IMG/VR virus record: IMGVR_UViG_3300046534_000820
Coordinates: 1-42,978 of that record
Direction: 5' to 3' (one strand)
Length of the DNA: 42,978 nucleotides
Source of the DNA: a virus
Notes under the pieces: generated by a model
What the model saw: the letters and a program-made list of their open reading frames with translations, nothing else
Told to the model about the DNA's origin: nothing
Databases searched by the model: none
Shown: piece after piece, positions 1 through 42,978 of the stretch
Layout: each line of letters begins with the position of its first letter
Numbering within the stretch: position 1 is the stretch's first letter
Translations under genes and position numbers: made by a program

Positions 1-127
1 CAACCGATCGCCGATGGTGCGTTTACGATACCCCAGTTCACGATCACTGGGTCGGCGAGCGTCACGCTACCTCAACCGATCGCCGATGGTGCGTTTACAA
101 TACCCCAATTTACGATCGCAGGGTCAG
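1..127. repeat. Terminal overlap, left copy (identical to 42852-42978)
   Basis: The 127 bases at each end of the window are identical, including unit-specific variants of the 72-bp repeat. A length of exactly 127 matches a common maximum assembly k-mer, so this is most simply an assembler closing overlap of a circular or circularly permuted genome. Confidence 0.85.
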
Positions 128-600
128 CAAGTGCGACGGTAACAGGGAACGTCGCCACCGGCGCGTTTACGATACCCCAATTTACGATCGCAGGGTCAGC
201 GAGCGCTACGCAACCACAACCAATTGCAAACGGCGCGTTTACGATACCCCAATTTACGATCGCAGGGTCAGCAAGCGCCACGCTACCACAACCGATTGCA
301 AACGGCGCGTTTACAATACCTCATTTTACGATCGCAGGGTCAGCGAGTGCACTATTACCACAACCGATAATTAATGGTATACTAGTATTCCCAACAATGA
401 CTATTAGCGGGTCAGCCAGCGTTACGCTACCACAACCCGTCGCAACGGGTGCGTTTACGATACCATTGTTTACAATAAACGGATTTGCAACAGTTAGTGG
501 TTTAGAAGTGATCGTTAATAGTGACACAAACATTGACCAAATATTTTTATCAAGTAATATCGATCAAATATTTTTATCAAATAACATAAACTACAAATAA
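1..600 (+). CDS. C-terminal part of LamG / 24-residue-repeat structural protein (continues from 41790-42978)
   Basis: This is the 3' part of the gene that starts at 41790. Position 1 corresponds to 42852, and the frame is kept across the closing overlap, giving 553 residues in all. This part encodes seven copies of a 24-residue repeat (consensus GAFTIPQFTIxGSA then TLPQPIA) starting at 13, 85, 157, 229, 301, 373 and 445. The last two are degenerate. The tail of the protein contains a 9-residue duplication (NIDQIFLSS / NIDQIFLSN) before the TAA at 598-600. Regular, threonine- and small-residue-rich repeats fit a beta-rich fibre shaft or surface decoration; this function is inferred. It lies directly upstream of other fibre/adaptor-like genes and the terminase. 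Confidence 0.75.
   Translation, partial: QPIADGAFTIPQFTITGSASVTLPQPIADGAFTIPQFTIAGSASATVTGNVATGAFTIPQFTIAGSASATQPQPIANGAFTIPQFTIAGSASATLPQPIANGAFTIPHFTIAGSASALLPQPIINGILVFPTMTISGSASVTLPQPVATGAFTIPLFTINGFATVSGLEVIVNSDTNIDQIFLSSNIDQIFLSNNINYK
13..516 (+). repeat. 72-bp tandem repeat array, 3' half (7 units)
   Basis: Seven in-frame 72-bp units start at 13, 85, 157, 229, 301, 373 and 445. Units in the middle are nearly identical, while those from 373 onward have diverged. The array continues from 42576-42978 across the contig junction. The closing overlap falls inside the array, so the true copy number could be larger than the assembled eleven. Confidence 0.9.
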
Positions 601-613
601 AGAGGGTTAAACA

Positions 614-991
614 ATGCCAATTTCAAACGCCGCCGCAACGTTATTACGTGCGGGTAATTTCGGGGGTGACTATGCGGGTGCGAGTCTGTCAATATTAGAT
701 GGAGCGACCGTATTGGTTTCACACACTATTACCAGCTTTACCGCTTCAAATACAGGTAATGCGGGTACAGCAACGGGTGTAATTGCAACTGCAGGGGCGG
801 CGACGATTATCGCAACAGGTGAGGCCGACGGGGCCAGGTTGGAAATAGGGGGTTTGATTGAAACGTTAACCGCCGGTGTTGCCGACCCTGACCCCTCGTT
901 GAACCCTGAGATCGTGCTGACGACACCGACGTATATAATAAACGAAACGTCGACGTTAAACAGCCTGGTTGCAACGTTTCCTTCTCAGTAA
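614..991 (+). CDS. Putative virion structural protein, 125 residues
   Basis: An AGAGGG ribosome site (601-606) sits 7 bases before the ATG. The 125-residue product is rich in Ala, Thr, Gly and Ile with alternating hydrophobic stretches (for example SLSILDGATVLVSHTITSFT), as expected of a beta-rich phage surface or tail protein. It has no cysteines, signal peptide or catalytic motif. It lies between the repeat-bearing LamG protein and a fibre-tail-adaptor-like gene, just upstream of the terminase, so a structural role is inferred from context. I do not recognise the family with certainty. Confidence 0.6.
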   Translation: MPISNAAATLLRAGNFGGDYAGASLSILDGATVLVSHTITSFTASNTGNAGTATGVIATAGAATIIATGEADGARLEIGGLIETLTAGVADPDPSLNPEIVLTTPTYIINETSTLNSLVATFPSQ

Positions 992-1006
992 AGTAAGGAG
1001 TTGACC

Positions 1007-1294
1007 GTGACAATCTTAACACGATTTGCAAGGCCGCTAATTGTCGACAAGCGCGACAATTACACAACTACACTTGATCCAGATTACTTAAAAAGTGATC
1101 TGATCGTGAGTGCAACCGTTGTCGTTGTGGGGGACCCACTTGTAACGGTTGAACAGGTCACCGTTACCGGAAATGTCATTTCGGCTATGTGCTTAGGGTT
1201 GGCAGGGGGTGAAACTAAACTTAAGTTCTCATGGGTATTAACTTCAACAAGATCGCGTTGTAAAAAATATATTATCGTAGTCGAGGATTGTTAA
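1007..1294 (+). CDS. Putative fibre-tail adaptor-like protein, 95 residues
   Basis: I chose the GTG at 1007 because AAGGAG (995-1000) lies 6 bases upstream. The in-frame TTG at 1001 would touch the ribosome site. The protein has the pattern of small phage adaptor proteins: a short N-terminal segment ending in YLKSDLIVSATVVV, a central VTVTGNVISAMCLGLAGGETKL with the LAGG turn, and a final beta strand with a TSTRSR segment. Similar proteins of about 100 residues are annotated as fibre-tail adaptors in siphoviruses. The match is by pattern only. The next gene is the small terminase. Confidence 0.45.
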   Translation: MTILTRFARPLIVDKRDNYTTTLDPDYLKSDLIVSATVVVVGDPLVTVEQVTVTGNVISAMCLGLAGGETKLKFSWVLTSTRSRCKKYIIVVEDC

Positions 1295-1319
1295 TACTCG
1301 ATTATAAAACCGGCTAATA

Positions 1320-1331
1320 GTGAGGTTCACA
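1320..1331 (+). promoter_or_regulatory. Shared 12-base translation leader before terS
   Basis: GTGAGGTTCACA at 1320-1331 contains a TGAGG ribosome site 6 bases before the GTG at 1332. The same 12 bases recur at 5469-5480 before the scaffold gene. This repeat argues for starts at 1332 and 5483 over the longer in-frame alternatives at 1320 and 5450. Confidence 0.6.
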
Positions 1332-1679
1332 GTGCCAAGAGTACGTAAGCCAGGGCATGTCCCAACGCAAAAAACCAAAAACATTGTTAAAAAACATGCC
1401 GTTGTTGGTACGCCACAGGAAATAATTGCGTCAATATTAGGGATTGACCCTAAAACATTGCGTAAACATTACCGTGATCACCTAGATCATGCGTTGGCGA
1501 TTGCGAACGGTGAAATTGGCGGGGTGTTATATCGTAACGCAATGAAAGGTAATATACCCGCCCTAATCTTTTGGGCGAAGACTAGGGCAGGGTTCCGCGA
1601 AGCTCGGGCAGATGGTGACGACAGTGGATCACCCCAGGCAATAACGATCAATATTGTAAAACCTAATGTCGATAGTTGA
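1332..1679 (+). CDS. terS: Terminase small subunit
   Basis: This is the DNA-recognition subunit of the packaging motor. The start is set at GTG 1332 because TGAGG lies 6 bases upstream; an alternative GTG at 1320 would add four residues. After a basic N-terminus (RKPGHVPTQKTKN), the segment TPQEIIASILGIDPKTLRKHY is a clear helix-turn-helix (about residues 28-48 of the protein), as in small terminases that bind pac or cos DNA. The C-terminal half (GVLYRNAMKGNIPALIFWAK) is the helical oligomerisation region typical of the family. It overlaps the large subunit start by 14 bases, which suggests translational coupling. Confidence 0.8.
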   Translation: MPRVRKPGHVPTQKTKNIVKKHAVVGTPQEIIASILGIDPKTLRKHYRDHLDHALAIANGEIGGVLYRNAMKGNIPALIFWAKTRAGFREARADGDDSGSPQAITINIVKPNVDS

Positions 1680-2916
1680 GCCAACAGGACCTCAGTACGA
1701 ATACATTACATCAACCGCGCCTTTTCCCGCGATGGTCGCTGGATTTGGTGCAGGTAAGACCGGGGCGGCAATACTACGGTCAATCCTCGGTAAGATCCAA
1801 AACCCAACAACAAACCGTGGGTTTTATTTACCCACTTATGATCTTGTCAGAACAATAGCATTCCCCCGATTTGAAGAAGCGCTGGAAATGATGGGGATTG
1901 CATACAGGCTTTATAAATCACCACTTAACAAGATAGTGATCCCGCACTACGGCGAGATCATATTCAGGTCGATGGACGCGCCCCACAGAATAATCGGCTA
2001 TGAACATGCCGACGCCGATTGTGACGAACTTGACACATTGAGCGCAAAAGACGCCGCCGAGGTTTGGCGACGGGTCATATCACGTAATCGTCAAAAGAAA
2101 CCCAACGGCTCAATAAATACGATCGGGGTGACAACAACCCCCGAGGGTTTTCGTTTCGTATATGAAGCGTGGAAAAGTAAACCGCGAAAAGGGCATGTAA
2201 TCATACAAGCGCCCACGTATTCAAACCCACATTTACCTGACGGTTATATTGATAATATGCGCGACCAGTACGAGCCCGCTTTGTTAGAGGCCTATGTCGA
2301 AGGTGAGTTTGTAAACTTAACGTCAGGCACAGTGTACCGCGCATTTGACCGCGAATTAAACAACTGTGATGATGTCGAAAAAGACGGCGAACGACTATAT
2401 GTAGGTATGGACTTCAACGTTGAAAACATGGCGGCAATCATCAACGTTAAGCGCGACGGTAAACCACGATCAGTAAATGAGTTTACCGGGGTGTTCGATA
2501 CGGGTGCTATGATTAAGCTATTAAAAGATCGATACCCTAAAAATAAGATTGTAGTATATCCTGATGCGTCGGGAGCTAATCGACAAACCGTAAACGCGTC
2601 TACAAATGATTTAGCGTTGTTGTCTAAAGCTGGTTTTAGTCTAGTCGTCAACCTGTCAAACCCATCGGTGAAGGACCGCGTTACGGCTTGTAATTCAGCT
2701 TTTTGTAATGCAAATAACGAGCGTAATTACCTGGTAAATGTTAAACGTTGCCCCGAACTGACTAAATGCTTAGAACAGCAAGCTTATGACAAGCATGGTA
2801 AACCTGATAAGGCCAATGGGGATGATCACCCGCTTGACGCTATGGGTTATTTTATTGTGAAGGACTACCCTGTATTAAAACCCCTATATATGCCGAGGTT
2901 ACGCCGATATGGATAA
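1666..2916 (+). CDS. terL: Terminase large subunit (ATPase and nuclease)
   Basis: This is the motor and headful/cos nuclease that pumps DNA into the prohead. The N-terminal ATPase has a Walker A AGFGAGKT (residues 25-32), a Walker B ending in D120-E121, and a TTTPEG coupling motif (156-161). The C-terminal RNase H-like nuclease shows the three acidic positions: GMDFN (D249), YPDASG (D300) and DDHPLD (D386/D387/D391). At 416 residues it is slightly short for the family, but all motifs are intact. It is preceded by terS and followed, with an 8-base overlap, by the MuF-like gene. The packaging type (pac or cos) cannot be read from the sequence. Confidence 0.95.
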   Translation: MSIVEPTGPQYEYITSTAPFPAMVAGFGAGKTGAAILRSILGKIQNPTTNRGFYLPTYDLVRTIAFPRFEEALEMMGIAYRLYKSPLNKIVIPHYGEIIFRSMDAPHRIIGYEHADADCDELDTLSAKDAAEVWRRVISRNRQKKPNGSINTIGVTTTPEGFRFVYEAWKSKPRKGHVIIQAPTYSNPHLPDGYIDNMRDQYEPALLEAYVEGEFVNLTSGTVYRAFDRELNNCDDVEKDGERLYVGMDFNVENMAAIINVKRDGKPRSVNEFTGVFDTGAMIKLLKDRYPKNKIVVYPDASGANRQTVNASTNDLALLSKAGFSLVVNLSNPSVKDRVTACNSAFCNANNERNYLVNVKRCPELTKCLEQQAYDKHGKPDKANGDDHPLDAMGYFIVKDYPVLKPLYMPRLRRYG

Positions 2917-3985
2917 TATTCTAGATGAAATGATTAGGCGCGAAGTACAACTGCAACGATTCGCGTCGTTTATGGTGCGCGAATACGTAAACCCAACTGC
3001 GCAACAAATCAGTCGCGAGATTGGGGGGTTTTTACTCGGTTATGAGAACTTAAACGTCCGCGAAAAACGCAAATTGATAAATGAGATTGGTCGATATGTT
3101 GAAACAAATTGGGGTAAAATATGGGTTGATTTTAACGGGCAACTTGAGGCGTTAAAGCAAGACGAAGCCAATTTTATGCTTGATCTTTATGACGATTACA
3201 CACCACCAAATGAGAAACTAATTTCAGTCCAACGGTTTAATACTCTTGAATCAATTATGTCTGTTAATGATCGCGCGGGGCGATGGGCTAATTTCACCAA
3301 TGACAATCAAACTGATACGGTTCGTGCGGTTAATGGTATCGTACAGGGTGGTATTCGTGACGGTCAGCCCGTCGACGCAATGGTTCAACGATTACGAGGC
3401 ACGTATAACCGAAAAACAAAAGAATACTCAGGTGGTGTTTTAACGGGTAAACAGGTTAGACGCGCCGAAGCATTAGTTAGGACCGGCGTAAACCATCATA
3501 CGAACGCAGTTCGTGACAGATTCGCTTTAAAAAATAAAAAGGTGATTCAAAAAAGAATATTCTTCGCAACACTTGACATTGTAACGTCGACAATATGCTT
3601 TTCGAACCATCTAAACGAATATGATATTGAAGATGAGCAGTACCCACGTTTACCGCTACATTTCAATGAACGAAGCGTTTACATTTTTAAAACAAGAGGT
3701 TTTAATCCGTTAAACGTTACGCGACCATCGAAGGGGGGTGCAACTGAAGACGGGGTCGAAGTTGTTCAAATGATAGATGCCCGCACAACCGCCGGGGCAT
3801 GGTTAAAAAGTCAACCTCGTTGGTTTGTTGATCAGTCGTTGGGCAAAAAACGCGCCGACTTGTTTTTAAGTGGGGGATTAAAACTCGATTCAATGGTATC
3901 CTTGCAAAATATGCCCTTGAATTTGGATCAATTGGCACAAACTACGGCGGGTCGTCGAGCATTCAACAGGATAAATGATATATGA
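2909..3985 (+). CDS. Minor head / MuF-like head morphogenesis protein
   Basis: The protein has 358 residues. Near residue 220 it carries the MuF/SPP1 gp7-type signature TLDIVTSTIC, followed by PRLPLHFNERS, which corresponds to the family pattern of a small Cys-containing motif and then P-x-LP-H-N. The N-terminal half is helical. Proteins of this family sit at the portal vertex and are ejected or help prohead assembly. The gene precedes the portal gene instead of following it, which is a less usual order. It overlaps terL by 8 bases and the portal start by 4 bases (ATGA), so translation is probably coupled. Confidence 0.75.
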   Translation: MDNILDEMIRREVQLQRFASFMVREYVNPTAQQISREIGGFLLGYENLNVREKRKLINEIGRYVETNWGKIWVDFNGQLEALKQDEANFMLDLYDDYTPPNEKLISVQRFNTLESIMSVNDRAGRWANFTNDNQTDTVRAVNGIVQGGIRDGQPVDAMVQRLRGTYNRKTKEYSGGVLTGKQVRRAEALVRTGVNHHTNAVRDRFALKNKKVIQKRIFFATLDIVTSTICFSNHLNEYDIEDEQYPRLPLHFNERSVYIFKTRGFNPLNVTRPSKGGATEDGVEVVQMIDARTTAGAWLKSQPRWFVDQSLGKKRADLFLSGGLKLDSMVSLQNMPLNLDQLAQTTAGRRAFNRINDI

Positions 3986-5430
3986 TAAACGGCATTGATA
4001 GTACCCACCCCAACTATGCGTTGACAATCGCATCGGTTCAGTTAGTGCGCGACGCACTCGAAGGTGAGCCCGTAATAAAATCACCGCTTAAGCTTTTAAC
4101 GTATTTGCCGAACACTGTTAGTGTGAGTATTCCTAAAAAAGAACGTGAAGCGATTTACGAACTTTACGCTATGCGCGCGGAATACGATAACATCCCAGCA
4201 AACACATTAGAGTCATTGATTGGGGCGATAACTCGACAAAAAAATACATATGAAGGTATTGACCGGATGTTGCTTGATGACGTAGACGGCGACGGTTTGA
4301 GCATGGATGAGCTTATTAAAATAACGTGTTCGGAATTGTTAGCGGTAAGGTACTGTGGTTTTCTTGCTGAACATACGGATCTAGCGTCGTTGGGTTTTGA
4401 TACTAATCGTCTACTTATAGACACAGCAAAAAAGTTAAACCTTCGTCCTTCGATAAAACAATACGCCCGCGAGTCAATTGTTAATTGGGACTTTAAACGC
4501 ATAAATGGGGTGTTACAACTAGCCTATGTCGTTCTTAAAGAGCAAGAACGCGTTGCGTTAACGGGTAGTTTAGAAACTGAAAATATTACATCATATTTAT
4601 TGTTAGCCCTAGACGAAAACGGTGACTATTTCCAGCAACGATATACTGAAAACACGATCGCAAACGGTGGTAAAACTTGGTCCGATAAGGTGTTCCCAAC
4701 TTCAACAACGGGTATGTTTAAATATATCCCGTTTGAATTTTGCAAACTGGGTGACTACCCGAAAGGCGTTATTCCAAAAGATTGCGGTTATATTTATCGT
4801 ATCGCAACCAAAGCGGTGTATCGTTACCAAATTAACGCCGATATGAAACAAGTTCTTTGGTACAACGGCGCCCCGATCACGTATTCAACGGGCTGGGATA
4901 GCCAAAGTTTTGAACAGTACAAGGAAATGACGGGCTTAGATTATATCGATTCTAGCCCCGCCGCACACATACCATTACCCACAGGATCTACGGTTGGCCA
5001 ATTAGATTGGAAGGCCGAAACATCGGCCTATTTTGTATACCTGGATAAAAACGCCCGAGAGATCGAAGCGCTGGGGGGTATATTTGACACTGAGCGACAA
5101 AGCGGTGACGAAACCGCAACCGGGCGCGCAATTGACGCGGCCGAAGAAACGGGGGTATTATCAAACCTATTGACCAACGTTGAAAAAACCTTGACTCGCA
5201 TGGTGCAATATGCGTCGATGTTTCGGGGTGTTGAATCAACCCCGAAAATCACAATTAACCGCGAATTTACGGCTATGAAGTTGAGCCCTCAAGAACGCGG
5301 CGCTATAACGAACGAACGTGATGCTGGGTTAATTACTGATCAAGAGGCCCTTCGTCAGTTAAAACGCGGCGGCGCACTTGTTGGTTCGGTAGAGGATATT
5401 ATTAACGAGCGACTTTTAACCGGGCAATAA
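3982..5430 (+). CDS. Portal protein (DUF4055 family)
   Basis: At 482 residues this matches the DUF4055 portal pattern: an N-terminal HPNYALTIASVQLVRDALEG, then a MRAEYDNIPANTLESLIGAI segment (the A-Y-N-x-T-x-x-L-x-G signature) and a C-terminal helical crown. Portals form the dodecameric ring at the unique head vertex, where they serve as DNA channel and connector platform. The flanking MuF-like and scaffold genes support the call. The ATG overlaps the upstream stop (ATGA). A short hairpin (GGGCA-loop-TGCCC, 5422-5435) overlaps its stop codon. Confidence 0.85.
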   Translation: MINGIDSTHPNYALTIASVQLVRDALEGEPVIKSPLKLLTYLPNTVSVSIPKKEREAIYELYAMRAEYDNIPANTLESLIGAITRQKNTYEGIDRMLLDDVDGDGLSMDELIKITCSELLAVRYCGFLAEHTDLASLGFDTNRLLIDTAKKLNLRPSIKQYARESIVNWDFKRINGVLQLAYVVLKEQERVALTGSLETENITSYLLLALDENGDYFQQRYTENTIANGGKTWSDKVFPTSTTGMFKYIPFEFCKLGDYPKGVIPKDCGYIYRIATKAVYRYQINADMKQVLWYNGAPITYSTGWDSQSFEQYKEMTGLDYIDSSPAAHIPLPTGSTVGQLDWKAETSAYFVYLDKNAREIEALGGIFDTERQSGDETATGRAIDAAEETGVLSNLLTNVEKTLTRMVQYASMFRGVESTPKITINREFTAMKLSPQERGAITNERDAGLITDQEALRQLKRGGALVGSVEDIINERLLTGQ

Positions 5431-5461
5431 TGCCCAAATACTACATGGGGTGGTTCACCCC
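5422..5461 (+). other. Two RNA hairpins between portal and scaffold genes
   Basis: GGGCA/TGCCC (5422-5435, loop ATAA) spans the portal stop. GGGGTG/CACCCC (5447-5461, loop GTT) lies just before the scaffold ribosome site. Neither is followed by a T tract on the plus strand, so they are not ordinary terminators. They may instead mark mRNA processing or protection upstream of the highly expressed scaffold and capsid genes. Confidence 0.5.
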
Positions 5462-5468
5462 AAAAACT

Positions 5469-5480
5469 GTGAGGTTCACA
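5469..5480 (+). promoter_or_regulatory. Shared 12-base translation leader before scaffold gene
   Basis: GTGAGGTTCACA is identical to 1320-1331. The TGAGG core is well placed for the ATG at 5483 and supports that start over the GTG at 5450. Confidence 0.6.
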
Positions 5481-5482
5481 AT

Positions 5483-6199
5483 ATGAAATTACGTTATGAA
5501 AACAAGGCTGACATACCCGAGGCTATGACCAATAGTTATGTTGAGTTTAAAGAGGGTGAATTGACCGTATATGTGCATGTCGATTATGCTGAACAACTCA
5601 AGGCCCACTATCGATTACAAGGTGATCACACTGAGACTAAGCGCAAGATGTCAGAACAGTCCGACAGACTCACTGCGTTAGTTACCGCAGAGGACACACG
5701 CAAGCGCGAAGAAGAAAAGCGCTTACTTGACCACAGGAGCGCGAACGGTCAAAGTGATGAAATTATCGCAGACTTGCGCATTAAACTTGAAGCCAACGAA
5801 AAGGATTGGGCGGGTAAATTCTCAACATTGCAAAAAGATACCCGTTTGAAAGAGAAACGCGCAATTGTTGCCGAACTTTCAGCATTGGCGACCGACGCCA
5901 CTAAACGCGAATTGTCAAGATTAATTTCGTTAGACTTAGACATTGCTGAAAATGGTGATATACTCATATTAGACGATGACGGCAAGGCTACGTCGACAAC
6001 GTTCGACGACTATAAAAAAGCCTTGCCCGAAAACTACCCTTCATTAATTGCTGAGTTTCAGCCAAGCGGGGGGATGGGCAAGGGATCAACTGGCGGTGTT
6101 GGTGGTGACAAAAAACCCGAAGATTATACTGAAGCGGATCGCGTTGCGTTACATAAGAGCAACCCCGATCTATTTAATAAACTTTTCAAACCAAAATAA
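5483..6199 (+). CDS. Capsid scaffold-like protein
   Basis: The ATG at 5483 is preferred over the GTG at 5450 because the repeated TGAGG leader ends two bases upstream. The 238-residue product is highly charged. It has a long predicted coiled coil (about residues 45-140, with Lys/Glu/Arg-rich heptads) and a Gly-rich linker (GGMGKGSTGGVGG) before a basic C-terminus (NKLFKPK), the usual architecture of a scaffold whose C-terminus binds the coat protein. It lies immediately before the major capsid gene. No protease motif is visible, so either the scaffold is not cleaved or cleavage uses another factor. Confidence 0.75.
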   Translation: MKLRYENKADIPEAMTNSYVEFKEGELTVYVHVDYAEQLKAHYRLQGDHTETKRKMSEQSDRLTALVTAEDTRKREEEKRLLDHRSANGQSDEIIADLRIKLEANEKDWAGKFSTLQKDTRLKEKRAIVAELSALATDATKRELSRLISLDLDIAENGDILILDDDGKATSTTFDDYKKALPENYPSLIAEFQPSGGMGKGSTGGVGGDKKPEDYTEADRVALHKSNPDLFNKLFKPK

Positions 6200-6211
6200 G
6201 GTCCATACAAC

Positions 6212-7216
6212 ATGGCTATTACACAACTAAGCGACGTAATTGTACCAGAGGTATACCAAACCTACGGTGCGGTAAACTCCCCCGAAAAAACAGCATTTTA
6301 CGAATCGGGAGTAATTGTTAGTAATCCCGGATTAGTAGCAAAAGCAAACGAAGGTGGCGAAACTCTAAACGTTCCATTTTGGAAAGATTTAGACGCATCT
6401 GCAGAACCTAACTATTCTGACGATAGCGAGAATAGCGCAACACCTCAAAAAGTCGAAGCTGGTCGACAGATCGCGCGCGTAGCGTATGTTAACCAGGGTT
6501 ACAAAAGTGCTGATCTGACCGGCGAAATTGCAGGGTCGGACCCTATGCAACAGGTACGTAACCGATTTGGTACGTACTGGATGAAGCAATGGCAACGGCG
6601 CGTTCTTGCATCATCAAACGGCATACTTGCGGACAATATCGCGAATGACAATAGTGACATGGTAATTGATGTTGCGGCTAATGCCACCGGTGGAGTAACT
6701 ACCGACACCCGATTTAATCGTGATGTGTTCACCGACGCGGTTTTCACGCTGGGCGATGCCGCAACCGATTTGACGTCGATGGGTGTACATTCTCAAGTAT
6801 TGAGTCGAATGGTTAAAAATGACGACATTGTGTACATGCCAGATTCGGAAGGTAAATTAACAATACCTACATACATGGGTTTGGTTGTGATTGTTGATGA
6901 TGGTATGACAGTTACCGCCGGGACGACTTCAGGGTTTAAATATACAACGGTGTTATTCGGTCAAGGTGCATTTGGTTACGGCGAAGGTTCAGCCAAAACG
7001 CCGGTCGAACTTGATCGCGGCGCCTCACAGGGTAACGGCGGCGGTGTTGAAACGTTATGGGAGCGTAAGACATGGTTGTTGCATCCGTTCGGTTTTGCGG
7101 TTGGTACGGCCCCTGCGGACGCCACATATACCCTTGCTGAATTGCGACTTGCTGGGACTTGGGATCGTGTTGTTGAACGTAAAAACGTACCACTTTCCTT
7201 TTTAATCACAAACTAA
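6212..7216 (+). CDS. Major capsid protein
   Basis: This 334-residue protein lies between the scaffold gene and a strong terminator, in the normal capsid position. Its N-terminus (SDVIVPEVYQTYGAV) and the GGETLNVPFWKDLD segment are typical of HK97-fold coat proteins of this size. The C-terminal ERKTWLLHPFGFAVG region matches the conserved P-domain segment seen before the C-terminus in these proteins. It lacks an N-terminal delta domain, consistent with a separate scaffold. AAGG precedes the ATG by about 11 bases. The family assignment rests on context and pattern. Confidence 0.88.
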   Translation: MAITQLSDVIVPEVYQTYGAVNSPEKTAFYESGVIVSNPGLVAKANEGGETLNVPFWKDLDASAEPNYSDDSENSATPQKVEAGRQIARVAYVNQGYKSADLTGEIAGSDPMQQVRNRFGTYWMKQWQRRVLASSNGILADNIANDNSDMVIDVAANATGGVTTDTRFNRDVFTDAVFTLGDAATDLTSMGVHSQVLSRMVKNDDIVYMPDSEGKLTIPTYMGLVVIVDDGMTVTAGTTSGFKYTTVLFGQGAFGYGEGSAKTPVELDRGASQGNGGGVETLWERKTWLLHPFGFAVGTAPADATYTLAELRLAGTWDRVVERKNVPLSFLITN

Positions 7217-7247
7217 TTGGTCATAAACTAGTATTATGATCATGACC

Positions 7248-7281
7248 ATAAACCCACATCAACGGTGATGTGGGTTTATTT
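7248..7281 (+). terminator. Rho-independent terminator after major capsid gene
   Basis: A perfect 14-bp stem (7248-7261 pairing with 7266-7279) with an ACGG loop is followed by a T-rich run. A weaker dyad, GGTCAT/ATGACC (7219-7224 and 7242-7247), lies just upstream. The terminator probably sets a transcript end after the capsid gene with partial read-through to the tail genes. Confidence 0.85.
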
Positions 7282-7294
7282 ACGAGGGTAAACC

Positions 7295-7486
7295 ATGCCG
7301 ATAAACGACGAAGAAATTCAAACAAACGAAGACGGCCTTGTTCCAGGTCAATATGTTGATTTCGCGACATTAATGAAAATTAAAAACAAGGGTGTCAAAA
7401 ATGAATCCGAATCCGAATCCGAATCCGAATCCGAATCCGAATCCGAATCAGAATCAGAACCCGCGAAAGTTCGCGCTGGTAAGTAG
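7295..7486 (+). CDS. Small acidic protein with (Ser-Glu)n tail
   Basis: This 63-residue protein starts MPINDEEIQTNEDG and ends in a run of nine Glu-Ser pairs encoded by a GAATCC hexanucleotide repeat (7403-7456). The tail is intrinsically disordered and strongly acidic. The gene sits just after the capsid terminator, where many siphoviruses carry a small head-associated or decoration gene; no family is recognised. Its 3' half is overlapped by a second reading frame (7401-7538) that reads the same microsatellite as Asn-Pro. Confidence 0.6.
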   Translation: MPINDEEIQTNEDGLVPGQYVDFATLMKIKNKGVKNESESESESESESESESESEPAKVRAGK

Positions 7487-7538
7487 TCGCGAGTTTAAAG
7501 CGTACTACATTCAACACATGCGTAAACGGCGCAATTGA
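7401..7538 (+). CDS. Overlapping small protein with (Asn-Pro)n N-terminus, 45 residues
   Basis: The ATG at 7401 has AAGGG (7388-7392) at a spacing of 8 and opens a frame offset +1 from the 7295 gene. It reads the GAATCC microsatellite as seven Asn-Pro pairs. It then leaves the first gene's stop behind and encodes RKFALVSSREFKAYYIQHMR followed by KRRN, which looks like genuine conserved protein (basic, amphipathic) and not noise. This could be a separate gene or the product of a +1 shift from the upstream frame. I do not recognise the family. Confidence 0.55.
   Translation: MNPNPNPNPNPNPNPNQNQNPRKFALVSSREFKAYYIQHMRKRRN
7403..7456 (+). repeat. Hexanucleotide microsatellite (GAATCC)7(GAATCA)2
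   Basis: Seven exact GAATCC units and two GAATCA variants encode Glu-Ser repeats in one frame and Asn-Pro/Asn-Gln repeats in the other. Slippage by whole units would lengthen or shorten both proteins without breaking either frame. Confidence 0.95.
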
Positions 7539-7569
7539 TTTTTATATAACAGTGTAGGGGTACGTATAA

Positions 7570-8094
7570 ATGGCTTTTATTGTTGAAACCGGCGCAATTG
7601 TCGCAGGTGCAAACGCATATATCACGGTTGGTTATATGGATGACTATTTTACCGATCGTAATGTACCCCTACCGTTTACTATTTCGCAAAAACAAGCGGC
7701 GATCATTATATCCACACAATACGCAAATCTAAATAATCGTTGGCGGGGTGTAATTGTTTCTGACATTCAGTCGTTGCCATTCCCGCGTAAAGACATTACC
7801 GATAACGAGGGTCGAACGTTATCAAGCACGACACTCCCCACCGGCTTAATGAACGCTATTGCAGAATACGCGCATAGACAACTTATCAGCGACATACAAC
7901 CCGACGTTGACACCGATACCGGCGCGATTATCACAAATAAAAGTAAACTTGGTCAGCTTGAAAAAGAAGTGCAATACGCCCAGGGATCGACCGGGTATTA
8001 TGGTATAAAACGATACCCACTTGCTGATAAATATCTTATTGGGTTGCGCGTCGGTGGTAATTCGGGAAATATGGGGCGTCTTATTCGTGGCTGA
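7570..8094 (+). CDS. Head-tail adaptor (DnaT-like ssDNA-binding domain family)
   Basis: This 174-residue protein has the pattern VETGAIVAGANAYITVGYMD, where the family starts with VETG-x-x-x-x-x-AN-x-Y-x-x-x. It is followed by a helical NRWRG segment and a SLPFPRKDITD motif like the W/FPR turn of these proteins. Despite their name in databases, such proteins occupy the first connector position after the capsid and act as head-completion adaptors bound to the portal. Its place as the first substantial gene after the capsid supports this. The downstream connector gene overlaps by 8 bases. Confidence 0.7.
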   Translation: MAFIVETGAIVAGANAYITVGYMDDYFTDRNVPLPFTISQKQAAIIISTQYANLNNRWRGVIVSDIQSLPFPRKDITDNEGRTLSSTTLPTGLMNAIAEYAHRQLISDIQPDVDTDTGAIITNKSKLGQLEKEVQYAQGSTGYYGIKRYPLADKYLIGLRVGGNSGNMGRLIRG

Positions 8095-8434
8095 CAAATT
8101 CGATTATAATGACGCGGCACTGACAGCAATTGGATTAGTCAACTTTTTTGGGGTCGCCGGTTCAATTACTCGTTCGTCATCGGGTACAATCAACCCGGCA
8201 ACGGGTGAATCTCAAAGCCCGGTTAACCTTTCACTTAATGGGACAATCACACCCATATTACCCGTAAAGGTTATTTCGGAAGGTAGTGTGTCTAAAACCT
8301 ACGGATCATGTTACTGGGTAGGTGGTGAAATTTTAACAGGTGACTACTTCGGAAATGATCGCGTAGATTCGATCAACGTGATAAAGTCACCCGATAATCA
8401 AATACTAGTTCAAGAGTTGATTTTTAATGAGTAG
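8087..8434 (+). CDS. Head-tail connector / neck protein, 115 residues
   Basis: I chose the GTG at 8087 because GGGGCG lies about 8 bases upstream and the gene then overlaps its neighbour by 8 bases. The frame is open further upstream to a TTG at 8021, but that would overlap by 74 bases. The product is beta-rich (SITRSSSGTINPATGESQSP, then several VxVxxS strands). It fits the small beta-barrel stopper/joining proteins found between the adaptor and the gp10-like gene. The function is inferred from position. Confidence 0.55.
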   Translation: MADKFDYNDAALTAIGLVNFFGVAGSITRSSSGTINPATGESQSPVNLSLNGTITPILPVKVISEGSVSKTYGSCYWVGGEILTGDYFGNDRVDSINVIKSPDNQILVQELIFNE

Positions 8435-8891
8435 TTTTAGCCAGCAGTTAAAACTTGCAACCAACGCGGCAATGGATGACGTTGAAGAAATACTTCAGTC
8501 GTCTGTTATTGCGTTGTTTTCTGTGGCGGTAATTAAAACCCCGACCGAAACCGGCCGTGCACGTAATAACTTTTTTGTTGAACTTGGTGATCAGAATACG
8601 GATAAAGCTGAACGCGCCGAAGACGCGGCAGGCTCGGGTTCGCTTGAGAATATTAATTCTCAGGTGGAGAAATTAAACTTGGGCGGTAAGGCGTTATTAT
8701 TTAATAACCTACCTTACATTGAAGTTTTGGAAATTGGCGGATACCCTGACCCGGTTATGAAAGGTACGAAAAACCGAAGAACGGGTAAATTTGAAATTAG
8801 GTCTAGCGGTGGATTCTCACAACAGGCCCCTAATGGTATGATCCGCGCGGCGGTCGCATCTTGGGACCAAATTGTTGAGTCAAATTCATGA
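8427..8891 (+). CDS. Head-tail joining / tail completion protein (HK97 gp10-like)
   Basis: The 154-residue product carries the gp10-like hallmarks: KTPTETGRARNNFFV near the N-terminus (family pattern TPVDTGRAR-x-N), NNLPYIEVLEIGG in the middle and SQQAPNGMIR (S-x-QAP-x-GMVR) near the end. These proteins connect the tail tube to the neck. It is flanked by a connector gene (8-base overlap) and by the tail terminator (4-base overlap), so this is a tightly packed assembly operon. Confidence 0.85.
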   Translation: MSSFSQQLKLATNAAMDDVEEILQSSVIALFSVAVIKTPTETGRARNNFFVELGDQNTDKAERAEDAAGSGSLENINSQVEKLNLGGKALLFNNLPYIEVLEIGGYPDPVMKGTKNRRTGKFEIRSSGGFSQQAPNGMIRAAVASWDQIVESNS

Positions 8892-9307
8892 AGTTTGAGG
8901 CCATACGAAAAGCATTAACTGGCCCTCTTAGCGGAATACTTGCGGGCTTTGACGTTGTTTATCCAAATGAAAAATATATTACACGACCTAACCAAAATCA
9001 TGCGAGGGTGAGTATAATACCCAACCAGCCCACAGTTGCTAGTTTGGGTCCAGACGGTTACGATAGACATACAGGTATAATGCAAGTTTCCATATATACC
9101 CCCAAAGAAAAAACCGACTTTCCAACGTTGCGGGCGGCGGACGAAATTGAACGAACATATCAATCATTTGTTCGTGGTGCATATTTAACAGTTGACGGGG
9201 TTAGCGTTCGCGTTACATCGATCGGAATAGGCACAACCCGTGACAACGAGCAATGGTTTTTTGCACCCGTTACAATAGCGTATAATTCACATATAAGAGG
9301 TCTTTAA
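8888..9307 (+). CDS. Tail terminator protein (DUF4128-like)
   Basis: This 139-residue protein begins MKFEAIRKALTGPLSGI and ends in two strands (VRVTSIGIGTTRDNEQWFFA) like the small alpha/beta tail terminators that cap the tail tube and stop its growth. The position between the gp10-like gene and the tail tube gene is the usual one. The ATG overlaps the upstream stop. Sequence similarity to DUF4128 is judged by eye. Confidence 0.7.
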   Translation: MKFEAIRKALTGPLSGILAGFDVVYPNEKYITRPNQNHARVSIIPNQPTVASLGPDGYDRHTGIMQVSIYTPKEKTDFPTLRAADEIERTYQSFVRGAYLTVDGVSVRVTSIGIGTTRDNEQWFFAPVTIAYNSHIRGL

Positions 9308-9308
9308 G

Positions 9309-10241
9309 ATGGCATTTGCAAGCGGTTCCAATCATTCAATGGCATATATTGCCGAGGCAACATTCGGTATAACCCCAACAACCCCAGCGTTCAAACCGTT
9401 GCGCAACACTGGCACAACGTTAGGACTAACAAAGGATAACTTGCAATCTGAAGAATTGCGAAGTGATAGACAGATCGCCTGTTTTCGTCACGGTAACAAG
9501 CAGGTTGGCGGTGACGTTTCAAGTGAGTTAACATTTACCGATTTTGATGATCTTCTTGAAGCCGCCGCATGTGGAACATGGGTTGTTGATGACCCACAGG
9601 CGGGTACTGACAGACTACTTGCGGGCGTTATACGCCGAAGCTTTACAATTGAACGCCGATTTTCAGACATTAACGAGTTTATTCGCTACAGTGGGTGCGA
9701 GATTAACACGTTTAACTTGACAGTTGCCCCGAATGCAATCGTCACGGCTTCGTTTGGGGTCATAGGGGCTGATCAAGACCCGTCGAATACAATCGTCGCG
9801 GGTGCAACATACAGCACACCACAAGGCGGCTGTCCGTTTGATTCGTTCAGCGGTACAATATTGGAAGGTGGTAGCCCGATCGGGATCGTCACTAGTATTG
9901 ACATGACGATTGAAAACAGTATCGAGCCCAATTTTGTTGTGGGTTCGGCAATTACCGCCGGTAACACGATCGGAAGATCAAACGTTTCGGGGTCAGTCAC
10001 CGCATATTTTGAAAGCGTGTCTCTAATGAATAAATTTATAAATGAAACCTCGACATCATTAGATTTTAACTTGGTAAGTGAAGCGGGGGACACGTTACGA
10101 TTTGCATTACCAAATGTTAAGTATGGCTCGGGTCAACCTGATGTGTCGGGCGATGGTAGCGTGACAATTTCCCTTGACTTTCAAGCACTTTACGACCCGG
10201 CGGCGTTGTCAAATATTATAATTGATCGGACGGTAGTATAA
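9309..10241 (+). CDS. Major tail tube protein
   Basis: This 310-residue protein has the N-terminal pattern of phage tail tube proteins: EATFGITPTTPAFKPLRNTG, then LGLTKDNLQSEELRSDRQI and GGDVSSELTFTDFDDLLEAA. It polymerises into the hexameric tube through which DNA passes. A C-terminal Ig-like or extra beta domain may begin around residue 180. AGAGG lies upstream of the ATG. The neighbours (tail terminator before, tail chaperones after) confirm the role. Confidence 0.92.
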   Translation: MAFASGSNHSMAYIAEATFGITPTTPAFKPLRNTGTTLGLTKDNLQSEELRSDRQIACFRHGNKQVGGDVSSELTFTDFDDLLEAAACGTWVVDDPQAGTDRLLAGVIRRSFTIERRFSDINEFIRYSGCEINTFNLTVAPNAIVTASFGVIGADQDPSNTIVAGATYSTPQGGCPFDSFSGTILEGGSPIGIVTSIDMTIENSIEPNFVVGSAITAGNTIGRSNVSGSVTAYFESVSLMNKFINETSTSLDFNLVSEAGDTLRFALPNVKYGSGQPDVSGDGSVTISLDFQALYDPAALSNIIIDRTVV

Positions 10242-10242
10242 A

Positions 10243-10599
10243 ATGAAAATAACAGAACTTGATTCCACTAAGGAACGCGCCCAGCCTATACGGATCGATC
10301 TTAACAGTTTTACTTTGCGGCTCGGCGATAAGCGCGTCAGTTTAGCTGGCCAATGGATTGATGTATTGCCTACGGATTCTGATGAGTTCAACGACGTTAA
10401 ACTTGAACAATTTCGTAAAGCCGCTAAGGGTGAAAAAGTCGATACAAACGAGCTTGTCGCCTGTCTAATCGTTGATTGGTCATTTGATGACGAATGTAAT
10501 CTTGAAAACAAAGTGCACGCAATAAAAACATTCCCGCGCGCCCTGGTTGACTTTATCGACAAGACCGCAAGCAACGCTATAAATTTTATGACGATCTAG
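10243..10599 (+). CDS. Tail assembly chaperone, short form (gpG-like)
   Basis: This 118-residue protein lies between the tail tube and tape measure genes, the universal position of tail assembly chaperones. It contains a hydrophobic/acidic helical core (NELVACLIVDWSFDDECN). Near its end the message has the heptamer A-AAT-TTT (10581-10587) in the zero frame, which permits a -1 shift into the frame that continues to 10910. Ribosomes that do not shift stop at the TAG at 10597-10599. Confidence 0.8.
   Translation: MKITELDSTKERAQPIRIDLNSFTLRLGDKRVSLAGQWIDVLPTDSDEFNDVKLEQFRKAAKGEKVDTNELVACLIVDWSFDDECNLENKVHAIKTFPRALVDFIDKTASNAINFMTI
10581..10587 (+). promoter_or_regulatory. Slippery heptamer for programmed -1 frameshift
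   Basis: AAATTTT reads A-AAT-TTT in the gpG-like frame and AAA-TTT after a -1 slip, matching the X-XXY-YYZ rule. The -1 frame is open from 10551. A weak CGATC/GATCG stem (10592-10596 with 10610-10614) starts 5 bases downstream. A better 7-bp hairpin with a TCGG loop lies at 10618-10635. Confidence 0.7.
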
Positions 10600-10910
10600 C
10601 AGGGAAGTTGATCGCGTATGTCGATCGGTCGACATGGTTGAAAGGATTCGTTGACGCCAAAGCAAAAAAGCCGATCACACGACAGAGCCATTATGATCAG
10701 TTAAAAAAATCGGGGATAATAAAACGTGAGTACGAGGTGTTGCCCTTCCCCGATGAATTAACATATCTTTATAACTGGTATGCCGATCTGACATGGTTCG
10801 GTGTCGGTATTGTTGAACTTCAGTCATATTTTAGTATGAAAAGAATAGAACCAACGCGTCAAGAATTTGAAACGTTGGTCGCACTAATAAAGATAAATCG
10901 AGGTCAATAA
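10587..10910 (+). CDS. Tail assembly chaperone, frameshift extension (gpT-like)
   Basis: This frame has no good start codon of its own: the first candidate is a TTG at 10608 with no proper ribosome site. Joined at the slippery site (10243-10587 then 10587-10910) it gives a 222-residue gpG-T-like fusion. The extension (YDDLAGKLIAYVDRSTWLKG, with conserved Trp and Tyr in YNWYADLTWFGVG) would recruit the tape measure protein. Its last base overlaps the tape measure ATG (TAATG). Confidence 0.7.
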   Translation, partial: YDDLAGKLIAYVDRSTWLKGFVDAKAKKPITRQSHYDQLKKSGIIKREYEVLPFPDELTYLYNWYADLTWFGVGIVELQSYFSMKRIEPTRQEFETLVALIKINRGQ

Positions 10911-13321
10911 TGCGCGCAACAGTCGAACTACTTGCTGACAGTTCACAAATACGAACCGCCGAAAAAGACTTATCGGCACTTAACCAAGTTGGTGTAACTA
11001 CCGAAAAAGTTCAGGCCCGTATCGGTTCAAGCGCACAAGTTACCGCGAAAAAAATAGGGTCCTTAGCGCGTTCCGCGTCAAACAACCGACGCGAATTTTT
11101 AAAACTTGAACGCACAACAACTGCGCTTCAAAAAGAAATTGAAAGGCTTCGTACTTCAACTGAACGCACCAAGGCGCCGTTAGGTGGATTAGGCAAGGGT
11201 ACAACGTCGGCTGGGCGCGGCATGGCCGGGCTGGGTCGTAATGCGGGCCAGGCAGGTATACAGGTTCAACAATTTGTTGGTCAGATCCAGGGTGGACAAA
11301 ATGCACTGTTAGCGTTATCACAACAGTCCGCCGATTTGGGTTTTGTAATTGGTGTGCCGTTGGCCGGTGCAATTGTCGGTATTAGTGCTAGTGTGCTGGG
11401 GTTTTTACTCCCAACGCTATTCAGTAGTAAAAAAGCGACCGACGACCTCGAAAATAGCATTGCTTTGCTGACTGAAACCGCCGCGCTTGGGTCAAACGGT
11501 ATACTAGATTATTCCGAACAGATCGAAAGACTCGCTGAGGTTAGTTCACTAGCGGCAAAGGGTCGAATTGACGCGGCTATTCGCGCGGGCGGTAAAGCCG
11601 CAGTTGACGCGGCACAGTCGATAAAAGATGAGATCGCGGACCGTTTAGACCTTGGCGCTATATTTTCAAGCCTTGACAAATCGGTAAGTTCAGCGCGCAC
11701 GTTCGGTGATCGTGCGGGGGCAAATCTTAGGATCGGCGTCAGTCAGGGTACAAACAATGTAATCGCTGATCAAATCGCAAAACAGTTGGGTATCACCGGC
11801 GAAAATGCGCGCGAAGCTGGCGCTGAAATTATCGAAATGATCGCCAACATTGAAAAATTCAAAACCCCAGAATCATTTACGATATTTGAAGAACGGATCG
11901 CAAAGTTGCGCGAAACTGCGGGCCGTGGTGCACAGAAAACAATTGATGAACTTGTGGGTGCGATCGGTGGGTTTATTGATCAAGGTCGTGACGCTTCGAC
12001 TATTGTCAGACAACTACAATCTGACGCTAAAAAGGGCATATTGCCGTCACTTGAAGACAAAGCGACAAGCGCGACAAAAGCGACTGAACGCTTATCCTCA
12101 TCGTTACAGACACAGATCATAGCGTTGCAGTCAGGTGCGCAAGCCGCTGAAATTTACGCGCTTGTTCAAGCAAACGTTGGCACGGAACAAGAAAATCAAA
12201 TCCCAACGCTGATCGGATTAGTCAATCAGAAATATGCGCTAATTACTGCGCAAAAATTATCAACCGAAGAAGCCAAAAAAGAAGCAAAAGCGCAATCAGA
12301 TCTTGAAAAGTCGTATGGGGCATTTGAAGCCAAGCTTGATCAGGCTGAACAGGCCGAACAACGTCGAGCAGATACCGCGCAAAAACGACTTGCTGGGGTT
12401 GCCGGTGGTTCAAGCGGACTCACTAGGCTTCAGGTATTAGAGCAACAGTACAAAGATGAGCGCACACTGTTACTGCAAGCCCAGTCACAGGGCTTTGATT
12501 CTGAAGTAGCATATAAAGATCGTTTATTGCAACTTGAGTCAGAGTTTGCGGAAAACAAGAAGGGACTATCTAAACAATTTGAGCTTGTGGATTTTGAAGC
12601 GTTTGAAAATCGCGCGGCGGGGGCGTTTGCATCAGTTGCCGTTGGCGCGCAAACTGGCAAAGAAGCCGTGCAAGGGTTGGGGATCGGGATCGTTCAGGAG
12701 GGTATCGGCTCGTTGATTAAATACGGGATTACGGCGGCGGCGACTTGGGCCGCTGACGCGCTCGGATTTACCGCCGCAACCGCTGTTAAAACAACGGCGG
12801 TTATCGCGGGTACAGCGGCACAAACAACCGCATCAACGGCCGCAGTGGGGACGCTGACCGCAACAGGTGTCGTTGCTGGTGGTGCACTTGCCGCCGCATA
12901 TGCACCGGCCGCCGCCGCCGCGTCGATCGCTACTGCGGGTGGGGCCCCGGCGGCCGCAACGCCGATCGCGCTTGGTTCAATTGGTACAATTATTGCGGCG
13001 CTTGTCGGCGGCTTGGCGTTGAGTTCAACATTCGCGCGGGCGTCGGGTGGTCAAGTTCAAGCTGGTGGGTCATACTTGGTTGGTGAACGCGGTGCTGAAT
13101 TATTTAGCCCAAATTCTAGCGGGGGTGGTAGAATCACACCGTTCAATCAATTAATGAATGAAGCGCGCGGTGGAAGTGGACAAAATATAACCGACAACTC
13201 GAACGTTAATATTAATGTTTCGGGGACATATCAAACGGGTGAGGATCTATTACTTGCCAATCGTGATCTAATTTACCGCATTGTATCTGACGCAAAACGC
13301 AAACAAGGACAACGATTTTAA
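10910..13321 (+). CDS. Tail tape measure protein
   Basis: This 803-residue, helix- and Ala/Gln-rich protein sets tail length. It has N-terminal coiled coil (about residues 50-90), hydrophobic Ala/Gly segments around residues 145-170 and 610-710 that may insert into the host membrane on injection, and the classic C-terminal motif GGSYLVGERGAELFSP followed by a Gly-rich GRITPFN. At roughly 1.5 Angstrom per residue it would specify a tail of about 120 nm. It is the product the two chaperone forms escort. Confidence 0.93.
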   Translation: MRATVELLADSSQIRTAEKDLSALNQVGVTTEKVQARIGSSAQVTAKKIGSLARSASNNRREFLKLERTTTALQKEIERLRTSTERTKAPLGGLGKGTTSAGRGMAGLGRNAGQAGIQVQQFVGQIQGGQNALLALSQQSADLGFVIGVPLAGAIVGISASVLGFLLPTLFSSKKATDDLENSIALLTETAALGSNGILDYSEQIERLAEVSSLAAKGRIDAAIRAGGKAAVDAAQSIKDEIADRLDLGAIFSSLDKSVSSARTFGDRAGANLRIGVSQGTNNVIADQIAKQLGITGENAREAGAEIIEMIANIEKFKTPESFTIFEERIAKLRETAGRGAQKTIDELVGAIGGFIDQGRDASTIVRQLQSDAKKGILPSLEDKATSATKATERLSSSLQTQIIALQSGAQAAEIYALVQANVGTEQENQIPTLIGLVNQKYALITAQKLSTEEAKKEAKAQSDLEKSYGAFEAKLDQAEQAEQRRADTAQKRLAGVAGGSSGLTRLQVLEQQYKDERTLLLQAQSQGFDSEVAYKDRLLQLESEFAENKKGLSKQFELVDFEAFENRAAGAFASVAVGAQTGKEAVQGLGIGIVQEGIGSLIKYGITAAATWAADALGFTAATAVKTTAVIAGTAAQTTASTAAVGTLTATGVVAGGALAAAYAPAAAAASIATAGGAPAAATPIALGSIGTIIAALVGGLALSSTFARASGGQVQAGGSYLVGERGAELFSPNSSGGGRITPFNQLMNEARGGSGQNITDNSNVNINVSGTYQTGEDLLLANRDLIYRIVSDAKRKQGQRF

Positions 13322-13881
13322 TGGCAACCTTACCCCCACAATTTAAAATTGCATACGCTGAATTAAGCGCGATGTCGGGCTACTTATCAAGTAGATCGCG
13401 AAGCCTTCGTTATATCCAACGCAAAAATACAGGACAAGCATGGGACTTTATTATCAGATCAATTAAGATTGAGGACATCTACATAAAGGGCGTAATAGCG
13501 GGCATATCTGCGATAAATCGAGACAATTCTGATGTTCTAACCTCGTTACCTATTTATAGCGATTCTGACGCGACATCAACAACCACACTACAAAGCCGTC
13601 CAAGGGGCCAGTTTGACATAACAATGAATGACATTAACAATGTTGCAGTGGGTGACTTTTTCACGTTCTCGGGACATTTAAAGGCTTACCAAGTAACCGA
13701 GGTTATCGGCTCACAAGTGGTATTCGCTCCCAATTTGGTCGTTAACGTTGGGAGTAATGAGGTTGTGACATTTGACGGTATGATGTTTAATTTTAAACTA
13801 GCGGGTCGACCCCAGGTATACCCACTATCTTCAAATGATCAGTCGATCGAAGTCGAGCTTGAATTAATCGAAAAATGGTAA
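13321..13881 (+). CDS. Distal tail / minor tail protein, 186 residues
   Basis: The gene directly follows the tape measure with a 1-base overlap (TAATG). The protein starts with a Ser/Arg-rich segment (YLSSRSRSLRYIQRKNTGQA) that matches the N-terminus of distal tail proteins in similar siphoviruses. It continues with beta-strand-rich sequence containing GVIAGISAINRDNSDV and PRGQFDITMND. Its position between tape measure and the gpL/gpI-like proteins points to a baseplate or tail-tip ring component. The exact family is not identified. Confidence 0.6.
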   Translation: MATLPPQFKIAYAELSAMSGYLSSRSRSLRYIQRKNTGQAWDFIIRSIKIEDIYIKGVIAGISAINRDNSDVLTSLPIYSDSDATSTTTLQSRPRGQFDITMNDINNVAVGDFFTFSGHLKAYQVTEVIGSQVVFAPNLVVNVGSNEVVTFDGMMFNFKLAGRPQVYPLSSNDQSIEVELELIEKW

Positions 13882-13884
13882 CTT

Positions 13885-14433
13885 ATGAAAAATTACACAC
13901 AGGCAGTAAAAAACGCAATTGCGGCGGGCCAACCGATTGTTGGACTAATACAAATGAATTTGAACGGCGCCACTTTATACCTAACAACGGCCGCGCACGA
14001 TATTGATTATAATGGTCAAACATGGGTGTCATCAGGTTTAATATTGAGCGTAGGTTCGCTATCCGAAAAAACCGAACTATCCGTACAATCAATCGAGATA
14101 CAGTTCACGGCCGTCGATCAGTCTATAACGGCGCTGTTTACCCTTACCAATCAGCAAAACAAAACCGTATTAATTAAATTATTGATACTAGACAACGTGC
14201 ATTTGCCGGTGGGTGAGTTGTTTTCGAAAACGTATATTATCGATTCATTCTCAGATCAAAATGATGACAATACCGCAACCATTGGTGTCGAATTATCTAA
14301 CTTTTTAAGTGACTTTGAGGCCGTGCGCGGCATTAGAACCACGCTTGCTAGTTTTGCCCGATTTTACCCAAACACAACGAGCTTTATAAACTCAAAGGAT
14401 ATTAAACTCGAATTAAAATGGGGCGGTGAATAA
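13885..14433 (+). CDS. Tail tip / baseplate protein (DUF2163/DUF1833-like)
   Basis: This 182-residue protein carries the pattern typical of this tail-tip family: YLTTAAHDIDYNGQTWVSSG near residue 35 (x-x-DI-x-YNGQ-x-x-x-x-G), then EIQFTAVDQSI, a GELFSKTYIIDS segment and VELSNFLSDFEAVRGIRTT near the end, where the family has a LADFE-x-x-RG-R-T motif. It probably forms part of the tail hub connecting the distal ring to the gpJ-like tip. The stop overlaps the next ATG (TAATG). Confidence 0.65.
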   Translation: MKNYTQAVKNAIAAGQPIVGLIQMNLNGATLYLTTAAHDIDYNGQTWVSSGLILSVGSLSEKTELSVQSIEIQFTAVDQSITALFTLTNQQNKTVLIKLLILDNVHLPVGELFSKTYIIDSFSDQNDDNTATIGVELSNFLSDFEAVRGIRTTLASFARFYPNTTSFINSKDIKLELKWGGE

Positions 14434-17400
14434 TGGCGATCTCGTTAGGTTTAACTATATTAGCAAATGTACTCATCGGAATAATTGCGAAACCAGCGTT
14501 AAAACTTCTTAAAAAATGGTTAACGCCTGACCTGCCCGAAAAAGAAGGGTTAAGCTTACCGCGCGAGGGGTCCAATATTTCTATACCTGTCGCCTATGGT
14601 CGTAGGAAATTGGGGGCAATAACAGTAGACAAAAATGTAACAAATGGTCGAATAAACGGGGCCACTGTGAGTATCTCGGGTGACAAAAACGCATTACTGC
14701 ATTTGATTGTGGTTTTCTGTTATGGTCAGGTTGAAGCTATCGACGAAATACAGTTTAACGGCAAACCGTCGACCGACGCGCAATTTAAAAAAGGCAATGG
14801 TGATCTGTGGTTTAAAATCCAAACCCGGTTGGGTGGTGGTGACAACAATATCGCGGTAAACGGGACAGGTTTTTTAAACAACTTTAGTGCGGCAACGAGT
14901 CGATATGAGGGTTTATGTTATGCAATGATCACACTTGAACAAGATCGCGACCAAACTGTTTGGAGAGGTATCCCCGAAATAACCGCGATCATACGTGGTA
15001 AACGGTGTTTTGATTGGCGGACAGGGGTAACCGAATATACCGAAAACCCAGCAATACATTTAGTTGACTACGTAAAGTCACCCATTTACGGTAAATCTTT
15101 GGCTGACAGCGATATTAACTACCCATATTTTACCGATGTCGCAAACGCTTGTGAAGTGATCGAGTCGACAAATACAATTTCCACAGGCCGTAGTTATTAC
15201 GATCGCGAAACAGACACTTACTTTAATTTACCCCCGGTTGTCACAACGGAAAGCTTCGCGCGATTTAGCAATAACACAATAATTGACACTGAACGGTCTA
15301 TTTTTAACAACATGCAAGAACTGTCAAATTCGTTTAGGGGGTTTTTCCCTGAGCCTGACGGGCGTCTTGCTGTGGGGACCGAAGATGTCGCGACTAGTGT
15401 TTTTAGTTTCGACAATGACAATATCATTGGTAAGTTGACGCGCTCAACAACTAGCAGAAATGATCGTTTCAATCGCGTTGTTGTCAAATTCCCCAACAAA
15501 ATAAATGATTACGAAATGGACGAAATTTATTACCCTGACGCGTCAAGTCAGCTATATGCTGATTGGTTAGTTGAAGATAATGATGTCCCGCTTGAGACAA
15601 CAATTAACGCCGATCATTGCGTATACAAGGCCGAAGCACTTCAACTTGGCGAGGTTGCCGCAAAGGTGTCCCGTAATTCGGATCAGGTGAATTTTATAGC
15701 CATGCTTGAGGCCGCCGAACTAGACATCGGGGACGTGATTGATATAACAGATAGTACTCGCGGGTGGGTGGGGGTTCTTTTTCGCATTTCAGAGCTTAGT
15801 TTTAATGACGATGGGACCGTGGGCATTGCGGCAATATTACACAACAACACTGTTTATCCCTGGTCAGGCAAGACGTATGATGAGCAGATTGGAGGCATAT
15901 TCCTGGGCGATCCGACTAATGTCGCGACACCCTCAAATTTACAATTTACACCCGATCCCAATTTGTCAAATTCAGGTACGATAACTTGGGACCACGCCGA
16001 CGACGCGTTTTCGCGCATATACCGGGTACAGGTACTAACGACCGACGCAACGCCGGTCGTTGTTGTCACCGCTGAACCTACGTCTAAACGATTTTTTCTA
16101 CCACTTATCAATCAGGGTAGTTACACAATATCAGTTGTTGCAATATCTACGATCGGGACAATATCGGGAGCGGCTACAATTGGGATTCAACTGATCGCAC
16201 CCGTTACACCTACCGATATTGTATTTATAACTAATGATTGGGGGTTTGAAGTACAACCTGCAGTTGTCGGGGGCATTGGTTCGGGATCAACATTCGAGTT
16301 CGATTATGTGCAAGGCAATGGGGCTGGGTATACGCCAACGTCACGCGCGAACGGTGCGAGTTACACCGCGACAGGACTCATCCCCAACACGCTTTACACC
16401 GCGTATGCGCGAACTGTGAACGCATTCGGCGCGTCAACATGGTACAACGAGGCCACAACAACAACGCAAGTTGGCGCGCAAGTTCAACCATTTCTTGAAA
16501 ATATCGAAACTGAACTACAAACAGCACAAGACGACATCGACGCGTTAGACATCGCTGTTGCTTTAAATTTGCAGAATACCACCGACGAAATAGACATTAT
16601 CACCGATGATATTGCATCGATCGAGGGTCGTGCCAATCGTGATCGATTCCAAATAAATACCAATATAGTCAATACTGAATCTGTCGATCTTGAGCTGTTA
16701 AGAGGATTGACTAACGACGCCCAAAGCCGCGAACTACTGCGACAAACTGCGGTGGGTGACAGGGTTTTAATTGACGCTTCGGTTTTTGTTGACCCCGAGT
16801 CAGGTCTGATAATAAACCGTGCTTTTTTATATTCCGATGGTTTGTTTACACAAGCAGATCTTCGAATTGACGGGGCCGACGGTGCAATAACGGCCGCTGT
16901 TGACCGCATCGAAGTTACAGAATCAGAAATTATAGGACTGTCTGCAGAACTAGCACTCATACCCGGTCAAATAACAGCCACCGCAACGGCAATTGTTAGC
17001 GAATCAATAGCCGCGCTTGAACCCGCGTTTACGTTTAACTTCTTTGATTCTGCCCAAGGCTGGGTTGCAATAAACGGCGCGGTGACGTCCGAAACCAATC
17101 AGATCGCGGTAACGTGGGGTGACATTGAAAACACCGCGCTCGGATATTCTGCAACGGATAACAAATTAATACGTATTTTAATTGAAAGGATCAGTGGTTC
17201 AGGGTGGAATGGTTCAGTTGTTATTACCCGAGATAATGCAACGACCGAGACATTTACCGCTATTATTGCAGAGCCCGCCAGTTCCGGCGCCGCTGTAATC
17301 CTTATCGACTTCTCGGGCCTAGCTGAATACTCGGGTACAATAACGGGCGTTCGGTTATCACTTGGCGTAAGCGTCACTGATACATTCGACATAACATCAA

Positions 17401-19226
17401 TCACAATCGGGCGACCCGATGCGACCACACAAGACCTTCAAAGCATAACAGCGCGGATAACACAGGCCGAGGTCGACATAAACGCCAACGAGGCGCAAAT
17501 TACCCAACGTGTGACGGTGACTGACTACAATAACGAAACCGTAACCTTTTCAAATGTCGAATCTACTGTTGACGGTCTAAACTCAATCATTAGTTTAGAA
17601 GCAACCCGCCAATCACTGATTGCAAACAATACAATTAGTGTCGCCAACACTGCGGCCGTTGACATAAACGCGTTGGACGGTACAGTTTCGACATTAGCCG
17701 AAACTGTCAACTTAAACGAAACAAACAACCAGGCGCAGTTCACACAGGCATCAACAGAAATAAACGCAATCGAAGGAGAGGTTACCAATAGCGTATTCGG
17801 GGTTTTAAAAATTGGCGATGACGCTGAACTTGCGGCATTAACTGCGTTGTTAGCCGAGGTTGATATTGCCAAAATTCGCAAATTGGATCTCGACACCCGG
17901 TTAATTTTCGGTGATGCAATTCAACAATTAAACGTTGATGTCAGCCCAACTGGGGTGCTGGCAGAATCAATACTGAATTTGACAGCGGCGGTAAACTTAA
18001 TTGACGTTCAAGTTGTGGCAACGCTTGATCGCGTTGAAGTTGTTGAAGCTGACGATCAAGGCAATGCTAGCGCGATTTCTGCGATAAGCGGCAAAATAGA
18101 TGATCCTAGCGCAAATAGTTCAGCATTATTTGGGTTTGTTCAACAAGCGCAGACGGACGCTGACGCAAACACAACATCAATAACAGGGTTAACAAACAGC
18201 GTTAATGCGTTCGATAACTTCGCAACCTCACAATTAATACTGAACTCGGGGTATACAGATGGGTTATCGACACTGACCGCGCGCGCATTTCTTGGCATTG
18301 ACATAAACAATCGAGTCAGTGGTATTAATATAGAAGGTCAGGCTGGCAATAGCACTATTGATTTCATCGGGGATAAAATCCGATTCCTTAACCCTGACGA
18401 TTTCACAATAGCGTTTCAATGGGATTCAGTTGACAACATATTTGTATTTGGCGGTAAAATTGTAGCGGTCGATTCGACATTTACCGGCGAAATAACAGCG
18501 TCGATCATTTCAGGTGGGGTGATAATAGGTGGTGCTATTTCGGGTGGGTCAATTGACGCAACAGTTATCACCGGCACAACGATGGTCGGGGGAGTAATTC
18601 AGGCGATCGGTACTAGCTATATGAAAATAATTAGCGGTGACAGTTTTGGGGTCAACTCACTGATGGAGTGGTACGGCGCAAAGAGTGCGACAACGTTTAA
18701 CGCAACAACTGGGCGCGCGATCCTCAGTGGGCTGACCAAAGTTAACGGTGACGAATGGAAAGATGATCAAGGCGTAACATTTACATCGGGTACAATTATT
18801 GCGGGTACGTTGACAGTATCGAGACAAGACCCCAGTATAACTAACACACCCACAATTTCCACAGGGGTATTTGGTTCGAACGGGGGCCAGATCGCGATCA
18901 ATTGCTCAGTGTTTGGCAACTTCAGCAACGGGTTAACTTCGGGTAATTGCCCCTCAACAGTACCGCCAAATCCAACAGTAACGCTTCGTCTTTATAATGC
19001 GTTTACCAATGCTCTAATATTTCAAAGTACGTCGACAGGAACGTACAGTTGCGCAGATGAAGGGCCCGAATATATTGATCAATTTCAAGTTAGCGATTCG
19101 TTTACGTATTTTGATAATAACTTGAGTACATCAAATAGAAGTTTACGGGCCGAGGCAACATTTAATAACTTACCATTCGGCGCATTACGTAACCAAAGAC
19201 TTTCAATTTTGACACAAGAAGCGTAA
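14433..19226 (+). CDS. Tail tip attachment / host specificity protein (gpJ-like)
   Basis: At 1597 residues this is the largest gene. A hydrophobic N-terminal helix (LGLTILANVLIGIIAKPALK) precedes the hub domain, which has SIPVAYGRRKLGAI as in gpJ-type proteins. Two fibronectin-III-like domains lie at about residues 500-590 and 590-690. Long Ala/Ile/Asp/Thr-rich coiled-coil-like stretches occupy about 690-1250. A DUF1983-like domain follows (about 1255-1345, ending in IFVFGGKIVAVDS), then a Gly/Ile/Ser repeat stretch (about 1350-1390, GEITASIISGGVIIGGAISG). The C-terminal ~200 residues are probably the receptor-binding part. It determines host contact and opens the tail. Confidence 0.88.
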   Translation: MAISLGLTILANVLIGIIAKPALKLLKKWLTPDLPEKEGLSLPREGSNISIPVAYGRRKLGAITVDKNVTNGRINGATVSISGDKNALLHLIVVFCYGQVEAIDEIQFNGKPSTDAQFKKGNGDLWFKIQTRLGGGDNNIAVNGTGFLNNFSAATSRYEGLCYAMITLEQDRDQTVWRGIPEITAIIRGKRCFDWRTGVTEYTENPAIHLVDYVKSPIYGKSLADSDINYPYFTDVANACEVIESTNTISTGRSYYDRETDTYFNLPPVVTTESFARFSNNTIIDTERSIFNNMQELSNSFRGFFPEPDGRLAVGTEDVATSVFSFDNDNIIGKLTRSTTSRNDRFNRVVVKFPNKINDYEMDEIYYPDASSQLYADWLVEDNDVPLETTINADHCVYKAEALQLGEVAAKVSRNSDQVNFIAMLEAAELDIGDVIDITDSTRGWVGVLFRISELSFNDDGTVGIAAILHNNTVYPWSGKTYDEQIGGIFLGDPTNVATPSNLQFTPDPNLSNSGTITWDHADDAFSRIYRVQVLTTDATPVVVVTAEPTSKRFFLPLINQGSYTISVVAISTIGTISGAATIGIQLIAPVTPTDIVFITNDWGFEVQPAVVGGIGSGSTFEFDYVQGNGAGYTPTSRANGASYTATGLIPNTLYTAYARTVNAFGASTWYNEATTTTQVGAQVQPFLENIETELQTAQDDIDALDIAVALNLQNTTDEIDIITDDIASIEGRANRDRFQINTNIVNTESVDLELLRGLTNDAQSRELLRQTAVGDRVLIDASVFVDPESGLIINRAFLYSDGLFTQADLRIDGADGAITAAVDRIEVTESEIIGLSAELALIPGQITATATAIVSESIAALEPAFTFNFFDSAQGWVAINGAVTSETNQIAVTWGDIENTALGYSATDNKLIRILIERISGSGWNGSVVITRDNATTETFTAIIAEPASSGAAVILIDFSGLAEYSGTITGVRLSLGVSVTDTFDITSITIGRPDATTQDLQSITARITQAEVDINANEAQITQRVTVTDYNNETVTFSNVESTVDGLNSIISLEATRQSLIANNTISVANTAAVDINALDGTVSTLAETVNLNETNNQAQFTQASTEINAIEGEVTNSVFGVLKIGDDAELAALTALLAEVDIAKIRKLDLDTRLIFGDAIQQLNVDVSPTGVLAESILNLTAAVNLIDVQVVATLDRVEVVEADDQGNASAISAISGKIDDPSANSSALFGFVQQAQTDADANTTSITGLTNSVNAFDNFATSQLILNSGYTDGLSTLTARAFLGIDINNRVSGINIEGQAGNSTIDFIGDKIRFLNPDDFTIAFQWDSVDNIFVFGGKIVAVDSTFTGEITASIISGGVIIGGAISGGSIDATVITGTTMVGGVIQAIGTSYMKIISGDSFGVNSLMEWYGAKSATTFNATTGRAILSGLTKVNGDEWKDDQGVTFTSGTIIAGTLTVSRQDPSITNTPTISTGVFGSNGGQIAINCSVFGNFSNGLTSGNCPSTVPPNPTVTLRLYNAFTNALIFQSTSTGTYSCADEGPEYIDQFQVSDSFTYFDNNLSTSNRSLRAEATFNNLPFGALRNQRLSILTQEA

Positions 19227-19239
19227 TTTTTAAAAATAA

Positions 19240-19248
19240 TGCTATACT
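19240..19248 (+). promoter_or_regulatory. Candidate extended -10 promoter before tail fibre gene
   Basis: TGCTATACT is a good extended -10 (TGn-TATACT) in an AT-rich stretch 30 bases before the fibre ATG. No good -35 lies at the right distance; TTGACA at 19209 is too far. It may supply extra fibre and lysis transcripts. Confidence 0.45.
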
Positions 19249-19278
19249 GCAACAACTAAACAAAATAAGGGGGTTATT

Positions 19279-20652
19279 ATGTCGCAATTTTGGACAGCAA
19301 GCGCGGTCACGACAACGTCGGGAAGTTCATTTATATCAGTTCAAACGGGCGACGATGTCGCTTTAATCTCTCCAAATTCATTCTTACAGGTCGGTAACGC
19401 CCAGTTTGTCGAAGTTAAGACTGTTAACACATCGGCAACACCGCAAACAATTGAACTATTCGTTGCCTGGAACGCGGCAACGGCGTCGGGACAAAGTGCA
19501 ATATGTGCGCCGACCAAAGCCGAAATAAAGGCCGCCGCCGATGAAATTCGCGCACTTCGGGTTACATACGAAGGTATCGCGGCCAACATTAGCCAAGCCG
19601 CGACGGCTGGAACGATTGTACAACGTGATTCAAATTCAAGAATAAAAATTGCGGCGCCAGTCGCCAACGAGGACGCCGTTAATTTAGGTTTCTTAGGTAC
19701 AGCGGCAACACGAAACGTAACTACCAGCAGTACAGATACTACAACGGGTCGAGTTTTAAAAGTTGGTGATTTTGGTTTAGGTAGCACTGTTGCATCTTCA
19801 AACGCCCCCCTGTCAAGTACACTCACAGTCGGTTTTTACTCATACAGTGGATCAGACGTTGACCGCCCAACTGCGGCAACCAATGGCGGCGCATTTGTAG
19901 TGGTTAGACATAGCACTAATTTTGTTACTCAAATGGCTGTTGTCGGCTCATCAACACTTACGTACATTCGTAATAGTGGTGATGCTGGCGTTACCTTTTC
20001 AGGTTGGGTCCAAATTTTCACTACGGGCAATTCAGTAAACCCTCTTGATTATGGCATCGGCGTTGGTACAACTATACCAGGCATCGGAAACTTCAACACC
20101 GCTGATTTTGGCGGTTTGTTTAGAACATTTGGGAATGAAGCCGGAACACCTTTAAACTCATCAATTGCTACCGTTTTAAATATGAAGTCTAGCGACGTTC
20201 TTTTAAGTCAGCTTTATATGAGGGGGGAACCTGTTGCGGGTACAGTTAACATGTTTGCCCGTGGTGGAAATAACAATACCGGATCATTCACTGATTGGGC
20301 CGAAATTTATCACTCGCTTAACACAAACTTTGATGTATTCGGCGGCAATGCGGCAAACGATGTTATTTTGAAAGCCATAGCGGCAAATTCATCGGTAGCA
20401 GTCTTACATATGCCCTTAGTTGGTGTGTCAGTACCTATAAGCGTGACATCAACAGGTACATTTAAACTTTCTAGGATTAGCGATGGTGTTGATGTAACCA
20501 CGGGGATTGTATCATCAGACATTAGCATTAATACACTATCTAGTAATAGAATTTGTCGTGTTAATATAAACAATTGTACGGGTCTTGTGGCAAACATTAC
20601 ATATGAACTTAAAATTGAAACCTTAACATCTAATATGAGGGTGAATTTCTAA
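19279..20652 (+). CDS. Tail fibre protein
   Basis: The 457-residue protein starts after a clear AAGGGGG-type ribosome site. The N-terminal half has PVANEDAVNLGFLGTAAT followed by GRVLKVGDFGLGS, a collar pattern common in prophage and phage tail fibres. Further on, VTFSGWVQIFTTGN and FTDWAEIYHS are the W-x-x-I(F/Y) fibre motifs that end each knob repeat. The C-terminus is beta-rich. It presumably attaches to the gpJ-like tip and makes the first receptor contact. The next gene encodes a DUF4376-like partner. Confidence 0.82.
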   Translation: MSQFWTASAVTTTSGSSFISVQTGDDVALISPNSFLQVGNAQFVEVKTVNTSATPQTIELFVAWNAATASGQSAICAPTKAEIKAAADEIRALRVTYEGIAANISQAATAGTIVQRDSNSRIKIAAPVANEDAVNLGFLGTAATRNVTTSSTDTTTGRVLKVGDFGLGSTVASSNAPLSSTLTVGFYSYSGSDVDRPTAATNGGAFVVVRHSTNFVTQMAVVGSSTLTYIRNSGDAGVTFSGWVQIFTTGNSVNPLDYGIGVGTTIPGIGNFNTADFGGLFRTFGNEAGTPLNSSIATVLNMKSSDVLLSQLYMRGEPVAGTVNMFARGGNNNTGSFTDWAEIYHSLNTNFDVFGGNAANDVILKAIAANSSVAVLHMPLVGVSVPISVTSTGTFKLSRISDGVDVTTGIVSSDISINTLSSNRICRVNINNCTGLVANITYELKIETLTSNMRVNF

Positions 20653-21206
20653 TGACTATTATATACACGCAAATCGAACCAGATTTTATTCTAACCGGAG
20701 AGACACACGATAATGGCTCATTTACTAGTGGTATCATTCGTCGTCATGAAACTAAAACTCGACAAATTCAAAACGGAAATGAAGACGTTATCGTTGGATT
20801 TGATGATGAGGGTTTGGAAATATTTGAAAGTCAACCCGTATTTGTGAGTCAAACATACTCACCGTGGGATGAGCTAGATCACACGTTAGTCACTTGGCTA
20901 GATGTTGACGCATGGCAAGATGAGAAAGACGCTAACGACGCGTTGCTGGCCTTTAAAGATGGTCGTCAAGCATTGATGAATAGCGCAATAGTTGACGCGA
21001 ACGGCTTTATGTTTGACGCTGATGAAACAGCTATTAATCGAATGAATAACGCAATAACTGCCACAACTAATGAACTTGATACGTTTATCCTACAGTGGTC
21101 ATTGGCCGACACAGGCACGGGCGTAATGACTAGCGTGACACTTGCTGATTTAAAATTAGCGCATAGCTTGGCGGTTTTGAACATGTCATCAGTTTGGAGT
21201 ATTTAA
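20652..21206 (+). CDS. Tail fibre-associated protein with DUF4376-like C-terminus
   Basis: The 184-residue protein overlaps the fibre stop by one base (TAATG). The last ~75 residues (GRQALMNSAIVDANGFMFDA, then two helices with a Trp near ILQWSLAD and the end SSVWSI) match the DUF4376 pattern, found in phage proteins next to tail fibres. These are candidate fibre chaperones or minor fibre components. The N-terminal ~100 residues (YSPWDELDHT) are less conserved. No catalytic motif is seen. Confidence 0.65.
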   Translation: MTIIYTQIEPDFILTGETHDNGSFTSGIIRRHETKTRQIQNGNEDVIVGFDDEGLEIFESQPVFVSQTYSPWDELDHTLVTWLDVDAWQDEKDANDALLAFKDGRQALMNSAIVDANGFMFDADETAINRMNNAITATTNELDTFILQWSLADTGTGVMTSVTLADLKLAHSLAVLNMSSVWSI

Positions 21207-21210
21207 TAAC

Positions 21211-21546
21211 ATGAAAGAGTATTTAATCCCGGTATTTGTTGGTATGGTCTTGGGTGTATCTACATCATTTGCGACCACAAAATACACCGAAGGGGGGAAC
21301 GAAGTGCGGTTTACGATGCTTGAAAAACAGATCGAAGGTATGCAAGTTATTATGCGGGCCGTCCAGGTCAACCAAGTTCAGATTGAATCGAGTACTCAAC
21401 AAATTATTAACGTTAAAAATCATTTAGACCGCGTTGACAATAACCTGTTATTTCTAGAATCAAACATGTTCACACAAAAAGACGCCGAACGCGAACATCG
21501 GATCATACGTCTTGAGTCTGACGCTAAACACAGATTAGGCAATTAA
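21211..21546 (+). CDS. Membrane-anchored coiled-coil protein (lysis cassette)
   Basis: This 111-residue protein has one N-terminal transmembrane helix (YLIPVFVGMVLGVSTSFA) followed by about 80 residues of heptad-patterned helix (MLEKQIEGMQVIMRAVQVNQ and onward). The shape resembles XhlA-type lysis accessories or inner-membrane spanin-like proteins. No outer-membrane spanin lipobox is found in any frame nearby. It opens a four-gene membrane/lysis set ending at the holin-like gene. The function is inferred from architecture and position. Confidence 0.5.
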   Translation: MKEYLIPVFVGMVLGVSTSFATTKYTEGGNEVRFTMLEKQIEGMQVIMRAVQVNQVQIESSTQQIINVKNHLDRVDNNLLFLESNMFTQKDAEREHRIIRLESDAKHRLGN

Positions 21547-21548
21547 CT

Positions 21549-21956
21549 ATGACAACTACGATAAAAATTAAAACGATTTCGATCGAAGATTGCACAGTTG
21601 GCCACCTAGAATTGCTAGGTACTACTTTTAAATGTTTCACTCTTGAACTACCTAACCTGGGCAACGCTAAAAACATTAGTTGTATACCTGGGGGTCACTA
21701 TTATTATACTAAGCGATTTAGTCCAACACTCGGTTGGGTCATTCATATTTTAGATGTCGAAGGTCGCACATGGATCTATATCCATGCGGGTAATTTTACG
21801 TCACAAATTAAAGGGTGTATTTTAGTTGGTGACTCTATAAAAGATATTAACAATGATGGTACGCCAGATGTAACCGGGTCCAAAGCAACATTTAATCAGT
21901 TGATGGAACTTAGCGGTGAGGTCGGCAATGTGATCATTGAACGGGCCAAATTCTAA
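21549..21956 (+). CDS. DUF5675 family protein, candidate murein-active enzyme
   Basis: The 135-residue product shows the DUF5675 pattern: FKCFTLELPNLGN near residue 28, CIPGGHYYY (45-53), WIYIHAGN (75-82) and KGCILVGDS (88-96). The His-x-Gly ... Gly-Cys arrangement (H79, C90) recalls the catalytic His/Cys pair of L,D-transpeptidase-like enzymes, though the spacing is shorter. The position in the lysis cassette makes it the best endolysin candidate, since no lysozyme, amidase or transglycosylase is seen elsewhere. The enzymatic role is inference. Confidence 0.6.
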   Translation: MTTTIKIKTISIEDCTVGHLELLGTTFKCFTLELPNLGNAKNISCIPGGHYYYTKRFSPTLGWVIHILDVEGRTWIYIHAGNFTSQIKGCILVGDSIKDINNDGTPDVTGSKATFNQLMELSGEVGNVIIERAKF

Positions 21957-22582
21957 TGCTATGGATTAAATCAATTTTTCGCGTTTTACTGATGATTGGT
22001 GCGCCAATCATTTTATTTATACCGACAATTTACGCGACAATTAAGGACTTGGACCGCTTACCCTGGGGTTTAGATTATATTTTTGGCTGTCGTGAAGATG
22101 GCTGGAATGGCACTGGTTGCGATCCTGATTTTATTCGTCAGCGCTGGAAAAATGTAGACGGTAAAACAATACAAGGTTGGTATCCTGATTATTTGGGAAT
22201 CATTTGGAAAGACCTAAATACAATCCAAAAATGGCGTCATGGTTTCGTATGGTGCGCATTTAGAAATGTCGGTTGGAACTTAAGGTTGACAAATTGGTTT
22301 GGCACATCAGTACATTTTAACGACATTCGAATAATTAAAAATACGGTTAACGCTATTACAAATGAGCGATCAATAATATGGGTCGGTAAAGACAACAAAA
22401 AAAGATACTTTAGGCGCCGGATCTTCTTTGGTGTATTGTTCGAATTTGGTTATGAGTTCCCATTTGATTTGTTTGATGAAAACCATCGTTGGTATAAAAG
22501 AGTTCGTGTTGAAGGGTATACTTTTGATGTAACCCCTTTTAAAGATCGTTCAATTCCATCATTTAGACCTAGGAGATTATAA
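21956..22582 (+). CDS. Single-pass membrane protein of unknown function (lysis region)
   Basis: The 208-residue protein has one N-terminal transmembrane helix (FRVLLMIGAPIILFIPTIYA). A cytoplasmic or periplasmic domain rich in Trp, Arg and aromatic residues follows (WRHGFVWCAFRNVGWNLRLT) with two early cysteines (C72-type GCREDGWNGTGCD). Proteins with this aspect recur beside DUF5675 genes and holins in phages, but I do not know a function. One-base overlaps with both neighbours (TAATG) indicate coupled translation. Confidence 0.5.
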   Translation: MLWIKSIFRVLLMIGAPIILFIPTIYATIKDLDRLPWGLDYIFGCREDGWNGTGCDPDFIRQRWKNVDGKTIQGWYPDYLGIIWKDLNTIQKWRHGFVWCAFRNVGWNLRLTNWFGTSVHFNDIRIIKNTVNAITNERSIIWVGKDNKKRYFRRRIFFGVLFEFGYEFPFDLFDENHRWYKRVRVEGYTFDVTPFKDRSIPSFRPRRL

Positions 22583-22977
22583 TGATTAACCCCATAAGCG
22601 CAGGTATTCAGGCAGTAAGCGGCTATTTTTCTTCGCGTGAAAATAGAAAACAAAACAAAGAGAGTGGCATTGCAAAACTTAAACAAATGAAAGTTAGCAG
22701 TGATACCGAAGTCACTTTAAGCGATGCTGAAAGCGAAGCTATCATGGCCGGTGGGCTTAACGATACTTGGAAAGATGAGTATGTAACAATCTTAATTACT
22801 GCGCCGTATGCGTTGCTTATACTCGGTTCTGTTTACCTAGCATTTACAGACGACAGTAGAATGCTGACCGCCGCTATAGACTCAATAAATGGCCTCGAAA
22901 CGGTAGGCGTAGACATTGGGTTTCTAATGGAGGCGGTGGTATTAGGCGCTATCGGTTTGAAGATATGGCGAAGATAA
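22582..22977 (+). CDS. Holin-like protein
   Basis: This 131-residue protein has a polar N-terminal half with a helix, a conserved-looking LNDTWKDEYVTI element, then two hydrophobic segments (ITAPYALLILGSVYLAF and GFLMEAVVLGAIGLKIW) and a very short basic C-terminus (RR). A charged N-terminus plus D-x-W-x-D-E followed by two membrane helices is typical of a group of phage holins. It is the last gene of the rightward late block and converges on the minus-strand replication operon. Confidence 0.6.
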   Translation: MINPISAGIQAVSGYFSSRENRKQNKESGIAKLKQMKVSSDTEVTLSDAESEAIMAGGLNDTWKDEYVTILITAPYALLILGSVYLAFTDDSRMLTAAIDSINGLETVGVDIGFLMEAVVLGAIGLKIWRR

Positions 22978-23002
22978 CAACTACCAATGTGAAAACAGGA
23001 CG

Positions 23003-23122
23003 TTAGGTATTTGGTTTTATTCGCCTAGGGGGTAACTGCATATACCCGTCACTGTCTTTTAGTGATTTTTGCCCCAATAACTCGCGGGACCGTTTGCCTA
23101 ATTTGCGACTATGTATTTTCAT
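23003..23122 (-). CDS. Small basic protein, 39 residues
   Basis: On the minus strand the ATG at 23122 has AAGGGTGAG just upstream and overlaps the helicase stop by 14 bases, so it is well placed for coupled translation. The product (MKIHSRKLGKRSRELLG then a Pro/Arg-rich end PPRRIKPNT) is strongly basic and could bind nucleic acid. It closes the leftward replication operon. No family is recognised, and it could also be a chance frame. Confidence 0.4.
   Translation of the reverse strand: MKIHSRKLGKRSRELLGQKSLKDSDGYMQLPPRRIKPNT
23049..23070 (+). terminator. Weak candidate terminator for the late operon
   Basis: The stem TCACT/AGTGA (23049-23053 with 23061-23065) is followed by TTTTT. It is short (5 bp), but it is the only T-tailed hairpin beyond the holin-like gene on the plus strand. 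Confidence 0.35.
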
Positions 23123-24458
23123 TTCTCACCCTTAATGCTGTTAGTAAATCAGATTGTACTTTATCTTTTTCAGACAATACCGACAATACTAGTGTGTCAA
23201 TTGTATTGTTAGCAACGATATGAATGATGCGGACGGGTTGAAGTTGCCCCTGTCGATGTAGTCGTTTATTAAATTGTTGATATAATTCCAACGACCAGTT
23301 TAAGCCAAACCAAACGCACAATGCGCCACCTTCTTGTAGGTTCAGACCATGCCCCGCACTTGCCGGGTGCGCGAGTAGCATTTTTATTTTGCCCGCATTC
23401 CAGGCGTCAATTGTCAATGGGTCCTTTCCGATCGGGACAGCGTCAGGAAAAGCGGCCCGTAACCGCAAAAGATCGGATTTAAAATTATAAGCAACTATCA
23501 TTGGCTCATCATTATCTTCGACAATCTCTTTTAATGCGTCAATTTTTGCAGTATGTGTGACTGTAAAATTTTTATGCTCATCGGTATATACTGCGCCATT
23601 GGACCATTGTAATAATTTACCGGCCAATGTTGCCGCGTTCAACGCTTCAATTTCGTCATTTACGCCAATCTCAACAAACAAATCCTTTTCGAATTGCTCA
23701 TATTGCAACATGGATTTGGCAGGTATGTTAACGTGTTCAAATAGATCGATACGTGGCGGTAGATTTGCATAGTCTTCTTCACGCAAAACAAGTGTGTACG
23801 GGCGCATTAGATCGTGGATCTTTTTATCAGCCCCTTCGCGTAATGTCCATTTATAACCCATGTAGTCAGATTCAAAAAAGCGTTGCTTATATGATGTGAA
23901 TGTTCGCCCCAACGACATACCGAAGTCGATCAAAAATGATTGAGCCCACATATCAAGCAACCCGTTCGGGCTTGGTGTGCCGGTCAGTAAGATCATGTAT
24001 TCGGTCTTTGGCAGTATCCTTTTTAACGACTTAAAACGTTTTGAGCTAGGGTTTTTAAACGAGCTTGATTCATCTATAAAAACCGCGTCAAAATCCCATT
24101 TGTCACCGAGATAGTCAACTAACCATGTTACATTTTCGCGGTTTATTGTGAAGATTTGCGAGGGCTTCATTAGCGCTGCCGCCCGTTGTCGGACCGAACC
24201 TGTACAATCAACAACGTCTAAATGATTAATATGTCGCCACTTGTTCGGCTCGGTCACCCACACTGACCGACAAACTCGAAGCGGGGCAATAACTAACACT
24301 TTTTTAAACATAAACGAATCACTCGCGTCGGAGATCATTGTCAACGAACATATACTTTTACCCGCACCCATAAAAACGATTATTATCCCACGCCGCTTTT
24401 CTTTTATAAACGATACTATCCGTTCTTGATATCGGTGAAAATCATTACGATTTAACAT
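23109..24458 (-). CDS. SNF2-type DEAD-like helicase
   Basis: The start is set at the ATG at 24458, with GGAG about 10 bases upstream; a longer in-frame start at 24503 is possible. The 449-residue product has Walker A FMGAGKS (SNF2 usually MGLGKT), motif Ia LVIAPLRVC, Walker B DAVFIDESS, motif III LLTGTPSPNG, motif V HPASAGHGLNLQ and motif VI NKRLHRQGQ. Helicases of this compact type occur with VRR-NUC and DUF2800/DUF2815 genes in phage replication modules and probably remodel replication or recombination intermediates. It overlaps the VRR-NUC gene by 14 bases. Confidence 0.9.
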   Translation of the reverse strand: MLNRNDFHRYQERIVSFIKEKRRGIIIVFMGAGKSICSLTMISDASDSFMFKKVLVIAPLRVCRSVWVTEPNKWRHINHLDVVDCTGSVRQRAAALMKPSQIFTINRENVTWLVDYLGDKWDFDAVFIDESSSFKNPSSKRFKSLKRILPKTEYMILLTGTPSPNGLLDMWAQSFLIDFGMSLGRTFTSYKQRFFESDYMGYKWTLREGADKKIHDLMRPYTLVLREEDYANLPPRIDLFEHVNIPAKSMLQYEQFEKDLFVEIGVNDEIEALNAATLAGKLLQWSNGAVYTDEHKNFTVTHTAKIDALKEIVEDNDEPMIVAYNFKSDLLRLRAAFPDAVPIGKDPLTIDAWNAGKIKMLLAHPASAGHGLNLQEGGALCVWFGLNWSLELYQQFNKRLHRQGQLQPVRIIHIVANNTIDTLVLSVLSEKDKVQSDLLTALRVRNENT

Positions 24459-24744
24459 GTGGTTTGATCTCCAACTGATTAGGGAACGCCGCAACACCTG
24501 CAAGTGAGTTTATAACCCGAACGTCACACCCCAGCATTCGTCGTTTATAGTGATCCCGCGCTTGCAATACGGTGGGTTTATTATAGCTTGAGCCTTTGAG
24601 TTCAACAAATATGATCACGCCAAAAGGCAATGTCACGATACGATCAGGGACCGCGCGTTTACTCGGCGAACTAAACTTTTCACACATACCGCCCAAAGAT
24701 TTCACACGTTTAACAAGTGCCGCTTCAACTTCAGATTCACGCAT
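24445..24744 (-). CDS. VRR-NUC domain nuclease
   Basis: This 99-residue stand-alone VRR-NUC protein has ESEVEAALVKRVKSLGG at the start, SPSKRAVPDRIVTLPFG with the first catalytic Asp (D34), and IIFVELKGSSYNKPT giving the E-x-K pair (E48, K50), then LQARDHYKRR. In phages these proteins form homodimeric structure-specific (Holliday-junction-like) nucleases. Here it is nested between the polymerase (8-base overlap) and the SNF2 helicase, the usual operon partner. Confidence 0.9.
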   Translation of the reverse strand: MRESEVEAALVKRVKSLGGMCEKFSSPSKRAVPDRIVTLPFGVIIFVELKGSSYNKPTVLQARDHYKRRMLGCDVRVINSLAGVAAFPNQLEIKPHVKS

Positions 24745-26506
24745 ATCCGATCACCTTTAGCACATCGTTGGCCAGTTCTTCGTACTTTTCAAAATTTACG
24801 TCATATGGGAAATGTTTAGGCATGTCCATTAGCGGGCGCGCGCCGTCACTCTTAGGGACCTTATTGTTATTTTTAAAATATCGAATCGGTTCATCACCCG
24901 CTTTATGCGAATAGTAATACCTGATTGCCTTACCTAGTTGCTCACCTTCATACACTGCACCCCCCGTAACGGTCCGTACAGCAACAAACCGAGTAATATC
25001 ATACGATTGTCTAATTGTTTTTGATATAGCTGTACCGTTGGAAATAAACGCCGTGACGGCATCATATACTATTAGAAACTCGGGATTTTTACCGACGCTT
25101 CGCGGTGCAAAAATACCTTTACCTTTTGCTGACCCGTCGGTTTTTATCGCGATATAGTTGTTAACGTCACGACTCCCCATTTTCAAATAGTCAGTACGAT
25201 CAAGTTGAAATGTTGTTTCGAGTTCCCATTGTTTGGTTATGCGTGATACATCATGTTCGCGAGACTTTGCGCAGTGTACAACGATGCCGTCGGTGTTTGC
25301 GCTAACAACCTTAATACGTTCAAGTTCTAAGCGTTCGATTAACATTAATAATGCGAGTTGCCCAGTGATTGTCGTTTGGATTAACAGATTTGGGGCGTAC
25401 AAAGATGACCATTTACTACCGAACTTACCAAAACTACCGTTCACGACAATTTTTAGCGTTTCGGCGGTCACATAGTCACCATCTTTTTTAGCACATAGTC
25501 GGCGATCAATGATAGGTTTGTAAACCATCAAAAACGGCTCACCCATACTGGGGGGCGCAAGCTTTTGTTGCATAATTATAAACGGGTAAAAACTTTTTGC
25601 GTCAATTTCAAACAGGCTGGTGTTAGGTGTTGCAACAATATACTGTTGCTTTTCGCAAGAGTGAAGACCCCCGATCCCCATTTGATAGTACGCCCCGTTT
25701 ATTTTGATCAATTGATCGACGATCCAATTCGGGGCGACAACTTGACCCCCCGTGGATATTTTAAAATGTTGCCCAATAAGTTTTGATAAAATGGTGCGCA
25801 ATTCCCTAGTTTTAAAATTTATTATTTTAGGGTCTTTGTACTCAACCGATACGACCCGTTGGCTCGGTCGTCGGTAGTCTTTCCCGGTAAGGTTGTTTAG
25901 TTCAGATTTAATAACCGACTCGGCAATTTGCGCGTCCGACTTGCTTCGTAAATCCATACCGTACTGCTCAGACATAGCTATGCGTATTTTTAATTGCTCA
26001 CCCATGTCTTTAAAAAGCAGTTCAGTATCATCCAAATCAATAACGCAGTATTTTTTTATTTTGTCAGCCTCGGCTCGGGTCAGCACTTTGTCGGGGGGGA
26101 TGGGTAAATTTTGCAGTTTTGGAGCATTTAACCGACCTGCATATATTTTCAAACTGGCCTGGCCGATGGGGACTTGCATAATATCAATATGATCCCAACC
26201 AAACGTTATCCCAACATTAAAATCTTTGGCAACCATCCACGACGCGCGTGGGTCGGTGATAATCGCATTACATAATTTTTTCAATTGTGCGTTTGTTGCG
26301 CCGCGTAACGCGTATTCAAGTATATACAGATCAAACCCGTTGCCGTTAAACGATCCGGTCAAGTTGGTATTCATTACATCTAATAATGATTTTTTGTCTA
26401 ACGTACTATCGTTAAACATTTCAAAATGCGTTATTTTTCGCGTAATTGTGTCGAGAAACGAACACAAAAAGTAGTTAGTATATATTTCACAGTCAAGCAT
26501 TTTCAT
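24737..26506 (-). CDS. Family-B-like DNA polymerase with 3'-5' exonuclease
   Basis: I chose the ATG at 26506 (589 residues) because the longer frame starting at 26551 begins inside a terminator hairpin. The exonuclease is complete: Exo I D5-C-E7, Exo II NGNGFD (54-59) and Exo III Y153-x3-D157. The polymerase shows motif A IDAKSFYP (D302), motif B KIVVNGSFGKFG (352-363) and motif C SANTDGIV, where the usual D-T-D-S is N404-T-D406-G. The second Asp, the essential metal ligand in family B, is kept. No strong ribosome site is visible. It replaces the family-A polymerase often found in this module. Confidence 0.85.
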   Translation of the reverse strand: MKMLDCEIYTNYFLCSFLDTITRKITHFEMFNDSTLDKKSLLDVMNTNLTGSFNGNGFDLYILEYALRGATNAQLKKLCNAIITDPRASWMVAKDFNVGITFGWDHIDIMQVPIGQASLKIYAGRLNAPKLQNLPIPPDKVLTRAEADKIKKYCVIDLDDTELLFKDMGEQLKIRIAMSEQYGMDLRSKSDAQIAESVIKSELNNLTGKDYRRPSQRVVSVEYKDPKIINFKTRELRTILSKLIGQHFKISTGGQVVAPNWIVDQLIKINGAYYQMGIGGLHSCEKQQYIVATPNTSLFEIDAKSFYPFIIMQQKLAPPSMGEPFLMVYKPIIDRRLCAKKDGDYVTAETLKIVVNGSFGKFGSKWSSLYAPNLLIQTTITGQLALLMLIERLELERIKVVSANTDGIVVHCAKSREHDVSRITKQWELETTFQLDRTDYLKMGSRDVNNYIAIKTDGSAKGKGIFAPRSVGKNPEFLIVYDAVTAFISNGTAISKTIRQSYDITRFVAVRTVTGGAVYEGEQLGKAIRYYYSHKAGDEPIRYFKNNNKVPKSDGARPLMDMPKHFPYDVNFEKYEELANDVLKVIGYA

Positions 26507-26528
26507 ATGGAGTAGCCATTTAATAGAG

Positions 26529-26554
26529 AAAAAAAGGGGCGCTATACGCACCCC
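26529..26554 (-). terminator. Rho-independent terminator between DUF2815 and polymerase genes
   Basis: Read on the minus strand, a GC-rich 7-bp stem (GGGGTGC/GCGCCCC, loop GTATA) is followed by seven T. It ends the transcript after the ssDNA-binding protein and would attenuate polymerase expression relative to the upstream genes. Confidence 0.8.
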
Positions 26555-26572
26555 AATAGTTTAGGCAAGGTA

Positions 26573-27115
26573 TTACCAGGCCATGTCGTCGTCTTCTTCG
26601 GGACCATCAAAAGTTGGAGTTTCAAACGCGTCAAACGCGTCGCTTGAAATACCAGCGTCACCAAACGCGTCACCGTCGCGTACAAATTGAATACCGTCAA
26701 GTTGACCGTTAATGCGCTTACCATAACCGTTGTTTTGAGCCCACAATGAAACGATTGCGTTGACGTAACAACCCGCATACAAAACGCCATCTTCTTCAAC
26801 GATGGGGGTTTTATCCCGATTTATAAGCATAGGTCGTTTTTTTGTTGATGTCTTGATTGTAAACTTACCCTCATACTCGGGGCGGTCCTGATCACCCATT
26901 TGCAAACAAACGCGATCCGCGCCCAATTTACTACCCTTCAGGTCTTCTTTTATCAACTTTTTAATCTCGGACCGTAGCATTTTAATTGCGTCGGCGTGAT
27001 CTTTTTCGTCAAGTATAAAGGTTGCCTCGAACTTACCCGTTGAGTCGCCGTTAAACGTGCCGTGGGTAAATAAAGAAGGGAATGATAAACGTACATTTGG
27101 TAGTTGTATTTTCAT
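26573..27115 (-). CDS. ssDNA-binding protein (DUF2815 family)
   Basis: This 180-residue protein matches DUF2815: NVRLSFPSLFTH near the start, KFEATFILDEKDH, a GDQDRPEYEGKFTIKTSTKK core and GVLYAGCYVNAIVSLWAQNN followed by YGKRINGQLDGIQF. Members are phage single-stranded-DNA-binding proteins. The C-terminus is a flexible acidic tail ending EEDDDMAW, which resembles the acidic aromatic tip of bacterial SSB that recruits partners. The gene lies between the DUF2800 nuclease and a terminator, which fits a product needed in larger amounts than the polymerase. Confidence 0.88.
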   Translation of the reverse strand: MKIQLPNVRLSFPSLFTHGTFNGDSTGKFEATFILDEKDHADAIKMLRSEIKKLIKEDLKGSKLGADRVCLQMGDQDRPEYEGKFTIKTSTKKRPMLINRDKTPIVEEDGVLYAGCYVNAIVSLWAQNNGYGKRINGQLDGIQFVRDGDAFGDAGISSDAFDAFETPTFDGPEEDDDMAW

Positions 27116-27133
27116 TGAAATGAAGCCTTTTAT

Positions 27134-27157
27134 GTTAATGTTAATGTTAATGTTAAT
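27134..27157. repeat. Hexanucleotide repeat (GTTAAT)4 upstream of DUF2815 gene
   Basis: Four exact GTTAAT units lie in the 110-bp gap between the DUF2800 and DUF2815 genes (ATTAAC on the coding strand), about 20 bases before the DUF2815 start. Changes in copy number would alter the leader of the ssDNA-binding protein. Confidence 0.9.
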
Positions 27158-27168
27158 GTTTAGTTTTT

Positions 27169-27186
27169 GGTCGGGTTTAACCGACC
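27169..27186. other. Hairpin in the DUF2800-DUF2815 gap
   Basis: GGTCGG and CCGACC form a 6-bp stem with a GTTTAA loop. It lacks a T tract on the minus strand, so it may be a processing or regulatory hairpin and not a terminator. Confidence 0.5.
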
Positions 27187-27225
27187 GTTTAATACTAATG
27201 ATAATTTAAAACGTTGTCAACCGCA

Positions 27226-28353
27226 TCATTCGATTTTTTCAAAATCATCGACTGATATACTTATCGCTGGCCGCTTGTCTGACTCGGGTACTAATGTGGA
27301 TTTGCCCGCAGGTTTTACAACAAACTTATCCATTAATACCTTCTTACTTTTACCGAGGGCTTTTTCAGCCTGGGTGACTGATAAAACCTTTTTCGGTGCA
27401 AACGCTTTTTCACCCAGTTCTTCAACTAAAAATATTTCGGTTGCGGACTCACTGAACCATTGGCGCGTAGACCTACCCGCGACAAGCTTGTAGCCCTCAA
27501 ACAGCTTACCCTCACGCAAACGTTCAACAACTAGCAGTTCAACGGCATCAAGCCAACTAATGATCAGCTTGCGGTTTTCAATCGCTTGCCTGAGTTGTTT
27601 ATCGCCTAGCGTTTGCAAGGGTTTGATGTCCAGATCTTCAAAATGCGTTAAGATCGTGTCCTCGGTCAACTTTTTAAGCGCCGGGCATGTGGGTTTAGCC
27701 GGGCAAAATTTACATTGTTTTTCACCCGCGACCCGCAAAGCTGATCCGCTGAGCGCTTCCTCGGCTTTTTGACTAGCGTACTCACCGAACTTGTACAGGG
27801 CGTCAGGGGTCGTTACCCACTCATCAATATGATCAAGCCTGGGTTGAACGATGACACACACCACTTTTTCAATATCAAGATAATCATACTCAATCAGCGC
27901 CCCCAGTGCATACAATTGGGCTTGCTCGTTATTTTCTGCAAAAACTTTTAAACCCTTACCGTACTTGAGATCAATAACGTAAAGTGTTCGACCAACCAAA
28001 ACAATAGCGTCGGATGTTCCGAAACCATCAGGTACAAAACTCGAATAATCACACCGTACTTCGTAGAATTGATCACCCCCGAGATTACGCACATAATCAA
28101 CATAAATTTGGATATAATCAGCCATTTCCAGGGTGATTATGTGATCAGGATATTGATCTAGTGCGGTGCTTATGAATCGCGCAGTGGGTCCCATTTTGTC
28201 CCGACTTAACGTTGCGTCGCCGAGTTCGTGGGCAATTGAACCCTCAAGAGCCGCCGCCGATCCTTTGTCGGCGAGGTTTTCGCAAGCCTTAACGCTCCCC
28301 GTACAATTTAACCACCGATGAGCGCCCGAGGGACCTAGTTTGGCATGTGCCAT
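27226..28353 (-). CDS. DUF2800 family Cas4/RecB-like nuclease
   Basis: This 375-residue protein has the DUF2800 signature LGPSGAHRWLNCTGS at the N-terminus. The PD-(D/E)XK core follows as GFGTSDAIVLVGRTLYVIDL then KYGKG (Asp ... D-x-K). A C-terminal cluster QCKFCPAKPTCPAL, together with C17, could ligate an Fe-S cluster as in Cas4/AddB. The family is a standard part of phage replication/recombination modules with DUF2815, VRR-NUC and SNF2 genes. It is probably an exonuclease that processes DNA ends; activity is inferred from the fold. Confidence 0.88.
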   Translation of the reverse strand: MAHAKLGPSGAHRWLNCTGSVKACENLADKGSAAALEGSIAHELGDATLSRDKMGPTARFISTALDQYPDHIITLEMADYIQIYVDYVRNLGGDQFYEVRCDYSSFVPDGFGTSDAIVLVGRTLYVIDLKYGKGLKVFAENNEQAQLYALGALIEYDYLDIEKVVCVIVQPRLDHIDEWVTTPDALYKFGEYASQKAEEALSGSALRVAGEKQCKFCPAKPTCPALKKLTEDTILTHFEDLDIKPLQTLGDKQLRQAIENRKLIISWLDAVELLVVERLREGKLFEGYKLVAGRSTRQWFSESATEIFLVEELGEKAFAPKKVLSVTQAEKALGKSKKVLMDKFVVKPAGKSTLVPESDKRPAISISVDDFEKIE

Positions 28354-28369
28354 AGCTTACCCCTCGTTT

Positions 28370-28873
28370 TTATAAAGCGCGGACTGCGTGTGCAACCTCA
28401 AGATACTTACTTTCATCAAGCGCGGGTAATGTCGCGGCGCCATTGTCTGACAATATGGCCTTGATCTTGCCCTTTAATTGACGATCACGTTCAACCGTTT
28501 TGATAAATAATGACTGTAAATCTTGACGCGTTATCACCTCAACCTCACCGTAAAGATCGTCGTCGTCGTCGTCGTCTTCAACATCAAGATTAACCTCGGT
28601 TACCGTTTTGTTTTTTGTTACATCCTTTACGGCTGGTTTTGCCTTCGCCTTCGACTTCGGCTTAACTTCGGTTTCGGGTTCGGCCTCGGCCTCGGGTTCA
28701 CCCTTAACACCGTCTTTCATATAATCAAAAATAGGGTGCTTTTCCCCCGAACTTTTGCTTTCAATGCCCGCTGGGTTATCAGTAGCGCCCGCATGTGTTG
28801 GTGAAAGTGAATCGATTCGATTGGTTAATAGAATGATCGCTTGTGTCAACGCGTTAATCTTTGTTTCTAACAT
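28370..28873 (-). CDS. Low-complexity charged protein at head of replication operon
   Basis: This 167-residue protein has an N-terminal heptad-like helix (KINALTQAIILLTNRIDSL), a long disordered linker of Glu/Ala/Lys/Pro (EPEAEAEPETEVKPKSKAKA), an all-Asp run encoded by a CGT/GAC trinucleotide repeat (28558-28575) and a compact C-terminal helical domain (EVITRQDLQSLFIKTVERDR to the end). The architecture suggests a scaffold or recruiting factor for the replication proteins that follow. It is the first gene after the divergent promoter pair. The family is not recognised. Confidence 0.65.
   Translation of the reverse strand: MLETKINALTQAIILLTNRIDSLSPTHAGATDNPAGIESKSSGEKHPIFDYMKDGVKGEPEAEAEPETEVKPKSKAKAKPAVKDVTKNKTVTEVNLDVEDDDDDDDLYGEVEVITRQDLQSLFIKTVERDRQLKGKIKAILSDNGAATLPALDESKYLEVAHAVRAL
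28558..28575. repeat. Trinucleotide repeat (CGT)6
   Basis: Six CGT units encode part of the poly-Asp run of the minus-strand gene at 28370-28873. It is one of several short tandem repeats inside coding sequence in this genome. Confidence 0.9.
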
Positions 28874-28901
28874 TTTTATTTACTCTTTTTGTGATTGGGA
28901 T

Positions 28902-28930
28902 TTGCATATTATTAGGATTTAATCTATTAT
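28902..28930 (+). promoter_or_regulatory. Rightward early promoter (TTGCAT-N17-TATTAT)
   Basis: The -35 TTGCAT (28902-28907) and -10 TATTAT (28925-28930), with a 17-bp spacer, drive the Cro-like gene at 28972. It overlaps the leftward promoter almost completely. TTGCATA and TATGCAA (28902-28908 and 28928-28934) form a perfect inverted repeat framing the region, a likely operator. Confidence 0.7.
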
Positions 28931-28934
28931 GCAA
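28906..28934 (-). promoter_or_regulatory. Leftward promoter of the replication operon (TTGCAT-N17-TAATAT)
   Basis: On the minus strand TTGCAT (28934-28929) and TAATAT (28911-28906) are 17 bp apart, aimed at the gene starting at 28873. Its -35 overlaps the rightward -10 and the reverse, so polymerase can occupy only one at a time. Confidence 0.7.
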
Positions 28935-28971
28935 GTTGTTTTTTAACTTTTAATAAAACTAGGTGTTAAAC

Positions 28972-29190
28972 ATGAGCGAATTAAACAAAAGAAATATGGC
29001 CGTATTAATGGCCGACGTTGTTGACCATTTTGGGGGACAATACAAACTGGCGGCGGCGTTAAACGTGTCAAGTGTTGCGGTTAACGCCTGGATGAAGCGT
29101 GAGGCGTTCCCGCCGAAACGCGCAATTGAAATAGAAACATTAACAAATCGTAAATTTAAAGCGATCGACTTAATTGGGGTATCAAAATGA
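28972..29190 (+). CDS. Cro/YdaS-like DNA-binding regulator
   Basis: The ATG at 28972 has AGGTG 6 bases upstream; a GTG at 28963 is in frame but lies within the ribosome site. The 72-residue protein is a single helix-turn-helix: FGGQYKLAAALNVSSVAVNA then W, PPKRAIEIETLTN, the pattern of Cro/YdaS-type regulators (GG-x-x-x-LA-x-x-L-x-VS-x-x-AV-x-x-W). It sits directly downstream of the divergent promoters and probably binds the TTGCATA/TATGCAA dyad to switch between leftward replication genes and rightward genes. No CI partner is found. Confidence 0.8.
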   Translation: MSELNKRNMAVLMADVVDHFGGQYKLAAALNVSSVAVNAWMKREAFPPKRAIEIETLTNRKFKAIDLIGVSK

Positions 29191-29552
29191 AATTTTTCAC
29201 AACCGCAATTTCAGTGTTAACACTCATCCAATGCGTAAATGGTGTTGTAGTCGCTGAAGTATCACCTGATGTTAAGATCTGCGGTCAGATTAGCGACATG
29301 GGTCGAAATGTCATGGCGGCCAGGCAAGACGGTGTGCAAATGCAAGACGTTGTTGAGGCGTTGATTGCAAGCTTTCCCGATAGCGAACGATTAACTGTGG
29401 TACTTGCTGTAGTTAATGCCGCATATATGATCCGCATGTACGACGCACCTGAACATAAAACGATCGTCGTAGATGCATTCGCCGACGGTGTTTACTTGGA
29501 ATGTATTAAATCACATGGGTCAGGGCAATATATAAAAACAAACTTGAAATGA
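29187..29552 (+). CDS. Exported small protein with signal peptide
   Basis: This 121-residue protein overlaps the regulator stop (ATGA). It has a typical signal peptide (MKFFTTAISVLTLIQCVNGV, probable cleavage after VVVA near residue 23). The mature domain is helical with two cysteines (KICGQ and LECIK) that could form a disulphide in the periplasm, plus MAARQDGVQMQDVVEAL. This resembles small periplasmic proteins of bacteria and phages with the A-x-x-RQ-x-G pattern. A role at the envelope, such as superinfection exclusion, is possible but not shown. Confidence 0.65.
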   Translation: MKFFTTAISVLTLIQCVNGVVVAEVSPDVKICGQISDMGRNVMAARQDGVQMQDVVEALIASFPDSERLTVVLAVVNAAYMIRMYDAPEHKTIVVDAFADGVYLECIKSHGSGQYIKTNLK

Positions 29553-29556
29553 TGTA

Positions 29557-29587
29557 TTGACACTATAGCCCATACGCGCTATAGTGT
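29557..29587 (+). promoter_or_regulatory. Promoter/operator unit 1 (TTGACA-N17-TATAGT)
   Basis: TTGACA (29557-29562) and TATAGT (29580-29585) are separated by 17 bp. A perfect 10-bp inverted repeat, ACACTATAGC (29560-29569) and GCTATAGTGT (29578-29587), covers the spacer and both boxes, so a bound repressor would block RNA polymerase. A diverged second copy lies at 30114-30145. Confidence 0.8.
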
Positions 29588-29626
29588 TGTTACTGACTAA
29601 GCAGAACTTAGAGAATCAAACAAGAG
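29584..29626 (+). repeat. 43-bp leader repeat, copy 1
   Basis: This sequence is identical to 30141-30183 and 30466-30508. It begins within the promoter -10/transcription start region. It contains a CTAAG/CTTAG hairpin with CAGAA loop (29597-29611) and ends in the AAGAG ribosome site 8 bases before the ATG at 29635. Confidence 0.95.
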
Positions 29627-29634
29627 ATAAGATT

Positions 29635-29811
29635 ATGACTTTTAAAGAAATTGAAATAATGTTAATTAACAGAGTTACCTCTGCGAAATTGTCAGGCGCT
29701 ACATTAACTACCGAAGATGGTAAATTTGAATTAATTTTAGTTGGCGATCATGGTCGATATTCATTTGAATTAAATGGCATTCCGGTTTCACAAATAAAAA
29801 GAGATCTGTAA
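29635..29811 (+). CDS. Small protein of unknown function, 58 residues
   Basis: The ATG at 29635 follows leader repeat 1 at the same distance as in the other copies. The frame is open back to a GTG at 29584 inside the leader, but that region is better explained as untranslated leader. The product is a compact alpha/beta protein (MTFKEIEIMLINRVTSAKLS, then two beta strands GKFELILVGDHGRYSFELNG) with no known motif. The stop overlaps the next start (TAATG). It is the first gene of a strongly promoted, operator-controlled unit. Confidence 0.6.
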   Translation: MTFKEIEIMLINRVTSAKLSGATLTTEDGKFELILVGDHGRYSFELNGIPVSQIKRDL

Positions 29812-30104
29812 TGAACCAAAACGCTAAAAACATGAAAACAATATCAAATGAAAAGTTGTCTAGTTGGATTAAAAAGAAATACAAAGTGTTGATTGAAGAA
29901 GTTAGCCAGGACTCGGAGGTATGGGAGGTGGTTCTTTTACCAAACCTCGAAACGTCCGAGCGCGAAACAATTTGGTGTTTTGGTAAATCAAACTATGAGG
30001 ATGGTCATTACACGCAATCTGAAATAAAATCAGACCTTGATGATTTTCTTGCTAATGTCCGCGGTGTCGAATCAACCCAATGGGATGAGGCGCAAACTAA
30101 TTAA
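29811..30104 (+). CDS. Small protein of unknown function, 97 residues
   Basis: The N-terminus MNQNAKNMKTIS is repeated almost exactly at 30403 (MNQNAKNIKTLS), with 38 bases of near-identical DNA (29811-29848 and 30403-30440). The rest is acidic with aromatic residues (SQDSEVWEVVLLPNLE, ETIWCFGKSN). No domain is recognised. It is translationally coupled to the preceding gene and followed directly by promoter/operator unit 2. Confidence 0.6.
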   Translation: MNQNAKNMKTISNEKLSSWIKKKYKVLIEEVSQDSEVWEVVLLPNLETSERETIWCFGKSNYEDGHYTQSEIKSDLDDFLANVRGVESTQWDEAQTN

Positions 30105-30113
30105 TATGTTGTA

Positions 30114-30145
30114 TTGACACCGTAGCCCAATCAAGCTATGGTGTT
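30114..30145 (+). promoter_or_regulatory. Promoter/operator unit 2 (TTGACA-N17-TATGGT)
   Basis: TTGACA (30114-30119) and TATGGT (30137-30142) lie 17 bp apart. The dyad ACACCGTAGC / GCTATGGTGT has one mismatched pair compared with the perfect dyad of unit 1, so repressor affinity and promoter strength may differ between the two units. Confidence 0.75.
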
Positions 30146-30183
30146 GTTACTGACTAAGCAGAACTTAGAGAATCAAACAAGAG
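30141..30183 (+). repeat. 43-bp leader repeat, copy 2
   Basis: This copy is identical to copies 1 and 3 and includes the CTAAG/CTTAG hairpin. It ends 9 bases before the ATG at 30193. In this copy the leader is not in frame with the gene, which supports its role as untranslated leader. Confidence 0.95.
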
Positions 30184-30192
30184 ATAAAGATT

Positions 30193-30393
30193 ATGAATAC
30201 ATTAAAGTCAGTTGACCAGTTGAGCCAAGGCGATATTTTAGTAAATGTAAATCACGGCTTTGAAATAAAAATAGGCGAGATTGGCAAGAAAAACACTCGC
30301 TATGTTAATTTAGAAACTGGCGAAAAAGTAAAAAGCTCTACTTCTAAATTTAACTTTATGCTTCGCGAAGGTGTTTTTATAAGAAAAGGGTAA
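30193..30393 (+). CDS. Small protein of unknown function, 66 residues
   Basis: The gene is translated from leader copy 2. The product is a small beta-rich protein (SQGDILVNVNHGFEIKIGEI, then NTRYVNLETGEKVKSS), reminiscent of a small SH3-like barrel with Gly-Asp turns. No family is recognised. It sits in the duplicated cassette array, as the counterpart of the 29635 gene, but the two proteins are unrelated, so the leader has been reused with different cargo. Confidence 0.6.
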   Translation: MNTLKSVDQLSQGDILVNVNHGFEIKIGEIGKKNTRYVNLETGEKVKSSTSKFNFMLREGVFIRKG

Positions 30394-30402
30394 GTGATTA
30401 AA

Positions 30403-30516
30403 ATGAACCAAAACGCTAAAAACATTAAAACATTATCAAAAGACACCCAGGCTGAACTGCTAAAGGTGTTGTTACTGACTAAGCAGAACTTAGAGAATCA
30501 AACAAGAGTAAATCAA
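30403..30516 (+). pseudogene. In-frame fragment resembling the start of the 29811 gene
   Basis: This segment repeats the MNQNAKN start of the 29811 gene, continues with KDTQAELLK and runs straight into leader copy 3, which is read here as LLLTKQNLENQTR. The frame stays open into the next gene, so a longer 187-residue product from 30403 is possible. Because leader copies 1 and 2 are untranslated, I read this as a recombination remnant. Confidence 0.4.
30466..30508 (+). repeat. 43-bp leader repeat, copy 3
   Basis: This copy is identical to copies 1 and 2 but lacks the TTGACA promoter half upstream. It ends 8 bases before the ATG at 30517, the same geometry as the other copies. Confidence 0.95.
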
Positions 30517-30963
30517 ATGAGTAAAATAAAATTTTATCAGGTCAGCGACTGCAGTGACGTTTTAGCGAAATGTAACACCCAGGCTGAAGCATACAGATTT
30601 GCCGAAAGACGATCAAAGCAACTGCGCGCCTGTGGCATGAACGGCCTGTCACAATCAATTAAAGTAGAGGTAGTTACAGCGGACAACTATGAAACTCGAT
30701 CGCTCAATACTGAAGATGTCAACATAAAAAATAAAACTAAGGATCAAGATCTGCATATGAACACTAAAATTACAGACCACACCCCCCACAAATCAAGCTG
30801 GATTCAAATTCGATGTAGCCGTGATGAAAAAGCCAATATTGTTCGAACATTAAAAACGGGTGAAAGTTTAAGCGAATTTATGCTTGATGCGGCAAGTGAA
30901 AAAATTACACTCAGAGGCATACGGGACGCCGCCGCAATAGATGAACGCTTGCGCAACATGTAA
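30517..30963 (+). CDS. Two-domain protein with ribbon-helix-helix-like C-terminus
   Basis: This 148-residue protein is started from leader copy 3. The N-terminal ~55 residues (MSKIKFYQVSDCSDVLAKCN ... SIKVEVV) form a small alpha/beta domain. After a polar linker, WIQIRCSRDEKANIVRTLKT then SLSEFMLDAASEK has the strand-helix-helix pattern of Arc/MetJ-type DNA-binding proteins. An internal ATG at 30757 could yield the DNA-binding part alone. It is a candidate repressor for the nearby promoter/operator dyads. An alternative longer form would start at 30403. Confidence 0.55.
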   Translation: MSKIKFYQVSDCSDVLAKCNTQAEAYRFAERRSKQLRACGMNGLSQSIKVEVVTADNYETRSLNTEDVNIKNKTKDQDLHMNTKITDHTPHKSSWIQIRCSRDEKANIVRTLKTGESLSEFMLDAASEKITLRGIRDAAAIDERLRNM

Positions 30964-31048
30964 TTGCGTTACGCTAATTTAAAACACCTTGTAGGGGCCG
31001 TTTGACCCCTGTTAAACGACAACATGAATAATTAGGAAGGACAAACTT

Positions 31049-31783
31049 ATGAAAGTAAAATTAAAATGGGGAACATTGGCACCACTTACAGCGGGAAAGA
31101 TATACGATGTTATTAATGAACTAGCAGAATATTATAAAATCGTGAATGATGATGGAATTTTAAAATCTTACATAAAACATGCGTTTGAAGTAATACCGGA
31201 GGGAAAAACTATGAAGGTGAAATGCACAATAGATAACTTAAGAGGTGTTTCAAAAAACTCGGTTTACGATGTGATTAATGAATTAAAAAACTCTTACCAG
31301 ATTGTAAATGACAAGAGTATGTTAAGCGCGTTTAATAAAGATTGGTTTGAAGTAGTACCCGAGCCAGCAAAAGTTAAAACAATAGCGAGTGTGCATTCTC
31401 ATCCTTGGCTGACACTCGCTAGGACATATGATGTATTATATGAGGATAAAAATTTTTATGGAATTATTGGTGATAATGGGGTGCAAAATAACTATCTTAA
31501 GTTTTGGTTTGAAGTAGTGCAAGAAGCAGAGCCAGCCCCAAGCAAAATACGCACGATAGAATACGCAACAACAACAGATGATAAAATTCATTTGTCACAA
31601 GAAAAGGCTGAAGCTCATCAAAAACAGCTAGATCTTAAAGCAGACCTAAAGGCGTTTAGAGGTCCATTTAAGAACGGTCACGCCAGGGTTAATTTAGCGT
31701 TAATGGTAATTTGGGCTCAAGAACAGCCCGAATCATTTCAATTGCTCGGTCGGCTAGTTAAGGAGCTAAAGGATAATGGATAA
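31049..31783 (+). CDS. Three-repeat protein of unknown function, 244 residues
   Basis: AGGAAGG precedes the ATG. The protein contains three ~53-residue repeats (about 1-54, 55-106, 107-160), each with the pattern Y-D-V-(I/L), then Y-x-I-(V/I)-x-D-(D/K/N) and WFEVV or AFEVI, likely small SH3-like or beta-barrel modules. The second repeat starts with its own Met (31211) preceded by GGAGGG, so a shorter product can be made. The last ~80 residues are helical (DLKADLKAFRGPFKNGHARV). The function is unknown; the repeats suggest protein or nucleic-acid binding. Confidence 0.65.
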   Translation: MKVKLKWGTLAPLTAGKIYDVINELAEYYKIVNDDGILKSYIKHAFEVIPEGKTMKVKCTIDNLRGVSKNSVYDVINELKNSYQIVNDKSMLSAFNKDWFEVVPEPAKVKTIASVHSHPWLTLARTYDVLYEDKNFYGIIGDNGVQNNYLKFWFEVVQEAEPAPSKIRTIEYATTTDDKIHLSQEKAEAHQKQLDLKADLKAFRGPFKNGHARVNLALMVIWAQEQPESFQLLGRLVKELKDNG

Positions 31784-31997
31784 TATGAAAACGTGGAACG
31801 CATTATTCTTGTTAGCATGCTTAGGCGGGCTATTATATTTCTACAGTATCAGTAGTTTTATAATAGCCGGGTTATTTGCGATACCTGGCCTGTTATTAGC
31901 GATTTATTGCGGTAAAAAATACTTAGAGTCAACCTGGTTTGGGATGCTAATAGTGTTGTTATTTTTTTCAGCGATAATTTTATCAGCGAGTAAATAG
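31776..31997 (+). CDS. Small three-helix membrane protein, 73 residues
   Basis: AAGGAG lies upstream of the ATG at 31776 (a second ATG is at 31785), and the gene overlaps the repeat-protein gene by 8 bases. Hydrophobic segments at about residues 8-23, 26-45 and 54-70 (ALFLLACLGGLLYFY, FIIAGLFAIPGLLLAIYC, GMLIVLLFFSAIILSA) predict three membrane passes. It is an early-region membrane protein, so exclusion or membrane-remodelling roles are more likely than lysis, though a holin-like role cannot be excluded. Confidence 0.6.
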   Translation: MDNMKTWNALFLLACLGGLLYFYSISSFIIAGLFAIPGLLLAIYCGKKYLESTWFGMLIVLLFFSAIILSASK

Positions 31998-32000
31998 GTC

Positions 32001-32480
32001 ATGACAACACTAATCTACAACCATAAAACAAACGAAATAGGTATTGATAGTCGCATAACGGCCGATGGTCAAATAATGTCAGATTGCGCGATAAAATGGG
32101 ACACTAGCCCCGGCGGCGATATTTGGTTTTATGCCGGTTGTCCAGTTGATATGAATAAAGCCATGGGTTTGTTTGAAGATATAACGAAAACGCAAGCAAT
32201 CCCGGCGGGTGAAAATCACATCGGATTTGGGGCGGTTATTGCATCGAAAGGTAAAGCATACCTTTGTTATTATACATCGTCAAATCAGTATGTTATTGAA
32301 AAGGCCGACCACAATCAAAACTTCGGCAGTGGTGGTATGTATGGCTTATGCGCTTTAAATCTTGGTAAAAGCACAATAGACGCGGTTGATTTCGCTAAAA
32401 CAATGGACGCGTATTCAGGTGGTAAAACTAAAGTTTTTAATGTTACCAAAATGAGATTTGTTTATAAAGAGGGGCTTTGA
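32001..32480 (+). CDS. Proteasome-like Ntn hydrolase
   Basis: This 159-residue protein begins MTTLIYNHKTNEIGIDSRIT, like proteasome beta/HslV chains where Met is removed to expose Thr1. D16 and K32 lie 16 residues apart, as do Asp17 and Lys33 of the family, and GQIMSDCAIKW follows the expected strand. A later GSGGMYGLCAL resembles the conserved G-S/G-G-x-x region. It could be a self-assembling peptidase or amidohydrolase that acts on host or phage proteins. Only one subunit type and no ATPase partner is seen in the window. The family call is by motif. Confidence 0.6.
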   Translation: MTTLIYNHKTNEIGIDSRITADGQIMSDCAIKWDTSPGGDIWFYAGCPVDMNKAMGLFEDITKTQAIPAGENHIGFGAVIASKGKAYLCYYTSSNQYVIEKADHNQNFGSGGMYGLCALNLGKSTIDAVDFAKTMDAYSGGKTKVFNVTKMRFVYKEGL

Positions 32481-32482
32481 TC

Positions 32483-32683
32483 ATGGGTCATGCAACACGT
32501 ATATTAAAAGCAAATCTACGAGAGATTAATCATAAAATTGATCGTATAGAGTGCCGATTAGATCAGGGTTCTAATTGTGACACATTAAAGTTCACTAACG
32601 CGCAAAAGGATAAACTTGTGATATTGCGCAGTAACTTAATCGATATTGTTAAAACAATAAAGTTTTTGGAGGATGCAAAATGA
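32483..32683 (+). CDS. Small helical protein, 66 residues
   Basis: The ATG at 32483 has GAGGGG 8 bases upstream; the in-frame TTG at 32477 is less likely. The product is almost entirely helical and charged (RILKANLREINHKIDRIECR ... KDKLVILRSNLIDIV), probably a short coiled-coil hairpin. It overlaps the next gene by 4 bases. No family is recognised. Confidence 0.6.
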   Translation: MGHATRILKANLREINHKIDRIECRLDQGSNCDTLKFTNAQKDKLVILRSNLIDIVKTIKFLEDAK

Positions 32684-33042
32684 GTAAGCAAACTACAGAG
32701 AAACGGCGCGCCGGTCAATGGCCTGAAAATGTCATGAATCAACAGGAAATGTTAAGTGCTGTTAGCGGCAGTAATATTTTTGGTTTAGGCAGTGCAATTT
32801 TAGCCGCCTACGAATCTGACTACCGTTCAGATATGCAAATATCTACAAAATTAGTGCTACAAATGGCGTTAAGAATTGCAGAGCTTGAGAAAAGGTTGTC
32901 TATCGCTGAAACGATGGGTGATAAAGCACAAGCAAAGCGCGACCTTGAGCAACAAGAAAAAGCTATTTCTATCCTATACAAAAGCGGCAAATGTGACGCT
33001 GATAGTTGGGAATTTGTTAAGGCTAATGGTGGTACATCATGA
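32680..33042 (+). CDS. Hypothetical helical protein, 120 residues
   Basis: The start overlaps the previous stop (ATGA). The middle region (SGSNIFGLGSAILAAYESDY) is moderately hydrophobic. It is followed by a long charged helix (RIAELEKRLSIAETMGDKAQ ...) that looks like a coiled coil. No catalytic motif or known domain is visible. It belongs to a run of tightly overlapping small early genes. Confidence 0.6.
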   Translation: MSKQTTEKRRAGQWPENVMNQQEMLSAVSGSNIFGLGSAILAAYESDYRSDMQISTKLVLQMALRIAELEKRLSIAETMGDKAQAKRDLEQQEKAISILYKSGKCDADSWEFVKANGGTS

Positions 33043-33425
33043 ATATATATTGTTGTGTTTGTGAAAATGAAATAAGTGCCAAGTTAATAACTGGTCAAAC
33101 CGCATACTCACATAGGTCGGATTTAAAAGATAAGCGGTTTTGGCAGTGTCCGGGATGCTTTTCTTTTGTTGGAACACATAAATACGATAAAAAACATACC
33201 CCGCTTGGCGTTATTGTTAGTAAAGAAGTTAAACAATTTCGCATTAAAATTCACGCAATCATTGATCCTATATGGAAATCAAAAAAGCTTTCACGAAAAG
33301 AGGTTTATACGAAAATGACCCATTTACTTGAGGTTAAAGAATACCATACAGCTAATATTAAAAGCGTAGAAGAAGGTAGCGAAGCGCTCAAGGCCGCATA
33401 TAACATTAGGGGCGAGTTATCATGA
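33039..33425 (+). CDS. Zinc-finger-containing protein (DUF3268 family)
   Basis: This 128-residue protein has two Cys pairs, C5-x2-C8 and CPGC (WQCPGCFSFVGTHKY), that can bind zinc. They are separated by a TGQTAYSHRSDL segment and followed by KKHTPLGVIVSKEVKQFRI, where DUF3268 has the conserved PLG-x-x-A-x-x-E-x-R. The C-terminal half is helical with a K-x-Y-T-K-M-T-H-L-L motif. Members are common in phages; their role is unknown. It overlaps both neighbours by 4 bases. Confidence 0.75.
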   Translation: MNIYCCVCENEISAKLITGQTAYSHRSDLKDKRFWQCPGCFSFVGTHKYDKKHTPLGVIVSKEVKQFRIKIHAIIDPIWKSKKLSRKEVYTKMTHLLEVKEYHTANIKSVEEGSEALKAAYNIRGELS

Positions 33426-33856
33426 ATACTAAAAACTTAATACTATTACGAGATTACCTGATCGCCCTGCCTGATGATTATGCCGGGTTTGATATGGGGA
33501 CATATAACGAGGACATCGAGGACATCGAGGACTTCGATAATTCGCTTTGTCCAACCCCAATAATTGGCAATTACTGCGGTACTTCGGCGTGTGTTGCTGG
33601 TCATATGATATATGTAAAAGGTCTACCACCAAAAGGTGGGGATGAGGGGTGGTGGGAATATAGTTGCCGGGTGTCTGGTTTAGATTATTGGTGTAATGAG
33701 TTTGATTTTCTTTTTTCTGTTCATTGGGAAAATTTAGATAATACTGTATCCGGTGCGGTGTTTAGAATTAACTACCTGATGAAAAACCCCAATGCCGATT
33801 ATTCTACTAATCGTGAAGAATTTTGCATTGAACATAAATTGGGGGATTACGCATGA
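33422..33856 (+). CDS. Conserved phage hypothetical with CGTSACVAGH motif
   Basis: This 144-residue protein has the pattern seen in many phage proteins of unknown function: an early LPDDYAGFDMGTY, a CGTSACVAGHMIYVKG Cys-x4-Cys-x-x-GH element (around residue 52) and a later LFSVHWENLD segment. A nine-base near-repeat gives EDIEDIEDFD near residue 30. The Cys/His set could bind a metal. The start overlaps the DUF3268 gene stop (ATGA). Confidence 0.65.
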   Translation: MNTKNLILLRDYLIALPDDYAGFDMGTYNEDIEDIEDFDNSLCPTPIIGNYCGTSACVAGHMIYVKGLPPKGGDEGWWEYSCRVSGLDYWCNEFDFLFSVHWENLDNTVSGAVFRINYLMKNPNADYSTNREEFCIEHKLGDYA

Positions 33857-34044
33857 AAAAAGAAGAAATATTAGTTAGCACATCAATGTGTGGGACACCC
33901 TCAGATAATCGCAACAAGGGGCTTGTGGAACTATGCAAAACGTTGTCGGATCACATAGAGACAAACGGGCGTTTAGTTATTGGTCATAGTTCAGTTTTTC
34001 ATAGAAAACTACGCGCATATGCGTATGGTGGTAAAAGTGAGTAA
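33853..34044 (+). CDS. Small hypothetical protein, 63 residues
   Basis: The ATG overlaps the previous stop. The 63-residue product is alpha/beta with two cysteines (TSMCGTPSDN, LVELCKTL) and a GRLVIGHSSVFHRKL segment. No family is recognised. It overlaps the downstream regulator-like gene by 8 bases. Confidence 0.5.
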   Translation: MKKEEILVSTSMCGTPSDNRNKGLVELCKTLSDHIETNGRLVIGHSSVFHRKLRAYAYGGKSE

Positions 34045-34288
34045 AGCAATAACCATGATCAACTACCCGCTGATCCCTTCGCAAGAAACTGTGGAGAAGA
34101 TGAACCTGATTTTTAGTGAAACAAGGTTCAGCGAACCAATGCGAAAAGCGCTTGTTCGGCATTTTGTTGACGGATGGTCAAAAGGCAACGCCGCAGAGAC
34201 GTATTATATAAAATTGCCGAACTTAGAAAAACAGGTTAGACGTTGTAATCTGTTTAATAACAAATGTAACATGATAGCTAACGCATAA
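34037..34288 (+). CDS. TrfB/KorA-like helix-turn-helix regulator
   Basis: I chose the GTG at 34037 (83 residues), giving an 8-base overlap with the upstream gene. In-frame ATGs exist at 34019 and 34052, and the frame is open to 33980. The segment MRKALVRHFVDGWSKGNAAE, then YYIKLPNLEKQVRRCN, matches the TrfB pattern (AL-x-x-x-FV-x-G-x-S-x-x-x-AA-x-x-x-x-L-x-x-x-x-x-R). Such regulators repress phage or plasmid operons, so this is a second candidate for the early-region operators. Confidence 0.5.
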   Translation: MSKAITMINYPLIPSQETVEKMNLIFSETRFSEPMRKALVRHFVDGWSKGNAAETYYIKLPNLEKQVRRCNLFNNKCNMIANA

Positions 34289-34335
34289 CTCGCGGTTATC
34301 ACTTAGGGTTAACAACAAAATAAGGAGTGCAAATC

Positions 34336-34770
34336 ATGATCAAACGTAAACCTGATTTTATCGTAGGTGATGGGTATCTTGCGAGGTGGTGGATCTTACC
34401 CCGAAACCGTTACCTTAATATTTACCTTCACCGATTTACCGGCGACGATGATGATCGCGCATTGCATGACCACCCCTGGGCATCGATGTCGATACTGTTG
34501 AAGGGTGTGTTACGGGAACACAATTTTAAGGGTCACAGGTGCATACCTAGATTAGTACCCATTATTCGTAGTGCTAAATTTGCGCACCGGCTGGAGTTGA
34601 TTAAAGGCCCCGCGTGGACTATTTTTATAACTGGCCCGGTAACTAGGCATTGGGGTTTTCACTGCCCGAACGGTTGGGTCCATTGGAAAAAGTTTGTTAG
34701 CAATACAGATAGAGGTCAGATCGGCGTTGGGTGTGGTGAGCAAGACGCAAACGATAATAATAAAGACTAA
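34336..34770 (+). CDS. Cupin-like phage protein
   Basis: The ATG at 34336 has AAGGAG 8 bases upstream; the GTG at 34327 overlaps that site. The 144-residue protein has HDHPWASMSILLKGVLREH (His cluster of a cupin first motif), AKFAHRLELIKGPAWTIFIT (second motif with HR) and RHWGFHCPNGWVHWKKF. The family is frequent in phages and is related to single-domain cupins; a metal site is likely. The substrate is unknown. A promoter follows just downstream. Confidence 0.7.
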   Translation: MIKRKPDFIVGDGYLARWWILPRNRYLNIYLHRFTGDDDDRALHDHPWASMSILLKGVLREHNFKGHRCIPRLVPIIRSAKFAHRLELIKGPAWTIFITGPVTRHWGFHCPNGWVHWKKFVSNTDRGQIGVGCGEQDANDNNKD

Positions 34771-34794
34771 TTTGCATTTAATGTCAAATATGTC

Positions 34795-34823
34795 TTTACA
34801 TGCTAATTTAGATGTACTATTAT
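34795..34823 (+). promoter_or_regulatory. Sigma70-type promoter (TTTACA-N17-TATTAT)
   Basis: TTTACA (34795-34800) and TATTAT (34818-34823), with a 17-bp spacer, lie 33 bases before the ATG at 34857. It opens the series of small genes that share an AAACAACC leader. Confidence 0.75.
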
Positions 34824-34856
34824 AACCCCACTGAAGCAAACAACCGAGATAAAACA

Positions 34857-35048
34857 ATGAACATTATAAGTAAAAACTATTTTGATTTAGCTGGCATTAC
34901 ATTTGATACAATTATTAGCGTTAAAGATGGAATTGTAGAGGTAGCTAAAGACTATTGTCATGTAGGTTCATTTAAAAAAAGTGAGTTTTTAGCGGCAATT
35001 AAACGTTCAGGATTTAAAGTAAGTGATATTCCTAGGAAGGGTGCTTAA
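34857..35048 (+). CDS. Small hypothetical protein, 63 residues
   Basis: The ATG at 34857 follows AAACAACC (34838-34845) and a weak GAGA ribosome site. The frame is open to 34812, but that lies inside the promoter region. The protein (MNIISKNYFDLAGITFDTII then HVGSFKKSEFLAAIKRSGF) is a small alpha/beta domain with a basic end. No family is recognised. It is the first of four genes with the same leader motif. Confidence 0.55.
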   Translation: MNIISKNYFDLAGITFDTIISVKDGIVEVAKDYCHVGSFKKSEFLAAIKRSGFKVSDIPRKGA

Positions 35049-35100
35049 TACTTATTAAAAATTGGTTAATTGATAACGTATATTCTGAAGATATTTAACC

Positions 35101-35148
35101 AGCCTCCCTTTAACGAGGCTACCGTAAAACAACCAAATCGAGATTAAA
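35101..35148 (+). promoter_or_regulatory. Hairpin plus AAACAACC leader before 35149 gene
   Basis: TTAACC is followed by the hairpin AGCCTC/GAGGCT (35101-35120) and then AAACAACC (35127-35134) before the ATG. The same order recurs upstream of 35709. No T tract follows, so it is not a standard terminator. Confidence 0.6.
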
Positions 35149-35343
35149 ATGACAAATTTACAAAAGATAAAATCAGTAGCTAAACAATGCGGACTGTTAT
35201 TTGTTCGTCAAAACTCAAAAATTAACGGCGCATGTCTTTACAATTTTGAAACTGAGGCGGGTAATGTCGTGGCGCGTAATTGGACAATATCAAGCGCAAT
35301 TGATGAATATAATTTTGGCGACCTTCGCGCTAAGATTTCGTAA
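35149..35343 (+). CDS. Small hypothetical protein, 64 residues
   Basis: The product (MTNLQKIKSVAKQCGLLFVR, then NGACLYNFETEAGNVVARNW and a short helix) resembles a small alpha/beta domain; nothing catalytic is visible. It has its own AAACAACC-type leader. The family is unknown. Confidence 0.55.
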   Translation: MTNLQKIKSVAKQCGLLFVRQNSKINGACLYNFETEAGNVVARNWTISSAIDEYNFGDLRAKIS

Positions 35344-35372
35344 ACAACTTACACTACACAGAGGTAATATTA

Positions 35373-35654
35373 ATGAAAAATCTTAATCGCCCCCAGTTTA
35401 CAACGGCCAATAATCTTTTTGGAGTAAGTCTAACTGGTGGGCGAGAAAACACAGGGTTTCAAGTTTTTATATATGACGATGGTGTTTGGAATGTACATGC
35501 AACGGTAAACACTTATCATCTTAGTGATTTAATTGAATGCTTGCAGAAAGCCAATAGCCTTTTACAAGCTCGTGGTAAAAAGCATAAATGGGGGTATAAG
35601 TTAGCCACAAAGCTAACCCGAATGCCTGTGGAACAGCTTCTTGAAGGACAATAA
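35373..35654 (+). CDS. Small hypothetical protein, 93 residues
   Basis: AGAGGTAA precedes the ATG. The 93-residue product has an N-terminal beta sheet (NTGFQVFIYDDGVWNVHATV), a helix (LSDLIECLQKANSLLQARG) and a basic C-terminus (KKHKWGYKLATKLTRM). The short sheet-plus-helix layout is common among phage host-takeover proteins, but no family is recognised. A hairpin follows 10 bases after the stop. Confidence 0.55.
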   Translation: MKNLNRPQFTTANNLFGVSLTGGRENTGFQVFIYDDGVWNVHATVNTYHLSDLIECLQKANSLLQARGKKHKWGYKLATKLTRMPVEQLLEGQ

Positions 35655-35664
35655 AAACTTAACC

Positions 35665-35708
35665 AGCCCTTCGGGGCTGTCATTAAACAACCAAAGAGAA
35701 ATTATAAA
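35665..35708 (+). promoter_or_regulatory. Hairpin plus AAACAACC leader before 35709 gene
   Basis: TTAACC is followed by AGCCC-TTCG-GGGCT (35665-35678), a stable UUCG tetraloop hairpin, then AAACAACC (35685-35692) and AAAGAGA before the ATG. Confidence 0.65.
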
Positions 35709-35912
35709 ATGAATAAATTACCCAAAGAAACAAAAAAGCAACGTAAATCCAGAGTTGGTATGAATCATGTTACCGCATCAAATTTTAAACAAGGGGCCAG
35801 TTTACCGCAGTTCGCACCACCACAGGGTATTCAAATAGGGGTAAAACTTATCCCTGCGTTTGCAAAAATAAAAGTGGGTGTGCCATACGTTAACGCGTCA
35901 AACTTCACTTAA
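35709..35912 (+). CDS. Small basic protein with internal repeat, 67 residues
   Basis: A basic N-terminus (PKETKKQRKSRVG) is followed by HVTASNFKQG and, at the end, YVNASNFT, an internal V-x-ASNF duplication. The middle is Pro/Gln-rich. No domain is recognised. It shares the AAACAACC leader with three other genes. Confidence 0.5.
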   Translation: MNKLPKETKKQRKSRVGMNHVTASNFKQGASLPQFAPPQGIQIGVKLIPAFAKIKVGVPYVNASNFT

Positions 35913-35918
35913 CCCTTT

Positions 35919-35945
35919 AAGCCCTTACTGCTTAGTGTAGGGCTT
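35919..35945 (+). other. Hairpin after 35709 gene
   Basis: AAGCCC/GGGCTT plus inner TAC/GTA form a 9-bp stem with one bulged T. Only a short ATT follows, so termination would be weak. Confidence 0.5.
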
Positions 35946-35972
35946 ATTCACATGATGATTGCCAACCGGAAA

Positions 35973-35986
35973 GAAATTGCAATTTC
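35973..35986. repeat. 14-bp perfect palindrome upstream of tRNA-like element
   Basis: GAAATTGCAATTTC is a perfect palindrome 10 bases before the tRNA-like element. It may be a protein binding site or part of an RNA hairpin. Confidence 0.7.
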
Positions 35987-35996
35987 CAACGGGTTG

Positions 35997-36065
35997 TTGA
36001 ATGTAGCTCAGCATGGTAGAGCAACAACGTATATGGAGGTCGCAAGTTCAAATCTTGCCATTCTT
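35997..36065 (+). tRNA. Degenerate tRNA-like element
   Basis: A T-arm is perfect: GCAAG-TTCAAAT-CTTGC (36042-36058). The D-arm GCTC-AGCATGGTA-GAGC (36006-36022) follows TA, as in real tRNAs. The acceptor pairs over five bases (GAATG 35999-36003 with CATTC 36059-36063) but the first two pairs are T-T. Only 19 bases lie between D- and T-arms instead of about 23, so no proper anticodon stem forms. No CCA is encoded. A GTTGTTG/CAACAAC dyad (35993-35999, 36022-36028) allows an alternative fold around the D-arm. It is probably a decayed tRNA or a tRNA mimic. Confidence 0.6.
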
Positions 36066-36105
36066 TACAGTCATCAGTTGAATAAGTAAACAACCAAGGA
36101 ACAAC

Positions 36106-36291
36106 ATGCGAAAAATTAAAGATATTACTGATACTTATAAATCGGTTTACGCGGCGGCTAAAGCGCTTCAATTACCCAGCAGTAAACAACTAGGGCGCTA
36201 TGTAAAAATGGACGCGATGGTTGACACAGACGGGCAAGTTTGGATTAAATCGGGGTCGCCGATTGCGGCGCTAAAAGGGGGCGCAACGTGA
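36106..36291 (+). CDS. Small hypothetical protein, 61 residues
   Basis: The gene follows AAACAACC (36088-36095) and AAGGAAC. The protein has ITDTYKSVYAAAKALQLPSS then QLGRYVKMDAMVDTDGQVWI, a helix-turn-helix-like first half followed by a beta hairpin, a layout seen in small phage DNA-binding proteins with an A-A-x-A-L-x-L-P-x-x-x-Q-L segment. The stop overlaps the next start (GTGA). Confidence 0.55.
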   Translation: MRKIKDITDTYKSVYAAAKALQLPSSKQLGRYVKMDAMVDTDGQVWIKSGSPIAALKGGAT

Positions 36292-36779
36292 GTACACAAG
36301 ATGAAATAATAAAGACCGAGCAACTATTAGCGCAGTTGAAAGAGAAGCATGCCAAAGAGATTGCAACGCCGAAAAGCAAACGAATTTTGATCCCTACAAA
36401 TAAAGGTGTGTCTGTATTGTCTGATGGGAATGTTACCGTATACAAAACACGCCCATATAACAGGGATTGCGTAAACAATGACAATGCTTTTGTTAATAAT
36501 GAATCAGCATTATTACAGTCACAAAGAAACAATCTTGTTTATAAAATGAGGGTTGCGGCGGTTGATAGCCCTGTTGATTGGAGTGATGAAGGCAAAAACA
36601 GAAAATATTATCAATATTATCCTCTATGGGACTTTGCCAGCAATAGATGCGCAATTAATTGTTCATGTACTCTTAGAGTTTCCCAGTTGCCACATTTCGC
36701 AAGTAGAGAAAGACTTGATGAATTCATGGACACACTTAGCGCAGATGAACAACAGCTATTAATATGCGGGGTAGAGTAA
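36288..36779 (+). CDS. Hypothetical protein, 163 residues
   Basis: The GTG start overlaps the previous stop. An N-terminal coiled-coil helix (DEIIKTEQLLAQLKEKHAKE) is followed by a mixed domain with a CAINCSC cluster and YYPLWDF aromatics. The end is acidic (DTLSADEQQLLICGVE). Clustered cysteines could bind metal. No family is recognised. The stop overlaps the next small membrane gene (TAATG). Confidence 0.55.
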   Translation: MSTQDEIIKTEQLLAQLKEKHAKEIATPKSKRILIPTNKGVSVLSDGNVTVYKTRPYNRDCVNNDNAFVNNESALLQSQRNNLVYKMRVAAVDSPVDWSDEGKNRKYYQYYPLWDFASNRCAINCSCTLRVSQLPHFASRERLDEFMDTLSADEQQLLICGVE

Positions 36780-36904
36780 TGCAAGGCTTGCAAAAATTAA
36801 TTAACCTTATTTTGGTTTTGGTTGGGCTATGTGTTGCTTATACATTATTTAAAATGCTTAGCTTTTTACTTTTGTTGCTCGATGTATGCGTGGGTGCATG
36901 CTAA
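36779..36904 (+). CDS. Small membrane protein, 41 residues
   Basis: The ATG at 36779 overlaps the upstream stop. The product is nearly all hydrophobic (LINLILVLVGLCVAYTLFK then MLSFLLLLLDVCVGAC), giving one long or two short membrane helices and ending in cysteines. Tiny membrane proteins like this often modulate host membrane functions. It is plausible because of coupling, but it has no ribosome site of its own. Confidence 0.45.
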   Translation: MQGLQKLINLILVLVGLCVAYTLFKMLSFLLLLLDVCVGAC

Positions 36905-36941
36905 TGGCTTATTTTTTTAACGAGGAGTAAGGTAACAAATT

Positions 36942-37202
36942 ATGGACTACATAACCGCAGTTAAGACTCTTGATCAATTGGAACAATACCAAGTAAAAGG
37001 TTCCGTCAGTGTATTGATGCTGATGGATCATTATTGTCAACTACACGACCACCAACTACCGTCGATCGTCACATATATAGCTATTAACAAAATGAAAAAA
37101 CAGTGCAAGAGTATTGGTTATTTCTGCTCATTTACTTTTGCGTTTGGTGTGACCACCGCCAAATATGCGTATGATAAAAACGGACGTCGTTTGCGGTTCT
37201 AA
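36942..37202 (+). CDS. Hypothetical protein, 86 residues
   Basis: AGGAGTAAGG precedes the ATG. The 86-residue protein is mostly helical with a cysteine in each half (HYCQLHDHQL, KKQCKSIGYFC) and a basic C-terminus (NGRRLRF). It lies directly before the primase-helicase gene with 39 bases between them. No domain is recognised. Confidence 0.6.
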   Translation: MDYITAVKTLDQLEQYQVKGSVSVLMLMDHYCQLHDHQLPSIVTYIAINKMKKQCKSIGYFCSFTFAFGVTTAKYAYDKNGRRLRF

Positions 37203-37241
37203 CTCCCCACCAATATTGTTGTATTAGAAGGATGTACATAA

Positions 37242-39512
37242 ATGAATAAATTAGTCAAGTTCCCGCTAACATCGGGGAAGTTACCAGCTATAAAAAAGGG
37301 TACGGACTGGCGTGAGTACGTCGGTGAAGCGTCAACCCCAATGATCGGCATAATGGTGCCCGAGGGGGTGTTTGTAATCGACGTCGATACACACAAAGGC
37401 GCGTCGGTGGGGGATATTGAAGCCACGCTAGGCCTGGGTGATATTTTCGATTGGGACAGCGCCATATTACAAAATACATTGAACGGGGGGTTACATTTCG
37501 CATTCAATGTACCTCATGGCCTGGACCTACCCAACACCACAAACATTTTAGGGATACCCGGCATTGACTCGCGGTCATCAAACAAGGGTTATATTGCAAC
37601 AGGTCGAGGGTATGAAGACCTGACAATGATCGGACTACTAGAAACCCTGGGCGATCCGCTACCATGCTTACCTGCATTACCCGACGAATTTATCAAGCTA
37701 ATTAAAATGGGTACGTCGCAAGTCGAACCAAGTGACTTGCTATCAATGGTAATAAATGAACCCATTGATTTGACCGACGATGAAGCACGGTTGTATGTCA
37801 GTCAACTTAGTGACGACCATGCTGAAAACCAAGATCATTGGTTGCGCGTAGGTATGGGTATTTATCATCAGTATGAAGGGGGCGAGAAAGGCTGGGAGCT
37901 ATTTAACGAATTTAGTAAACGCAGTCCATCAAACTATGATGAACGCGCCAACCGACGCCGCTGGGAGTCATTCGCAAAGCGAACGGCGTCAGTGCCAATT
38001 ACATTCGCATCGGTGATCACTATGGCCGGTGGGCGCAATGTCGCGCAAGTAGAAAAAGCTAAAAATCTACTTCAACAGATCACCGAGGCCGAAACCCGCG
38101 ACGAAGTCGTTTCACTGTTTAAAGAAGTTGCCGCGCTAAAATTAGACACCGTTGACGAAACCATACTAGTCAAAGCATTTAAAAGCGCGTTTAAGTCGGT
38201 GATCGGTGAAAGTGTAACTGATGCCGATGTTAGACGGATATTAAAACGAAGTCGCCCACGTAAAAAGGCTACTTTTCACGAAGACTATGTGTACCTAACT
38301 AAAACGGCCGAATTTGTTCAACGTGTATGTAAGTCACGAATGAAGCGTGAAGCGTTCAACATGAAACATAATATCGATACACCCCCGGACCAGGACGGCA
38401 ACCCACAACCTGCCGCGGTATTTATCGATGGTATGATCGAAATATTACACACTGGCATGTACGCACCCCAATTTGGCGATTCATTCACATATGACGGTAT
38501 AGACTACCTAAACACATTTAGACCGAACACATTGGAGCGTGTCGATTATAAGTCAGGCGTGGCCGTCGTGGCTGTTAAAAAACACATTGCACACTTACTA
38601 CCATCAGCAAAAGAACAGCGGTTAATTATTAACTATCTCGCACATAACGTACAGTTTGCCGGTGTAAAAATACCGTGGTCAATAATATTGCAGGGTGTCC
38701 AGGGTGACGGCAAATCATTCATATCAGAAATGATGAAGCATGTGCTGGGCGCGTCGAATTGCGCGTCGATAAACGTTGAATCGTTAGACGAAAAGTTTAC
38801 ACCGTGGGCCGAAGGTAATCAGATGGTATTTATTGAAGAACTAAAGCTTGATAATTATAAAAAATACGAAACCTTGAACAAGTTAAAACCGTATATCACA
38901 AACCCTACGGTGTCAGTTCGTCGGATGCGCGAAGACACCTTTGAAGCGATAAACACAACTAATTACTTCGCACTAACCAATTTTAGGGACGCGTTACCTA
39001 TCGACATAAACGATCGACGCTATTGTGTGCTGTTTTCCCAATGGCAAAACAAAGACAAACTCGATACGTTTATGTTAGAAAACGAGGGGTATTACCCACA
39101 ACTGTATAAAACAATGAGAAATGGGGCCGGTGAAATATTGGATTGGTTGCTACGATTGCCAATCGACCCGTGGTTTATGCAAGCCACTACGGCGCCCGAA
39201 ACTGAAGCCAAACGGTCAATGATCGAAATTAGCAAATCTGACGAAAGGATAGTTGTTGAAGATGCGATTGAAGCTTGTGATCGTGCGGACGTTAATGTTG
39301 AGTTTATCAATATAACTGAATTGCAATCCTGGGCGTTGCTTGATCTTGATTTTATGAACACATTCCCTCAAACGAAAAGGTTAAGAATGATACTAATTGA
39401 CCTGGGTTATCATGTGTTGTCAAAACGCGTCAGGAACGATTCAGGGCGACTAATAAAGTTTTATGCTAAAGATTGTAACGCGGACCCGTCAACCTTTCTC
39501 AACAGTCATTAG
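37242..39512 (+). CDS. Primase-polymerase / SF3-like helicase
   Basis: This 756-residue fusion starts with an AEP primase-polymerase: VFVIDVDTH (D47, D49), NGGLHFAF (H85) and GIDSRSSNKGYI (D109/R111). A PriCT-2-like helical linker follows (about residues 180-265, HWLRVGMGIYHQYEGGEKGW). The C-terminal helicase has Walker A LQGVQGDGKSF (about residues 484-492), Walker B MVFIEELK and the sensor/arginine-finger segment FALTNFRDALPIDINDRRY. It primes and unwinds DNA at the origin. The AT-rich iteron region lies immediately downstream. AAGGATG sits before the ATG. Confidence 0.92.
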   Translation: MNKLVKFPLTSGKLPAIKKGTDWREYVGEASTPMIGIMVPEGVFVIDVDTHKGASVGDIEATLGLGDIFDWDSAILQNTLNGGLHFAFNVPHGLDLPNTTNILGIPGIDSRSSNKGYIATGRGYEDLTMIGLLETLGDPLPCLPALPDEFIKLIKMGTSQVEPSDLLSMVINEPIDLTDDEARLYVSQLSDDHAENQDHWLRVGMGIYHQYEGGEKGWELFNEFSKRSPSNYDERANRRRWESFAKRTASVPITFASVITMAGGRNVAQVEKAKNLLQQITEAETRDEVVSLFKEVAALKLDTVDETILVKAFKSAFKSVIGESVTDADVRRILKRSRPRKKATFHEDYVYLTKTAEFVQRVCKSRMKREAFNMKHNIDTPPDQDGNPQPAAVFIDGMIEILHTGMYAPQFGDSFTYDGIDYLNTFRPNTLERVDYKSGVAVVAVKKHIAHLLPSAKEQRLIINYLAHNVQFAGVKIPWSIILQGVQGDGKSFISEMMKHVLGASNCASINVESLDEKFTPWAEGNQMVFIEELKLDNYKKYETLNKLKPYITNPTVSVRRMREDTFEAINTTNYFALTNFRDALPIDINDRRYCVLFSQWQNKDKLDTFMLENEGYYPQLYKTMRNGAGEILDWLLRLPIDPWFMQATTAPETEAKRSMIEISKSDERIVVEDAIEACDRADVNVEFINITELQSWALLDLDFMNTFPQTKRLRMILIDLGYHVLSKRVRNDSGRLIKFYAKDCNADPSTFLNSH

Positions 39513-39865
39513 GCCGTAAATAACGGGGTTCTAAATAGGACCCGCACTGTGATACATTTAGATATTATGAAAATAACAGCCATTTTTAATATCTAATAAA
39601 AATAATTTTATCTAAATAATATCACAATAATTAATTGATTTGGAACACAGAAAAAACCTTATATATTACTTACTTAACTACTAATTATTATCATTATATC
39701 TAAATATCTAAATAAAGATAATATTAGTAGTTATAATTAAATATATAACAAAATGTACAATTTATATACAATATGATGATCTTTTACATATATAAAGGGA
39801 ATACCCCGATCTATTGTGATATTTAGAACAGATATAAACGCATAATAATAAATCGTCTAATGTGG

Positions 39866-39894
39866 TTGACACCTTTTTAAAATTAAATTAATAT
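39866..39894 (+). promoter_or_regulatory. Strong promoter (TTGACA-N17-TAATAT)
   Basis: A consensus -35 (39866-39871) and TAATAT (39889-39894), with a 17-bp spacer, lead into the 39937 gene, the methyltransferase and possibly the late genes. Confidence 0.8.
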
Positions 39895-39899
39895 ACGGT

Positions 39900-39914
39900 T
39901 TAACCAGTGGTTAA
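39900..39914. promoter_or_regulatory. Operator-like palindrome TTAACC-AGT-GGTTAA
   Basis: The perfect 6-bp arms with a 3-bp centre sit at the predicted transcription start of the 39866 promoter. A bound repressor would block initiation or escape. Confidence 0.7.
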
Positions 39915-39936
39915 TATATAACAATAGGAAAACATT

Positions 39937-40179
39937 ATGAAGATTAAATTTTATATTAGTAAGTGCAAAGGGACGTTGCTCGCTGAATACCAGGGTTGTT
40001 TATACCCCTTTGTGATGAATGACGCCAACGTACTAGGGCAATGTTTTAAACTTACCCGTCAGTTTTATGATGATGGTTCGGGATTTATTAGTGGGGACAA
40101 GTATCAAACAGGTCGATTAATTTTGTCTGCCACTATTCCTGATAAAATCCGTCAACGTTTAAGTCATGGGGGTTTGTAA
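39937..40179 (+). CDS. Small hypothetical protein, 80 residues
   Basis: The gene is driven by the strong promoter at 39866. The 80-residue product (MKIKFYISKCKGTLLAEYQG then FKLTRQFYDDGSGFISGDKY) is beta-rich and mildly basic, with three cysteines. No family is recognised. The stop overlaps the next ATG (TAATG), and the two are probably translated together. Confidence 0.6.
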   Translation: MKIKFYISKCKGTLLAEYQGCLYPFVMNDANVLGQCFKLTRQFYDDGSGFISGDKYQTGRLILSATIPDKIRQRLSHGGL

Positions 40180-40358
40180 TGTTTAAACAGGAATCACAGT
40201 GGTTCAAGGGGCTGAAACACGCCGAATCGGTCGGTGTTTTACACGCTAGGAGCGCCCTAGCAATGGGTGAGTATATGGATAATCGCGCGTTTATGTCGGG
40301 TGTTCATGATTACGTTGCCTATCATAATCTTGCATTAGGGGTGCAAAATGGCCAATGA
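40179..40358 (+). CDS. Small hypothetical protein, 59 residues
   Basis: The ATG at 40179 overlaps the previous stop and the gene overlaps the methyltransferase start by 11 bases. The product (MFKQESQWFKGLKHAESVGV, then MGEYMDNRAFMSGVHDYVAY) is helical and looks like a small phage protein whose W-F-x-G-x-x-x-A-E start is common in phages. The function is unknown. Its length and continuous coupling with both neighbours support a real gene. Confidence 0.6.
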   Translation: MFKQESQWFKGLKHAESVGVLHARSALAMGEYMDNRAFMSGVHDYVAYHNLALGVQNGQ

Positions 40359-40842
40359 CACTTGGGCAACACCTAATGAGGTTTTCGACACATTAGACTT
40401 TGAATTTATGTTTGAACTAGATGTTTGCGCCGAGCATTCGACCGCAAAATGTGATCTATATTGGACGGTTGAAGATGATGCGCTTACTACAGATTGGGTA
40501 TCGTTGCGTGGTATGATAGACCGGCCAGGTGACGACCTTTGGTTATGGTGTAACCCACCCTATTCAAAAATTGGGCCGTGGGTTGAAAAGGCGATTGAGG
40601 CGCAACTGGGGGGTGTTGGGGTTGTTATGCTTGTAATGTGCGATCCGTCGGTGAAATGGTTTTCCCGTGCGTTGGAATATTGCTCTGAAGTTAGATACAT
40701 AACAAACGGTCGTTTATCGTTTTTAAATAACGGCGTAAGACAGACGGCCAATAACAAGGGGAGTGTTATTTTTGTATTTAACCCTGTCAAAATAGGCGCG
40801 TGTGAAACAAAGTATATTGATCGGTCAACTTTTGGGGTATGA
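40348..40842 (+). CDS. DNA N-6-adenine methyltransferase (phage Dam family)
   Basis: This 164-residue protein matches the phage N-6-adenine methyltransferase family: WATPNEVFDTLDFEFMFELD near the start (W-x-TP-x-x-x-F-x-x-L), DVCAEHSTAKCDLYW, and the catalytic NPPYSKIGPWVEKA (N69-P-P-Y72). VMLVMCDPSVKWF and NGRLSFLNNG follow. It would methylate adenine, often in GATC, and could protect phage DNA from restriction or mark it for replication. The recognition site cannot be read from the protein. Confidence 0.88.
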   Translation: MANDTWATPNEVFDTLDFEFMFELDVCAEHSTAKCDLYWTVEDDALTTDWVSLRGMIDRPGDDLWLWCNPPYSKIGPWVEKAIEAQLGGVGVVMLVMCDPSVKWFSRALEYCSEVRYITNGRLSFLNNGVRQTANNKGSVIFVFNPVKIGACETKYIDRSTFGV

Positions 40843-40846
40843 TGTT

Positions 40847-40872
40847 TATAGTTGGGTAAATTCCCGACTATA
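40847..40872. other. Hairpin between methyltransferase and late structural genes
   Basis: TATAGTTGGG and CCCGACTATA pair over 10 bases (one G-T) around a TAAATT loop. An A-run follows on the plus strand, so it is not a standard plus-strand terminator. It marks the boundary between the early/middle block and the late block. Confidence 0.55.
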
Positions 40873-40933
40873 AAAGAATATTATAAAATAGGGTTGATCA
40901 TGAAAGCACAATATTTTAAAAAGGGTTAATCAG

Positions 40934-41332
40934 ATGGTTAATTATAAAGAAATAGCCGACGCATCAGCAGGTTATGCAGATTATCAAACTGCATTTAATG
41001 CAATGTCAATAGAATGGACTGCAAATACACTTAAAGACTTGTCACCTAATTTGTTAAAAATGTGGTCTGCAACATTTCCTGACGATTACTTAATATTGCA
41101 CAACGGGACTGATGCTATCAGTCTTTTGGCTATGTCAATGATTAACAGTGAAACCACGCCACTATTTGTGACTGATACCAATATACATTTATTCATCAAT
41201 GCTTTACCGATTACACAAGGTGCAATTGATGGGCTGTATTTCATGGCAACAAAAACAAATAAACTATGGCCTAATTTAAAAGTTGGGCATGTACAGAACG
41301 CAATGCAGAAGCGCGCAGAGGGGGTGATATAA
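40934..41332 (+). CDS. Hypothetical protein at start of late block, 132 residues
   Basis: AAGGG lies 9 bases before the ATG. The 132-residue product is helical in its first half (EIADASAGYADYQTAFNAMS, LKDLSPNLLKMWSATFPDDY) and contains LFVTDTNIHLFINALP. It overlaps the next structural gene by one base (TAATG). The position suggests a virion or assembly protein of the fibre region; no family is recognised. Confidence 0.55.
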   Translation: MVNYKEIADASAGYADYQTAFNAMSIEWTANTLKDLSPNLLKMWSATFPDDYLILHNGTDAISLLAMSMINSETTPLFVTDTNIHLFINALPITQGAIDGLYFMATKTNKLWPNLKVGHVQNAMQKRAEGVI

Positions 41333-41787
41333 TGGCTATATCAACAGGTACAGCGATAGAATTTTTTGGTACTCAGGAAACGCTGGGAACATCTAGCGGG
41401 GCAGTATCAAACGGGGCGTTTAGTGTCGCAGGTGACTTATCAACGTTTACAAATACCGATGATGCAATAAGCGCTAGTGTGACATTACTTGCTAACTTTT
41501 CAGTGGCACCCACTGCAAGCACAGCGCTGAATTTGTTTTTGAGATTGCTAAATGTCGAGGGTACTAATAATAACCCTGTCCCGGACGCTAATTTTCAGCA
41601 TAACTATGTCGGCAACTTTCCACTTAACGATACATCTGGCGCTCAATATATTACATTAGATATTAACCTACCAAACTCTAAAACATCCCAGGAGTATGAG
41701 TTTTATATACAAAATGAATCTGGTCAAACACTCATCGCGGGATGGGATGTTTACGTTACACCGAAGGCCATTGGACCACACGCTTAA
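41332..41787 (+). CDS. Putative virion structural protein, 151 residues
   Basis: This is a beta-sandwich-like protein rich in Ser, Thr, Asn and Ala (AIEFFGTQETLGTSSGAVSN ... AISASVTLLANFSVAPTAST) with late strands QYITLDINLPNS and YEFYIQNESGQTLIAGWDVY. This pattern recurs in small phage structural proteins encoded near fibre genes. No catalytic residues are visible. It directly precedes the LamG-repeat gene. Confidence 0.6.
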   Translation: MAISTGTAIEFFGTQETLGTSSGAVSNGAFSVAGDLSTFTNTDDAISASVTLLANFSVAPTASTALNLFLRLLNVEGTNNNPVPDANFQHNYVGNFPLNDTSGAQYITLDINLPNSKTSQEYEFYIQNESGQTLIAGWDVYVTPKAIGPHA

Positions 41788-41789
41788 AA

Positions 41790-42978
41790 ATGGCTATTAA
41801 GCGGCTACCAAAAAGATACAGTACTGACTTTAAGTATCCAAAGAAAAAGCCAGTGGGCGCTGTTGAGTTAGATTTTAGTAACAGCCTGGCAAATGGTCTG
41901 CATAGCTCGTTTATCTTTTCAGAGTCGGCTGGTTTAAGGTTGGAAAACTTAGTTAATAACTCTAAGAGTGGAGAATTCTTAGGTATAAACGAGGTTATTA
42001 GGCAAGTATCTTCCAATGGGAATAGGTCGCTTTTAACTGACTCTTTACCCGATAGTATAGTAAGACTCGACCCAAGCCCATTTATTGATGTAAACGATAG
42101 TTTTGCTTGGGTTTGTAGATTAAAATTTATATCGGGTAACCAAACGGGCATAATTTTTGGTAACAGAAGCGGCGGCGTTTCTAGTCCACTTCAGTTTATG
42201 AAGCTGACACCTTCAAGGCTTGAATACTATAACGCGACTTCCCCAAGAAATATATTTAACTCTCTTGTACAAAACCAATGGGTTACTGTAGTTTTAAACA
42301 AAAATGGTAATCAGATTGAGTATTTTGTAGACGCAGAAAGCCGAGGTAGTGTAACTGTAGCTACCAGCATGGGTATTAACCCCATAGGATTGGGTGGTGA
42401 CACAACTAACAATGATGAGAGGACGGCGGGTGAGTTTGAGTTTTTCCATTCATATAATAGAGCGCTTACTGGCGCAGAAATACAACGTTTCTCAAGTAAC
42501 CCGTACCAATTAGTAAAACCCAAAAATGCGCCAGTTTATTTTTCACCACAAGCGCCAAGTGGCGGTGTTACCGCAAACGGCGCGTTTACGATACCCCAGT
42601 TAACGATCACAGGGTCCGCAACAGCAACACTACCCCAACCGATCGCTGATGGTGCGTTTACGATACCCCAGTTCACGATCACAGGGTCCGCAAGTGCCGC
42701 GCTACCGCAACCGATCGCCGATGGTGCGTTTACGATACCCCAGTTCACGATCACTGGGTCCGCGACCGCAACACTACCCCAACCAATCGCTGATGGTGCG
42801 TTTACGATACCTCAGTTCACGATCGCAGGGTCCGCGACCGCAACACTACCCCAACCGATCGCCGATGGTGCGTTTACGATACCCCAGTTCACGATCACTG
42901 GGTCGGCGAGCGTCACGCTACCTCAACCGATCGCCGATGGTGCGTTTACAATACCCCAATTTACGATCGCAGGGTCAG
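41790..42978 (+). CDS. LamG-domain protein with 24-residue tandem repeats (5' part; continues at 1-600)
   Basis: The ATG at 41790 lies 3 bases after the upstream stop; no good ribosome site is visible, so reinitiation is likely. A basic N-terminus (MAIKRLPKRYSTDFKYPKKK) leads into a concanavalin-like LamG domain (about residues 30-255: FAWVCRLKFISGNQTGIIFG, QWVTVVLNKNGNQIEYFVD, HSYNRALTGAEIQRFSSNPY). From residue 263 it becomes a chain of 24-residue repeats (GAFTIPQFTITGSATATLPQ). The whole protein, read across the contig junction, is 553 residues. It is probably a receptor- or glycan-binding virion protein with a repeat shaft; binding is inferred from the LamG fold. Confidence 0.8.
   Translation, partial: MAIKRLPKRYSTDFKYPKKKPVGAVELDFSNSLANGLHSSFIFSESAGLRLENLVNNSKSGEFLGINEVIRQVSSNGNRSLLTDSLPDSIVRLDPSPFIDVNDSFAWVCRLKFISGNQTGIIFGNRSGGVSSPLQFMKLTPSRLEYYNATSPRNIFNSLVQNQWVTVVLNKNGNQIEYFVDAESRGSVTVATSMGINPIGLGGDTTNNDERTAGEFEFFHSYNRALTGAEIQRFSSNPYQLVKPKNAPVYFSPQAPSGGVTANGAFTIPQLTITGSATATLPQPIADGAFTIPQFTITGSASAALPQPIADGAFTIPQFTITGSATATLPQPIADGAFTIPQFTIAGSATATLPQPIADGAFTIPQFTITGSASVTLPQPIADGAFTIPQFTIAGS
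42576..42978 (+). repeat. 72-bp tandem repeat array, 5' half
   Basis: Units start at 42576, 42648, 42720, 42792, 42864 and 42936; the last two equal units 13 and 85 across the junction. Neighbouring units differ at a few bases, mainly at codons for Thr/Ala and Ser/Thr choices. Confidence 0.9.
42852..42978. repeat. Terminal overlap, right copy (identical to 1-127)
   Basis: This is the right-hand copy of the closing overlap. Removing one copy leaves a circle of about 42,851 bp with an intact reading frame across the join. Confidence 0.85.

Follow-up and report, generated by a model that had tools for sequence, protein, structure and literature searches.

A 20-nt leader core shared by four phages lies at a near-constant distance upstream of unrelated small genes

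Three exact copies of a 43-nt leader precede unrelated small genes in a viral genome, and a 20-nt core of this leader (ACTGACTAAGCAGAACTTAG) recurs unchanged in front of other genes in three further phages. Together these make six identical copies of the core in four phages (three in the genome studied here and one each in L106, L110 and L111), all at a similar distance from a start codon. This pattern suggests a small, transferable control element that is shared before unrelated genes, and on balance we think that the repeated piece is a 5′-UTR element anchored to the start codon. Judged from their sequences, the leader and the palindromic promoter found upstream of two of its copies are two separable modules.

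The DNA analyzed, hereafter the window, is the 42,978-base IMG/VR virus record IMGVR_UViG_3300046534_000820. Its genes include, by family, a Terminase_6 large subunit, a DUF2800 exonuclease, a DUF5906/PriCT-2 primase and a P22-Cro/YdaS-like regulator. The repeats sit in an accessory stretch of about 8 kb that runs from the Cro-like gene (28972) to the primase gene (37242); in L001, the nearest relative of the window (about 70% nucleotide identity), the same interval spans about 1.2 kb and holds none of the repeats. A search of the whole region against phage DNA returned 0 matches, and scanning genomes for a tail-module protein pointed to no host. The stretch also encodes a 244-aa protein (31049–31783) with three matches to DUF6501 (PF20111), a small domain repeated internally. 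In the window the units follow the order P-leader-A-B, P-leader-C-B′, leader-D, and comprise the following features:

29557–29585, + strand: promoter P1, TTGACA-N17-TATAGT (11/12 consensus matches; the best site of the region)
29560–29587, no strand: operator-like dyad 1, ACACTATAGC-N8-GCTATAGTGT (perfect 10-bp arms; equaled by 0/300 shuffles)
29584–29626, + strand: leader copy 1, 43 nt, exact three-copy repeat; 20-nt core at 29592–29611, from the predicted +1 A
29635–29811, + strand: cargo gene A, 58 aa; ORF, no match of note in Pfam, PHROG or PADLOC
29811–30104, + strand: gene B, 97 aa; ORF starting MNQNAKN, a start segment that recurs at 30403
30114–30142, + strand: promoter P2, TTGACA-N17-TATGGT (10/12 consensus matches)
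30117–30144, no strand: operator-like dyad 2, ACACCGTAGC-N8-GCTATGGTGT (9 pairs plus one G-T)
30141–30183, + strand: leader copy 2, exact 43-nt repeat; core at 30149–30168
30193–30393, + strand: cargo gene C, 66 aa; ORF, no family match
30403–30444, + strand: second gene-B start (MNQNAKNIKTLSKD), called B′; 42-nt repeat, 93% identical, parting from B just after TATCAAAAGA
30466–30508, + strand: leader copy 3, exact repeat without a promoter; core at 30474–30493; in frame within ORF 30403–30963
30517–30963, + strand: cargo gene D, 148 aa when started at the leader-spaced ATG (186 aa from 30403); core-to-ATG distance 43 nt

An earlier note on this DNA, made from the sequence alone, had described an identical leader behind both promoters and a third copy at 30466 that has lost its promoter. 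All three copies are indeed exact, where shuffles expect 0. The 33 nt upstream of copy 3 resemble P2 no more than do 70 of 1143 window segments (6%); at this background level there is no trace of a decayed promoter. The leader ends 8, 9 and 8 nt ahead of the start codons at 29635, 30193 and 30517, which agrees with the gap of 8–9 bases that the note had given. Likewise borne out were the duplicated MNQNAKN gene start (29811 and 30403) and the unrelatedness of the downstream proteins, as BLASTP and shuffle tests revealed no relationship among A, C and D.

One point in that description needs correction: leader copy 3 lies in frame inside an open ORF. B′, which looks like a truncated B-like gene, continues into copy 3 with no stop codon between them, so that 30403–30963 forms a single open frame. 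Gene D more likely starts at 30517, since this ATG matches the other copies both in its distance from the core (43 nt) and in its GAG-N8-ATG spacing. Gene D thus probably begins at 30517, just downstream of copy 3, while the leader of copy 3 may be translated within a longer protein. The filler before this copy (30442–30466) shares 14 nt (ACACCCAGGCTGAA) with gene D (30575–30588) and 13 nt with the exonuclease gene (27364–27376, minus strand). The shared segments encode TQAE in the frames of gene D and the exonuclease, so the filler could reflect either template switching or codon preference.

Promoter and leader together make up a repeat of 87 nt, in which copies 1 and 2 agree at 89%; mosaic duplication within the window is thereby documented. 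For the three copies the best reading is duplication plus one deletion/fusion, and nothing indicates transposition. Local duplication of the promoter-leader unit would have produced three leader copies; a deletion/fusion with the second B-like gene start would then have removed the third promoter, and gene D would probably be read through from P2.

We then searched other genomes for the leader, as the earlier note had suggested for related phages. An exact 30-nt leader was absent from viral_contigs, and the shorter 20-nt core was needed: it was exact in three other contigs, namely L109/L106 (LR797314.1, freshwater), L110 and L111, the only ones in viral_contigs besides the window, each time with other cargo. 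No exact copy turned up in 257 Gb of bacterial and archaeal genome sequence (genome_contigs), and copies with four or fewer mismatches were absent from the other loci compared; the rarity of the core is relative to IMG/VR, GTDB representatives, INPHARED and PLSDB. Alignment of the six copies gave 20 consecutive invariant columns, followed by divergence. The independent contexts are few: in its structural and terminal modules L110 is a relative of the window, and L106 and L111, both P2-like phages and distant kin of each other, gave 0 tblastx matches to it. In L106, L110 and L111 the core stands ahead of a different gene each time. The cargo proteins of the four phages show no relationship to one another, and no informative family was found for them in the window, L106, L110 or L111. 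The idea of a shared leader before unrelated cargo therefore extends beyond the window to both related and unrelated phages.

The promoters in front of the core differ. A sigma70-type site, recognized by sequence match only, precedes five of the six copies (all but copy 3), with 12/12 consensus matches in L111, 10/12 plus a TG in L106 and 10/12 in L110, each of them different. The end of the –10 lies 6 nt from the core for P1, P2 and L110, and 21 and 24 nt from it in L106 and L111, respectively. By contrast, the first base of the core is 43, 44 and 43 nt from the ATG in copies 1–3, 41 nt in L106, 43 nt in L110 and 39 nt in L111. Because the core-to-ATG distance is constant at 39–44 nt while the –10-to-core distance ranges from 6 to 24 nt, the element tracks the start codon and not the promoter. 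A spacing tied to the ATG favors a role in the 5′-UTR, whether in translation, mRNA stability or the binding of an RNA-binding factor.

These distances also bear on the idea of a DNA-level element, with the core as a transcription-factor site or an initially transcribed sequence involved in promoter escape, pausing or nut- or put-like antitermination. The core does start exactly at the predicted +1 for P1, P2 and L110, and it contains the short dyad CTAAG-N5-CTTAG. However, it lies 21–24 nt past the –10 in L106 and L111 with the ATG distance still kept, and copy 3 retains core and spacing without any promoter. A lambda-type nut site combines boxA with a boxB that has a GNRA-like pentaloop. The leader has a 5-bp stem and a 5-nt loop (CAGAA), but no boxA-like sequence was seen by eye, and no Rfam family covers the leader. 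We consider this reading unlikely.

A passive remnant, that is, a recombination joint or the hitch-hiker of a recently spread moron conserved by recency, seems to us quite unlikely. In its favor, phage genomes are mosaic, the element is rare, and the window copies, coming from local duplication, may be too recent to reveal constraint. Yet the flanks in L106 and L111 have fully diverged around an unchanged 20-nt core, cargo and promoters differ, and a fixed distance to the start codon would not be expected of a remnant.

A coding origin would make the core an N-terminal coding part (LLLTKQNLE) or a leader peptide, with copies 1 and 2 as displaced coding fragments. Its frame stays open from the core into gene D in copy 3, and likewise into gene A in copy 1; a low-confidence prediction makes the peptide helical. 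The identity across four phages, however, covers nearly seven codons' worth of sequence with 0 synonymous changes, a conservation that peptide coding leaves unexplained. In addition, the frame is discontinuous with the gene in copy 2 and L106 and stops before the ATG in L111, and copies 1, 2 and L110 have no start codon from the predicted +1 to the core. We therefore regard a coding origin as highly improbable.

If the core is instead a 5′-UTR element anchored to the start codon, as we prefer, its invariant sequence (5′-ACUGACUAAGCAGAACUUAG) would lie near the 5′ end of the mRNA, at the predicted +1 itself in copies 1 and 2 and L110. Downstream of it would come an A-rich linker, for the most part unstructured, then a short Shine-Dalgarno sequence and, 39–44 nt from the core's first base, the ATG. 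Such an element would most likely act post-transcriptionally, with a ribosome, RNase or RNA-binding factor recruited or excluded through contact with the core or with a small CUAAG-CAGAA-CUUAG hairpin. It would serve short, moron-like transcription units in which promoter, operator and cargo are interchangeable.

The CTAAG/CTTAG hairpin had been proposed in the earlier note, together with a possible RNA-level control. The stem is present, but its predicted folding energy is weak (–2.9 kcal/mol) and shuffles fold equally well. RNA-level control is supported in part by the constant core-to-ATG distance set against the variable promoter-to-core distance. An RNA hairpin is possible, but no compensatory stem change appeared among the matches listed. 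A stem-relaxed scan gave mostly chance matches, none listed being a convincing compensatory change. A loop-relaxed scan likewise returned mostly chance matches and no loop variant in a leader context except one ambiguous site. At that site (L131:8010–8029, minus strand), ACTGACTAAG-CCTAC-CTTAG stands between a terminator-like run, a promoter-like TATACT and an AGGAG-ATG, and it is a possible loop variant of the leader (loop CCTAC). Another candidate, CCCGG-CAGAA-CCGGG in L185, was rejected as the end of an upstream ORF.

Among cis-regulatory RNA families, RF02980 (freshwater-2) matched L111 end to end with 28.0 bits, below the cut-off of 49.9. The likeness consists of a hairpin, an AGAAC-loop hairpin, AGGAG and AUG, but in L111 the first of these hairpins corresponds to the promoter dyad and would stay outside the transcript. 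No RF02980 match was found in the window, in L110 or at the L106 leader, and we rejected membership, as the only match among the leader copies is sub-threshold. A stronger match near L103, in a T4-like contig (L257:1501–1566, minus strand; 47.3 bits), was set aside, as it overlaps a coding start (MPNKGLWGSIPVDLERQRRK; MPNKGLWGS...); conservation of coding sequence may account for part of the family itself.

The first 12 nt of the core, ACTGACTAAGCA, also occur in E. coli ssrA (NC_000913; L256:387–398), inside the conserved GACUAAGCAUGUAG segment. This identity is real and may be due to chance or mimicry; we treat it as a lead only. Judged by a covariance-model or ARAGORN match, no tmRNA was found in the window. 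A 20-nt near match in ssrA of phage DSS3_MAL1 was rejected as antisense (E ~2). A bolder and rather doubtful proposal is that the core is a transferable, promoter-independent 5′-UTR regulon element before accessory genes of unrelated phages, read by a conserved host factor or RNA that recognizes the 12-nt ACUGACUAAGCA also present in tmRNA. Were this true, accessory genes of different phages would answer to one host-state signal.

The closest analogue that we found is the SAS/ESAS system of Cluster K mycobacteriophages, in which short, highly conserved sequences stand before the start codons of unrelated genes, both within and between phages (PMC3203893). SAS is a 13-bp sequence, GGGATAGGAGCCC, that sits where translation starts and pairs partially with 16S rRNA; it occurs in 11–19 copies per genome in one phage cluster, and a role in translation is suspected (PMC3203893). 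In half of the cases ESAS adds 17-bp imperfect inverted repeats upstream (PMC3203893). The core resembles this system in being repeated before unrelated genes, with three copies in the window and single copies in three other phages. It differs in being an unrelated 20-nt sequence that lies 39–44 nt upstream of the ATG and excludes the Shine-Dalgarno sequence, and in occurring in one to three copies per genome across unrelated lineages. The 17-bp imperfect inverted repeats of ESAS have no counterpart here, where the dyads vary between units and overlap the promoter. Given these differences in sequence, position and distribution, the leader core is of the same kind as SAS/ESAS but not a member.

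Phage morons are accessory genes that often have their own promoter (PMC7067206). The units described here are similar: small genes with a sigma70-type promoter of their own, set in between conserved modules. They lie between a portal/ogr-like gene and an integrase in L106, after structural genes in L110 and after tail genes in L111. A terminator-like site upstream was called in L110 only; one is visible by eye in L106 and L111, and none was found in window positions 28800–31300. We know of no leader shared among morons. If the core is functional, its sequence alone would mark accessory genes across unrelated phages, offer a handle on shared post-transcriptional control of morons and provide a compact 5′-UTR part that works with different promoters and genes. 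A further suggestion is that small phage transcription units exchange their promoter, leader and cargo independently of one another.

P1 and P2 are the two top sigma70-type sites of the region and have a 28-base promoter/dyad block in common. Both carry the same internal dyad, as previously claimed, with 10/10 pairs in P1 and 9 plus a G-T in P2; the two differ by a T-A to C-G double change. The pattern ACACyrTAGC-N8-GCTAyrGTGT, allowing three or fewer mismatches, occurs nowhere else in the window (shuffle expectation 0). The dyads of L106, L110 and L111 are different or not significant. From their sequences, the P1/P2 dyads are probably a layer apart from the leader and would act as an operator for some repressor. 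The single shared repressor that the earlier note had envisaged did not emerge, as none was identified for the dyad. The Cro-like protein (28972) is an unlikely candidate because its own control region carries a different inverted repeat, TTGCATA...TATGCAA, similar in L001. The C-terminus of gene D has sub-threshold, weakly ribbon-helix-helix-like matches to NikA/TacA, which make it a weak candidate for the dyad repressor; an AlphaFold model of protein D, run without an alignment, was unusable (pLDDT 40).

These results weigh on the central claim of the earlier note, a single mobile promoter-operator-leader cassette whose cargo is swapped under one repressor. Within the window, duplication did take promoter and leader together, with different genes behind them, and near-identical dyad promoters occur in other viral contigs, none of them with the leader. 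Outside the window, however, leader and dyad promoter are never together: the leader follows other promoters, and the dyad promoter occurs in T4-like contigs without it. Neither a recombinase nor a target-site duplication nor a cognate repressor came to light. We think it very unlikely that promoter, operator and leader travel as one unit.

The inverted repeat TTGCATA...TATGCAA is conserved upstream of the Cro-like gene, overlapping a promoter, in the window (28901–28935) and in L001 (9510–9475, minus strand), and is likely the Cro operator.

The dyad TTGACACNNTAGC-N8-GCTANNGTGT was found at 28 sites in 25 viral contigs (estimated chance about 1 or fewer). Near matches in Klebsiella Webervirus were rejected, having neither TTGACA nor an intact arm. 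Most of the 28 sites belong to one family in T4-like marine contigs, with AAAAAAGG upstream, TATAA and GAGGGCAA-ATG downstream, and at most three exact copies per locus. A –10 mirrored into the –35 converges on much of the dyad sequence, so the likeness to P1/P2 may have arisen without common ancestry. To our knowledge, this repeated palindromic promoter has not been described. In L081–L105 (for example, L083:9532–10438 and L098:5362–6093) it appears as an early-type promoter, AAAAAAGG-TTGACACTATAGC-N8-GCTATAGTGT-TATAA, in front of different small genes, with a strongly kept palindrome, often with C(TTCG)G at its center, and compensatory changes in both arms. Indeed, ACAC..GTGT becomes ACAG..CTGT and TATAGC..GCTATA becomes TGTAGC..GCTACA; since both arms change together, the symmetry itself is kept.
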